Shown: positions 1 to 64,000 of the stretch, in pieces
How positions within the stretch are numbered: the first letter of the stretch is position 1
Layout of the letters: each line of letters starts with the position of its first letter
NCBI GenBank assembly: GCA_949152475.1
Contig: OX424556.1
Location: 310,001 to 374,000 of the forward strand
Source: Terebella lapidaria
Taxonomy: Eukaryota; Annelida; Polychaeta; Terebellida; Terebellidae
Direction: 5' to 3'
DNA length: 64,000 nt
Notes under the pieces: model-generated
The model's database searches: none
Told to the model about the DNA's origin: nothing
What the model saw: the letters and a program-made list of their open reading frames with translations, nothing else
Program-made: the position numbers and the translations under genes

Positions 1-832
1 CAAAAATTAAATTTGGGGCCTATTCAGCCTAAATTTCTAGCCTTTTGAGCAATTCAAGGCACTTTATACACTATATACATATTTATACACATCATGTCAA
101 AAACCCCAATTACTATGTTTTGAAATAACATAATTTTCGATTAAAGACAAACAAGGTGCAAATTTGGGCATTTTTCGACTCAAAAATGGCTGTTTTGACA
201 TTTCAAGGTCATCCAAGGTCAAATTCAAGGTCACCACACAAGTCTTCATATATGACTTCCCATTTGAAAGTGCTAATTTCTAAGCTCTATCTTCAAGCAT
301 TCTATGAGTACAGTCTAGGCAGCTCCCATTATGAAGGAAAAAAGTGCCGAAAATTTTCAGTCCCAAATTTTTTTCAAAGGGTGAAAAAATTTTTTTTGCC
401 TAGAAATGGCCCAAAATGGATAGTAACGCAATTTGGGGCAAAAAAAAATTTTTTCGTCGACCCGTCAAAAATTCAAAATGGCCGCCACACGGAGACCAGC
501 AATTCAAGGGCAACAAAACTTATACACATCATAAAGGTACATAGAGGGAATCTTCTGAAATGAAAATCTCAAAACTGATCAGACAGTTTTTGAGAAAATG
601 GCCGCCAAAGTCCAAAATTGGCCATTTTTCGTCAAAAATGGCCGCCATTTTGAGAAAAATGCTAAAATAAAAAAACTAAAAAAAAAACCCCTCTTGAAAT
701 ATTTTTAGGCATTTTTGTGCAAAAAATCCGCCTGTAAACTTTAAAGATACAGCTGTGGACGGACGACGGACGGACGACGGACGCAACGTGACGGCAATAG
801 GTTATCGGACCATAGGTCCGGTAACCTAAAAA
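1..832 (+). mobile_element. Family A element, 3' part, cut by the window edge
   Basis: Contains the module TTTCAAGGTCATCCAAGGTC, the block AAAATGGCCGCCA repeated three times, the block AATATTTTTAGGCATTTTTG, a GGACGGACGACGG tract and the terminal hairpin AGGTTATCGGACC / GGTCCGGTAACCT at 799-826, followed by AAAAA. The 5' end lies outside the window. Confidence 0.85.
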
Positions 833-1196
833 TGTGGACGGACGACGCCGACGCCGCCGACGAAGGACGCAACGCCATGCCAATAGGTTATCGGACCATA
901 GGACCATATATCGCTGATTACTCATTTCGTAGCGCTGCCGCCTGGTGAGTGGTCAGTTTTGGCATCTGACAAGTTGATTTCATTCGTTGTTTCAATCAAA
1001 ATTTTGATCGTAAATTTGCTTGTTCGAACTAAACGAGTCAATTTGAAAATTATTGTCTTTAATAATTTTTAGGTTACCGGACCTATGGTCCGATAACCTA
1101 TTGGCATGGCGTTGCGTCCTTCGTCGGCGGCGTCGGCGTCGTCCGTCCACATTTTTAGGTTACCGGACCTATGGTCCGATAACCTATTGCCGTCAC
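787..1196. repeat. Perfect ~115-bp inverted repeat (787-902 / 1082-1196) around a flipped segment
   Basis: The reverse complement of 787-902 matches 1082-1196 base for base by eye. Both arms consist of family A tail sequence. The 180-bp spacer holds the left part of a MITE in the orientation opposite to its right part. Confidence 0.9.
833..902 (+). mobile_element. Second family A 3' terminus, truncated inside its hairpin
   Basis: An extra tail (GTGGACGGACGACGCC.. ..GCAACGCCATGCC) follows the first one directly. It breaks off inside the hairpin loop at about 902, where inverted MITE sequence begins. Together with 787-832 it forms one arm of a perfect inverted repeat with 1082-1196. Confidence 0.85.
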
Positions 1197-1606
1197 GGGC
1201 TCATAATGTACCTCTATGATATGAGCAGAAATATTGAAAGCGCGGACCTCAGAGTGCCAGGCGGTTTGCGAAGTTTTTCCGATTCGAGTGACTCGATTGC
1301 ACATGCAATATGACTAGAATTTAGTATTGATCAATGTGAGATTATAAACAACAGTTACCGAGTGATTTAGCAGCCAGTTATTCGAGTTTTCTAAAAATGT
1401 TAGTTGTCTGCGGTTAACCTATCAATCGTACAGTACAAACCCTAGTTCCAACCACCATGATGAATGGTATCTGTCAACTCGCATATGATAAATCTGGGTT
1501 TGCGTTTTTTTTCCGTTTTAACGGACGATTTTATCGTGAATCTAATAATTCGAACATTTCAAAATTTAATTATTTTTAGCTGTTCGAACTAATTGAATAA
1601 ATACGG
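903..1606. mobile_element. MITE copy (same family as 36701-37294), split and partly inverted
   Basis: 1205-1606 matches the right half of the intact MITE at 36701-37294, including GCGCGGACCTCA, CGTTTTAACGGACGATTTTA and the terminal TIR GTTCGAACTAATTGAATAAA ending at ACGG (1606), followed by TA. 903-1070 matches the left interior of that MITE but reverse-complemented. Family A tails interrupt it. Confidence 0.85.
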
Positions 1607-1608
1607 TA

Positions 1609-1992
1609 TGATGGATTCCATGTTATATTGCAGCAATTGTTATACCAAGTTTTATAACAAACACGTGGATAGCCCTGAGATTTATATCTGTAGACCCCGA
1701 GAGTGGGGTTGCGGCTAACCATGAAATCCAAAGAAATTATTATTCCTACAAAAGCACAAAAGTAATTATTGTAATAAAACCATGCCAAACAAAATAATCA
1801 CCCGAAACACAAGCATTTTCAATACTTCCATTTGGTTAAATCAGATTACAGCTGGGACAAAACTTTGCACACAGATTCCTAACTCAACAAAGATACAGCA
1901 AAGGGAAAACCTGTTATCATAACATCATACAGGAAAGTAGCCAGATCTATGAACACCTCCACCAAATGGCAATGGTTTGTATAATGGTGTAA
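1609..1992. other. Intervening AT-rich sequence, no gene seen
   Basis: Lies inside the presumed MORC2 intron 7 or beyond. Short open frames only; no repeat partner elsewhere in the window and no splice-flanked conserved peptide recognised. Confidence 0.5.
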
Positions 1993-2908
1993 ACTAGACG
2001 TCAAGGCCTAAAGGCCTTGGAGGCATTTCAGGGTGAAGCATGTAAAAAAAACCAAATGCTGACTCAGCAAAAACATGATGAAGCTCCCAATGAGACCTAT
2101 AAAACATTTGTGCAATTACATGTATGTGAACGACAAACTTGTTACCCCTAAGACTATCTGTCTAATGTCTGTTTTGCTCTAGGTCGCACCGTTTCCAAGG
2201 TATCGTTTCCAAGGTATGTTTGTCTAGGGCGATCTTGAGTCCGAAAATAACGTCCGTTTCGCTCTACGACGCACCGTTCCCGAGAGATCGCCGAAAACGA
2301 AAACGACTCGGCGAAAAAATTCAAGGTCAAGGTCAAAGGTCATCCCTAATACCCTTAAGGCATATTTGTCTAGGGCGACGAGTCCGGAAATAACGTCCAT
2401 TTCGCTCTACAACGCACCGTTTCCGAGATATCGACGAAAACGAAAAAATGCCGACTCAGCGAAAAAAATTAAGGTCAAGGTCAAAGGTCATCCCTAATAC
2501 CCTTAAGACATGTTTGTCTAGGCCACGAGTCCAAAAATAACGTCCGTTTCGCTCTACGACGCACCGTTTCCGAGATATCGTCGAAAACGAAAAATGCCGA
2601 CTCAGCGAAAAAATTTAAGGTCAAGGTCAAGGGTCATCCCTAATACCCTTAAAACATGTTTGTCTAAGGCGACGAGTCGGAAATAAAGTCCGTTTCGCTC
2701 TACGACCCACCGTTTCCGAGATATCAACGAGGACGAAAAATGCCGACTCAGCAAAAAAAAATTAAGGTCAAGGTCAAAGGTCATCCATAATACCCCTTAG
2801 ACATGTTTGTCAAGGATGACAAGTCTGAAAACAATGTCCGTTTCGCTCTACGACGCATCGTTTCCGAGATATGCATGAGAGCCTCAAGGATGACTCGGCT
2901 AAAATTAA
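1993..2908 (+). mobile_element. Family B element, 3' truncated
   Basis: Starts ACTAGACGTCAAGGCC with the AAGGCCTAAAGGCCTT palindrome and GGAGGCATTTC. Then come about five ~146-bp units (TCCGTTTCGCTCTACGACGC .. CCGAGATATCGACGAAAACG .. AAGGTCAAGGTCAAAGGTCA). The post-array block begins (GAGATATGCATGAGAGCCTC) but is cut by the family C element at 2909. Confidence 0.85.
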
Positions 2909-3962
2909 AAACATAGGCCCAAGGGACCTTGGGCTTACCGGCTAGCCAATAGGTGATCGGACCGATGGTCTGGTAACTTCAAGGTTACAAGTATATTCAG
3001 CATATATCATTTCATATATGTCAACATTTGATTTCTAAGCTGTAAAGTCGACAATAAGCGAGATAATAGCCATTTTGTGTTTGACCTTGAAAATTAGGTC
3101 AAAGGTCAATTTCAAGATCATCAGAGTATTCGACATATATCATTTCCTATATGTCCGCAATTGATTCCTAAGCTGTAAAGTCGATAATATGGGAGATACT
3201 GGCCATTTTGTGCTTTGACCTTGAAAATAAGGTCAAAGGTCACATTCAAGGTCATGAGAATATTCAGCTTATATCATTTCTTATATGTCCACAATTGATT
3301 CCCAAGCTGAAAAGTGAATAATAAGCGAGATATTAGCGATTTTGTGCTGACCTTGAAAATGTGGTCAAAGGTCAAATTCAAGGTCATCAGAATATTCGGC
3401 ATAAATTATTTCCTATACGGTCACAATAGATTTCTAAGCTGTAAAGTCGATAATAAGCGAGATATTAGCCATTTTGTGCTCTGACCTTGAAAATGAGGTC
3501 AAAGGTCAAATTTAAGGTTATGAGCATACTCAGCATATATCACTTCCTATATGTCCACAATTGATTCCTAAGCTGTAAAGACAATAATAAGCGAGATATT
3601 GGCCATTTTGTGCCCTGACCTTGAAAATGAGGTTAAAGGTCGAATTCAAGGTCACGAGAATATTCAGCATATATCATTTCCTATATGTCCACAATTGATT
3701 CCGAGTCTCTAATCTCAATATTAAGTGAGATATCAAGAACATTGTGGCCCATTATAAAGCATAGGAGAATTTAGCATGGGAAAGTCCTATTTGGGCCCCA
3801 TAAACAATATCAAAATGGCCGCCACACGCAGACCGGCGATTCAAGAGCATTGAAACTTATACACATTACAAAGATGCATGAGGGGAACATTTTGAAACTA
3901 AAATCTCAAAACTGATCTGACAGTTTTTGAGAAAATAATTTTTAAAGTTGAAAACATGCAAT
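2909..3962 (+). mobile_element. Family C element, 3' truncated
   Basis: Starts ACATAGGCCCAAGGGACC..GCTTACCGGCTAGCC, followed by an A-tail-like hairpin (AGGTGATCGGACC / GGTCTGGTAACTT). About six ~134-bp units of the A/C type follow, then the block CATTATAAAGCATAGGAGAA and AAAATGGCCGCCACACGCAG. It has no tail of its own and is cut by the D element at 3963. Confidence 0.8.
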
Positions 3963-4126
3963 CATAGCACCAAGGGTGCTGGAGCTTACCGGCAATCATG
4001 AGAAATGCAGAGTAAAGATTTTCCAAGATATAAATTGCTACACTGATCTTGAACTCTAATTGTCAAAACATGTTCGTAAATGTTGCTGGAAACACATTTT
4101 CTGCATGGATTATAATACGAAATCAA
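3963..4126 (+). mobile_element. Family D 5' segment joined directly to a B element
   Basis: CATAGCACCAAGGGTGCTGG then AGCTTACCGGCAATCATGAG; the 5' hairpin AGCACC-AAG-GGTGCT is clear. About 165 bp match the D copies at 8588 and 57769 and end at ACGAAATCAA, where B begins. Confidence 0.8.
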
Positions 4127-6285
4127 ACTAGACGTCAAGGCCTAAAGGCCTTGGAGGCATTTCAGGGAGAAGCATGAAAAAAACAAAATGCTGACTCAGC
4201 AAAAACATGATGAAGCTCCCAATGAGACCTATAAGACATTTGTGCAATTACATGTATGTGAAGGACAAACTTGATACCCCTAAGACTATCTGTCTAATGT
4301 CTGTTTTCCTCTAGGTCGCACCGTTTCTGAGATATCGATGAAAACGAAAAATGCCGACTCAGCGATAAAATTTAAGGTCAAGGTCAAAGTTCATCCCTAA
4401 TACCCTTAAGACATGTTTGTCTAGAGCGACAAGTCTGAAAATAATGTCCGTTTCGCTCTACGACGCACTGTTTCTGATATATCGACGAACTCGAAAAATG
4501 CCGACTCAGCGAAAAAATTTAAGGTCAAGGTCAAAGGTCATCCCTAATACTCATAAGACATGTTTGTCTAGAGCCACGAGTCCGAAAATAATGTCCGTTT
4601 CGCTCTATGATGCATCGTTTCCGAGATATCGACAAAAGCGAAAAATGCCGACTCAGCGAAAAAAATTAAGGTCAAGGTCAAAGGTCATCCATAATACCCT
4701 TAAGACATGTTTGTCTAGGGCGACGAGTCCGAAAATAATGTCGGTTTCGCTCTAAGATAAACGTTTTCCGAGATATCGACGAAAATGAAAAATGTCCACT
4801 CAGCGAAAAAATTTAAGGTCAAGGTCAAAGGTCATCCCTAATACCCATGAGACATGTTTGTCTAGGGCCATGAGTCCGAAAATAACGTCCGTTTCGCTCT
4901 ATGAAGCATCGTTTCCGAGATATCGACAAAAGCGAAAAATGCCGACTCAGCGAAAAAAATTAAGGTCAAGGTCAACGGTCATCCCTAATACCCTTGAGAC
5001 ATGTTTGTCTAGGGTGACGAGTCCGAAAATAATGTCCGTTTCGCTGTACGATGCACCATTTCCGAGATATCGACCAAAACGAAAAATGCAGACTCAGCAT
5101 AAAATTTAAGGTCAAGGTCAAAGGTCATCCATAATACCCATTAGACATGTTTGTCTATGATGATGAGTCCGAAAATAACGTCCGTTTCGCTCTACGACGC
5201 ACCGTTTCCGGGATATCGACGAGAACGAAAAATGCAGACTCAGCGAAAAAATTTAAGGTCAAGGTCAAAGGTCATCCATAACACCCCTTAGACATGTTTG
5301 TCTAGGATGACAAGTCCGAAAATAACGTCTGTTTCGCTCTTCGACGCACCGTTTCCGAGATATCGACGAAAACGACTCAGCGAAAAAATTTGAGGTCAAG
5401 GTCAAAGGTCATCCATAACACCCCTTAGACATGTTTGTCTAGGGCGTCAAGTTCGATATTAACGTCCGTTTCGCTCTACGACGCACTGTTTCCGAGATAT
5501 CGACGAAAACGAAAAATGCCGACTCAGCGAAAAAATTTAAGGTCAAGGTCAAAGGTCATCCATAACACCCCTCAGACATGTTTGTCTAGGGCGACGAGTC
5601 CGAAAATAAGGTCCGTTTCGCTCTACAATGCACCGTTTCCGAGATATCGACGAAAGCGAAAAATGCCGACACAGCGAAAATAATAAGGTCAAGGTCAAAG
5701 GTCATCCCTAATACCCTTAAGACATGTTTATCTACGGCGATGAGTCCGAAAATAACGTCCGTTTCGCTCTACGATGCAGCGTTTCCGAGATATCGACGAA
5801 AACGAAAAATGCTGACTCAGCAAAATAATTTAAGGTCAAGGTCAAAAGTCATCCATAATATCCCTAAGACATGTTTGTCTAGGATGACGAGTCCGAAATT
5901 AGCGTCCGTTTCGCTCTACGATGCACCGTTTCTGAGATATGCATGAGAGCCTCAAGGATGACTCAGCTAAAATTATTTCGAGCCCTAGATCAAAGGTCGG
6001 ATCGGCCTCAAAATCAATAGGCTTCTTCCCTGGTGATATATGAACCTCCATGCAAAGTTCCACAGTCATTGCCATAATATTTTTTGAGTTATCGTGCGGA
6101 AACCAGAATCAAAACGAACCTCACGGACCCCGGAGCCGGCTCAAAAACAATAGGCTTCTTCTACGCAACATTTCTGACCAGTGGTGAAAATTTGGCGAAG
6201 ATACATCGAGGCAAACTAAAGTTATCGTGCGGAAACCAAAAAGTGAAAGAAAAAACCATAAAGGCATTTCTGCTGAAATGCCTTA
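4127..6285 (+). mobile_element. Complete family B element (~2.16 kb)
   Basis: Both ends are present: ACTAGACGTCAAGGCC at the start, and the hairpin AAGGCATTTCTGCTGAAATG + CCTTAA at the end. It carries about eleven ~146-bp units and a unique 3' block (CAATAGGCTTCTTCCCTGG, then TTATCGTGCGGAAACC). There is no coding capacity beyond fortuitous short frames in the array. It is inserted in family A-like sequence that resumes at 6286. Confidence 0.85.
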
Positions 6286-6590
6286 ATTACACATCACAAA
6301 GGTACATAAAGAGAATCTTATACATTATTTTGAGAAAAACTGTCTGAATAGATTTTGACAAAATGGCCACCAAAGACAAAATTCATCGTTTTTGACCTTT
6401 CAAGGTCATTGAAGGTCAAATTCAAGGTCATCACTCAAACCGCAATATATGATTTCCCATTTGAATGTGCCAATACTTAGGCTCTATTTTCAAGTGTTCT
6501 GAGTTTACTCTGCACAGCTCCCATTATGAAGGAAAACTGGGTGAAAAGTCCAAAAAAAATTTCAATGGCCAAAAAATATCGATCCTTGCC
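6286..6590 (+). mobile_element. Family A-like fragment
   Basis: ACACATCACAAAGGTACATA, AAAATGGCCACCAAAG, TTTCAAGGTCATTGAAGGTC and CTCCCATTATGAAGGA are shared with the A-type modules at 8.8-9.9 kb and 28-31 kb. Neither end hairpin is present. Confidence 0.7.
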
Positions 6591-6987
6591 CACAACACGT
6601 ATGTATAAACACAAGCACAGGTACAATAAAATTCATGTTTATTCGTTAAATCTCATCATAAAGCCTCGGAATTTCTGCAAACTTTGGAGAACAAGCAATA
6701 ACCGAGCAGTATGTCAAGTTTGGGGACCATGGGAATAGTACTTTCGGCGGAGAAGATTCTGAAAGATTTGAGTCAGGGAAACATGGGACAGACACGGGAG
6801 ACACCGTGTCAATCCATCCCAATAGCTCTATGGCTTACAGCCGATGAGCTAAAAAGCTACGTAACTAAGGCCATGTAAACATAGACAAAATGGCTTGTAT
6901 TTCGGAGTGAAACGAGTTGATTTTCTGATCATTTCCTATGTTTTGAGCAATTTCAACACTTGTAAGTACTCAAATTGTGCGAGAAAA
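6591..6987. other. Unassigned sequence with a possible old 3' end
   Basis: Mostly unrecognised. At about 6824-6857, AATAGCTCTATGGC / GCCGATGAGCT folds into an imperfect hairpin followed by AAAAA, the same layout as the A and D 3' ends. It may be the 3' terminus of a further, older family. No gene seen. Confidence 0.4.
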
Positions 6988-7135
6988 TGCATATGGCATT
7001 GTTTGCCGTGCGATACTGGTTTATCTCAGCACTCGTGTCACAATCTAAGCCTCGTCTGAAGGCTCGGCCCAGATTTGGTAACACTTGTGCTGAGATAAAC
7101 CAGTATCGCACTCCAAACAATGCCGTATGCATATG
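6988..7135. repeat. Long foldback (two ~55-bp arms, ~36-bp loop)
   Basis: TGCATATGGCATTGTTTG.. at 6988-7041 pairs with 7078-7135 (..CAAACAATGCCGTATGCATA). The arms share CGATACTGGTTTATCTCAGC. Identity is roughly 90% by eye. The loop contains a smaller stem AGCC/GGCT. Confidence 0.88.
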
Positions 7136-7472
7136 ATGTGAAACTGCGCAATGTGTGACCGCACAATATGAGACTGCATAATGTGTGACTGCAAAATGTG
7201 AGACTGCATATTGTATGACTGCACAATGTGTGAACTGCACAATGTGAGACTGCATAATGTGAGACTGCATAATGTGAGACTGCACGATGTGAGACTGCAC
7301 AATGTGAGACTACACAATGTGTGACTGCAAAATGTGAGACGGCATATTGTATGACTGCACAATGTGTGAACTGCACAATGTGAGACTGCATAATGTGAGA
7401 CTGCACGATGTGAGACTGCACAATGTGAGACTACACAATGTGTGACTGCACAATGTGAGATCGCACATGTTA
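7136..7472. repeat. 15-bp minisatellite (AATGTGAGACTGCAC)
   Basis: About 22 units with TGTGAG/TGTGTG and GCAC/GCAT variants. A ~130-bp block inside it appears twice (about 7190-7260 and 7320-7395), so there is a higher-order layer. It starts at the right arm of the foldback. Confidence 0.9.
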
Positions 7473-8509
7473 CAATACACTTGTGTTCTGGATTCCTCAA
7501 TCTGAGACATCAAGAGCATGCATAGGTCTGGTTGTGTTTTTCATGGTTGAGATTTATATGGAAGTAGAACATCAGAAAGTAGAAGAGTGCCTGTATGACA
7601 GGAATTCACCTATTCTATCATCCATGCTGCCAGGAAAACACTCAACCAGAAAACTAACAATTTATGTCTGAACAGTTCAGATAATCACATAAACAATCAA
7701 ACCAAAATTCAACAGACCAGTTAGTCAAGCAACGTTGTAAATAGGCAAATGAAAATTAATATTTGAACTTTACCTTGGATCAGGGCTTTATTTCATATGC
7801 AAGAAAAAATAACAAGTGCAAATTTATGTTAGAACAAAATGTGAGTTTAGTTCATTGTTATCATTACTAAAATAATTATTTTTATAATTTTCCAACAATT
7901 TAAGTAAAACACATAAGCATATCTAATAATGCTAGAATTATAAAAAAAAAAAAAAAAAATATTAGTATTATTGAATAATGATGATATACTCTGACTTTTT
8001 CTAACTCGTTTACACCATTTTTTGCCTTTGTTTCAAATTACTTCAAAAGAATTATTTAACTGAATATTACATGTCTATGATGCATACTTTATCAGTTTCA
8101 TGGGTAGAAGTCTGAAAGTTTGCAGAAAGTTGCTGTTTGGTCCCAAGGTGAGCTATGCCAAGTTATAACACGATACAATTTAGCATTGCAAAAATATCAG
8201 CAAAAAACGGTGTAAACGAGTTAGAAAAATCAGAGTTTAGACAGTTTGTGGTCTCTGAGGACTGCTGGGGCCGGTGTATCCCCCATAACCTTATCAACCC
8301 TGTCGGCACATACATTATTCTACCCAGTCAGTGTGCTTCATCAATGTCCATAATAAATGTTTCAGAACTCAACTACTTTTTACTGAACTCATTATTCATC
8401 AATAATAATTCTCTGAGATTTCAGTCAAAAGATTGGAATCTAAATCCCTGCTGAATCCCCACCATTACTGATGGTTGAAATATCCACATTATGCCAATAT
8501 TGGTAACAT
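7473..8509. other. Unassigned AT-rich sequence with a 36-bp inverted repeat
   Basis: 7989-8025 (CTCTGACTTTTTCTAACTCG..) is the inverse of 8200-8235 (..CGAGTTAGAAAAATCAGAG), spaced by about 175 bp. There is a 20-A run at about 7942-7960. No exon recognised; the plus-strand frame at 8155-8454 has no recognisable motif. Confidence 0.5.
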
Positions 8510-8587
8510 CAGGGGCCGATTGCACCAAATGCAGCATTCGACCTTTCGTAAATTTTGCGCGGATGTCGTACATAAGTCGAGCGTTGA
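8510..8587 (+). mobile_element. MITE left-end fragment (GGGGCCGATTGCACC family)
   Basis: CAGGGGCCGATTGCACCAAA is the inverse of the end ..TTGGTGCAATCGGCCCCTG at 18090-18108. The copy is cut by the D element at 8588. A weaker relative (TTGCACCAAATAAATTACAC) lies at about 13450. Confidence 0.65.
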
Positions 8588-8749
8588 AACATAGCACCAA
8601 GGGTGCTGTAGCTTACCGGCAATCATGTGAATTGCGTGGAATACTGAATACACATAAATTGTTACACTGATGTTAAAATCTATATGTTAAAACATGTCGT
8701 AAATGTTGATAGAAACACATTTTCTGTATGGACTTTAATACGAAATCAA
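8588..8749 (+). mobile_element. Family D 5' segment without B
   Basis: Same 165-bp 5' segment as at 3963 and 57769 (CATAGCACCAAGGGTGCTGT, TACGAAATCAA). At the point where the other two copies switch to B, this one continues as GTTACATCTTGAAAG. Confidence 0.78.
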
Positions 8750-9895
8750 GTTACATCTTGAAAGATTTTTTTCGTTAATGACAAATTTTCACAGACAGTC
8801 GATTCAAAGACAACAAAACTTACATACATCACAAAGGTACATAAAGATAATCTTATACATGATTTTGAGGAAAACTGTCTGAATAGATTTCGAGAAAATG
8901 ACCACCAAAGGCAAAATTCATTGTTTTTTCGACAAAAAAGGTTGTTTTGACCTTTCAAGGTCATTGAAGGTCAAATTTAAGGTCACCACTCAAACCGCAA
9001 TGTATGATTTCCCATTTGAATGTGCCAATACTTAGTCTCTATCTTGAAGTGTTCTATGAGATTACTCTGCATAGCTCCCATTATGAAGGAAAACTTGGGT
9101 GAAATTTTCAAAGTCCAAAACAATTTTCAATGACCAAAAAAAAATTTTTTTTTTTTTTACTGGCTCAAAACGAATAGTGACTCGATTTGGGACAAAAACT
9201 TTTTTTTTTGCCGACTCGTCAAAAAATCAAAATGGCCGCCCCACGCAGACCGTCATTTCAAAGGCAACAAAATTTATACACATCACAAAGGTACATAAGG
9301 AGAATCTTATACATGATTTTGAGGAAAACTGTCTGAATAGATTTCGAGAAAATGACCACCAAAGGCAAAATTCATTGTTTTTTCGACAAAAAAGGTCGTT
9401 TTGACCTTTCAAGGTCATTGAAGGTCAAATTCAAGGTCACCACTCAAACCGCAATATATGATTTCCCATTTGAATGTGCCAATACTTAGGCTCTATCTTG
9501 GAGTGTTCTATGAGATTACTCTGCATAGCTCCCATAATGAAGGAAAAATTGGGTGAAATTTTCCCTGAGTCCCAAAAAATTCTCAATGGTAAAAAAAAAA
9601 ATTTTTTTTTTTGCTGGAAATGGCTCAAAACGAATAGTGACTTGATTTGGGACAAAAAATTTTTTTTCGCCGAACCGTCAAAAAAATCAAAATGGCCGCC
9701 ACACGTAGACCGGCGATTCAAGGGCAACGAAACTTATACATGTCATAGAGGTACATGAGAGAAATGTTTTGAAACAAAAATCTCAAAACTGATCATACAG
9801 TTTTTGAGAAAATGGCCACCAAAGTCCAAAATTGGCAATTTTTCGTCAAAAATGGCCGCCAAATCGGCAAAAACGATTCAATCAAAAAAATTAAA
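8750..9895 (+). mobile_element. Family A-like 3' modules, ~475-bp unit duplicated in tandem
   Basis: Two tandem copies of a module (about 8790-9260 and 9265-9745). Each has TTTCAAGGTCATTGAAGGTC, CATTTGAATGTGCCAATACT, ATTATGAAGGAAAA, A/T runs and AAAATGGCCGCC. A third partial 3' block ends at AAAAAAATTAAA, where the next A element starts. No terminal hairpin. Confidence 0.75.
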
Positions 9896-11314
9896 ATTAG
9901 GCCAAGGGCCGAAGATAGGTTACCGGACAATGTTTAATATTTTAGATGTTAGCCAGGTCACTGGTTGAATTCAAGGTCAAGTGAATATTCAGCATATATA
10001 ACATTAAGCATATATCATGTCCACAGTTGACTGCTAAGCTGTAAATTCAATAATCAGCGAGATATTAGCAATTTTGTGCTGTGGCCTTGAAAATGAAGGG
10101 GCAAAGGTCAAATTCAAGGTCATCAAAATATTCAGTGTATATCATCTTCTATATCATGTCCACAATTGATTCCCAAGCCATACAGTCAATAGAGGAGCAA
10201 GATTGTCCTTGGACCTTGAAAATGAGGTCAGAGGTCAAATTCAAGGTCAGAGAATATTCAGCATATATCATTTCCTACATTTAAAATCGATAATAAGTGA
10301 GATATTAGACATTTTGTCCTGTGACCTTGAAAATGAGGTCAAAGGTCAAATTCAAGGTCATGACAATAATCTGCATATGTTCATAACTGATTCCTAAGCT
10401 GTAAAGTCGATAACAAGCGAGATATTAGCCATTTTGTCCTATGACCTTGAAAATGCCGTCAAAGGTCAAAATCAAGGTCATCAGAATATTCAGCATATAT
10501 CATTTCCTATATGTCCACAATTGATTCCTAAGCTGTAGAGTCGATAATAAGTGAGATATTAGCCATTTTGTCCTGTGACCTTGAAAATGAGGTCAAAGGT
10601 CAACTTCAAGGTCATGACAATCATCTGCATATATCATTTCCTATATGTTCATAACTGATTCCTAAGCTGTAAAGTCGATAACAAGCGAGATATTAGCAAT
10701 TTTGTCCTATGACCTTGAAAATGGGGTCAAAGGTCAAATTCAAGGTCATCAGAATATTCAGCATTTATCATTTAATATATGTCCACAATTGATTGTTAAG
10801 CTGTAGAGTCGATAATAAGCGAGATATCAGCTATTTTAAGCTCTGACCTTGAATTGAGGTCAGAGGTCAAATTCAAGGTCACGAGGATATTCAGCATATA
10901 TCATTTCCTATATGTCCACAATTGATTCCTAGTCTCTAATCTCAATATTAAGTGAGATATTAGGCATAATGTGTCCCATTATAAAGCATAGGAGAATTTA
11001 ACATGGGAAAGTCCCATCTGGGCCGAGTTTGGGCCAAAATGGCCCACTTCGAGCGATTCAAGCGCAACGAAATTTATAGACATCATAGGGGTACATATGA
11101 GGAGTGTTATGTATCAAAAAGAAAAAAAGTTACTGAACAGATTTTGAGAAAATGGCCACCAAAGTCCAAAATCAGGCATTTTTCGTCGAAAACGGCCGCC
11201 ATTTTGAAAAAAAAGCGAAAATCAAAAAACTAAAAAATACCTCCTTCCTGAATTATTTTTAAGTATTTTTGTGCAAAATTTCAGAAGAATTCGCCCGTAA
11301 ACAAAAAAGATAAA
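9896..11314 (+). mobile_element. Family A element without its tail
   Basis: 5' end ATTAGGCCAAGGGCCGAAG + AGGTTACCGGACA. About seven ~134-bp units follow, then the block GTGTCCCATTATAAAGCATA and the 3' region with GCCGCCATTTTG. It stops at AAAAAAGATAAA, exactly where a GAC-rich tail should begin, because the next A element starts there. A 76-codon basic frame lies at 11003-11233. Confidence 0.85.
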
Positions 11315-13153
11315 ATTAGCCCAAGGGCTAAGACAGGTTACCGGACAAAATATGTTTTATATTCCTGTGACCTTGAAAATGAGATCAAAGGTCAAATTCA
11401 AGGTCATCAGAATATTAGGCTTTCATCATTTCCTATATGTCCACAACTGATTCCTAAGCTGTAAAGTCGATAATAAGTGAGACTTTAGCCATTTTGTGTT
11501 CTTGACCATGAAAATGAGGTCAGAGGTCAAATTCAAAGTCACGAGAATATTCAGCATATATCATTTCCTACATATCCACAAGTGATCCCTAAGCTGTAAA
11601 ATTGATAACAAGTGATATATTACCCATTTTGTCCTGTGAAATTGAAAAAGAGGTCAAAGATCAAATTCAAGGTCATGACAATAATCTGCATATATCATTT
11701 CCTATATGTTAACAATTGATTCCTAAGCTGTAAAGTCGATAACAAGCGAGATACTAGCTATTTTGCCATGTGACCTTGAAAATGAGGTCAAAGGTCAAAT
11801 TCAAGGTCATCAGAATATTCGGTTGATATCATTTCCTATATGTCCACAATTGATTCCTAAGCTGTAAAGTAGATAATAAGCGAGATATTAGCCATTTTGT
11901 CTTTTGACCTTGAAAATGAGGTCAAAGGTCAAATTCAAGGTCATCAGAATATTCGGTTGATATCATTTCCTATATGTCCATAATTGATTCCTAAGCTGTA
12001 AAGCCAGAAACAAGCGAGATATTAGCCATATTGTCCTTTGACCTTGAAAATGAGGTCAAAGGTCAAATTCAAAGTCATCAGAATATTCGGTTGATATCAT
12101 TCCCTATATGTCCACAATTGATTCCTAAGCTGTAAAGTCGATAATAAGCGAGATATTAGCCATTTTGTTCTCGGACCTTGAAACAAAGGTCAGAGGTCAA
12201 ATTCTCAGTCACAAGAATATTCAGCATATATCATTTCCTACATGTCCACAAATGATCCCTAAGCTGTAAAATCGATAATAAGTGAGATATTAGCCATTTT
12301 GTCCTGTGACCTTGAAAATGAGGTCAAAGGTCAAATTCAAGGTCATGACAATAATCTGCATATATCAATTCCTATATGTTGTTAATTGATTCCTAAGCTG
12401 TAAAGTCGATAAGAAGCGAAATATTAGCCATTTTGCCGTGTGACCTTGAAATGAGGTCAAAGGTCAAATTCAAGGTCATCAGAATATTCGGCTGATATCA
12501 TTTCCTATATGTCCACAATTGATTCCTGAGCTGTAAAGTCGATAATAAGCGAGATATTAGCCATTTTGTTCTCTGACCTTGAAACTGAGGTCACAGGTCA
12601 AATTCAAGGTCACGAGAATATTCAGCATATATCATTTCCTATATGTCCACAATTGATTCCTAGTCTCTAATCGCAATATTAAGTGAGATATCAGGCTTAT
12701 TGTGTCCCATTATAAAGCATAGGAGAATTTAACATGAGAAAGTCCCATTTGGGCCGAATTTGGGCCCAAAATGGCCCACTTCGAGCGATTCAAGGGCAAC
12801 GAAATTTATACATGTCACAGGGGTACATATGGGGAGTGTTGTGCATCAATAAGAAAAAAAGTTACTGAACAGATTTTGAGAAAACAACCGTCAAAGTCCA
12901 AAATTGGCCATTTTTCGACGAAAACGGCCGCCATTTTGAAAAAAATGCAGAAATCAGAAAACTAAAAAAAACCTTTCCTGGAAATATTTTTAGGTATTTT
13001 TGTGCAAAATTTCAGAAAGATCGGACCATATACTTTAAAGATAAAAATGTGAACGGACGGACGACGGACGGACGGACGGACGGACGGACGACGGACGACG
13101 GACGCAACGCCATGCCAATAGGTTATCGGACTATAGGTCCGGTAACCTAAAAA
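11315..13153 (+). mobile_element. Complete family A element (~1.84 kb)
   Basis: 5' end ATTAGCCCAAGGGCTAAGAC + AGGTTACCGGACA; about ten ~134-bp units; the conserved 3' region with a related basic frame at 12771-12965; a (GGAC)n tract; hairpin ending CCTAAAAA at 13153. Confidence 0.87.
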
Positions 13154-13434
13154 TGTGGACGACGACGACGACGGACGACGACGGACGACGGACGACAGAC
13201 GACGGACGCAACGCCATGCCAATAGGTTATCGGACCATAGGTCCGGTAACCTAAAAAACGTTTTTAGATATTGGCCTAAGGTATGTTCTGACAAATTTAT
13301 GGGGATATTCATCATGCCAAAAAAAAGTTACAGATCCGGACGGACGCCGGACAACGGACAACAGATGACAGACGACGGACGGAGGACGGACGAAAAACCC
13401 CGATTTTCGTCCCAAAGGGCCGGTAAACTAAAAA
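13154..13434 (+). mobile_element. Two extra stacked 3' termini
   Basis: A second A tail (GACGACGG tract, hairpin, CCTAAAAAA) ends at 13258. A more diverged tail (GACGGACGAAAAACCCCG .. GGGCCGGTAAACTAAAAA) ends at 13434. Neither has its own 5' end. Confidence 0.78.
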
Positions 13435-14636
13435 TATACAACCTTCGAGTTAAGCCTGTTGCACCAAATAAATTACACAGAGACGTACTTGCGCTGTCCT
13501 TTACGACCGAAACTTGGGTATTTCCCATCTCGCACATGTACTGTTTATGAGGTTTGCAAGTCCAGACAACGGATTAGACTGATCACAGTTAATTAATTGC
13601 TGAAAAATTCAAATATGACTCCTTATATCCAGTATATATATATGTATGACTGATGTGTCATGTTTGTCGTGATTAATTCCACCACGATTTCACGGTGATA
13701 ATCGAAGTTCATTTCTCGCCATGGACACATAAAGCCACATTCACCTTCTTTAATATATCCAGCATACTGCGTTTCAAGAACGATTAAGGGCAAGGATTAC
13801 AACTGACTAAAATTTCAGAATGAATTTAGCAGACGTCACATCTGATATCATGGCTATTTTCGAATGATATCAAAAATGGATTATCAATATAGCGGCATTG
13901 TTGCTTATTTTTTGTGGGGTGTGTTTTTTTATTCTTCAAATAATTCGTCTTATTTTCAAGTGAAAATTGTCAAAATGGGAGTCTACCACAAGATATACTA
14001 TATATATGTTTGGAAAATGAACTCGAATATTCAGTTATATGTACAAAACCATAATTTCGCCACTTATATTGCAGTTTCACCAATTTGGCAACAATCGCAT
14101 AAAAATTGTGAGAAAATTGATAATAATTCTGCATATATTTTAGCTCTTCTATTCGGCATATTTCTCAAAAAAACCCCACCGTCCAGTTTACTTTCAAAAT
14201 TTTTGTTGTTCAAAACCTAAAACGCAATCTTTGAAACAAATATCGATCGGAAACACGTACATATCATGGCATTAATTACCCATCAGACTATTTTCTTAAT
14301 GTAAGTATCAATCTATTATCAACAAGGCAACTAAATTTTGAATAGCTCTCTGATATAAGTCTTCACTGAGAAATGACGAGAGTGAGAAATCATTTTGATG
14401 TACAACTAGTTTGAAAATTTGACCTCTCACAGCACAGCAACTGAGACCAATCATATTCTTGGTCTTAGAATTGATGGCGTTTGATTTATTTATCACAATT
14501 TTAGTGGATACTTATTTTCATAATTTCTCATAAATTTGCATGCGCTGGGGATTGACATCATAAAATTTACAACCTCCAAACGTCTACTCCCTGGTATGCG
14601 TAAAAATACGCCTGCCTTTACGACGTTTGGATGAAA
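13435..14636. other. Unassigned sequence, MITE relic and small palindrome
   Basis: 13446-13525 resembles the TTGCACCAAA MITE end. 14298-14340 (AATGTAAGTATCAATCTATT..) is about 80% like the start of the captured segment in the A elements at 50.3 and 59.3 kb. 14576-14630 is a palindrome with ends CCAAACGT/ACGTTTGG and an inner GCGTA/TACGC stem. The plus-strand frame 13864-14220 has no recognisable motif and is probably not a gene. Confidence 0.5.
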
Positions 14637-17600
14637 ACTAGACGTCAAGGCCTGAAGATGCCTTGGAGGCATTTCGGTGTGATGACTAATTTATAATATA
14701 TACTGGATATCTACGAAAATGAAAAATTACGACTCAGCAAAAAAAATTTCGGGTCAAGGTCAAAGTTCATCTGTATACCCCTTAGACAGGTTTGTCTAGA
14801 GCGACGAGTCCAAAAATAACTTCCGTTTCGCTCTACGACACACCGTTTCCGAGATATCGACAAAAACGAAAAATGCCGACTTGGCAAAAAAAATTTGAAT
14901 CAAGGTGAAAGTTCATCCATAATACCCCTTAGACACGTTTGTCTAGGGTGACGAGTCCAAAAATAACGTCCGTTTCGCTCTACGACGCACCGTTTCCAAG
15001 ATATCGTCGAAAACGTAAAATGCTGACTCGGCAAAAAAAAATTCGGGTAAAGGTCAAGGTTGATCCATAATACCCCTTAGACATGTTTGTCTAGGGCGAC
15101 GAACCCAAAAATAAAGTCCGTTTCGCTCTACGATGCACGGTTTCCGAGATATGGGCGAAAACGAAAAATGCCACTCGGCAAAAAAAATTCAGGTCAAGGT
15201 CAAAGTTCATCCATAATACCCCTCAGACATGTTTGTCTAGGGCGACAAGTCTCAAAATAACGTCTGTTCAAAGTTTCCGAGATATCGACGAAAACGAAAA
15301 ATGCAGACTCGGCAAAACAAATTTGGGTCAAGGTCAAAGTTCATCCATAACACCCCTCAGACATGTTTGTCAGGGCAACGAGTCCAAAAATAACATCCGT
15401 TTCGCTCTACGATGCACGGTTTCCGAGATATCGGCGAAAACGAAAAATGCCGACTCGGCAAAAAAATTTCGGGTCAAGGTCAAAGTTCATCTATATACCC
15501 CTTAGACATATGTCTAGGGTGACGAGTCCAAAAATAACGTCCATTTCGCCCTACGATGCACCGTTTCCGAGATATCGACGAAAACGAAAAATGCCGACTC
15601 GGCAAAAAAATTTCAGGTCAAGGTCAAGCCATTCCCTAATACCTCTTAGACTTGTTTGTCTAGGGCGACGAGTCCGAAAATAACGTCCGTTTCGTTCTAC
15701 GATGCACCGTTTCCGAGATATGCAGGATACCTCAAGGATGACTGGGCGAAAACTCTTTCGACCTCTAGGTCATAGGTCGTTTGACCATATGACCGACTTT
15801 GAAAAATGCCGACTTGGCAAAAAAAATTGGGATCAAGGTGAAAGTTCATCCATAATACCCCTTAGACACGTTTGTCTAGGGTGACGAGTCCAAAAATAAC
15901 GTCCGTTTCGCTCTACGACGCACCGTTTCCAAGATATCGTCGAAAACGTAAAATGCTGACTCGGCAAAAAAAAATTCGGGTAAAGGTCAAGGTTGATCCA
16001 TAATACCCCTTAGACATGTTTGTCTAGGGCGACGAACCCAAAAATAAAGTCCGTTTCGCTCTACGATGCACGGTTTCCGAGATATGGGCGAAAACGAAAA
16101 ATGCCACTCGGCAAAAAAAATTCAGGTCAAGGTCAAAGTTCATCCATAATACCCCTCAGACATGTTTGTCTAGGGCGACAAGTCTCAAAATAACGTCTGT
16201 TCAAAGTTTCCGAGATATCGACGAAAACGAAAAATGCAGACTCGGCAAAACAAATTTGGGTCAAGGTCAAAGTTCATCCATAACACCCCTCAGACATGTT
16301 TGTCAGGGCAACGAGTCCAAAAATAACGTCCGTTTCGCTCTACGATGCACGGTTTCCGAGATATCGGCGAAAACGAAAAATGCCGACTCGGCAAAAAAAT
16401 TTCGGGTCAAGGTCAAAGTTCATCTATATACCCCTTAGACATATGTCTAGGGTGACGAGTCCAAAAATAACGTCCATTTCGCGCTACGATGCACCGTTTC
16501 CGAGATATCGATGAAAACGAAAAATGCCGACTCGGCAAAAAAATTTCAGGTCAAGGTCAAGCCATTCCCTAATACCTCTTAGACTTGTTTGTCTAGGGCG
16601 ACGAGTCCGAAAATAACGTCCGTTTCGTTCTACGATGCACCGTTTCCGAGATATGCAGGATACCTCAAGGATGACTGGGCGAAAACTCTTTCGACCTCTA
16701 GGTCATAGGTCGTTTGACCATATGACCGACTTTGAAAAATGCCGACTTGGCAAAAAAAATTGGGATCAAGGTGAAAGTTCATCCATAATACCCCTTAGAC
16801 ACGTTTGTCTAGGGTGACGAGTCCAAAAAAAACGTCCGTTTCGCTCTACGACGCACCGTTTCCAAGATATCGTCGAAAACGTAAAATGCTGACTCGGCAA
16901 AAAAAAATTCGGGTAAAGGTCAAGGTTGATCCATAATACCCCTTAGACATGTTTGTCTAGGGCGACGAACCCAAAAATAAAGTCCGTTTCGCTCTACGAT
17001 GCACGGTTTCCGAGATATGGGCGAAAACGAAAAATGCCACTCGGCAAAAAAAATTCAGGTCAAGGTCAAAGTTCATCCATAATACCCCTCAGACATGTTT
17101 GTCTAGGGCGACAAGTCTCAAAATAACGTCTGTTCAAAGTTTCCGAGATATCGACGAAAACGAAAAATGCAGACTCGGCAAAACAAATTTGGGTCAAGGT
17201 CAAAGTTCATCCATAACACCCCTCAGACATGTTTGTCAGGGCAACGAGTCCAAAAATAACGTCCGTTTCGCTCTACTATGCACGGTTTCCGAGATATCGG
17301 CGAAAACGAAAAATGCCGACTCGGCAAAAAAATTTCGGGTCAAGGTCAAAGTTCATCTATATACCCCTTAGACATATGTCTAGGGTGACGAGTCCAAAAA
17401 TAACGTCCATTTCGCCCTACGATGCACCGTTTCCGAGATATCGACGAAAACGAAAAATGCCGACTCGGCAAAAAAATTTCAGGTCAAGGTCAAGCCATTC
17501 CCTAATACCTCTTACACTTGTTTGTCTAGGGCGACGAGTCCGAAAATAACGTCCGTTTCGTTCTACGATGCACCGTTTCCGAGATATGCAGGATACCTCA

Positions 17601-18013
17601 AGGATGACTGGGCGAAAACTCTTTCGACCTCTAGGTCATAGGTCGTTTGACCATATGACCCCAAAATCAATAGGGTTGTTCCTGGGTGATATATGAACAG
17701 TTTTTGAGTTATCGTGCGGAAACAAAGTCCAAAAAAAGACCTCAATTTCATCCTCAAGGACCTAACGGACCTCGGATCCGGCTCAAAAACTATACAGCAC
17801 ATCAACATATGTCTGAGCAGTGGTGAAAATTTCAAGTCGATCCCTCAAGGCGTTCTCGAGTTATCGCGCGGAAACGAAAACGGCGGAAGGAAAAAAAAAA
17901 AAAAAAAAAGAAGAATTCTGACAAAACCATAAAGGCATTTCTGCCGATATGCCTTAAAAAAAAAAGAAGAATTCTAACAAAACCATAAAGGCACTTCTGC
18001 CGAAATGCCTTAA
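14637..18013 (+). mobile_element. Family B element with higher-order array and doubled 3' end (~3.4 kb)
   Basis: Starts ACTAGACGTCAAGGCC. It holds ~146-bp units organised as three 933-bp blocks, then the 3' block TCAATAGGGTTGTTCCTGGG. Two consecutive B hairpins close it: AAGGCATTTCTGCCGATATG (about 17933) and AAGGCACTTCTGCCGAAATG (about 17989). Confidence 0.88.
14860..17658 (+). repeat. 933-bp higher-order repeat, three tandem copies
   Basis: Blocks 14860-15792, 15793-16725 and 16726-17658. Landmark frames recur at 15233/16166/17099 and 15702/16635, exactly 933 bp apart. Each block contains about six ~146-bp B units plus the end-of-array segment ..GGTCGTTTGACCATATGACC. Copies differ by only a few bases by eye. 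Confidence 0.92.
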
Positions 18014-18160
18014 TGAGTATGTGGTACAACGGACGTATTTGGTTGTTTTGCATTTGCGACGGCGTAAAGCTGGACATTGGCGATACGACTGCTTGGTGCA
18101 ATCGGCCCCTGGTGAGTTAGTGATTCAACTAACTATTGATCATGTTAATATTATTACAGA
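18014..18160. mobile_element. MITE right-end fragment plus spacer
   Basis: Ends ..GCTTGGTGCAATCGGCCCCTG at 18108, the inverse of the 8510 terminus. The element is cut on its left by the B element. 18109-18160 is unassigned. Confidence 0.6.
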
Positions 18161-18934
18161 AAACATAGGCCCAAGGGACCTGTAGCTTACCGGCTAGCCA
18201 ATAGGTGATCGAACCGATGGTCTGGTAACTGCAAGGTTACAAGTTTATCCAGCATATATCATTTCCTATATGTCCACATTTGATTTCTAAGCTGTAAAGT
18301 CGATAATAAGCGAGATAATAGCCATTTTGTGCTTTGATCTTGAAAATCAGGTCAAAGGTCAATTACGAGGTCACCAGAGTATTCGACATATATCATTTCC
18401 TATATGTCCGCAATTGATTCCTAAGCTGTAAAGTCAATAATAAGCGAGATATCAGCCATTTTGTGCTCTGACCTTGAAAATGAGGCCGGCCAAATGTCAC
18501 ATTCAAGGTCAGGAGAATATTCAGCTTATATCATTTCTTATGTGTCCACAATTGGTTCCCAAGCTGTAAAGTGAATAATAAGCGAGATATTAGCGATTTT
18601 GTGCTCTGATTACAAGTCCCTAATCTCAATATTAAGTGAGATATCAAGAACATTGTGGCCCACTATAAAGCATAGGAGAATTTAACATGTGAAAGTCCTA
18701 TTTGGGCCCTGTAGAAAACATCAAAATGGCCGCCTCACGCAGACCGGCGATTCAAGGGCATCGCAACTTATACGGATTATAAAGATACATGAGGCGAACT
18801 TTTTTGAAACTAAAATCTCAAAACTGATCAGACAGTTTTTGAGAAAATAATTTTTAAAGTTGAAAACATGCAAAAACAGCCATTTTCGGCATAAAAATGG
18901 CCGCCAAAACTGCATAATCAATTCAATCAAAAAA
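18161..18934 (+). mobile_element. Family C element, 3' truncated
   Basis: ACATAGGCCCAAGGGACCTG, AGCTTACCGGCTAGCC and the A-tail-like hairpin, three A/C units, CACTATAAAGCATAGGAGAA and AAAATGGCCGCCTCACGCAG. Cut by a family A start at 18935. Confidence 0.8.
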
Positions 18935-20621
18935 ATTTGCCCAAGGGCTAAGATAGGTTACCGGACAATACATAATACCTATTTCGTCCCATGGCCTTGA
19001 AAATAAGGCCACGGTCAAATTTAAAGTCACGAGAGTATTCAGCATATATGATTTCCTATATGTTCACAACTGCTTACTAAGCTGTAAGTTCAGTAATAAG
19101 ACAGATATTAGTTTTTATGTCCTGTGACATAATGAAAATGAAATCAAAAGTCAAATTAAAGGTGTCCACAATAGAATCCTAAGTTGTAAATTTGATAATA
19201 AACTAGACGTCGAGGCCTAAAGATGCCTTGGAGGCATTTCGGTGTGATGATTAATTTATAATATATACTAGATATCGACGAAAATGAAAAATGTCGACTC
19301 CGCAAAAAAATTTACCGTTGAAATAATACCCTTAGACATGTTTGTCTAGGGCGACGAGTCCGAAAGTAACGTCCGTTTCGCTCTACGAAGCACCGTTTAC
19401 GAGATATCGACGAAAACGAAAAATGCCGACTCGGCAAAAAAATTTCGGGTCAACGTGAAAGTTCATCCATAATACCCCTGAAGATGTTTGTCTAGGGCGA
19501 CGAGTCCGAAAATAACGTCCGTTTCGGTCTACGACACACCGTTCCCGAGATATCGACGAAAACGAAAAATGCCGACTCGGCAAAAAAATTTCGGGTCAAG
19601 GTCAAAGTTCATCCATAATACCCTCCGAAAATAACGTCCGTTTCGCTCTACGAAGCACCGTTTCCGAGATATCGACGAAAACGAAAAATGCCGACTCGGC
19701 AAAAAAATTTCGGGTCAAGGTCAGAGTTCATCAATAATACCCCTTAGACATGTTTGTCTAGGGCGACGAGTCCGAAAATAACGTCCGTTTCGCTCTACGA
19801 CGCACCGTTTCCGAGATATCGACGAAAACGAAAAATGCCGACTCGGCAAAAAAATTTGGGGTAAGGTCAGAGTTCATCCATAATACCCCTTAGACATGTT
19901 TGTCTAGGGCGACGAGTCCGAAAATAACGTCCGTTTCGCTCTACGACGCACCGTTTCCGAGATATGCAGGATGCCTCAAGGATGACTCAGCAAAAAATTA
20001 TTTCGACCTCCAGGTCAAAGGTCGTTTGACGTATCGATCCCAAAATCAATAGGGTTCTTCCCTGTTGATATATAAATCTCCGTGCAAAATTCTGCAACTA
20101 TTGCCTGAATATCGTCCGGAAACCAAGTTTTAAGATCAGCCTCGATTTCATCCTCAAGGACCTCACGGACCTCGGAGCCGAATCAAAAAAAAATAATACA
20201 CCCTAGAGATGTTTGTCTAGAGCGACGAGTCCGAAAATAACGTCCGTTTCGCTCTATGATGCACGGTTTCTGAGATATGCAGGAAGCCTCAAGGATGAAT
20301 CAGCAAAAAATTATTTCGACCTCTAGGTCAAAGGTCGTTTGACAGATCGATCCCAAAATCAATAGGGTTCTTCCCTGGTGTCATATGAACCTCCACGCAG
20401 AGTTCTGCAACTATTGCTTAAATATTTTTCCAGTTATCGTCCGGAAACCAAGTCTCAAAATTAGCCTTGATTTCATCCTCACGGACCTCACGGACCTCGG
20501 ATCCGGCTCAAAAAGAATAGGATTCTTCCACATATCATTTCTGACTCGTGGTGAAAATTTGACGAGGATCCGTCAAGGCAATCTAAAGTTATCGGCCGGA
20601 AACCAAAAGTGGCGGAAGAAG

Positions 20622-20652
<31 letters not shown>

Positions 20653-21632
20653 AAAAAAGTTATGCTAAAACCATAAAGGCATTTTTGCCGAAATGCCTTA
20701 ACAAGATACTAGCTGAGTTGTTCTGTGCCTTGAAAATGAAGTCAAAGTTCAAATTCAAGGTCACGACAATATTCAGCATATATAAATTCTTATCAGTCCA
20801 CAATTGATTCCTAAGTCGATAATAAGCGAGATATTAGTCATTTTGTTATTTGACCTTGGAAATGAGGTCAAAGGTCAAACCAGGGTCATCACAATATTTT
20901 AAGAATATCATTTCTGATAATGTCCACAATTGATTCCTAAGCTGTAAAGTCGATAATGAGCGAAATAGTAGCCATTTTGCACTCTGACCTTGAAAATCAG
21001 GTCAAGGTCAAATTCAAGATCATCAGAATATTCGGCATATGTCATTTCCTATATGTCCACTTCAAGGTCATCAGAATATTCGGCATATGTCATTTCCTAT
21101 ATGTCCACAATTGATTCCTAAGCTGTAAAGTCAATAATAAGCAAGATATTAGCCATTTTGTGCCTGACCTTGTAAAAAAGGTCAAAGGTCAAATTCAAGG
21201 TCATCAAAATATTCAGCATACATCATTTCCTATATGTCCACAATTTAGTCCCAAGCTGAAAAGTGGATAATAAGAGATATATGAGCTGTTTTGTTCTTTG
21301 ACCTTGAAAATGAGGTCAAAGGTCAAACTCAAGGTCACCAGAATATTCGGAATATATCATTTCCTATATGTGCACAATTGATTACTAAGCTTTAGAGTCG
21401 ATAATAAGCGAGATATTAGCAATTTTGTGCTCTGACCTTGGAAATGAGGTCAAAGGTCAAATTCAAAGTCATGACAATAATCAGCATATATCATTTTCTA
21501 TGTGTCCATAATTGATTCCTAGTCTGTAATCTCAATACTAAGTGAGATATTAGGCAAAATGTGTCCCATTATATAGCATAGGAGAATTTAACATGGAAAA
21601 AGTCCCATTTGGGACCCGTCGAGAAAATGAAA
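18935..21632 (+). mobile_element. Family A element interrupted by a nested B element
   Basis: 5' end ATTTGCCCAAGGGCTAAG + AGGTTACCGGACA. The array is broken at 19201 by B (19202-20700) and resumes at 20701 within the same repeat unit (..GATAATA|A / ACAAGATACTAGC). The 3' part reaches the block AACATGGAAAAAGTCCC and stops at the next A start (21633) without a tail. Confidence 0.82.
19202..20700 (+). mobile_element. Complete family B element (~1.5 kb) nested in family A
   Basis: ACTAGACGTCGAGGCC at the start, hairpin AAGGCATTTTTGCCGAAATG + CCTTA at the end. About five units plus two copies of the post-array block, then an A/AAG-rich stretch. The flanks fit one interrupted A unit with at most one duplicated A, so no real target duplication. 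Confidence 0.87.
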
Positions 21633-22347
21633 ATTAGCCAAAGGGCTAAGATAGGTTACAGGACAATATATCATTATATATAATAGCTTTTATATATAAT
21701 AGCTATTTTATAATGTGGCATTGAAAATAAGGTCAAGGTCAAATTTAAAGTCATGAGAGTATTCAGCATATTTTATTTCTTATACGTTCACAATTGCTTA
21801 CTAAGCTGTAAATTCAGTACTAAGAGAGATATTAGTCATTAATGTCCTGTGAGATTGAAAATGAAATCAAAAGTCAAATTGAAAGTCATCAGAATATTCA
21901 GCATACATCATTTGCTGTATGTCCACAACAGAATCCTAAGTTGTAAATTTGACAGAAAACAAAATATTAGCCAAGTTGTAATGTGATACCTTGAAAATGA
22001 GGTCAAATTCAAGGTCGTGACAATATTCAGCATATATCATTTCCTATATTTCCACAATTGATTCCTTATCTGTAAAGTTGATAAAAAGCGAAATATTAGC
22101 CATTCTGTACTCTGACCTTGAAAATGAGGTCAAAGTTCAAATTCAAGGCATGACAATACTCAGCATATATCATTTTCTATCTGTCCACAATTGATTCTCA
22201 AGTTGTAAAGTCGATAATAAGCGAGATATTAGCCCTTTTGTTCTTTGACCTTGAAAATGAGGTCAAAGGTCAAATTCAAGGTAATCAGAATATTCAACAT
22301 ATATCATTTCCTATATGTCCACAATTGATTTCTAAGCTGTGAAGTCA
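21633..22347 (+). mobile_element. Family A element 5' part
   Basis: 5' hairpin variant AGCCAAAGGGCT, AGGTTACAGGACA, then about five units. Cut by B at 22348 inside ..CTAAGCTGTGAAGTCA. Confidence 0.8.
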
Positions 22348-23693
22348 ACTAGACGTCAAGGCCTAAAGATGCCTTGGAGGCATTTCCGTGTTAAGACTAA
22401 TTTGTAATATTTATAACATGTTTACCATGGGCTCTACAATGCTCTACGAAACACTGTTACCAAGATATCGACGAAAAAGAAAAATGCTGACTCGGCGAAA
22501 AAAATTTCAGGTCAAGGTCAAAGTTCATCCATAAAACCCCCTAGACATGTTTGTCTAGTGCCACGAATGCAAAAATAACCTCCGTTTCGCTCTACGACGC
22601 ACCAATTCCGAGATATTGACGAAAACGAAAAATGTCAACTCGGCGAAAAAATTTCAGGTCAAGGTCAAAGTTCCTCCATAATATCCCTTAGACATGTTTG
22701 TCTAGTGCCAAGAGTCCGAAAATAACGTCCGTTTCGCTCTACGACGCATCGTTTCCGAGATATCAACGAAAACGAAAAATGCCGACTCGGCAGAAAAATT
22801 CAAGGTCAAGGTCAAAGGTCATCCTTAATACCCTTTAGACATGTTTGTCTAAGGCGACGAGTCCGAAAATAACTTGCGATTCTCTCTACGATGCACCGTT
22901 TCCGAAATATCGACGAAAACAAAAAATGCCGACTCGGCGAAAAAAATTTAGGTGAAGGTCAAAGTTCATCCAGAATACCCATTAGACATATGTTTGTCTA
23001 GTGCCAAGAGTCCGAAAATAACGTCCGTTTCACTCTACAACGCACAGTTTCCGAGATATTGACGAAAACGAAAAATGCCGACTCGGCGAAAAAATTTGAG
23101 GTCAAGGTCAAAGTTCCTCCATAATACCCCTTAGACATGTTTGTCTAGTGCCACGCGTCAGAAAATAATGTCCGTTTCGCTCTACGACGCACCGTTTCCG
23201 AGATATCGACGAAAACGAAAAATGCTGACTCGGCAGAAAAATTCAAGGTCAAGGTCATCCTTAACACCCTTTAGTCATGTTTGTTTAGGGCGACGAGTCC
23301 GAAAATAACGTCCGATTCGCTCTACCATGTACCGTTTCCAAGATAGGCAGGAAACCTCAAGGATGACTGGGCGAAAAACTCTTCCGACCTCTAGGTCAAA
23401 GGTCGTTCGACGGATTGATCCCAAAATCAATAGGGTTCTTCCCTGTTGATATATGAACCTCCATGCAAAGTTCAGCAGCCATTGCCTACATACTTTTTGA
23501 GTTATCGTGCGGAAACAAAGTCCAAAAAACAACATTGATTTCATCCTCACGGACCTCATGGACCTCGGATCCGGCTGAAAAACAATAGGGTTCTTCCACA
23601 TAATATGTGTGACCAATGCTGAAAGTTTGGCGAGGATACATCGAGCCAAACTAAAGTCGGAAACCGAAACGGCGAGAAAAAAAGAAAAAAAAT
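22348..23693 (+). mobile_element. Family B element lacking its 3' hairpin
   Basis: ACTAGACGTCAAGGCC start, six units, 3' block TCAATAGGGTTCTTCCCTG and GTTATCGTGCGGAAAC, ending in an AAAG-rich stretch that runs into the next A start at 23694. Confidence 0.83.
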
Positions 23694-24880
23694 ATTAGCC
23701 CAAGGGCTAAGAAAGGTTACCGGACAATTTTGGTTTTAAACATTGCAGGTGACATTACTGACATATGACCTTGAGATTTACCAATCAAGGTCATATTTGT
23801 GTACTGCATTAGGTATGCTGCATATGACTTCATAATACAAACATAAAAGCTCTATCAACAAGTATTTTGTCTGAAGAGGTCAATTTACACATGTCAGGTC
23901 AGGCAAGATTGTGAGATTTGGCCTTCAAGGTCACATATAAGGTCAAATTCAAGGTCACCAAAAGATGTGCCATAACTACATGACTTCTTGTAAGCTTATA
24001 CACAATCCTAACCTGTATGTGCAGGTGTTTAAGCCTCAGTAGCTAATTTACACATTCCACAATGGACATTTAGGACTCAAGGTCATCCGAGGTCAAGCTC
24101 AAGGTCATCATCAGTTGTTCCATATATAACTTCCTATATGCTCATAATGCAAACATAAGCTCTATCCACAAGCATTTCATCTGTAGAGGTAAATCTGGGC
24201 ATTTTTTCACCCCAAAATGGTTGTTTTGACCTTTCAAGGTCATCAAAAGTCAAATTCAAGGTCACCACACAAATCACCATATATGACTTCCCATTTGAAA
24301 GTGCTAATTTCTAAGCTCTATCTTCAAGCGTTCTATGAGTACAGTGTCGGCAGCTCCGATTATGAAGGAAAAAAATGCCGAAAATTTTTCAGTCCTAAAT
24401 TTTTTTCAAAGGATGAAAAAAATTTTTTGCCCAGAAATGGCCCAAAATGAATAGTATTGAGATTTGGGGCGAAACAATTTTTTTTCGACAACTCGTCAAA
24501 AATTCAAAATGGCCGCCACACGGAGACCGGCGATTCAAAGGCAACCAAACTTATACACATCACAGATGTACAAAAGGGGAATCTTTTGAAACAAAATCTC
24601 AAATCTGATCAGACAGTTTTTGAGAAAATGGCCACCAAAGTCCAAAATTAACCGTTTTTCGACGAAAATGGCCACCATCTTGAAAAAAATTAAAAAATAA
24701 AAAAACTAAAAAAATAGCTACTTCTTGAATTATTTTAAGGTATGTTTCCCAAATTTTCAGAAAGATTGGACCGTACACCTCAAAGATAAAAATGTTGAAG
24801 GACGACGACGGACGGACGGACGACGGACGCAACGCCACAGCAATAGGTTATCGGACCTTAGGTCCGGTAACCTAAAAAAA
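23694..24880 (+). mobile_element. Complete family A element, short A2 form (~1.19 kb)
   Basis: Both A ends are present. Instead of the 134-bp array it has the A2 module: ACCTTGAGATTTACCAATCA, TTTCAAGGTCATCAAAAGTC, CATTTGAAAGTGCTAATTTC, AAAATGGCCGCC blocks and a GACGG tract. Ends CCTAAAAAAA at 24880. Confidence 0.87.
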
Positions 24881-26725
24881 ATTAGCCCAAGGCTAAGATA
24901 GGTTACCGGACAATATATAATAGCTTTTTTGTTCCGTGGCCTTGAAAATAAGGTCGAAGGTCAAGTTCAAGGTCACAAGAATATTCGGCATATGTCATTC
25001 CCTATATGTGCACAATTGATTCCTAACCTGTAAAGTCGATAATAAGTGAGATATTAGCCATTTTGTGCCTGACCTTGAAAATGAGGTCCAAGGTCAATTA
25101 AGGTCGTCAAAATATTCAGCATTCAGCATTTCCTATACGTCCACAATTTAGTCCCAAGCTGTAAAGTGGATGAGCGAGATACTAGCCATTTTGTCCTTTG
25201 ACCTTGAAAATGAGGTCAAAAGTCAAATTCAAGGTCATCAGAATATTCGGACTATATCATTTCCTATAATGTTCACAATTGATTCCTGAGCTGTAAAGTC
25301 GATAATCAGCAAAGCTATTAGCCATTTTGTGCTCTGACCTTGAAAATTAGGATAAAGGTCAAATTCAAGGTCACAAGAATATTCAGCATATATCAATTCC
25401 TATATGTCTACAATTGATTCCTAAGCTGTAAAGTCGATATTAAGTGAGATATTAGCCATTTTTGTGCTTTGACCTCGAAAATGAGGTCAAAGGTCAAATT
25501 CAAGGTCATCAAAATATTCGGATTATATCAATTCCTATATGTGCACAATTGATTCCTAAGCTGTAAAGTCGATAATAAGCGACATATTAGCCATTTTGTG
25601 CTCTGACCTTGAAAATGAGGTCAAAAGTCGAATTCAAGGTCATCAAAATATTCGGACTATATCATTCCCTATATGTGCACAATTGATTTCTAAGCTGTAA
25701 AGTCGGCAATAAGCGAGATATTAGCCATTTTGTGCTCTGACCTTGAAAATCAGATCAAAGGTCAAATTCAAGGTCATGACAATATTCAGAATATAACATT
25801 TCCTGTAGGTTCACAATTGATTCCTAAGCTGTAAAGCTGATAATAAGCGAGATATTAGCCATTTTGTGCTCTTGACCTTGAAAATGAGGTCAGAGGTGAA
25901 ATTTAAAGTCAATTTGTGCTTTTGACCTTGAAAATGAGGTCAGAGGTGAAATTCAAGGTCACGAGAATATTCAGCATATATCATTTCCTATATGTCCACA
26001 ATTGATTCCTAAGCTGTAAAATCGATAATAAGTGAGATATTAGCCATTTTGTCCTGTGACCTTGAAAATGAGGTCAAAGGTCAAATTCAAGGTCATGACA
26101 ATAATCGGCATATATCATTCCTTATATGTTCATAATTGATTCCTAAGCTGTGAAGTTGATAACAAGCGAGATATTAGCCATTTTGTCCTGTGACCCTGAA
26201 AATGAGGTCAAAGGTCAAATTCAAGGTCATCAGAATATTCAGCATATCTCATTCCCTATATGTCCACAATTGATTCCTAAGCTGTAAAGTTGATAATAAG
26301 CGAGATATTAGCCATTTTGTGCTCTGACCTTGAAAATGAGGTCAAAGGTCAAATTCAAAGTCATGACAATAATCAGCATATATCATTTCCTATGTGTCCA
26401 GAATTGATTCCTAGTCTCTAATCTCAATAATAAGTGAGATATTAGGCATAATGTGTCCCATTATAAAGCATAAGAGAATTTAGGATGGGAAAGTCCTATT
26501 TGGGACCCTTCGAGAACATGAAAATGGCCGCCACATGCAGACCGGCGATTCAGGAGCAACGAAACTTATACACATCACAGAGCTATGTGAGAGCAATCTT
26601 TTGAAATAAAAATCTCAAAACTGTCTGAACAGTTTTTGAGAAAATGGCCGCCAAAGTCAGAAATTAGCCGATTTCCGACGAAAATGACCGCCATTTTGAA
26701 AAAAAACCGCGAAATTCAAAAAACA
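24881..26725 (+). mobile_element. Family A element without its tail
   Basis: ATTAGCCCAAGGCTAAG + AGGTTACCGGACA, about twelve ~134-bp units, the CATTATAAAGCATAAGAGAA block and GCCGCCATTTTG. Cut by family C at 26726. Confidence 0.84.
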
Positions 26726-27891
26726 AACATAGGCCCAAGGGACCTGTAGCTTACCGGCTAGCCAATAGGTGATCGGACCGATGGTCTGGTAACTTCAAGG
26801 TTACAAGTATATTCAGCATATATATCATTTCCTATATGTCCACATTTGATTTCTAAGCTGTAAAGTCGATAATAAGCGAGATAATAGCCATTTTGTGCTT
26901 CGACCTAAAAAATTAGGTGAAAGGTCAATTTCAAGGTCTTCAGAGTATTCGGAATATATCATTTCCTATATGTCCGCAATTGATTCCTAAGCTGTAAAGT
27001 CGATAATAAGCGAGATATTAGCAATTTTGTGCTCTGACCTTGAAAATAAGGTCAAATGTCAAATTCAAGGTCACGAGGATATTCAGCATATATCACTTCC
27101 TTTATGTCCACAATTGATTCCTAAGCTGTAAAATCGATAATAAGTGAGATATTAGCCATTTTGTCCTGTGACCTTGAAAATGAGGTCAAAGGTCAAATTC
27201 AAGGTCATGACAATAATCTGCATATATCATTTCCTATATGTTCACAACTGATTCCTAAGCTGTAAAGTCGATAACAAGCGAGATATTAGCCATTTTGTCC
27301 TGTGACCTTAAAAATGGGGTCAAAGGTCAAATTCAAGGTCATCAGAATATTCAGCATATATCATTTCCTATATGTCCACAATTGATTCCTAAGCTGTACA
27401 GTCGATAATAAGCGAGATATAAGCCATTTTGTGCTCTAACCTTGAAACTGAGGTCAAAGGTCAAATTCAAGGTCACGAGAATATTCAGCATATATCATTT
27501 CATATGTGTCCACAATTGATTCCTAGTCTCGAATCTCAATAATAAGTGAGATAATAGGCAAAATGTGTCCCATTATAAAGCATAGGAGAATTTAACATGG
27601 GAAAGTCCCATTTGGGCCGAGTTTGGGCCAAAATGGCCCACTTCGAGCGATTCAAGCGCAACGAAATTTACAGACATCATATGAGGAGTGTTATGTATCA
27701 AAAAGAAAAAAAGTTACTGAACCGATTTTGAGAAAATGGCCGCCAAATTCCAAAATCAGGCATTTTTAGTCGAAAACGGCCGCCATTTTGAAAAAAATGT
27801 GAAAATCAAAAAACTAAAAAATACATCCTTCTTGAATTATTTTTAAGTATTTTTGTGCAAAATTTCAGAAATATTCGCCAGTAAACAAAAA
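26726..27891 (+). mobile_element. Family C element with an A-type 3' region
   Basis: AAACATAGGCCCAAGGGACC, the C 5' hairpins, five units, then the A-type 3' region (CATGGGAAAGTCCCATTTGG, GCCGCCATTTTG, TTCGCCAGTAAACAAAAA). Stops where the next A begins. Confidence 0.82.
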
Positions 27892-30375
27892 ATTAGCCCA
27901 AAGGCTAAGATAGGTTACCGGACAATTTTGGTTTGGCCATGGCAGCATTGGCAGGTAACAGACCTTTTACCAATCAAGGTTTGCAGTGTAAACATATGAC
28001 CTTGGGATTTACCAATCAAGGTCATCCGTATGAACTTCGATGTTACCATTACATTTGATATTCTATATGTTGGGTGGAATCGTTTAGGCCGCTCAGGTCA
28101 ATTTACACATTCCAAGTCAGACATTTGGCACTCAAGGTCATCTGACGTCAAGTTCAAGGTCATCATTAGTTGTGCCATATATGTCTTCCTATATGTTCAT
28201 AATGCAAACATGAGCTCTATTTGCAAGCATTTCATCTATAGAGGCAAATCAGGGCATTTTTGACCCCAAAATGGCTGTTTTGACCTTTCAAGGTCATCGA
28301 AGGTCAAATTCAAGGTCACCACAAAAGTCGCCATATATGACTTCCCATTTGAAAATGCCAATTTCTAAGCTCTATCTTGGAGTGTTCTATGAGTACAGTG
28401 TTGACAGCTCAGAGGTATATAAGAGGAATCTTTTTAAGCAAAAATCTCAAAACTGATCAGACAGTCAGACCAGGTGCAAATTTGACATTTTTCGACCCAA
28501 AAATGGCTGTTTTGACCTTTCAAGGTCATCCAAGGTCAAATTCAAGGTCACCACACAAGTCGCCATATATGACTTCCCATTTGAAAATGCCAATTTGAAA
28601 ATGCCAATGCAAACATGAGCTCTATCTGCAAGCATTTCATCTATAGAGGCAAATCTGGGCATTTTTTTTACCCCAAAATGGCTGTTTTGACCTTTCAAGG
28701 TCATCGAAGGTCAAATTCAAGGTCACCACACAAGTCGCCATATATGACTTCCCATTTGAAAATGCCAATTTCTAAGCTCTATCTTCAAGCGTTCTATGAG
28801 TACAGTGTTGACAGCTCAGAGGTATATAAGAGGAATCTTTTTAAGCAAAAATCTCAAAACTGATCAGACAGTTTTTGAGAAAATACAGACCAGGTGCAAA
28901 TTTGAGCATTTTTCGACCCAAAAATGGCTGTTTTGACCTTTCAAGGTCATCCAAGGTCAAATTCAAGGTCACCACACAAGTCGCCATATATGACTTCCCA
29001 TTTGAAAATGCCAATTTGAAAATGCCAATGCAAACATGAGCTCTATCTGCAAGCATTTCATCTATAGAGGCAAATCTGGGCATTTTTTTTACCCCAAAAT
29101 GGCTGTTTTGACCTTTCAAGGTCATCGAAGGTCAAATTCAAGGTCACCACACAAGTCGCCATATATGACTTCCCATTTGAAAATGCCAATTTCTAAGCTC
29201 TATCTTCAAGCGTTCTATGAGTACAGTGTTGACAGCTCAGAGGTATATAAGAGGAATCTTTTTAAGCAAAAATCTCAAAACTGATCAGACAGTTTTTGAG
29301 AAAATACAGACCAGGTGCAAATTTGAGCATTTTTCGACCCAAAAATGGCTGTTTTGACCTTTCAAGGTCATCCAAGGTCAAATTCAAGGTCACCACACAA
29401 GTCGCCATATATGACTTCCCATTTGAAAATGCCAATTTCTAAGCTCTATCTTCAAGCGTTCTATGAGTACAGTGTTGACAGCTCCCATTATGAAAAAAAA
29501 AAGTGCCGAAAATTTTCTAAGTCCAAAATTTTTTTCAAAGGGTGAAAAATTTTTTTTGCCTAGAAATGGCCCAAAATGGATAGTAATGCGATTTGGGGCG
29601 AAACATTTTTTTTCGCCGACTCGTCAAAAATTCAAAATGGCCGCCACACGGAGATCAGCGAAGCAAGGGCAACAGAACTAATACACGTCACAGAGGTATA
29701 TAAGAGGAATCTTTTTAAGCAAAAATCTCAAAACTGATCAGACAGTTTTTGAGAAAATACAGACCAGGTGCAAATTTGAGCATTTTTCGACCCAAAAATG
29801 GCTGTTTTGACCTTTCAAGGTCATCCAAGGTCAAATTCAAGGTCACCACACAAGTCGCCATATATGACTTCCCATTTGAAAGTGCCAATTTATAAGCTCT
29901 ATCTTCAAGCGTTCTATGAGTACAGTCCAGACAGCTCCCATTATGAAGGAAAAAAGTGCCGAAAATTTTCTAAGTCCAAAATTTTTTTCAAAGGGTGAAA
30001 ATTTTTTTTTGCCCTAGAAATGGCCCAAAATGGATAGTAATGCGATTTGGGGCGAAAAAAAATTTTTTTGCCGACCCGACAAAAATTCAAAATGGCCGCC
30101 ACACGAAAACCGGCGAATTTAGGGCAACCAAACTTATACATATCACAGAGGTATATGAGGGGAATCTTTTGAAACCAAAAACTCAAAACTGATCAGACAG
30201 TTTTTGAGAAAATGGCCGTCAAAGTCCAAAATTGCGCGTTTTTCGACGAAAATGGCCACCATTTTGAAAAAATTGCGAAAATCAAAAAACAAAAAAATAC
30301 CTCCTTCTCAAAATATTTTTAGGCATTTTTGTGCAAAATTTCAGAAAGATTCGATCGTTAACTTTAAAGATAAAA
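27892..30375 (+). mobile_element. Family A2 element with internally duplicated module
   Basis: ATTAGCCCAAAGGCTAAG + AGGTTACCGGACA, then TTTTGGTTTGGCCATGGCAG. The TTTCAAGGTCATCCAAGGTC module is present in several tandem copies, including a ~421-bp near-exact duplication (about 28470-28890 and 28891-29311). Ends without a tail at TTAAAGATAAAA, directly before the next A. Confidence 0.83.
28470..29311 (+). repeat. 421-bp tandem duplication inside the A2 element
   Basis: CAGACCAGGTGCAAATTTGA through GACAGTTTTTGAGAAAATA occurs twice in a row with almost no differences. Landmarks repeat at 28615 and 29036. Confidence 0.88.
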
Positions 30376-31928
30376 ATTAGCCCAAAGGCTAAGATAGGTT
30401 ACCGGACAATTTTGGTTTGGCCATGGCAGCATTGGCCGGTAACAGACTTTGAGATTTACCAATCAAGGTTTGCAGTGTAAACATATGACCTTGGGATTTA
30501 CCAATCAAGGTCATCCGTATGAACTTCGATGTTACCATTACATGTATGTGTGCGGCATTTGATATTCTATATTTTGGGTGGAATCGTTTAGGCCGCTCAG
30601 GTCAATTTACACATTCCAAGTCAGACATTTGGCACTCAAGGTCATCTGACGTCAAGTTCAAGGTCATCATTAGTTGTGCCATATATGTCTTCCTATATGT
30701 TCATAATGCAAACATGAGCTCTATCTGCAAGCATTTCATCTACAGAGGCAAATCTGGGCATTTTTTGACCCCAAAATGGCTGTTTTGACCTTTCAAGGTC
30801 ATCGAAGGTCAAATTCAAGGTCACCACACAAGTCGCAATATATGACTTCCCATTTGAAAGTGCCAATTTCTAAGCTCTATCTTCAAGTGTTCTATGAGTA
30901 CAGTCCAGGCAGCTCCCATTAAGGAGGAAAAAAGTGATGAAAATATCTCGTCCAAAATTTTTTTCAAACGGTGAAAATTTTTTTTTGCCTAGAAATGGCC
31001 CAAAATGGACAGTAATGCGATTTGGGGCGAAAAATTTTTTTTTCGCCGACTCGTCAAAAATTCAAAATGGCTACCACACTGAGATCGGCGATTCAAGGGC
31101 AACAAAACTTATACACGTCACAGAGGTATATAAGAGGAGTCTTCTTAAGCAAAAATCTCAAAACTGATCAGAGAGTTTTTGAGAAAATACAGACCAGGTG
31201 CAAATTTGAGCGTTTTTCGACCCAAAAATGGCTGTTTTGACCTTTCAAGGTCATCCAAGGTCAAATTCAAGGTCACCACACAAGTCGCCATATATGACTT
31301 CCCATTTGAAAGTGCCAATTTCTAAGCTCTATCTTCAAGCGTTCTATGAGTACAGTCCGGACAGCTCCCATTATGAAGGAAAAAAGTGCTGAAAATTTTC
31401 CAAGTCCAAAATTTTTTTCAAAGGGTGAAAATTTTTTTTTGCCCTAGAAATGGCCCAAAATGGATAGTAATGCGATTTGGGGCGAAAAAATTTTTTTTCG
31501 CCGACCCGCCAAAAATTCAAAATGGCCGCCACACGGAAACCGGCGAATTTAGGGCAACCAAACTTATACATATCACAGAGGTATATGAGGGGAATCTTTT
31601 GAAACCAAAAACTCAAAACTGATCAGACAGTTTTTGAGAAAATGGCCGTCAAAGTCCAAAACTGAGCGTTTTTCGACAAAAACGGCCGCCATTTTGAAAA
31701 AAATGCGAAAATCAAAAAACAAAAAAATACCTCCTTCTCAAAATATTTTTAGGCATTTTTGTGCAAAATTTCAGAAAGATTCGATAATTAACTTTAAAGA
31801 TAAAAATGTTAACGCCGGACGGACGGACGGACGGACGGACGGACGGACGGCTAGACGGACGGACGGACGGACGACGGACGCAACGCCATGCCAATAGGTT
31901 ATCGGACCAAAGGTCCGGTAACCTAAAA
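30376..31928 (+). mobile_element. Complete family A2 element (~1.55 kb)
   Basis: Same 5' layout as the element at 27892. Two TTTCAAGGTCATC modules, A/T runs flanking TAGAAATGGCCCAAAATGG, GCCGCCATTTTG, a long (GGAC)n tract and hairpin AGGTTATCGGACC AAA GGTCCGGTAACCT at 31896-31924. Confidence 0.87.
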
Positions 31929-32390
31929 TGTTAACGCCGGATGGACGGACGGACGGACGGACGGACGGACGACGGACGCAACGCCATGCCAATAGGTTAT
32001 CGGACCAAAGGTCCGGTAACCTAAAAAGATAAAAATGTGAACGACGCCAACGACGGACAACGGACGCAACGCCACGGCAATAGGTTATCGGACCAAAGGT
32101 CCAGTAACCTAAAAACTAAAAAATACCTCCCTCTCGAAAAATTTTTAGGCATTTTTGTGCAAAATTTAAGAAAAAACGATTGTAAACTTTAAAGATAAAA
32201 TTGTTGACGGACGGACGCAACGCCATGGCAATAGGTTATCGGACCATAGGTCCGGTAACCTAAAAATGTTATTTGCTGACGAACGGACAGACAGACGACG
32301 GACGAAAAACCATGACAGTAGCTTATCGGCCCATATGGGCCGTAAGCTAAAAACCAGACAAAACCATAAGGGAGGCAAATGCCCTAATTA
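31929..32390 (+). mobile_element. Five extra consecutive 3' termini (A, A, A, D, B)
   Basis: A tails end at about 32027, 32115 and 32266. A D-type tail (GACGAAAAACCATGACAGTA, GCTTATCGGCCCATATGGGC) ends at 32353. A B-type tail (ACAAAACCATAAGGGAGGCA + AATGCCCTAA) ends at 32390. None has its own 5' end. With the tail at 31896 there are six ends in under 500 bp. Confidence 0.85.
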
Positions 32391-32789
32391 GGAGGCAGTC
32401 GAACGTCACGATTATGCAACCACATGGAGGGTGAACTGCTCAGGTAACTACCATCACCAGCGCAGGGTCCTAACGGACCAGCTTACTTCGTTTTAGCTTT
32501 ATTTACCCATATTTCATGTGTGGTTGACGAATGAGGGCTCCCTGACTAATCTCCCCAGAATCAAAGGTAACTATCGCTTAGCACAACAAAAACTAGACGC
32601 TTCCAGTCGCCTACGACTGCTTGGGTGTATCCCCCGTAGCCCTATCATCCCTGTTGCCCCAAATATATCACTGATGTACATTGTGCGTGTGAAACCTTTC
32701 AAGCTTATCGAAGGTCGAATTCAAGATCACCACTAAAATCACTGCATACGAATTTCCATTTCGACATGTTCGATAAAATAACGAAATTA
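32391..32789. other. Unassigned spacer in MORC2 intron 7
   Basis: No exon found on the minus strand. About 32625-32680 (GGGTGTATCCCCCGTAGCCC..) loosely resembles 8270-8320, so it may be an old dispersed repeat. The frame at 32518-32736 has no recognisable motif. Confidence 0.45.
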
Positions 32790-33210
32790 CAGTCAGATAA
32801 AAGTTCTCACCTAAAGTTATATTTCAAGTTGAAATTCAAGCAAAAGTTGACAAAAACTGCATTTCAAGATGACTAAATTGGAGCCAGATCGAACTTTTCA
32901 CCAGAAGTTATATTTCAACTCATACCATGGGCCAAACTTGGTTCCAAGTTGAAATTCAAAGTAAAAGTTGACCAAAACTACATTTCAAGATGACTAAATT
33001 GGAGCCAGATCAAACTTTTCACCATAATTTAAGTTTTAATTCATAATATGTGCCAAACTTGGTTTCAAGCTGAAATTCAAGTAAAAGTTTACCATATCTG
33101 CATTTCAAGATGACGAAATCGGAGCCAGATCGATCTTTTCACCATAAATTATATTTTAATTCATAATATGTGCCAAACTTGGTTTCAAGTTGAAATTCGA
33201 AACAATAAGT
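32790..33210. repeat. ~120-bp tandem array, 3-4 units
   Basis: CATTTCAAGATGAC recurs at 32860, 32981 and 33101. Units share GGAGCCAGATCGAACTTTTC and GCCAAACTTGGTTCCAAGTT. Units are visibly diverged, so the array is older than the A/B arrays. Confidence 0.85.
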
Positions 33211-33579
33211 TTCATGTGACGGTCTTTCTCATTGAGCCTGTGCGATTTCATCATCATTCATCGAAAACTCCCACCCGTAGAGCGTTCACAACCCATGTGT
33301 GTTGAACAGGCTAATTTGAGCACAAAATGTTACACCAATCGGCTATTTTGGTTGCTATGGCAACCAAAATCGATAGGTGTCGTGATCTCGCCATAAGACA
33401 TGTCCAGATAAAATATTATCAAAATCGGTTCATATTTGCAAGCTGCAGCGCGTTCAAAATAAAGAGTCTGCGGACGCCGCGACAATCGTAAATCCATAGT
33501 ATCCGCCGAACTTTGTTCGGGGGATCCAATTATTTGCTGGACGGAAGAAAAACCACAGCGATAGCTTATTGGCCCACAA
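33211..33579. mobile_element. D-like 3' portion with truncated tail
   Basis: Includes a palindromic core around 33327-33376 and ends GACGGAAGAAAAACCACAGC + GATAGCTTATTGGCCCA, the first arm of the D-type 3' hairpin. The second arm has been replaced by the 45-bp array. Confidence 0.55.
33350..33365. promoter_or_regulatory. Perfect X-box-like palindrome (candidate RFX site)
   Basis: GGTTGCTATGGCAACC matches the RFX-factor X-box consensus (GTTGCYATGGCAAC). It lies within a larger imperfect palindrome and in probable repeat sequence, about 600 bp into MORC2 intron 7. Binding is untested. Confidence 0.35.
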
Positions 33580-33910
33580 AGACAGACACAGCCCAATCTG
33601 TCTGACACACACAGTGCCACACACCCACAGACACAGCCCAATCTGTCTGACACACACAGTGCCACACACCCACAGACACAGCCCAATCTGACACACACAG
33701 TGCCACACACCCACAGACACAGCCCAATCTGTCTGACACACACAGTGCCACACACCCACAGACACAGCCCAATCTGTCTGACACACACAGTGCCACACAC
33801 CCACAGACACAGCCCAATCTGTCTGACACACACAGTGCCACACACCCACAGACACAGCCCAATCTGTCTGACCCACACAGTGCCACACACCCACAGACTC
33901 AGCCCAAAAA
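33580..33910. repeat. 45-bp minisatellite in MORC2 intron 7, next to the exon 7 donor
   Basis: GCCCAATCTG recurs at 33591, 33636, 33681, 33722, 33767, 33812, 33857 and, partly, 33902. That is seven units of 45 bp (one is 41 bp). On the minus strand (MORC2 sense) it is GT-rich (GTGGGTGTGTGGCACTGTG). It starts about 60 bp after the exon 7 donor. Because 45 is a multiple of three, long open frames run through it; I regard those as spurious. Confidence 0.93.
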
Positions 33911-33968
33911 CACAACATGCCTCCACACCTCCACACCAGTGACAGACACATCATATTGAGACACGCAC

Positions 33969-34189
33969 CCGTCCTCCGAGTCAAACTCATTGCCATCTGG
34001 ATGAGCCAGGATGATGTCGTATGGGTCTCGTTTGACGTCCAGTTCTGGTTCACCGTTGTCCAGCAGTTTGAGGTTGTATACAATCACAAGTGTCCCTGTC
34101 GACCCCTCAATCTTGTCAAACTCCTTCATAAATAGCGCTTCCGTACGGAATGGAGAGTACTTCAGAATCAGGTCCATCTCTAATCGATG
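33969..34189 (-). CDS. MORC2: MORC2 coding exon 7 (transducer-like domain start)
   Basis: The 221-bp exon begins in phase 0 with [20 protein letters not shown] and includes [20 protein letters not shown], closely matching MORC2 [10 protein letters not shown] and [20 protein letters not shown]. Acceptor is TTCTGACAG|CAT. The donor chosen is GACGG|GTGCGT; the frame stays open past it, so the exact 3' boundary is less sure than the rest. The next expected exon (block FRAYAAVLYIDPRM in vertebrates) was not found to the left. Confidence 0.9.
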
Positions 34190-37100
34190 CTGTCAGAACA
34201 AAACAACTACACTTCTTCATAACCATTTGTCAAGTTGGGCCAGTAATTTAAAAACTTACAAAAATTTATTGCAATTTTGCCGTTTATTGTTAAACTTACC
34301 TCTGGAATACTACAAGCTCATACTTGTACCGAGCTAGACCATCGAACTACCACGAAAAAAGCGTTCCATTATGAGTGCCATACTGTGGCCATCCGCTTTA
34401 CCTCCCGCCAAAACAGATTGGCGCATGTGAAGTGTGCAGCCTCCTTCTTCACTAGTTCCGATGAAACTGACATTGGCTCTGATGCAGCGACATGTGTGTA
34501 CCATGTCAGTTGCGTTGCTTCCTTATGGCCACATGGGCAGCCAGTCATAGAGGGTTATTTGCCAAATTCATTTCAGGTCCTAACTATCATGCATTACACT
34601 AAAGAAACGCATAATTCCATACCATGCATGTTGCTAGATCCGACGAACTCTTACTTTTGAAGAAACGATCGTACAAATAGTTATATTTCAGCTCCAAATC
34701 GAAACCTTTCCAGGCTTTACAAACTTTCCTGGCATTTACCTAGCTGCCGATATGTTTGCCAGGTGGCGGGCCGAGCTCATCTCAGGGCGAGGTCATTCTC
34801 AAGTAGCATATCGTGTACGGGAAATCCAGTTGTTGTCGAACAATTGCACATGTCCATCGGTATACACATGGTGTTCCATTGGGGCTTGTGAAGACACGGT
34901 CAGCAGGTCAGTATTGTGATCACCTGATATTACCCACTGGTAAAGTGCACCTGTGACGTCACTCTATTGTTTTTTCTCTCCATTACCAATAGGTAATGAT
35001 GAGCTGCATGCAAATATTAGAGCTATATGTTTGTAGTATTGGAGTTGAGCTCAACTGTGAAATATTGAGAGTAGTTTTGCTCGCTTCATTGATTGCAAAA
35101 CAGCGGGATTAAATCATGTGTACATGCATGTATTTGCAGTATCATGAGTATTGCCAATTGACCAATTGAACTTACAACTGTCACGGTTGAACACCTTTTC
35201 TGTAAAGCGCACACCTCGGACAAATGCCAAAAAATCTCCTCGAACAAACAACTCAAAGCATACACAGTCGTACACAGTGTTATTTACTAACCCTGCGCTG
35301 TAAAGCTGCATTGTCAATTTGCTCCTTTTCGGCACGAAATGTCCTTATGGTTTTGTCAGATTTTTTTTTTGTTCTTTATTTTTTTTTCTCTTTTTTTTTT
35401 TCTTTTTGGTTTCCCGGATGATAACTTGAGAACGCCTTGACGAATCTTCGAGAAATTTTCACCAGTTATCACATATATTACATAGATGAACCCTATTGTT
35501 TTGGAGCCGGCTCCGAAGTCCAATTAGTCCGTGAGGATGAATTTTGTGTCAAATGGTTTCCGGATGATGACTCAAAAAGTACTTGTGCTACCATTCTGAA
35601 ACTTGAAATATACGTTGATATAGTGTCGCAGAGGAACACTATCAATTATGGGGTCAATCCCTCAAACGACCTTTGACCCAGGGGCCCAAAACAATTTTGG
35701 TGAGTCATCCTTGGGGCTCATTGCATATCTGGCCCAAGTACCATACACTGCTCCTTAATACTACTCGTCCACCGAAAACATACAGTATATGATACTTGGG
35801 CCGTATATCTCAGAAACGGTGCATCGTAGCGCAAAACGGACGTTATTTTCAGACTCGTGACACTAGACAAACATGTCTCAGGGGTATGTTGGGTGAACTT
35901 GTCCTTGGACCAAATTTCTTTATGCTGAATCGGCGTTTTTCATTTTCGGCCATATCTCGGAAACGGTGCGTCGTACAGCGAAAGGGACGTTATTTTCGGA
36001 CTCGTGACACTAGACAAACATGTCTTAGGGGTATGTTGGGTGTACTTGGCCTTGGGCCAAATTTTTTTTTGCTGAGGCAGCGTTTTTCATTTTCGGCCTT
36101 ATCTCGGAAACATTGCGTCGTAGAGTGAAACGGACGTTATTTTCGGCCTCGTGACACATTGCTAAATACACGCCGGTAAATGGCAAAAGCCTCCGAATAT
36201 TTCCATACTCAAAAGGTCTGCAACCACCAAGATGACCCCGGGCAAGAAAAAGTGAAGAGGGAAGCTGTGCACCACACATGCACCGATAGGTTTCAGTGGC
36301 TGGCCACAGTATGGCACTCATAATGGTACACGTTTTTCATGGTAGTCCGATAAACTAGCTGGGAACGAGTACCAGCAAGTAGTATTTCAGATTGGTAATG
36401 TTTAGAATTCCCAAATTTTAATTGTAAATTTGCCGTTTATTGTTATTACTCACCTCTTACATGCTCCTTTTCGATCCTTTGGATCGTTCTGGATAGAATT
36501 TTGCGTTCTGAAAGCAAGTCACGATCGTCTGCCTGCATGACTCGAGCGCTCCTTTTGCCGCAAAAAACCGCCGCGCATATTAAATGATAGGCGGTGGAGC
36601 AGTTGTGCTAGAGAGTCATGAAAACAGACGATAGTCCTGATTTCGAGCGAATCGCTAAAATGCTACATTTTAGAACTTTAATAATTATTAAAAATACTTA
36701 CCGTATTTATTCAATTAGTTCGAACACTCTAATAATTCGAACACCAAAAATTATTCAAGAAAATAATTTTCAAATTGACTTGTTTAGTTCGAACAGTCAA
36801 ATTTACGATCAAAAATATACAACTCGCCAGGTGGCAGCACTACGAAATGAGTAATCATGAAGCGATATATTCGCCAGGTGGCAGTGATCGTGATTAGGCC
36901 TTCCAATGCTAGGGTATATGACAAAAAGCGCGGACCTCATAGTGCCAGGCTGTTTGCGGGCCATTGAAGATTTTCCGAGTCGAGTGACTCGATTGCACTT
37001 GCAATATGACTAGAATCTATCTAGCATCAATGGGAGATTATAAATTGCAGTTACCCAGCCAGTTATTCAATTTTTTTTAAAATGCTAGTTGTCTGCAGTC

Positions 37101-40100
37101 ATCAATCGTACAGGCCCTAACCAGCCAGCATGAGCGGCATCTGTCAACTCGCGTAGGCCTATCTGCCATGGCATGATCAATCTGGGTTTGGGATTTTTTT
37201 TCGTTTTGACGGACGATTTTATCGTGAATCTAATAATTCGAACATTTCAAAATTTAATTATTTTTAGCTGTTCGAACTAATTGAATAAATACGGTACCTA
37301 GCGACACGATCGCTTGCCTCAGAAATGCACGATATTCTTCTTCCCCCAATTGGTGGAAAACGGTACTATACTTACCGTAACTTAAAGAACTCAAAACAAA
37401 ACACGAAGTGTTGCTATATACAAGTGCAAAATACTAAGACTTTTCTGTCTAGCTGGTTCAAACATAGCCTGAGCTACAACCTGCGGACCCAGTTTAAATC
37501 TTAGGCATAAAATCACGTACTGGGTATAAAGAAGCGGATCCATCCACGCCAAATGCCACTCGCGATACGTCGATCGCGGCGACATCTGAGCGTCTTCGAC
37601 CACTAGCCAACATGACTAGCAGGAAGGTTTTAAGGGTTAACCTCTGCAAGGACACTTCCTTGAGAGGCTCCCAAGGTGCTTTATTGAGACAATATAACAC
37701 AAAAGCCATGTCCCAATCCGGGAGAGTAGGCACTCCCCACAGCCTTTGCGTCCTAAAGGACGCCAACAGATCAGAAAGGATATGATAATTGGCTAAATCG
37801 ATCTCCCTAGCACGGAATACAGGGCCCAATATGGACCTGTATCCCTCGATCGTTGTAGGCTTCAAATTAAGCCTATCAAAGAGATAGCAGAGAAAGTCTA
37901 GCACTGCATTCAAAGAGGCAGAGAGTGGATCAATGCGCCTTCCGTTACACCAACGTACGAATACTCTCCATTCAGCCTCATATCTTTTAGAGGAGGATCT
38001 CCTATTCTGTCTTGCGAGATGTACGGACACCTGCTGAGAAAATCCTGTCTCCTGGAAGGATCGCTCGATAGCCTCCACACGTGTAACTTGAGCATATGGG
38101 CGGAATAGTGAAATATGTCCCGTCCCTGTTGCCTCAGCAACCGGTTCTCGATCAGAAGCACCCAAGGTACGTCGATCAGGAGGGACAGTAGCAGTGGAAA
38201 CCATGCCTGCATCGGCCAGCATGGCGCCACCAACAGAATCTCGCACTGAGACCTGGCTATTTTGTGCAGCACTTCCATTAGGGACTGGGTTGGCGGGTAT
38301 GCATACCCGTCCATCCCATCCCACGACTGGGACATCGCGTCCATAGCCAGTGCCTCACTCTCTGGCAGTGGTGAGAAATACACCGTGAGCTTGTGGTTCT
38401 GGGAGGTTGTGAACAGGTCTACTTTCGGTGTCCCGAACGCCTGACAAATGCGACGAAACAGCCCCGGGTGTAAGCTCCACTCTGTGCTTATGATCTTGTC
38501 CGGCCTCGACAGGGCGTCTGCTAGAACGGTCCTGCGACCCGGTAGGTGCCGTGCCCTGATGAACAGACGGCACTTGAAGGCAAACGTGATCAGACAATCG
38601 GCTTCCAAACAAAGCTGTCTCGAACGAGTTCCACCCTGTTTGTTTATGTGCGCCACTGCTGTGCTGTTGTCCGTGAAGACCAGCCACTTCGTCCCTGGGG
38701 GACTCAGACGACCCCAGATCTCGAACGCACGTCTCACCGCTCGCAGCTCCAGGACGTTGATGTGCAACGACTTCTCGCTCGTGTTCCACATCGTCGAGAG
38801 CTCAAGCTCGACCCATATGAGCTCCCCAAGCCAATTCCGACGCATCGGTGAAGAAGGTCCGATCGGGCAGATACTCCGCCAGTTGCATCCCTCGAAAAAG
38901 ATTCCGATGGTCCCGCCACCAATGCATTGCTTTCCGAGCACGATCGTCCACCGACACGACTTGGTCTAATCGATCGGTGAGGATCCGCCATTGCAACGCT
39001 AGACACCATTGAACGGGTCTGAGGAAGCACCTGCTGAACGGCACCTGTTTCTCCATCGACGCCAACAGACCGATGATGGACAGAAACTGTCGAACTGTGA
39101 TCGACGACTGCGTCAGCGCGACATCCATCGCCACAACAGCCTTGAGAACTCTCTTTTCGGAAGAAGAGCTACTCCTCGATCTAGATCATAATCTACTCCG
39201 ACATGTTCGAACCGCTGCGTCGGAGACAGAGGAGACTTCGCCCAATTAAGAATCCAGCCTAGGCTGGTAGCCAACTTGAGGACGAACCTGAATTGCTCGA
39301 TGGCCTGAGCCAGGGAGTCGGCTATGATAAACCAATCGTCGATATAATGGTGGAACTGAATCCCTACTGATCAAAACCTGGCTGCCATCGCCCTTATGAT
39401 ATGGGTGAACACGTAAGGCGTGGTGGCTACTCGAAAGCAAACTTGAGGTATCTCCGATCGGCTGGATGTATGGCACATGCAGATACGCGTCCTTGACGTC
39501 GATACTGACTGCCCACTTCCCCCTGGAAAGAGCTTTCTGGACGGAAAGCGCCGACTCCATCTTGAACCTGGGTATGATCAGGAATTTGTTGAGGTTTGAC
39601 AGGTCGAAAACGGGTAGCCACCCGCCTGTCTTTTTCGGCACTAGGAAGATGAGGGAATAGAATTTCCTCTCGTCCTTGATCACCTCGATCGCACGTTTCT
39701 CTAGCAACTGCTGCACCTCGAGCTGCAGAAGCTGAAACTTTTCCCGATCGCTGGGCACAGGAAAGAACCACGCGATTGGTCTGATTGGTGGTTTCCCAGC
39801 CTCCCATCTGAAGGGGAGACCGTACTATACCCATGCCACGACTGAATTGTCGGATGACGCCAGATCGCTCCAGTTCCGACTGAACTGAGCCAGGCGGCCC
39901 CCGATTGGACCAGGTTGTGGAAGACTGAATCCCGATCGAACCGAGCCCTCCACAGAGCCTACGCTTGCCTGCAAGGAGTCACTTCATGGCAGAAGCTTTC
40001 CCCTTGCCCTTAAAGCGACCACCCCCTTTGCCTCCACGCTTGCCATGCCCCTGAGAAAGGGTGGCTGGCCCCCCGAAAGGGCGGCTGCGAGGAAGCGGGT

Positions 40101-43100
40101 GCATGTGATGCCTGAGGTTGGGCAGGTTTCTGACCCTTGGTCTCTTTGGCGGAAATTGACATTGTTTGATTATTTTCTAGAACTTCGTTTTTTGAGCTAA
40201 TAAATCGATGTCATTGTTTTTAAATTCGTTTCCACAAATCTTTCGAGTGCATAATCATACGCACTGGCCGTGATAGCACTGCGTAAATTTCAAAAAGTCA
40301 TGCGTAATTACGCATTATTTTACGCTATTGGGAGCCCTGGATCCAATTGTGCACCCAGGTGCACACTGTCACGCTCAGCAGCATGCACAACCCAGGCCAA
40401 GACGCTGAGTGCTGCATGAATGTTGGCGCGACTCCCCTTCTCCAGATCCGCCTCGTCAACGAACTCCTGGACCAAAGTGGTCAGGTGATCTGTCAACGAA
40501 AGCTGCCCCATCAACTGATGAGACAGCGTCTGCCAGTGAGAAAGGCGAGCCTTCTTCACATAGGCTGATCAGACCGTGCCCTGCTTCCTGGAAAGCAAGT
40601 GAAGGTTAGGGTCTTCGACCGGGACAAAAGTTTGATGGTCATCCTCGGACTCAACAGTTCGATAGGTGTCGATCAACTCAGGTCGAACACAACTAGTCGG
40701 GAATGTCGACTCCGAACGAACCACATCCCTCTTAGCCGTAACTCCCTTGTTGATCTTGTCGAAAGACTTAACCAACACGGGAACCACAGGGAGCCGGATC
40801 GCTCCAGAGTCCACCGAAAGTTAGAACCTCCGGCCTGATCAGCAGTCTCATCCTCCGAGGAGGACAACTCCTGATCAGCTTCCGTTGGCCACCCCCCATC
40901 CCCCCCCCCCCCCCCCCCGATCGCTGCACCTCACAGGTCCGATTGAGGACCTTGATGACCAAATGGGTACATCAAAGGACAGGCGAGGGAATGCCTGCTC
41001 AGTGGAAACGCCTGTCCGGGGACTGACATCAGCATACCCAGGACTTAAGTGGTCCTGAGGAACGACCTCAGAAGCACCCGCCCGATCGTGCCCTGATCGA
41101 CAACCAGAAGCACGACTGCTAAGTGAAGACTCCCCACCCCCAAACCTAGGGATCTCTTCCCCCTCATACCTCGAAACCGAGGACTCGAAAGAGCCATCCA
41201 AGATGCTCCGCTGATCGAAGCCCGAGGCCTGATCGTCGACCACCGAAAGGTCGGTCGAGGACTGAGCCACATCGAAAATCGATGTGGCCTCAGTGCCATG
41301 GCGCTTAGAGGAAGCGTTCTTGGAAGGCCCAAGGGAAGAAGTGACAGACACCTCCACCTCAATCGGCTCCGACTGAGGGACGACAAAGGTGGAGTGCGGT
41401 TCCTTGGCCACTTTCACATTGGCAAGAACCGAAGCCTTCTTCATAGAAGACTTCGACTTGTTGCCAGCAGGGGGAGCAAGTTCTCCCTGCGACGAAGGCG
41501 TAGCCGAAGAACCGGCCGGGACTCCCCGTCCAAGCAGGTAAGAGAGACCAGGCAGGAGGGGACCCTGAAGGGACGACAGCGACTGTGCAAAAAAGGACTG
41601 CACAGCCGCGTTAACCATGTCCTGTGTTAGCCCCAGGGGCTGACTAACACCGGACGTGGTCTGTATCGTCACCGGCGGTACCTCCATCTCCATGGGCGAC
41701 TGGCGGACTTGTGGGGCCGAAGCCTCCGCAAGCCTCAAAGCATCCTGACGAGCCAACGAGGCCTCTGAATACTTTGCAGTTGCCTGCACGAAGGAAGAGG
41801 GATGCCAGGGACAGCACCGATCACACCTCAAATCCTCCATAGATGCCGGCCCATGGTCAAGACAGTCGAAACACATGCTGTGTTTCTCCCCTCTTCGAAG
41901 GGTATTGACCAAGCACTTCGGGCAAGGACGTCCGTCCATGGCACCGGCACCAAGGGAGGATTGTGAGGTGATGGTCACAAATGGGATCTACACAACTAAC
42001 AGTAACAGGGCGGGCAAAACAGCAAACCTGAGACTGTGCTGAAAAAGAACCCTAATAGGACTATGAATACCACAGAATATGATATAACAAATATACAGTA
42101 GGATAATTACGTAGATATAATGATAGATGTAACAACAGCTACACTACGATAACAGGGTGAACTAGCTATTCAAATCGCTGATGATCTAGCAAGTAACAAA
42201 CTATCGACCAATACTTATCCAAATAGACACAAATCAATGTCTATGAACGTGGCAGGTGAAATTCCGTAATAATATATCGCAAATAACTAGTTTGCAGACT
42301 AAATTTTACGAATTCACCGGGACCAAATATCCAAAGCTGCCAGCAAAAATAGCGGTGGACAGAAAAGTGAAGCTTCTGTGTAGCTGCGTGCGCATATGCG
42401 CGGCGGTTTTTGGCGGCAAACGAGTCATGCAGGCAGACGATCCTGCCTTGCTTTCAGCATGTTCAGTATGCGAATTTCTATCCAGAATGATCCAAAAGAT
42501 CGAAAAAGAGCATGTAGTAGTTTAGATTGGTGATGTATAAAATAAACTAAGCACTTATTCATAGGCTTACAGCAGTTGGCATGCATCAATACTGGCATAC
42601 TATTAAATGTTGGTGTGGGTGGGTGCAAAGTTCTGCCAACCACATACCTCTCAAACTCGGCCCTAACCAGCCCTCAAAAGCTAACCATGCTTCAATTTTC
42701 CAGGAAAACTTTACCTTTTCCTTTTCTTTTGGAGTCCTTGTGATAGGTTTCTTGCTCTGAGAGTCGAATGCAGGCATAGGAACCACAATCTGTGTTCAAC
42801 GATTTGTACACATACACAACAGAACTTTATCTGTAATCATATTTATACTGTAACAAGAAGTCAAGGCGTTAGATTCCTTGGAAGCATTTCGGTGTAATAG
42901 TCCAGATGTTCTAGAGAGTTAGAGTTCAAACATGGTAATGGTCAGTCTGTGTGTTGCCACCTACTGAGTCAGAATATAGTTGGTATTATTAGTGCTGCCA
43001 GACCGTGGATCTGGCTCCAAAACTACACATCTACAAAATATTACTGAGCAGTGGTGAAAATTTTCCGATCCGTTGAGGCATTCTTGAAATATTATAAACC

Positions 43101-46100
43101 CAAAGAATTCTGACAAAACCATTTTGGGACATTTCTGCCGAAATGCCTTGATCATAGCAATGTATCATTTAAATATCATCATTTGCCCCACATTAGTCCT
43201 AAAACGATCGAAGGAATAGGATATTACCTCGTCAATTCCTTCCTCCTCGTGAAAAGATCGTGACAGAAACACGCACGTCATCGTCTGTCCCTTCTTTGTG
43301 AACAAAATGAAATCATTCCCGATTCGCATTGAGCCTCTGAAAAAAAATTAGCCCAAGGGCTAAGAAAGGTTACCGGACAAAAAATATTATAGTATTTTGT
43401 CCCGTGACCTTGAAAATAAGGTCATTGGTAAATTCAAGGACACGATAATATTCGGTATATGTCATTTCTAGTATGTCCACAATTGATTCCTAAGCTGTAA
43501 AGTCGATAATAAGGGAGATATTAGTGATTATGTCCTGTGACCTTGAAAAAGAAATCAAAGGTTGAATTCAAGGTCATAGCAATATTCAGCATATATCATT
43601 TCCTATATGTTCATAATTGATTCCTAAGCTGTAAAGTCGATAATAAGTGAGATATTAGCCATTTTGTCCTGTGACCTTGAAAATGAGGTCAAAGGTAAGT
43701 TCAAGGTCATGACAATGTTCAGAATATATCATTTTCTATATGTTCACAATTGATTGCTAAGCTGTAAAGTCGATAAAAAGCGGGATATTAGCCATTTCGT
43801 TCTCTGACCTTGAAAATGAGGTCAAAAGTCAAATTCAAGGTCACCAGAATTTTCAACATATATAATTTCGTATATGTTCACTATGAATGCCTAAGTTGTA
43901 AAGTTGATAATAAGCGAGATATTGGCCATATTGTTCTCTGACCTTGGAAATGAGGTCAGGGTCAAATTCAAGGTCACCAGAATATTCAACATATATCATT
44001 TCCTATATGTTCACTGTGGATTCCTAAGCTGTAAAGTCGATAATAAGCGAGATATTAGCCATTTCGTGCTCCGACCTTGAAAATAAGGTCAAAGGTCAAA
44101 TTCAAGGTCATGAGAATATTCATTTTCAGTGTGTCCACAATTGATCCCTAGGCTGTAATGTTAGCAATTTTGTGCTCTGTCCTTGAAAATGAGGTCAGAG
44201 GTCAACCCAGGTCACGAGATTATTCAGCATATATCATTTCCCATAAGTTCACTATGGATTCCTAAGCTATAAGGTCAAAAGTCAAATTCAAGATCATGAA
44301 AATATTCATCATATATCATTTCCTATATGACCACAATTCATACCCAAGGTGTAAAGTCGACAATAAGTGAGGTATTAGTGATTTTATGTTCTGACCTTGA
44401 AAATGAGGTCAAAGGTCAAATTCAAGGTCACAAGAATATTCAACAAATATCATTTTCTATTATCCATAATTTATTCCTAATCTCTAATCTCAATATTAAG
44501 TGAGATATTAAGAATGATGTGTCCCATTATAAAGCATAGGAGAATTTAACATGGGAAAGTCCCTTTTGGGGCCAAGTTTGGGCCAAAATGGCCCACTTCG
44601 AGCAAGGGCAACGAAACAAATACACATTACAGGGGTACACACAAGGAGTGTTATGCATCAAAAAGAAAAAAAAGTTACTAAACAGTTCTTGCTGAAAACA
44701 GCCGCCATTTTGAAAAAATTAGCCCAAGAGCTAAGATAGGTTACCGGACAATATATATTATTATAATATCTTTTATATATAATAGCTATTTTATATTGTG
44801 GCCTTGAAAATAAGGTCAAGGTCAAATTTAAAGTCATGAGAGTATTCAGCATATTTGATTTCTTATACGTTCACAATTGCTTACTAAGCTGTAAATTCAG
44901 TACTAAAAGAGATATGAGTCATTATGTCCTGTGACATTGAAAATGATATCAAAAGTCAAATTAAATGTCATCAGAATATTTGGCATATATCATTTGCTGT
45001 ATGTCCACAATTGAATCCTACAAATTCTTTACTAGTTGTAAAGTTGATAATAAACAAAGTATTAGCCATTTTATCCTGTGATACCTTGAATATGAGGTCA
45101 AAGGTCAAATTCAAGGTCGTGACAATATTCAGCATATATCATTTCCTATATTTCCACAATTGATTCCTAATCTGTAAAGTTGATAATGAGCGAGATATTA
45201 GCCATTCTGTACTCTGACCTTGAAAATGAGGTCAAACTTCAACTTCAAGGTCATGATAATACTCACCATATATTATTTTCTATTTGTCCACAATTGACTC
45301 TCAAGTTGTAAAGTTGATAATAAGCGAGATTTTAGCCATTTTGTTCTTTGACCTTGAAAATGAGGTCAAAGGTCAAATTCAGGGTCATCAAAATATTCGG
45401 CATATGTCATTTCCTATATGTCCACAATTGATTCCTAAGTTGTAAAGTCAATTATAAGCGAGATATTAGCCATTTTGTGCCTGACCTTGAAAATCAGGTC
45501 AAAGGTCAAATTCAAGGTCATCAAAATATTCGGCATACATCATTTCCTATACATCCACAATTTAGTCCCAAGCTGTAAAGTGGATAATAAGCCAGATATT
45601 AGCCGTTTTGTTCTTTGACCTTGAAAATGAGGTCAAAGATCAAATCAAGATCATCAAAATATTCGGCATATGTCATTTCCTATATGTCCACAATTGATTC
45701 CTTAGCTGTAAAGTCAATAACAAGCGAGATATTAGCCATTTTGTGCCTGACCTTGAAAATTAGGTCACAGGTCATATTCAAGGTCATGACAATAATCAGC
45801 ATATATCATTTCCTATGTGTCCATAATTGATTCCTAGTCTCTAATCTCAATAATAAGTGAGATATTAGGCATAATGTGTCCCATTATAAAAATTAGGCCA
45901 AGGGCCAAAGATAGGTTACCGGACAATGTTTAATATTTTACATGTTAGCCAGGTCACTGGTTAAATTCAAGGTCAAGAGAATATTCAGCATATATAATAT
46001 TAAGCATATATCATGTCCACAGTTGATTGCTAACCTGTAAATTCAATAATCCAAGAGATATTAGCAATTTTATGCTCTGGCCTTGAGAATGATGGCAAAG

Positions 46101-49100
46101 GTCAAATTCAAAGTCCTCAAAATATTCAGTGTATATCATTTCCTATATGTCCACAATTGATTCCCAAGCCATACAGTTAATTTAGGAGCAAGATATGAGC
46201 CAGTTTGTCCTTGGACCTTGAATATTAGGTCAGAGGTCAAATTCAAGGTCATGAGAATATTCAGCATATATCATTTCCTATATGTCCACAATTGATTCCT
46301 AAGCTGTAAAATCGATAATAAGTGAGATATTAACTATTTTGTCCTGTGACATTGAAAATGAGATCAAAGGTGAAATTCAAGGTCATAACAATAATTTGCA
46401 TATATCATTTCCTATATGTTCATAACTGATTCCTAAGCTGTAAAGTCGATAACAAGCGAGATATTAGCCATTTTGTCCTATGACCTTGAAAATAAGGTCA
46501 AAGGTCAAATTTAAGGTCATCAGAATATTCAGCATATATCATTTCCTATATGTCCACAATTGATTCCTAAGCTGTAGAGTCCATTATAAGCGAGATATAA
46601 GCCATTTTGTCCTGTGACCTTGAAAATGGGGTCAAGGTCAAATTCAAGGTCATCAGTATATTCAGCATATATCATTTCCTATATGTCCACAATTGATTCC
46701 TAAGCTGTAGAGTCGATAATAAGCGAGATATAAGCCATTTTGTCCTGTGACCTTGAAAATGGGGTCAAAGGTCAAATTCAAGGTCATCAGTATATTCAGC
46801 ATATATCATTTCCTATATGTCCACAATTGATTCCTAAGCTGTAGAGTCGATAATAAGCGAGATATAAGCCATTTTGTGCTCTGACCTTGAAACCGAGGTC
46901 AGAGGTCAAATTCAAGGTCACGAGAACATTCAGCATATATCATTTCCTATATGTCCACAATTGATCCCTAGTCTCTAATCTCAATATTAAGTGAGATATT
47001 AGGCATAATGTGTCCCATTATAAAGCATAGGAGAATTTAACATGGGAAAGTCCCATTTGGGCCGAGTTTGGGCCAAAATGGTCCACTTCGAGCAATTCAA
47101 GTGCAACGAAATTTATGGACATCATAGGAGTACATATGAGGAGTGTTATGTATCAAAAAGAAAAATTAGGCCAAGGGCCAAAGATAGGTTACCGGACAAT
47201 GTTTAATATTTTAGGTGTTAGCCAGGTCCCTGGTTGAATTCAAGGTCAAGAGAATATTCAGCATATATAACATTAAGCATATATCATGTCCACAGTTGAT
47301 TGCTAAGCTGTAAGTTCAATAATCAGAGAGATATTAGCAATTTTATGCTGTAGCCTTGAAAATGAAAGGGCAAAGGTCAAATTCAAGGTCATCAAAATAT
47401 TCAGTGTATGTCATTTTCTATATCATGTATATCATGTCCACAATTGATTCCCAAGCCATACAGTCAATAGAGGAGCAAGATATGAGCCAGTTTGTCCTTG
47501 GACCAAGGAAATGAGGTCAGAGGTCAAATTCAAGGTCACGAGAATATTCAGCATATATCATTTCCTATATGTCCACAATTGATTCCTAAGCTGTAAAATC
47601 GATAATAAGTGAGATATTAGCCATTTTGTCCTGTGACCTTGAAAATGAGGTCAAAGGTCAAATTCAAGGTCATGACAATAATCTGCATATATCATTTCCT
47701 ATATGTTCATAATTGATTGCTAAGCTGTAAAGTCGATAACAAGCGAGATATTAGCCATTTTGTCCTGTGACCTTGAAAATGAGGTCGAAGGTCAAATTCA
47801 AGGTCATCAGAATATTCAGCATATATCATTTCCTATATGTCCACAATTGATTCCTAAGCTGTAGAGTCGATAATAAGCGAGATATAAGCCATTTTGTGCT
47901 CTGACCTTGAAACTGAGGTCAGAGGTCAAATTCAAGGTCATGAGAATATTCAGAATATATCATTTCCTATATGTCCACAATTGATTCCTAAGCTGTAGAG
48001 TCGATAATAAGCGAGATATAAGCCATTTTGTGCTCTGACCTTGAAACTGAGGGCAGAGGTCAAATTCAAGGTCACGAGAATATTCAGCATATATCATTTC
48101 CTATAGGTCCACAATTGATTCTTAGTCTCTAATCTCAATATCAAGTGAGATATTAGGCATAATGTGTCCCATTATAAAGCGTAGGAGAATTTAACATGGA
48201 AAAGTCCCATTTGAGCCGAGTTTGGGCCAAAATGGCCCACTTCGAGCGATTCAAGCGCAACGAAATTTATAGACATCATAGGAGTACATATGAGGAGTGT
48301 TATTTATCAAAAAGAAAAAAAGTTACTGAACAGATTTTGAGAAAATGGCCGCCAAAGTCCAAAATCAGGCATTTTTCGTCTAAAACGGCCGCCATTTTGA
48401 AAAAAATGCGAAAATCAAAAAACTAAAAAATACCTCCTTCTTGAATTATTTTTGAGTATTTTTGTGCAAAATTTCAGAAAAATTCGCCTGTAAACAAAAA
48501 AGATAAAAATGTGGACGACGACGACGGACGACGGACGCAACGCCATGCCAATAGGTTATCGGACCATTGGTCCGGTAACCTAAAAAAGTTACTGAACAGA
48601 TTTTGAGAAAATGGCCGCCAAAGAAAAAAGTGCGAAAATCAAAAAACTAAAAAATACCTCGTTCTTGAATTATTTTTTAGTATTTTTGTGCAAAATTTCA
48701 GGAAAATTCGCCCGTAAACAAAAAAGATAAAAATGTGGACGACGACGGACGACGACGACGGACGCAACGCCATGCCAATAGGTTATCGGACCATAGGTCC
48801 AGTAACCTAAAAAGCATATGAGAATTTAACATGGGAAAGTCCTATTTGGGACCCTTCGAGAACATGAAAATGGCCGCCACACGCAGACCGGCGATTCAGG
48901 GGCAACAAAACTTATACACATCACAGAGGTATGTGAGAGCAATCTTTGGAAATGAAAATGAAAATCTCAAAACTGTCTGAACAGTTTTTGAGAATATATC
49001 GCAAAAAGCTAGTTTGCAGACTAAATTCTACGAATTCACCGGGAACCAAAATCCAAAGCTGCCAAGCAAAAATGGCGGTGGACAGAAAAGTGAAGCTTCT

Positions 49101-52100
49101 GCGCAGCTGCGCGCGCATATGCGCGGCGGTTTTGGCGGCAAAAGGAGCAAAAGGAGCAAAAGGAGCGAGTCATGCAGGCAGACGATCGTGCCTTGCTTTC
49201 AGTATGCGAATTTCTATCCAGAACGATCCAAAGGATCGAAAAGGAGCATATAGTAGTTTAGATTGGTGATGTATAAAATAAACAACGTCCGTTTCGCTCT
49301 ACAGCGCACCGTTTCCGAGATATGCAGGATGCCTCAAGGATGACTCAGCAAAAAATTATTTCGACCTCTAGGTCAAAGGTCGTTTGACGGATCGATCCCA
49401 AAATCAACAGGGTTCTTCCCTGGTGATATATAAACCTCCGTGCAAAATTCTGCAACTATTGCCTGAATATTTTTCGAGTTATCGTCCGGAAACCAAGTTT
49501 CAAGATCAGCCTCGACTTCATCCTCACGGACTTCACGGACCTCGGAGCCGGATCAAAAAAAAAATAATACACCTTAGAGATGTTTGTCTAGGACGACGAG
49601 TCCGAAAATAATGTCCGTTTCGCTCTACGACGCACAGTTTCTGAGATATGCAGGAAGCCTCAAGGATGAATCAGCAAAAAATTATTTTGACCCCTAGGTC
49701 AAAGGTCGTTTGACGGATCGATCCCAAAATCAATAGGGTTCTTCCCTGGTGGTATATGAACCTCCATGCAGAGTTCTGCAACTATTCCATAAATATTTTT
49801 TCAGTTATCGTCCGTATAAGTCTCAAAATTAGCCTTGATTTCATCCTCACGGACCTCGGAGCCGACTCAAAAAGAATGGGGTTCTTCCACATATCATTTC
49901 TGACTAGTGGTGAAAATTTTACAAGGATCCATCAAGGCAATCTAAACTTATCGTCCGGAAACCAAAACGGCGGAAGAAGAAAACAAAAACAAAAACAAAA
50001 AATTAGCCCAAGGGCTAAGAAAGGTTACCGGACAATATACATTTTAGATATTAGCCTTTTGTCCAGTGACCTTGAAAATAAAGTCACTGATAAATTCAAG
50101 GTCATGAAATTTTCAACAAATATATCACTTCTAGCATGTCCACAATAAATTCCTAAGCTGTAAAGTCGATAATATGTGAGACATTAGCCATTCTGTGATG
50201 TGACCTTGAAAATGAGGTCAAAGTTCAAGTTCAAGGTTATGAAAATATTCAGTATATATCATTCCTCTATATTCGCAATTGATTCCTATGCTGTAAATGT
50301 AAGTATCAATCTATTACCACCAATACAATCAGATTTTGATGATGCCAATAAGAAACGTAAAATACTACATTTGGCAATAGAAACAAACAAAGCCCGACCA
50401 AATAGTTTATCCAAAGACACACTGGCGTCTTCAGGGGCAGACAATGTGTTAAATGTAGTTGTTTCTACTGTACACCAGATGGAATTAGTATACAACTGCC
50501 CAACAACCTATGAAAAGAATTTAGAAATCCGAATCTAACCCCATGGAATAGATACATGACAAGTACAAAAGTACCCAATCACAAGCCCGAAGGCTACTGA
50601 GTTGATGGTATCCTCGGGGACAGATTTAACGTCCGCCAGCAGTGACACCGACTCAGTGGTACAAAATTAGTATCAATCTATTACCACCAATACAATCAAA
50701 TTTTGATGATGCCAATGAGAAAGGTAAAATACAACATTTTGCAATAGAAACACAGCCCGACCAAATAGTTTATCCAAAGACACACTGGCGTCATCAGGGG
50801 CAGATGTAAAGATGATAATAAGCGACATATTAGCCATTTTGTTCTCTGACCTTGAAAATGAGATCAAAGGTCAAATTCTAGATCACCAAAATATTCAGCA
50901 TACATCATTTCCTATATGTTCACTATGGACCCCTAAGCTGTAAATTTGATAATAAGCGAGATATAAGCCATTTTGTATTCTGACCTTGAAAATAAAATGA
51001 CTAACCTTGAAATTTAGGTCAAGGGTCAAATTCAAGGTCACTAGAATATTCAGCATATATCATTTCCTATATGTTCACAATTGATTCCTAAGCTGCAAAG
51101 TGGCTAATAAGCAAGATATTGGTCATTTTGTCCTGTGACCTTGAAAATGAGGTCAAAGGTGAAATTCAAGGTCACGAGAATATTCAGCATATATCATTTC
51201 CTATATGTTCACAATTGATTCCTAAGCTGTAAAGTCGATAATAAGCGAGATATTAGCCATTTTGTCCCGTGACCTTGAAAATGAGGTCAAAGGTCAAATT
51301 CAAGGTCACGTGAATATTCAGCATATATCATATCCTATATGTTCACAATTGATTCCTAAGCCGTAAAGTCGATAATAAACGAGGTATTAGCCATTTTGTC
51401 CTGTGACCTTGAAAATGAGGTCAAAGGTCAAATTCAAGGTCATCAGAATATTCGGTATATATCATTTCTTATATGTCCACAATTGATTTCTAAGCTGTAA
51501 AGTCGATAATAAGCGAGATATTAGCCATTTTGTTCTTTGACCTTGAAAATGAGGCCAAAGGTCAAATTCAAGGTCACGAGAATATTCAGCATATATCGTT
51601 TCCTATATGTCCACAATTGATTCCTAGTCTCTAATCTCAATATTAAGTGAGATATAAGGCATAATGTGTCCCATTATAAAGCATAGGAAAATTTAACATG
51701 GGAAAGTCCCATTTGGGCCAAGTTTGGCCCAAAATGGCCCACTTCGAGCGATTCAAGCGCAACGAAACTTATACACATCACAGGAGTACATATGAGGAGT
51801 GTTGTGTATCAAAAAGAAAAAAAGTTACTGAACAGTTTTTGAGAAAATGGCCGCCAAAGTCCAAAATCAGGCATTTTTCGTCGAAAACGGCCGCCATTTT
51901 GAAAAAAAAGCGAAAATCGAAAAACAAAAAAAAAAATTTCCTTGAAATATTTTTAGGTATTTTTGTGCAAAATTTCAGAAAGATTCGATCATATACTTTA
52001 AAGATGAAAATGTGAACGGACGACGGACGGACGGACGGACGGACAGACGGACGACGGACGACGGACGCAACGCCATGCCAATAGGTTATCGGACCATAGG

Positions 52101-55085
52101 TCCGGTAACCTAAAAATTAGCCCAATGGGCTAGAAAGGTTACCGGAGAAATATACAGAGTTAAGCCGAGAAAGTTGAAGGTCAAATTCAAGGTGACCACT
52201 GAAATCGCCATATCTCTAACCTTGAAAATGGGATCAAAGGTTAAATTCTAGATCACCAAACTATTCAGCATACATCATTTCCTATATGTTCACTATGGAC
52301 CCCTAAGCTGTAAATTTGATAATAAGCGAGATATAAGCCATTTTGTAATCTGACTTTGAAAATAAAATGACTGACCTTGAAATTTAGGTCAAAGGTCAAA
52401 TTCAATATCATTAAAATATTCAGAATATATCATTTCCTATATGTTCACAATTGATTCCTAAGCTGTAAAGTCGATAATAAGCGAGATATTAGCCATTTTG
52501 TCCTGTTGACCTTGAAAATGAGGTCAAAAGTCAAAATCAAGGTCACTAGAATATTCAGCATATATCATTTCCTATATGTTCACAATTGATTTCTAAGCTG
52601 TAAAGGCGCTAATAAGCAAGATATTGGCCATTTTGTCCTGTGACCTTGAAAATGAGGTCAAAGGTCAAATTCAAGGTCATGAGAATATTCAGCATATATC
52701 ATTTCCTATATGTTCACAATTGATTCCTAAGCTGCAAAGTCGATAATAAGCGAGATATTAGCAATTTTGTTCTGTGACCTTGGAAATGAGGTCAAAGGTC
52801 AAATTCAAGGTCATGAGAACATTCAGCATATATCATTTCCTATATGTTCACAATTGATTCCTAGTCTCTAATCTCAATATTAAGTGAGATATTAGGCTTT
52901 AATGTGTCCCATTATAAAGCATAGGAGAATTTAACATGGGAAAGTCCCATTTGGGCCGAGTTTGGGCCAAAATGGCCCACTTCGAGCGATTCAAGTGCAA
53001 CGAAATTTATAGACATCATAGAAGTACATATGAGGAGTCTTATGTATCAAAGAGAAAAAAAGTTACTAAACAGATTTTGAGAAAATGGCCGCCAAAGTCC
53101 AAAATCAGGCCTTTTTCGTCGAAAACGGCCGCCATTTTGAAGAAAATGCGAAAATCAAAAAACTAAAAAATACCTCCTTCTTGAATTATTTTTAAGTATT
53201 TTTCTGCAAAATTTCAGAAAAATTCGCCCGTAAACAAAAAAGATAAAAATGTGGACGACGACGACGACGACGACGGACGACGACGGACGCAACGCCATGC
53301 CAATAGGTTATCGGACCATAGGTCCGGTAACCTAAAATTGTGCTAAAACCATAAATGCAGAAATGCCTTAATAATGCCAAGTACAAAGACACATCAATGT
53401 ACAGAAACATGCTCAAGATTTCTGTACAGATGTTGTACTCACGATTTCAGGCCATTGCCATACATGCCAATCATCTGAGAGTCTTGTGTTTTCTTGTTGG
53501 ACCGGCCAAATGTGATAATATCTGCTGCCTCACCTTGCAGAGAGAACAAAAGCAAATCTTGAGACAAAACTTGCAACTTGCAAACTGGCAACTAATTAAC
53601 TTACTCTATTCCAAAATGTACACTCAACTTTCGCCAATCCATACTATAGTGAATGACTTATGTACATGTGTATAATGAACACAAATAACATAACCTGACC
53701 CATAGTGTTTGCCCTGATCCATCAGTGAACCATGAACACACATAACTTACCGTGATCCATAGTGAACCATGAACACACATAACTTACCTTGATCCATAGT
53801 GAACCATGAACACACATAACTTACCTTGATCCATAGTGAACCATGAACACACATAACTAACCTTGATCCATAGAGAACCATGAACACACATAACTAACCT
53901 TGATCCATAGTGAACCATGAACACACATAGCTTACCTTGATCCATAGTGAACCATGAACACACATAACTTACCTGGATCCATAGTGAACCATGAACACAC
54001 ATAACATACCTTGATCCATAGTGAACCATGAAAACACATAACTTACCCTGATCCATAGTGAACCATGAACACACATAACTTACCCTGATCCATAGTGAAC
54101 CATGAACACACATAACTTACCTTGATCCATAGTGAACCATGAACACACATAACTTACCTTGATCCATAGTGAACCATGAACACACATAACTTACCTTGAT
54201 CCATCAGTGAACCATGAACACACATAACTTACCCTGATCCATAGTGAACCATGAACACACATAACTTACCTTGATCCATAGTGAACCATGAACACACATA
54301 ACTAACCTTGATCCATAGTGAACCATGAACACACATAACTTACCTTGATCCATAGTGAACCATGAACACACATAACTTACCCTGATCCATAGTGAACCAT
54401 GAACACACATAACTAACCTTGATCCATAGTGAGCCATGAACACACATAACTAACCTTGATCCATAGTGAACCATGAACACACATAACTTACCTTGATCCA
54501 TAGTGAACCATGAACACACATAACTTAGCCTGATCCATAGTGAACCATGAACACACATAACTTACCTTGATCCATAGCGAACCATGAACACACATAACTT
54601 AGCCTGATCCATAGTGAACCATGAACACACATAACTTACCCTGATCCATGCCTTCTCCATCGTCAAGAAAACACAGCAGATATCCACCACGGAAGTTCTT
54701 GTCGGGTACTGCATTAAAAACATCATTACACCACAACGCAATACACCTGAGGAACATTTGACTGCATATATATGAAGTACAGTGTCTACCCTATTCCTGT
54801 CTTGTTTGATTCTAATGTGACTGACCGGTGTATATGTTGATCTTAGTTGCTGAAGCATCGCGAGCATTGTCCAGCAACTCAGCCAAACCTCCAAACAAGA
54901 ACTCATGAGTCGTTCTGCAATGTTACATCACTCGCAAGTTTTTCCAGCTAAATACAGCCCTACAGTGGTGAAAATTCATTATGTGCAAAGTGTATGGTGT
55001 TGTACAAGCAGGATACTCACGAGTTTGTATGGAGATAGTCGTAGCTCAGCTGAGCACGACTCAAGACCTTGTATTGTGACATCAT
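33969..55085 (-). CDS. MORC2: MORC2-like gene, N-terminal GHKL ATPase part, seven coding exons, 3' end outside the window
   Basis: Seven minus-strand exons splice in frame (GT-AG at every junction) into about 239 residues that follow vertebrate MORC2 from its N terminus. Seen: N-box ELLDNARDA (about residues 34-42, with the presumed Mg-binding Asn at 38), G1 motif DDGEGM (67-72), FGRS (83-86, aligning with the human S87 region as I remember it), glycine-rich [14 protein letters not shown] (98-110), then the start of the transducer-like domain with [16 protein letters not shown]2 is known as a nuclear ATPase that dimerises on ATP binding and works with HUSH in silencing transposons and other loci; that role here is inferred by homology. 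MORC3/4 are less likely because the [11 protein letters not shown] block is MORC2-type. The coiled coil, CW zinc finger and C-terminal domains are not in the window. Introns 4 and 6 are about 10 and 8.5 kb and are filled with repeats. Confidence 0.9.
34190..35332. other. MORC2 intron 6 sequence, no gene seen
   Basis: 34305-34400 (ACCACGAAAAAAGCGTTCC, CCATTATGAGTGCCATACTG) resembles 36300-36390 in the opposite orientation. The rest has no repeat partner in the window. The plus-strand frame at 34277-34660 shows no recognisable motif. Confidence 0.5.
35333..36158 (-). mobile_element. Old family B element in reverse orientation
   Basis: Read on the minus strand it holds about three diverged ~146-bp units (TCCGTTTCACTCTACGACGC), the block CAATAGGGTTCATC, TTATCATCCGGAAACC and a T-rich end matching B's A-rich 3' region, with a decayed hairpin at about 35331-35350. 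It is the clearest reverse-oriented A-D family element in the window apart from the flipped A tail at 1068-1196. Confidence 0.75.
36159..36449. other. Dispersed sequence related to 34.3 kb
   Basis: On the minus strand, GACTACCATGAAAAACGTG and CCATTATGAGTGCCATACTG match 34350-34400 on the plus strand at roughly 80% over about 70 bp. No protein assigned. Confidence 0.4.
36450..36600 (-). repeat. Repeat E, partial copy
   Basis: The minus strand reads GCGCGGCGGTTTTTTGCGGC, GAGTCATGCAGGCAGACGAT, CAGAACGATCCAAAGGATCG, shared with the plus-strand copies at 42271 and 48992. The 5' half of the repeat is missing. Confidence 0.75.
36701..37294. mobile_element. MITE, 594 bp, perfect 25-bp TIRs, TA target duplication
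   Basis: Left end CCGTATTTATTCAATTAGTT + CGAAC; the right end is its exact inverse. Flanked by TA at 36699-36700 and 37295-37296. TA duplication points to a Tc1/mariner-type transposase as the source. No coding capacity. The split relative at 903-1606 shows the family is dispersed. Confidence 0.93.
37295..37439. other. Spacer between the MITE and the DIRS-like element
   Basis: Probably includes one end of the DIRS-like element, but I could not define the terminal repeat. No gene seen. Confidence 0.4.
37440..41990 (-). mobile_element. DIRS-type tyrosine-recombinase retroelement, broken fossil
   Basis: Parts are in the order expected for DIRS-like elements on the minus strand. A gag-like region (about 41978-40320) has a Cys/His-rich start ([20 protein letters not shown]). 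Reverse transcriptase (about 39830-39240) shows [20 protein letters not shown]. RNase H (about 38940-38350) shows [18 protein letters not shown] and DALSRP. A tyrosine recombinase (about 38320-37490) shows [17 protein letters not shown]. It lies in MORC2 intron 6, same strand as the gene. It is clearly broken (several interruptions) but long stretches still read well, so it looks of intermediate age. Ends and inverted terminal repeats were not resolved. DIRS1/PAT versus Ngaro type is undecided. Confidence 0.85.
40155..40330. mobile_element. AT-rich insert inside the DIRS-like element
   Basis: An abrupt change from GC-rich element sequence to AT-rich DNA and back. It contains the palindromic TGCGTAATTACGCA. 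It looks like a small secondary insertion, but its ends are not defined. Confidence 0.45.
41991..42270. other. DIRS-like flank / possible terminal region
   Basis: AT-rich, no gene. It may contain the 5' terminal repeat of the DIRS-like element, but no matching sequence was found at the other end. Confidence 0.35.
42271..42550 (+). repeat. Repeat E, full-length copy
   Basis: AATATATCGCAAAT.. through TGATGTATAAAATAAAC. Shares GCAGACTAAATT, GAATTCACCGGGA, GCGGTGGACAGAAAAGTGAA, ATATGCGCGGCGGTTTT and GTCATGCAGGCAGACGATC with 48992-49283. Family unknown. Confidence 0.82.
42551..42714. other. Start of MORC2 intron 6, nothing recognised
   Basis: Intron sequence between the exon 6 donor and repeat E. 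No features seen. Confidence 0.5.
42715..42789 (-). CDS. MORC2: MORC2 coding exon 6
   Basis: The 75-bp exon (25 codons, phase 0 to 0) reads [20 protein letters not shown] then KEKEK. It corresponds to the VIVPLPTWNARTREPVT block of human MORC2. Acceptor is GAACACAG|ATT, donor GAAAAG|GTAAAG. It is the least conserved of the exons, but phase, order and the IVVP start support it. Confidence 0.82.
42852..43151 (+). mobile_element. Old family B solo copy without array, in MORC2 intron 5
   Basis: AAGAAGTCAAGGCG.. ..CCTTGGAAGCATTTCGGTGT at the left; CTGACAAAACCATTTTGGGA and CATTTCTGCCGAAATGCCTT at the right. Both B ends are recognisable but diverged, and the minisatellite is absent. Confidence 0.72.
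43228..43336 (-). CDS. MORC2: MORC2 coding exon 5
   Basis: The 109-bp exon encodes [20 protein letters not shown], then [16 protein letters not shown], very close to human MORC2 [20 protein letters not shown]. It starts by completing the Ser codon of exon 4 and ends in phase 0 (GACGAG|GTAATA). The acceptor is a run of T then CAG, and ten bases beyond it the intron is already the 5' end of a family A element. Confidence 0.92.
43347..44717 (+). mobile_element. Family A element abutting the MORC2 exon 5 acceptor
   Basis: ATTAGCCCAAGGGCTAAG + AGGTTACCGGACA begins ten bases from the exon 5 edge. About seven units, the CATTATAAAGCATAGGAGAA block, a short 3' region; no tail; cut by the next A. Confidence 0.85.
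44718..45891 (+). mobile_element. Family A element, 3' truncated
   Basis: 5' hairpin variant AGCCCAAGAGCT, AGGTTACCGGACA, TATATATTATTATAATATC, about eight units. Stops after GTCCCATTATAAAA at the next A start. Confidence 0.83.
45892..47164 (+). mobile_element. Family A element, 3' truncated
   Basis: ATTAGGCCAAGGGCCAAAG + AGGTTACCGGACA. About eight units, with a local near-exact duplication of one unit at about 46590-46860. The 3' region ends after TGTTATGTATCAAAAAGAAA where the next A begins. Confidence 0.84.
47165..48587 (+). mobile_element. Complete family A element (~1.42 kb), near-twin of 61179-62596
   Basis: ATTAGGCCAAGGGCCAAAG + AGGTTACCGGACA; about seven units; basic 76-codon frame at 48196-48426; GACGACGACGG tract; hairpin and CCTAAAAAA at 48587. 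The same order and nearly the same bases recur at 61179-62596. Confidence 0.88.
48588..48813 (+). mobile_element. Second, longer 3' terminus stacked on the A element
   Basis: Repeats the last ~220 bp of family A (GTTACTGAACAGATTTTGAG, ATACCTCGTTCTTGAATTAT, GAC tract, hairpin, CCTAAAAA) directly behind the first end. Confidence 0.85.
48814..48991 (+). mobile_element. Family A internal fragment
   Basis: GAGAATTTAACATGGGAAAG, AAAATGGCCGCCACACGCAG and AACTGTCTGAACAGTTTTTG, as in the element at 24881. Cut by repeat E. Confidence 0.7.
48992..49283 (+). repeat. Repeat E, full-length copy
   Basis: Same as 42271-42550 with an extra GGAGCAAAA triplication. The plus-strand reading [20 protein letters not shown] is open here but shifted in the other copy, so coding is unproven. 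Confidence 0.82.
49284..50001 (+). mobile_element. Family B 3' fragment
   Basis: The last array unit, two post-array blocks (TCAACAGGGTTCTTCCCTGG, TTATCGTCCGGAAACC) and a CAAAAA run leading into the next A. No B start and no terminal hairpin. Confidence 0.8.
50002..52115 (+). mobile_element. Complete family A element carrying a foreign segment (~2.1 kb)
   Basis: ATTAGCCCAAGGGCTAAGAA + AGGTTACCGGACA. A non-repeat segment sits at 50297-50815, then about seven ~134-bp units, the 3' region with a basic frame at 51698-52015, a GGAC tract, hairpin and CCTAAAAA at 52115. Twin of 58956-61178. Confidence 0.87.
50297..50815 (+). other. Captured non-repeat segment inside family A (possible gene fragment)
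   Basis: AATGTAAGTATCAATCTATT .. CAGATTTTGATGATGCCAAT .. GACACACTGGCGTCTTCAGG. Its first ~120 bp recur partly at 50669-50815, so it holds a partial internal duplication. One frame reads [20 protein letters not shown]; further on another frame reads [17 protein letters not shown]. These look protein-like but I do not recognise the protein. Also present at 59254-59765. Confidence 0.6.
52116..53336 (+). mobile_element. Complete family A element (~1.22 kb)
   Basis: ATTAGCCCAATGGGCTAG + AGGTTACCGGAGA, about five units, 76-codon basic frame at 52936-53166, GACGACGACG tract, hairpin ending CCTAAAA. Joined head-to-tail to the A element before it. Confidence 0.87.
53337..53371 (+). mobile_element. 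Decayed B 3' end behind the A tail
   Basis: TGCTAAAACCATAAATGCAG + AAATGCCTTAA is the B terminus with part of the hairpin lost. It lies only ~70 bp from the exon 4 donor of MORC2. Confidence 0.65.
53443..53533 (-). CDS. MORC2: MORC2 coding exon 4 (glycine-rich ATP lid)
   Basis: The 91-bp exon encodes [20 protein letters not shown] then IGMYGNGLK, with split codons at both ends. Acceptor is CTGCAAG|GT, donor [20 protein letters not shown] across the exon 4/5 junction is the GxxGxG ATP-lid motif of GHKL ATPases. Confidence 0.9.
53534..53664. other. MORC2 intron 3, part next to exon 4
   Basis: Acceptor-side intron sequence before the 37-bp array; no element recognised. Confidence 0.5.
53665..54640 (-). 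repeat. 37-bp minisatellite derived from the MORC2 exon 3 splice donor
   Basis: About 25 head-to-tail copies of a 37-bp unit. One unit on the minus strand is ATGGATCAAG|GTAAGTTATG plus GTGTTCATGGTTCACT. The unit reproduces the end of exon 3 and its 5' splice site. By eye about 16 copies keep GTAAGT, five have GTTAGT, one has GTATGT, and a few have lost the GT. One or two copies are 39 bp. The array fills nearly all of intron 3. Confidence 0.92.
54640..54708 (-). CDS. MORC2: MORC2 coding exon 3 (DxGxG motif), its donor seeds a minisatellite
   Basis: The 69-bp exon encodes [20 protein letters not shown] then DQ, with split codons on both sides. Acceptor is TTAATGCAG|TA, donor ATCAGG|GTAAGT. 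DDGEGM is the GHKL G1 motif. The last ten exon bases and the donor are the first unit of the 37-bp tandem array that fills most of the intron. Confidence 0.9.
54826..54914 (-). CDS. MORC2: MORC2 coding exon 2 (ATPase N-box)
   Basis: The 89-bp exon reads [20 protein letters not shown], then SATKINIYT. It completes the Ser codon split with exon 1 and ends one base into the next codon. Acceptor is ATTGCAG|A, donor CACCG|GTCAGT. The N-box Glu/Asn that bind Mg-ATP in GHKL ATPases are present. MORC2 is the best match. Confidence 0.92.
55021..55085 (-). CDS. MORC2: MORC2 coding exon 1 (start codon)
   Basis: Encodes [20 protein letters not shown] followed by N and a split Ser codon, matching the MORC2 start (ALSAAQLTFEYLHTNS in human as I recall it). 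Donor is AACTC|GTGAGT. The tandem ATGATG at 55085-55080 directly follows a pyrimidine-rich ..TTGTCACAG, which looks like a splice acceptor. The 5' UTR may therefore lie in an upstream exon not located here. Either ATG could be used. Confidence 0.85.
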
Positions 55086-55429
55086 CTGTGACAACAACAT
55101 TTACTATTGTACAGTATTTGATTATTTACCACTGTATATCTACACAACTGGATGATTGAAAAATTGGGGACTGTATTAGTGTGTCCTATTTGCTGGCAGT
55201 AATGACATCAAAGTTCAAAATTTGCATTACCTACAGCCCCTTGGCCTACATATATAATAATGTCCGGTTGTGAACATTATAATGTCCGGTTGTGAACATT
55301 ATAATGTCCGGGTGTAGGTACAATTGTGAAACACTGATTTTTTAGGCTGGGTAGTGTGAGTAGTGGGGTAATTTTGTGCAATCAGCATGTCTCTGTGGAA
55401 TACGCTCCAATGTGTCTTCTGGTAAAAAA
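55086..55429. other. Region upstream of MORC2 exon 1, with a 22-bp repeat
   Basis: 55256-55318 holds about 2.7 copies of ATAATGTCCGGTTGTGAACA + TT. No TATA box or CpG-rich promoter is obvious. If exon 1 has an acceptor at 55086, this is intron and the promoter is further right. Confidence 0.55.
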
Positions 55430-56542
55430 ATTAGGCCAAGGGCCGAAAATAGGTTACCGGACAATATTTAATATCTTAGATGTTAGCCAGGTCACTGGTT
55501 GAATTCAAGGTCAAGAGAATATTCAGCATATATAACATTAAGCATATATCATGTCCACAGTTGATTGCTAAGCTGTAAATTCAATAATCAGAGAGCTATT
55601 AGCAATTTTGTGCTGTGGCCTTGAGAATGAAGGGGCAAAGGTCGAATTCAAGGTCATCAAAATATTCAATGTATATCATTTTCGATATCATGTCCACAAT
55701 TGATTCCCAAGCCATACAGTCAATAGAGGAGCAAATATGAGCCAGTTTGTCCTGTGACCTTGAAAATGAGGTCAGAGGTCAAATTCAAGGTCCCGAGAAT
55801 ATTCAGCATATATCATCTCCTATATGTCCACAATTGATTCTAAAGCTGTAAAATCGATAATAAGTGAGCTATTAGCCATTTTGTCCTGTGACCTTGAAAA
55901 TGAGGTCAAAGGTCAAATTCAAGGTCATGACAATAATCTGCATATATCATTTCCTATATGTTCATAATTGATTGCTAAGCTGTAAAGTCGATAACAAGTG
56001 AGATATTAGCCATTTTGTCCTGTGACCTTGAAAATGAGGTCAAAGTTCAAATTCAAGGTCATCAGAATATTCAGCATATGTCATTTTCTATATGCTCACA
56101 ATAGATTTCTAAGCTGTAAAGTCGATAATAAGCGAGATATTAGCCATTTTGTGCTCTGACCTTGAAAATGAGGTCAAAGGTCAAATTCAAGGTCACGAGA
56201 ATATTCAGCATATATCACTTCCTATATGTCCACAATTGATTCCTAAGCTGTAAAGTCAATAATAAGTGAGATATTGGCCACTTTGTGGTCTGACCTTGAA
56301 AATGAGGTTAAAGGTCAAATTCAAGGTCACGAGAATATTCAGAATATATCATTTCCTATATGTCCACAATTGATTCCGGAACTCTAATCTCAATATTAAG
56401 ATATCAAGAACTTTGTGGCCCATCATAAAGCCTAGAGGAATTTAACATGGAAAAGTCCTATTTGGGCCCTGTATACAACATCAAAATGGCCGCCACATGC
56501 AGACAAATAGGTTATCGGACCAAAGGTCCGGTAACCTAAAAA
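55430..56542 (+). mobile_element. Family A element with internal deletion before the tail
   Basis: ATTAGGCCAAGGGCCGAAA + AGGTTACCGGACA, six units, CATCATAAAGCCTAGAGGAA, AAAATGGCCGCCACATGCAG, then directly the terminal hairpin (AGGTTATCGGACC AAA GGTCCGGTAACCT) and AAAAA. Most of the 3' region is missing. Confidence 0.83.
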
Positions 56543-56621
56543 TGTTAACAGATGATGCGGCGGACAACAACGACAACGACGGATGACGTACGAAAAACCA
56601 CGACAATAGCTTCTCGGCCCA
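56543..56621 (+). mobile_element. D-type 3' terminus stacked behind the A tail, truncated
   Basis: GATGACGTACGAAAAACCAC + GACAATAGCTTCTCGGCCCA; the second hairpin arm is lost. Confidence 0.72.
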
Positions 56622-56644
56622 TATGAATACTCATTATAATAATT

Positions 56645-57768
56645 AACTAGACGTTAAGGCCTAAAGATGCCTTGGAGGCATTTCGCTGTTAAGACAAATT
56701 TATAATATTTATAACATGTTTACCATGGGCTCTACGACACACTGTTTCCAAGATATTGACGTAAATGTCGACTTTGCAAAAAGGTCGAGTGCTGTTTGTC
56801 TAGTGCCACGAGTCCGAAAATAACGTTCGTTTCGCTCTACGACGCACCGTTTCCGAGATATCGATGAAAACGAAAAATGCCGAGTTGGCGAAAATATTTC
56901 AGGTCAAGATCAAAGTTCATCCATAATACCCCTTAGACATGTTTTTCTAGTGCCACGAGTGCCAAAATAACAACCATTTCGCTCTACGACGCACCATTCC
57001 CGAGATATCGACGAAAACGAAAAAAGCCAACTCGGCAGAAAAATTCAAGGTCAAGGTCAAACTTAACATCCCTCAGACATGTTCATCTAGAGCGACGAGT
57101 CCGAAAATAACGTCCGTTTCGCTCTATGACGCACCGTTTCCGAGATATCGACGAAAACGAAAAATGCCCACACGGCGAAACAAATTTAGGTCAAGGTCAA
57201 AGTTCATTCATCATACACTTAAGACATGTTTGTCTAGTGCCACGAGTGCCAAAATAACAACCATTTCGCTCTACGACGCACCGTTCCCGAGATATCGACG
57301 AAAACGAAAAAAGCCAACTCGGCAGAAAAAATTTCAGGTCAAGGTCAAAGTTCATCCATAATACCCATTACACATGTTTGTCTAGTGCCACAAGTCCGAA
57401 AATAATGTTCGTTCGCTCTACAACGCACCGTTTCCGAGATCGTTTCCGAGATCGAAAAATGCCGACTCGCGAAAAAAATTTCAGGTCAAGGTCAAAGTTC
57501 ATGCATAATATCCCTCAGACATGTTTGTCTAGGGCGACGAGTCTCAAAATAACGTCCGTTTCGCTCTACGACGCACCGTTTCCGAGATATGCAGGAAACC
57601 TCAAGGATGACTGGGCGAAAACTCTTCAGACCTCTAGGTCAAAGGTCGTTTCACGGATAGATCCCAAAATCAACAGGGTTCTTTGCTGTTGGTATATGAA
57701 CCTCCATACAAAGTTCTGCAGCCATTGCCTGAATAGTTTTTGAGTTATTGCGCGGAAACAAAGTCCAA
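56645..57768 (+). mobile_element. Family B element, 3' truncated
   Basis: ACTAGACGTTAAGGCC + CCTTGGAGGCATTTCGCTG, about six units, post-array block TCAACAGGGTTCTTTGCTGT; cut by D at 57769. Confidence 0.84.
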
Positions 57769-58077
57769 AACATAGCACCAAGGGTGCTGTAGCTTACCGG
57801 CAATCATGAGAAACGCAGAGTATTGATGTTCCAACATATAAATTGTTACACTGATCTTGAACTCTAAATGTCAAAACATGTTCGTAAATGTTGCTGGAAA
57901 CACAGGGCTAGAATTTCGGCGAGAATCTGAGAATCGATTCTCGCAAAGATTCTCGCAAAATGGCCTTTGATTCTCGCAAAATATAATGGAGTAAATGAGA
58001 ACAGGATTCTCGCAAAATTTTACGAAATTCTAGCCCTGAAACACATTTTTTATGCATGGACTATAATACGAAATCAA
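57769..58077 (+). mobile_element. Family D 5' segment joined to B, with a small MITE inside
   Basis: Same 5' segment as 3963, with the same D-to-B junction (ATACGAAATCAA|ACTAGACG). The MITE at 57904-58037 interrupts it. Confidence 0.82.
57904..58037. mobile_element. 134-bp MITE with perfect 15-bp TIRs
   Basis: AGGGCTAGAATTTCG / CGAAATTCTAGCCCT ends, flanked by GAAACAC on both sides (7-bp duplication; the edges are ambiguous by a base). The unoccupied site is seen at 4088-4096 in the sister D copy. Inside, GATTCTCGCAAA occurs four times in direct orientation. Confidence 0.9.
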
Positions 58078-58955
58078 ACTAGACGTCAAGGCCTAAAGAT
58101 GCCTTGGAGGCATTTCGGTGTGATGAATAATTTATAATACTAGATATCGACGAAAATGAAAAATGTCGACAAATTTCGGGTCAAGGTCAAAGTTCATCCA
58201 TAATACCCGCTAGACATGTTTGTCTAGTGCGACGAGTCCGAAAATAACGTCCGTTTCGCTCTACGACGCACCGTTTCCGAGATAACGACGAAAACGAAAA
58301 ATGCCGACTCGGCAAAAAAATTTCGGGTCAAGGTCAAAGTTCATCAATAATACCCCTTAGACATGTTTGTCTAGTGCGACGAGTCCGAAAATAACGTCCG
58401 TTTCGCTCTACGACGCACCGTTTCCGAGATATCGACGAAAACGAAAAATGCCGACTCGGCAAAAAAATTTCGGGTCAAGGTCAAAGTTCATCCATAATAC
58501 CCCTTAGACATGTTTGTCTAGTGCGACGAGTCCGAAAATAACGTCCGTTTCGCTCTACGACGCACCGTTTCCGAGATATCGACGAAAACGAAAAATGCCG
58601 ACTCGGCAAAAAAATTTCGGGTCAAGGTCAAAGTTCATCCATAATACCCCTTAGACATGTTTGTCTAGGGCGACGAGTCCGAAAATAACGTCCGTTTCGC
58701 TCTACGACGCACCGTTTCCGAGATATGCAGGATGAATCAAGGATGACTCAGCAAAAAATTATTTCGACCTCTAAGTCAAAGGTCGTTTGAGGTATCGATC
58801 CCAAAATCAATAGGGTTCTTCCCTGGTGATATATAAACCTCCGTGCAAAATTCTGCAACTATTACCTGAATATTTTTTGAGTTATCGTCCGGAAACCAAG
58901 TTCCTCGATTTCATCCTCACGGACCTCACGGACCTCGGAGCCGGATCAAAAAAAA
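58078..58955 (+). mobile_element. Family B element, 3' truncated
   Basis: ACTAGACGTCAAGGCC start, four very similar units, the post-array block TCAATAGGGTTCTTCCCTGG; cut by an A start at 58956. Confidence 0.84.
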
Positions 58956-61178
58956 ATTAGCCCAAGGGCTAAGAAAGGTTACCGGACAATATACATTTTA
59001 GATATTAGCCTTTTGTCCAGTGACCTTGAAAATAAAGTCACTGATAAATTCAAGGCCATGAAATTTTCAACAAATATATCACTTCTAGTATGTCCACAAT
59101 AAATTCCTAAGCTGTAAAGTCGATAATAAGTGAGACATTAGCCATTCTGTGATGTGACCTTGAAAATGAGGTCAAAGTTCAAGTTCAAGGTCATGAAAAT
59201 ATTCAGTATATATCATTCCTCTATATTTGCAATTGATTCCTATGCTGTAAATGTAAGTATCAATCTATTACCACCAATACAATCAGATTTTTATGATGCC
59301 AATACGAAACGTAAAATACTACATTTTGCAATAGAAACAAACAAAGCCCGACCCGAGTTTATCCAAAGACACACTGGCGTCTTCAGGGGCAGACAATGTG
59401 TTAAATGTAGTTGTTTCTACTGTACACCAGATGGAATTAGTATAGAACTGCCCAACAACCTATGAAAATAATTTAGAAATCCGAATCTAACCCCATGGAA
59501 CAGATACATGACAAGTACAAAAGTACCCAATCACAAGCCCGAAGGCTACTGAGTTGATGGTATCCTCGAGGACAGATTTAACGTCCGCCAGCAGTGACAC
59601 CGACTCGGTGGTATAAATGTAAGTATCAATCTATTACCACCAATACAATCAAATTTTGATGATGCCAATAAGAAACGTAAAATACAACATTTTGCAATAG
59701 AAACAAAGCCCGACCAAATAGTTTATCCAAAGACACACTGGCGTCATCAGGAGCAGATGTAAAGATGATAATAAGCGACATATTAGCCAGTTTGTTCTCT
59801 GACCTTGAAAATGAGATCAAAGGTCAAATTCTAGATCACCAAAATATTCAGTATACATCATTTCCTATATGTTCACTATGGACCCCTAAGCTGTAAATTT
59901 GATAATAAGCGAGATATAAGCCATTTTGTATTCTGACCTTGAAAATAAAATGACTAACCTCGAAATTTAGGTCAAGGGTCAAATTCAAGGTCACTAGAAT
60001 ATTCAGCATATATCATTTCCTATATGTTCACAATTGATTCCTAAGCTGCAGAGTCGCTAATAAGCAAGATATTGGCCATTTTGTCCTGTGACCTTGAAAA
60101 TGAGGTCAAGGTCAAATTCAAGGTCACAAGAATATTCAGCATATATCATTTCCTATATGTTCACAATTGATTCCTAAGCCGTAAAGTCGATAATAAGGGA
60201 GATATTAGCAATTTTGTCCTGTGACCTTGGAAATGAGGTCAAAGGTCAAATTCAAGGTCACGAGAATCTTCAGCATATATCATTTCCTATATGTTCACAA
60301 TGGATTCCTAAGCTGTAAAGTCGATAATAAGTGAGATATTAGCCATTTTGTTCTGTGACCTTGAAAATGAGGCCAAAGGTCAAATTCAAGGTCATGAGAA
60401 TATTCAGCATATATCATTTCCTATATGTTCACAATGGATTCCTAAGCTGTAAAGTCGATAATAAGCGAGATATTAGCCATTTTGTCCTGTGACCTTGAAA
60501 ATGAGGTCAAAGGTCAAATTCAAAGTCACGAGAATATTCAGCATATATCATTTCCTATATGTTCACAATTGATTTCTAAGCTGTAAAGTCGATAATAAGC
60601 GAGATATTAGCCATTTTGTCCTGTGACCTTGAAAATGAGGTCAAAGGTCAAATTCAAGGTCACGAGAATATTCAGCATATATCATTTCCTATATGTCCAC
60701 AATTGATCCTAGTCTCTAATCTCAATATTAAGTGAGATATTAGGCTTAATGTGTCCCATTATAAAGCATAAGAGAATTTAACATGGGAAAGTCCCATTTG
60801 GGCCGAGTTTGGGCCCAAAATAGCCCACTTCGAGCGATTCAAGGGCAACGAAATTTATACATGTCACTGAGGTACATATGAGAAGTGTTATGCATGAATA
60901 AGAAAAAAAGTTACTGAACAGATTTTGAGGAAACGACAGCCAAAGTCCAAAATTGGCCATTTTTCGACGAAAACGGCCGCCATTTTGAAATAATTGCGAA
61001 AATCAAAAAACTAAAAAATACCTCCCTCTCGAAGTATTTTTAGGCATTTTTGTGCAAAATTTCAGAAAGATTCGATCGTAAACTTTAAAGATAAAAATGT
61101 AGACGGACGACGACGACGGACGACGGACGCAACGCCACGGCAATAGGTTATCGGACCAAAGGTCCGGTAACCTAAAAA
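58956..61178 (+). mobile_element. Complete family A element carrying the foreign segment (~2.2 kb)
   Basis: Twin of 50002-52115 with the same inserted segment at 59254-59765, about nine units, a diverged 3' region, GACGACGACGG tract, hairpin and CCTAAAAAA. Confidence 0.87.
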
Positions 61179-62596
61179 ATTAGGCCAAGGGCCAAAGATA
61201 GGTTACCGGACAATGTTTAATATTTTAGGTATTAGCCAGGTCACTGGTTGAATTCAAGGTCAAGAGAATATTCAGCATATATAACATTAAGCATATATCA
61301 TGTCCACAGTTGATTGCTAAGCTGTAAGTTCAATAATCAGAGAGATATTAGCAATTTTATGCTGTAGCCTTGAAAATGAAGGGGCAAAGGTCAAATTCAA
61401 GGTCATCAAAATATTCAGTGTATATCATTTTCTATATCATGTATATCATGTCCACAATTGATTCCCAAGCCATACAGTCAATAGAGGAGCAAGATATGAG
61501 CCAGTTTGTCCTTGGACCTTGGAAATGAGGTCAGAGGTCAAATTCAAAGTCACGAGAATATTCAGCATATATCATTTCCTATATGTCCACAATTGATTCC
61601 TAAGCTGTAAAATCGATAATAAGTGAGATATTAGCCATTTTGTCCTGTGACCTTGAAAATGAGGTCAAAGGTCAAATTCAAGGTCATGACAATAATCTGC
61701 ATATATCATTTCCTATATGTTCATAATTGATTGCTAAGCTGTAAAGTCGATAACAAGCGAGATATTAGCCATTTTGTCCTGTGACCTTGAAAATGAGGTC
61801 GAAGGTCAAATTCAAGGTCATCAGAATATTCAGCATATATCATTTCCTATATGTCCACAATTGATTCCTAAGCTGTAGAGTCGATAATAAGCGAGATATA
61901 AGCCATTTTGTGCTCTGACCTTGAAACTGAGGTCAGAGGTCAAATTCAAGGTCACGAGAATATTCAGAATATATCATTTCCTATATGTCCACAATTGATT
62001 CCTAAGCTGTAGAGTCGATAATAAGCGAGATATAAGCCATTTTGTGCTCTGACCTTGAAAGTGAGGTCAGAGGTCAAATTCAAGGTCACGAGAATATTCA
62101 GCATATATCATTTCCTATAGGTCCACAATTGACTCCTAGTCTCTAATCTCAATATCAAGTGAGATATTAGGCATAATGTGTCCCATTATAAAGCATAGGA
62201 GAATTTAACATGGGAAAGTCCCATTTGAGCCGAGTTTGGGCCAAAATGGCCCACTTCGAGCGATTGAAGCGCAACGAAATTTATAGACATCATAGGAGTA
62301 CATATGAGGAGTGTTATTTATCAAAAAGAAAAAAAGTTACTGAACAGATTTTGAGAAAATGGCCGCCAAAGTCCAAAATCAGGCATTTTTCGTCGAAAAC
62401 GGCCGTCATTTTGAAAAAAATGCGAAAATCAAAAAACTAAAAAATACCTCCTTCTTGAATTATTTTTAAGTATTTTTGTGCAAAATTTCAGAAAAATTCG
62501 CCTGTAAACAAAAAAGATAAAAATGTGGACGACGACGACGACGGACGCAACGCCATGCCAATAGGTTATCGGACCATAGGTCCGGTAACCTAAAAA
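61179..62596 (+). mobile_element. Complete family A element (~1.42 kb), near-twin of 47165-48587
   Basis: Both ends present; basic 76-codon frame at 62210-62440. Differs from the 47165 copy at scattered bases only, by eye. Confidence 0.88.
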
Positions 62597-63037
62597 GTAC
62601 ACCCTAGAGATGTTTGTCTAGGGCGACGAGTCCGAAAATAACGTCCGTTTCGCTCTACGACGCACGGTTTCCGAGATATGCAGGAAGCCTCAAGTATGAA
62701 TCAGCAAAAAATTATTTTGACCTCTAGGTCAAAGGTCGTTTGACGGATCGATCCCAAAATCAATAGGGTTCTTCCCTGGTGGCATATGAACCTCCATGCA
62801 GAGTTCTGCAACTATTGCATAAATATTTTTCCAGTTATCGTCCGGAAACCAAGTCTTAAAATTAGCCTTGATTTCATCCTCACGGACCTCACGGACCTCC
62901 GATCCGGCTCAAAAAGAATAGGGTTCTTCCTCATATCATTTCTGACTTGCGGTGAAAATTTGACAAGGATCCGTCAAAGCAATCTAAAGTTATCGTCCGG
63001 AAACCAAAAGTGGCGGAAAAAGAAAAAAAAATAAAAA
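62597..63037 (+). mobile_element. Family B 3' fragment
   Basis: TACACCCTAGAGATGTTTGT, last unit, post-array block and AAAG-rich end leading into A. No B start, no terminal hairpin. Closely matches 20190-20640 and 49570-49990. Confidence 0.8.
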
Positions 63038-64000
63038 ATTAGGCCAAGGGCCGAAGATAGGTTACCGGACAATGTTTAATATTTTAGATGTTAGCCAGGT
63101 CACTGGTTGAATTCAAGGTCAAGAGAATATATCATGTCCACAGTTGATTGCTAAGCTGTAAATTCAATAATCAGAGAGATATTAGCAATTTTATGCTGTG
63201 GCCTTGAAAATGAAGGGGCAAAGGTCAAATTCAAGGTCATCAAAATATTCAATGTATATCATTTTCTATATCATGTCCACAATTGATTCCCAAGCCATAC
63301 AGTCAATAGAGGAGCTAGATATGAGCCAGTTTGTCCTTGGACCTTGAAAATGAGGTCAGAGGTCAAATTCAAGGTCACGAGAATATTCAGCATATATCAT
63401 TTCCTATATATCCACAATTGATTCCTAAGCTGTAAAATCGATAATAAGTGAGATATTAGCCATTTTGTCCTGTGACCTTGAAAATGAGGTCAAAGGTCAA
63501 ATTCAAGGTCATGACAATAATCTGCATATATCATTTCCTATATGTTCATAATTGATTGCTAAGCTGTAAAGTCAATAACAAGCGAGATATTAGCCATTTT
63601 GTCCTGTGACCTTGAAAATGAGTTCGAAGGTCAAATTCAAGGTCATCAGAATATTCAGCATATATCATTTCCCATATGTCCACAATTGATCCCTAAGCTG
63701 TAGAGTCGATAATAAGCGAGATATAAGCCCTTTTGTGCTCTGACCTTGAAACTGAGGTCAGGGGTCAAATTCAAGGTCACGAGAATATACAGAATATATT
63801 ATTTCCTATATGTCCACAATTGATTCCAAAGCTGTAAAGTCGATAATAAGCGAGATATACATGTAAGCCAATTCGTGCTCTGACCTTGAAACTGAGGTCA
63901 GGGGTCAAATTCAAGGTCACGAGAATATTCAGCATATATCATCCTATATGTCCACAATTGATTCCTAAGCTGTAAAATCCATAATAAGTGAGATATTAGC
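63038..64000 (+). mobile_element. Family A element, cut by the window edge
   Basis: ATTAGGCCAAGGGCCGAAG + AGGTTACCGGACA and about six units; 3' end outside the window. Confidence 0.85.

Follow-up and report, generated by a model that had tools for sequence, protein, structure and literature searches.

The window, a stretch of 64,000 nt in whose positions all coordinates below are given, carries the first four coding exons of a MORC2 gene, and the third intron of that gene opens with a minisatellite; gene and array are both read on the minus strand. According to the gene model and its protein match, coding exon 1 (55021..55082) runs from its ATG to the donor CTC|GTGAGT, exon 2 (54826..54914) leads into the donor CCG|GTCAGT, the 69-nt exon 3 (54640..54708) ends ...DDGEGMDQ-G, and exon 4 (53443..53533) follows the acceptor CTCTGCAAG|GTGAGG. 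Once spliced, the translated frame aligns with solved MORC2 structures at query residues 3-105 (6.6e-39; the query carried an additional residue where exons 1 and 2 join), and its GHKL ATPase N-terminus is nearer to MORC2 than to MORC3/4 (7.8e-11, 2.2e-08). The structure match bears out both the MORC2 identity and the exon 3 assignment of the original prediction.

Intron 3 (53534..54639) is 1106 nt long, of which 927 nt are array, and it begins with the true 5' splice site of exon 3, AGG|GTAAGT, read directly from the sequence at 54634..54639. Combining Tandem Repeats Finder (TRF) output with a reading of the individual units places the array at 53713..54649, with 26 units of the form ATGGATCARG|GTAAGT...; TRF itself reports a 37-bp repeat at 53715-54649, with 25.2 copies, 95% matches and a score of 1698. 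The 26 units starting ATGGATC run from 54649 down to 53722 on the minus strand, spaced 37 nt apart save for two spacings of 38, and one degenerate partial copy can be seen by eye past the last of them. To each unit exon 3 contributes 10 nt and intron 3 the other 27 nt, and unit 1 straddles the exon 3/intron 3 boundary, comprising the exon's end and the true donor, with its exonic 10 nt repeated identically in the next copy. Thus the predicted amplification of a splice donor, about 25-fold, stands. The exon end then proposed, ...CAAG, requires correction: the last ten bases of exon 3, which form the exonic part of the first unit, are ATGGATCAGG, and ATGGATCAAG is the commonest form among the copies and not the exon's own. 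Scattered substitutions and two 1-nt insertions distinguish the copies from one another. When a 31-nt stretch of the unit was searched against the 762-Mb genome with up to 3 mismatches, all 23 matches fell inside the MORC2 array, and the same stretch searched backward as a control gave none, which excludes a chance origin of the array. The locus is present as a single copy in the assembly. Many unrelated tandem satellites, with units of about 134 and 146 bp, also occur in the window.

Downstream of the true donor, GT is kept in 22 of the 25 copies and the full GTAAGT in 15; GT is lost in three copies, and these include the first and the third. Both of the latter read CTAAGT in the unit reading (54597..54602 and 54523-54528) and lie near exon 3, at +37 and +111. 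The G|GT junction is kept in 23 of 26 units, the true one included. Scored with metazoan donor frequencies, 11 of the 25 downstream copies lie above the true donor, 5 equal it, 6 are weaker and 3 are dead; competition among donors, as in the proposed ladder of 5' splice sites, is therefore physically plausible, but the extended products would all be truncated. Frame was expected to be kept whenever the copy number used was a multiple of three. On translation, all 25 extended forms of exon 3, multiples of three included, stop at codon 87: any extension of at least 74 nt meets the in-frame TAA at 54599..54601, which ends 24 of the 25 forms (54601-54599 in reading order), and the remaining form, that of the dead donor at +37, acquires a TGA at its junction with exon 4. 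Decoy use can therefore only truncate MORC2.

Variation among the copies is concentrated in the decoy donors. In a post hoc comparison of 25 copies, the true donor copy included, 6 of 9 donor columns are variable as against 3 of 28 others (p=0.0023, an optimistic value given that the copies share ancestry), and the mismatch rate per column per copy is 0.080 in the donor and 0.006 in the rest. No such excess was seen in six other arrays (p 0.19 to 1), which were chosen for intact donors, a choice that lowers their donor variation. Judged from the sequence, the donor-centred pattern hints at selection against decoys in the MORC2 array; it is not predicted by a wholly passive array, and suggests that decoys matter somewhat in this gene.

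The original prediction held such a structure to be unusual for a host gene, a view that does not hold within this genome. When array edges were read, 25 of the 28 donor-bearing arrays traced, MORC2 included, were found to start at a plausible coding-exon donor, as against none of five control arrays found with backward patterns, at either edge; the 25 cases were found by searching for donor-side arrays, with patterns that selected for strong donor copies. Protein support is clear for 10 of the 25 exons, and family support is absent for 13, of which 12 gave no usable match on scanning and one (L082) lay outside the scan. By a simple back-match, the length of exon end repeated in the next copy ranges from 2 to 65 nt in the 21 arrays measured. 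Family or structure matches identify PheRS alpha, ceramide glucosyltransferase, ALDH, SEC14-like, dipeptidase, 4-HPP dioxygenase and laminin N genes among the array-bearing genes, and the genes so matched are expected to be needed by the organism. In some arrays a single exon is followed by donors that are almost the same as one another and number 20 to 50 or more. In MORC2, PheRS alpha and an FA58C-like gene the true donor is weaker than decoys (again on metazoan donor frequencies), and tolerance of these arrays would therefore imply that position beats strength, with the proviso that the search patterns favoured strong copies. The MORC2 array is not unique in kind within this genome.

These observations are probably best explained by a mirage-type minisatellite that arose by local duplication of an exon/intron boundary and is tolerated, mostly passively, with the first donor in use. 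A 37-bp segment, reaching from 10 nt before the end of exon 3 to 27 nt into intron 3, would have been tandemly duplicated and would then have grown in place, and events of the same type have taken place at other exon ends of the genome. All copies after unit 1 are intronic, leaving the coding sequence intact provided that the spliceosome chooses the first donor; use of that donor is the proposed reason for the array's being tolerated. That choice, despite several decoys closer to consensus, would come about by matching the acceptor of intron 2 with whichever donor lies closest on the far side of the 69-nt exon. Occasional decoy use would lengthen exon 3 by at least 74 nt and bring in the codon-87 stop inside the ATPase domain, and such mRNAs would be expected to undergo nonsense-mediated decay and not to make a new protein.

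An alternative is that the ladder sets MORC2 dose, some transcripts using decoys, stopping at codon 87 and being destroyed, such that the level of MORC2 depends on how long the array is and how many strong decoys it contains. The copies that outscore the true donor on metazoan donor frequencies, the truncation of every decoy product, the two GT losses close to the exon (+37 and +111) and the far more variable donor columns, as expected if decoys are costly, all fit this account, as does the use of minisatellite donors in human IFI6 described in excerpts of PMC4526556. Against it, passages of PMC3087553 and PMC3902484 describe splicing in the mirage genes of amphioxus as seemingly normal, and equal or stronger decoys persist in other genes here and so may be harmless. 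Regulation of MORC2 by such a ladder is possible but, in our view, unlikely.

Each of the remaining explanations is more improbable still. That duplicated AG|GT sites feed intron gain or recursive splicing within the array, a donor joined to any later AAG restoring the junction, agrees with the retention of G|GT in 23 of 26 units, true one included, and with intron gain via tandem duplication as outlined in part of PMC4974935 and the model in part of PMC3087553, but the unit shows by eye (unscored) no clear pyrimidine tract before its AAG, and this route is very doubtful. An inflated or collapsed copy number is equally doubtful: tandem arrays are hard to assemble, but these copies carry scattered substitutions and two 1-nt insertions, comparable arrays occur elsewhere in the assembly, at other genes, and the existence of the structure is independent of copy count. 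Least credible of all is an unrelated intronic satellite abutting exon 3 by accident; the abundance of unrelated arrays in the window would favour it, but it is refuted by register, since unit 1 is the exon end, the phase is exactly 37 nt and the exonic 10 nt are identical in the next copy, and the 31-nt stretch has no match elsewhere in the genome.

Boundary duplication of the kind favoured here makes the MORC2 array a further case of a known but rarely described type of repeat. As far as the accessible text of PMC3087553 and PMC3902484 extends, amphioxus "mirages" occur in Adh3, the globins BflGb6/BflGb9 and troponin C, with similar repeats in PGBD5; their units measure 10-72 bp (Adh3) or 150-160 bp (globins), and splicing of the genes seems normal. 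Copy number varies and length instability is reported (PMC3087553, same proviso); the mirage type is characterised in part by length differences between alleles and by somatic instability. Like the mirages so described, the MORC2 unit spans an exon/intron boundary, is minisatellite-like (37 bp x 26) and keeps its splice signal in many, not all, copies (22 of 25 downstream keep GT); unlike them, it seems to lie in a protostome and not a cephalochordate. Tandem copies with AG|GT likewise feature in the route to new introns through duplicated AGGT-containing segments, set out in part of PMC4974935, but in MORC2 the duplication enlarges an intron and does not visibly make one. Any downstream copy in MORC2 would give the codon-87 stop, which separates it from human IFI6 (6-16), where a minisatellite with multiple splice donor sites was reportedly described by Turri et al. 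in 1995. According to excerpts of PMC4526556, splicing of IFI6 employs two downstream repeat units and three mRNA species result. The two minisatellites are alike in offering several splice donors.

More tentatively, donor-side mirages may be a standing genome-wide feature of the host's protostome lineage, with at least about 25 genes affected and arrays in which the near-consensus donors behind one true, sometimes weaker, donor can number 50 or more; the first donor would win by position and not strength, and residual leakage would select against decoys in genes that are sensitive to dose, MORC2 among them. Work on how one 5' splice site is picked when several are good has usually relied on constructs with a few sites. 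This genome offers many natural donor ladders, in which one long-read cDNA set could weigh position against strength, and if the genome-wide reading is true the arrays are natural experiments on that question. Boundary minisatellites known from amphioxus would also be shown to originate in animals only remotely related to it, and exon ends of array-bearing genes may be placed wrongly by annotation pipelines. As to the host itself, a search for GFP-family sequences found no match, which argues weakly against a cephalochordate, and mir-71 and five mir-2-like sequences lie within about 1.1 kb, which suggests a protostome.

Coding exons 1-4 of MORC2 lie on the minus strand of the window, and the conceptual protein that they encode matches MORC2 among solved structures at 6.6e-39, as against 7.8e-11 for MORC3 and 2.2e-08 for MORC4. 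These exons are present in a single copy in the assembly, and two Morc6_S5-domain pieces found ~85-90 kb downstream, on the same contig and strand, are compatible with the remainder of the gene. Two more Morc6_S5 loci, MORC paralogues at C4:30273905-30274759 and C4:30371296-30372020 elsewhere in the genome, are separated by ~100 kb and oppositely oriented, and at either locus one piece carries two in-frame TGA codons.

Exon 3 of MORC2 (54708-54640, minus strand) is 69 nt long and terminates in ATGGATCAGG, immediately followed by GTAAGT. At this exon end begins a 37-bp unit present in 25.2 copies at 95% (TRF), or 26 units when counted individually, the first of which consists of the exon end and the true donor. 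Unit spacing is 37 nt apart from two instances of 38 nt, and the array makes up most of the 1106-nt intron 3. The exon end itself is CAGG, and the CAAG end given in the original prediction is instead the commonest form among the copies. It had also been proposed that most near-copies retain GTAAGT, which holds for 15 of the 25 downstream copies, with GT kept in 22, but fails for the first and third, which read CTAAGT.

Extension of exon 3 to these downstream copies, or decoys, has a uniform outcome. The reading frame was expected to be kept at every third copy; this is wrong, and all 25 possible extensions end at codon 87. Of these, 24 run into a TAA at 54601-54599 that is in frame; the +37 extension, whose donor is dead, ends at a TGA created at the exon 4 junction. 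Because the codon-87 stop is common to every extension, the ladder can yield only normal MORC2 or truncated messages, and the latter are probably degraded.

Two measures of donor strength were applied to the true site and the decoys. When scored with donor frequencies from the literature, the true MORC2 donor reaches 10.35; of the 25 downstream copies 11 exceed this score, 5 match it and 6 fall below it, the other 3 being dead. By pairing energy with the U1 end, the true site stands at -10.0, AAG|GTAAGT copies at -10.6 and the single CAG|GTAAGT copy at -12.4. The two measures concur for most copies, the exceptions being AAG|GTAAGC (-9.5) and ACG|GTAAGT (-9.3), which pair slightly more weakly than the true site. 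Therefore, by frequency score and U1 energy, the top decoys equal or exceed the true donor.

Variation in the array (53715-54649), taken over the true copy and the others that could be aligned (25 in all), is concentrated in the donor: 6 of 9 columns of the donor 9-mer are variable versus 3 of 28 others (p=0.0023), and mismatch per column per copy is 0.080 versus 0.006. A possible cause of this pattern is that decoys are selected against in MORC2, but because the copies are of common ancestry and the test was made post hoc, it amounts to a hint. Donor-concentrated variation is absent from six other arrays, picked for their intact donors (p 0.19 to 1).

What is seen in MORC2 is a boundary segment copied in tandem from the exon end, with every copy after the first lying in the intron. 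Such copies would have arisen by local duplication followed by expansion, the first donor would be chosen as the one nearest to the exon's acceptor, any leakage to decoys would produce truncated messages, and the array would be mostly neutral. Taken together, we regard this account as probable. It has a parallel in amphioxus, where tandem repeats across exon/intron boundaries were named mirages and where the globin paper describes them as length-variable and somatically unstable at Adh3, with splicing seemingly undisturbed (PMC3087553). The PGBD5 paper likewise reports no aberrant mRNAs from the Adh and troponin C mirages (PMC3902484), and the MORC2 array has the structural features of the amphioxus examples.

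That the array is instead a real dose-setting ladder, in which decoys would govern how much MORC2 is made, is unlikely. Such a ladder would draw on the strength of the top decoys, with an output confined to normal or truncated messages, and donors in such repeats are reported to be used in human IFI6 (PMC4526556). The amphioxus repeats, by contrast, leave splicing apparently intact. Passive tolerance of the array, with the first donor used, remains the preferred reading.

Donor arrays are present at many exons of this genome. A search of the 762-Mb genome for near-consensus donors in threes, spaced by 19-49 nt, together with a variant of that pattern and a spacing of 50-80 nt, gave at least 23 distinct arrays, MORC2 included, among the matches listed for the three patterns. 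The 5' edge was read in all 23, and in 21 the first unit consists of an exon end, reached by an open frame, and its donor, both of which are repeated in the copies. With this prediction fixed beforehand, a GTATGT consensus was then searched, and 4 of the 5 arrays traced among the matches listed begin at an exon donor, giving a pooled figure of 25 of 28 with MORC2 included. Three loci were not counted as mirages: L033, whose array is antisense to its gene, L077, which has no exon, and L104, where a coding exon was not seen.

As a control, a donor pattern was read in reverse, and none of the 5 arrays among the matches listed has an exon donor at either edge, as judged by eye. The difference between 25/28 and 0/5 has a one-sided p of 2.4e-4, an enrichment that is partly built in because the search patterns require a donor consensus; when the count is limited to the 10 arrays whose family match is clear, the difference from 0/5 falls short of significance (~0.14 by hand calculation, as C(23,5)/C(33,5)). 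Raw matches for pattern and backward control show no clear excess at 19-49 nt (202/148) or with the variant (118/133), and a clear excess at 50-80 nt (621/188) and with GTATGT (521/203). What the comparison establishes is the existence of this class of array; preferential amplification at donors is not claimed.

Evidence for the 25 exons is a clear family or structure match in 10 (MORC2, PheRS alpha, ceramide glucosyltransferase, laminin N, ALDH, SEC14-like, dipeptidase, EGF, WD40 and 4-HPP dioxygenase), a weak match under the Pfam cut-off in 2 (a carrier and an FA58C domain), and in 13 an open frame read by eye up to the donor as sole basis (L035, L051, L062, L069, L070, L073, L076, L078, L079, L080, L082, L100 and L101). 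Some exons carry putative names such as ACOX or TPR; the ACOX-like exon is without a match in PDB, and the TPR-like exon without one in Pfam.

In 20 of the 25 arrays, MORC2 again included, a stop lies no more than 69 nt past the exon. The frame stays open for 480 nt at L035 (C2:26.91 Mb, 30-bp unit), throughout the 393 nt read at L100 (C1:1.14 Mb, 33-bp unit), for 600 nt in the 4-HPP dioxygenase array (L105/L103, C2:1.02 Mb, ~21-bp unit) and for 171 nt at L076, and L078 is without a stop across the 106 nt read. The units of L035, L100 and the dioxygenase array are multiples of three, and use of their decoys could lengthen the protein and produce a ladder of lengths, which is conceivable there but not in MORC2.

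A 35-bp donor unit occurs at three sites 10-12 kb apart (C3:25670912, 25681353 and 25693579), as if a mirage-bearing gene or exon had been duplicated, and the latter two sites were excluded from the array count. At C3:1739616-1742494 a 31-bp unit forms an array of ~2.9 kb, with GT in 50 of 51 copies of one aligned stretch; longer spans are found at C3:37.84 Mb (5.4 kb) and C1:99.94 Mb (4.3 kb).

Among the open-licence papers listed, we found no reports of such repeats beyond amphioxus and IFI6. The available portions of papers on fish myostatin, a C. elegans intronic minisatellite and abalone TSSK1 hold no amplified donor like that of MORC2, nor does that of a paper on human segmental-duplication repeats, which does describe exon-intron boundary repeats that may create new introns.

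If the source is a protostome, mirages occur well outside the cephalochordates. At C11:12.85 Mb (L086-L088), mir-71 is followed by five mir-2-like sequences within ~1.1 kb. A mir-2 family search gave 3 matches at this one place, 2 above cut-off, and one sub-cut-off match in 14 control genomes; mir-71 and two further mir-2 sequences there were identified by string match. The mir-2 family is not known outside protostomes, and the cluster would mark a protostome, which speaks against amphioxus as the source. The GFP family had no match in the genome, a weak result that does not imply absence.

Elsewhere in the window, GGAC/GAC-rich simple repeats at 13042-13257, 31839-32115 and 53254-53340 run into a common stretch that holds an imperfect palindrome, GGTTATCGGACC..GGTCCGGTAACC, and together these probably represent an interspersed element. 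Satellite-like arrays of ~134 and 146 bp occupy 2216-5940, 10375-12662 and 43394-48160, and occur elsewhere as well.
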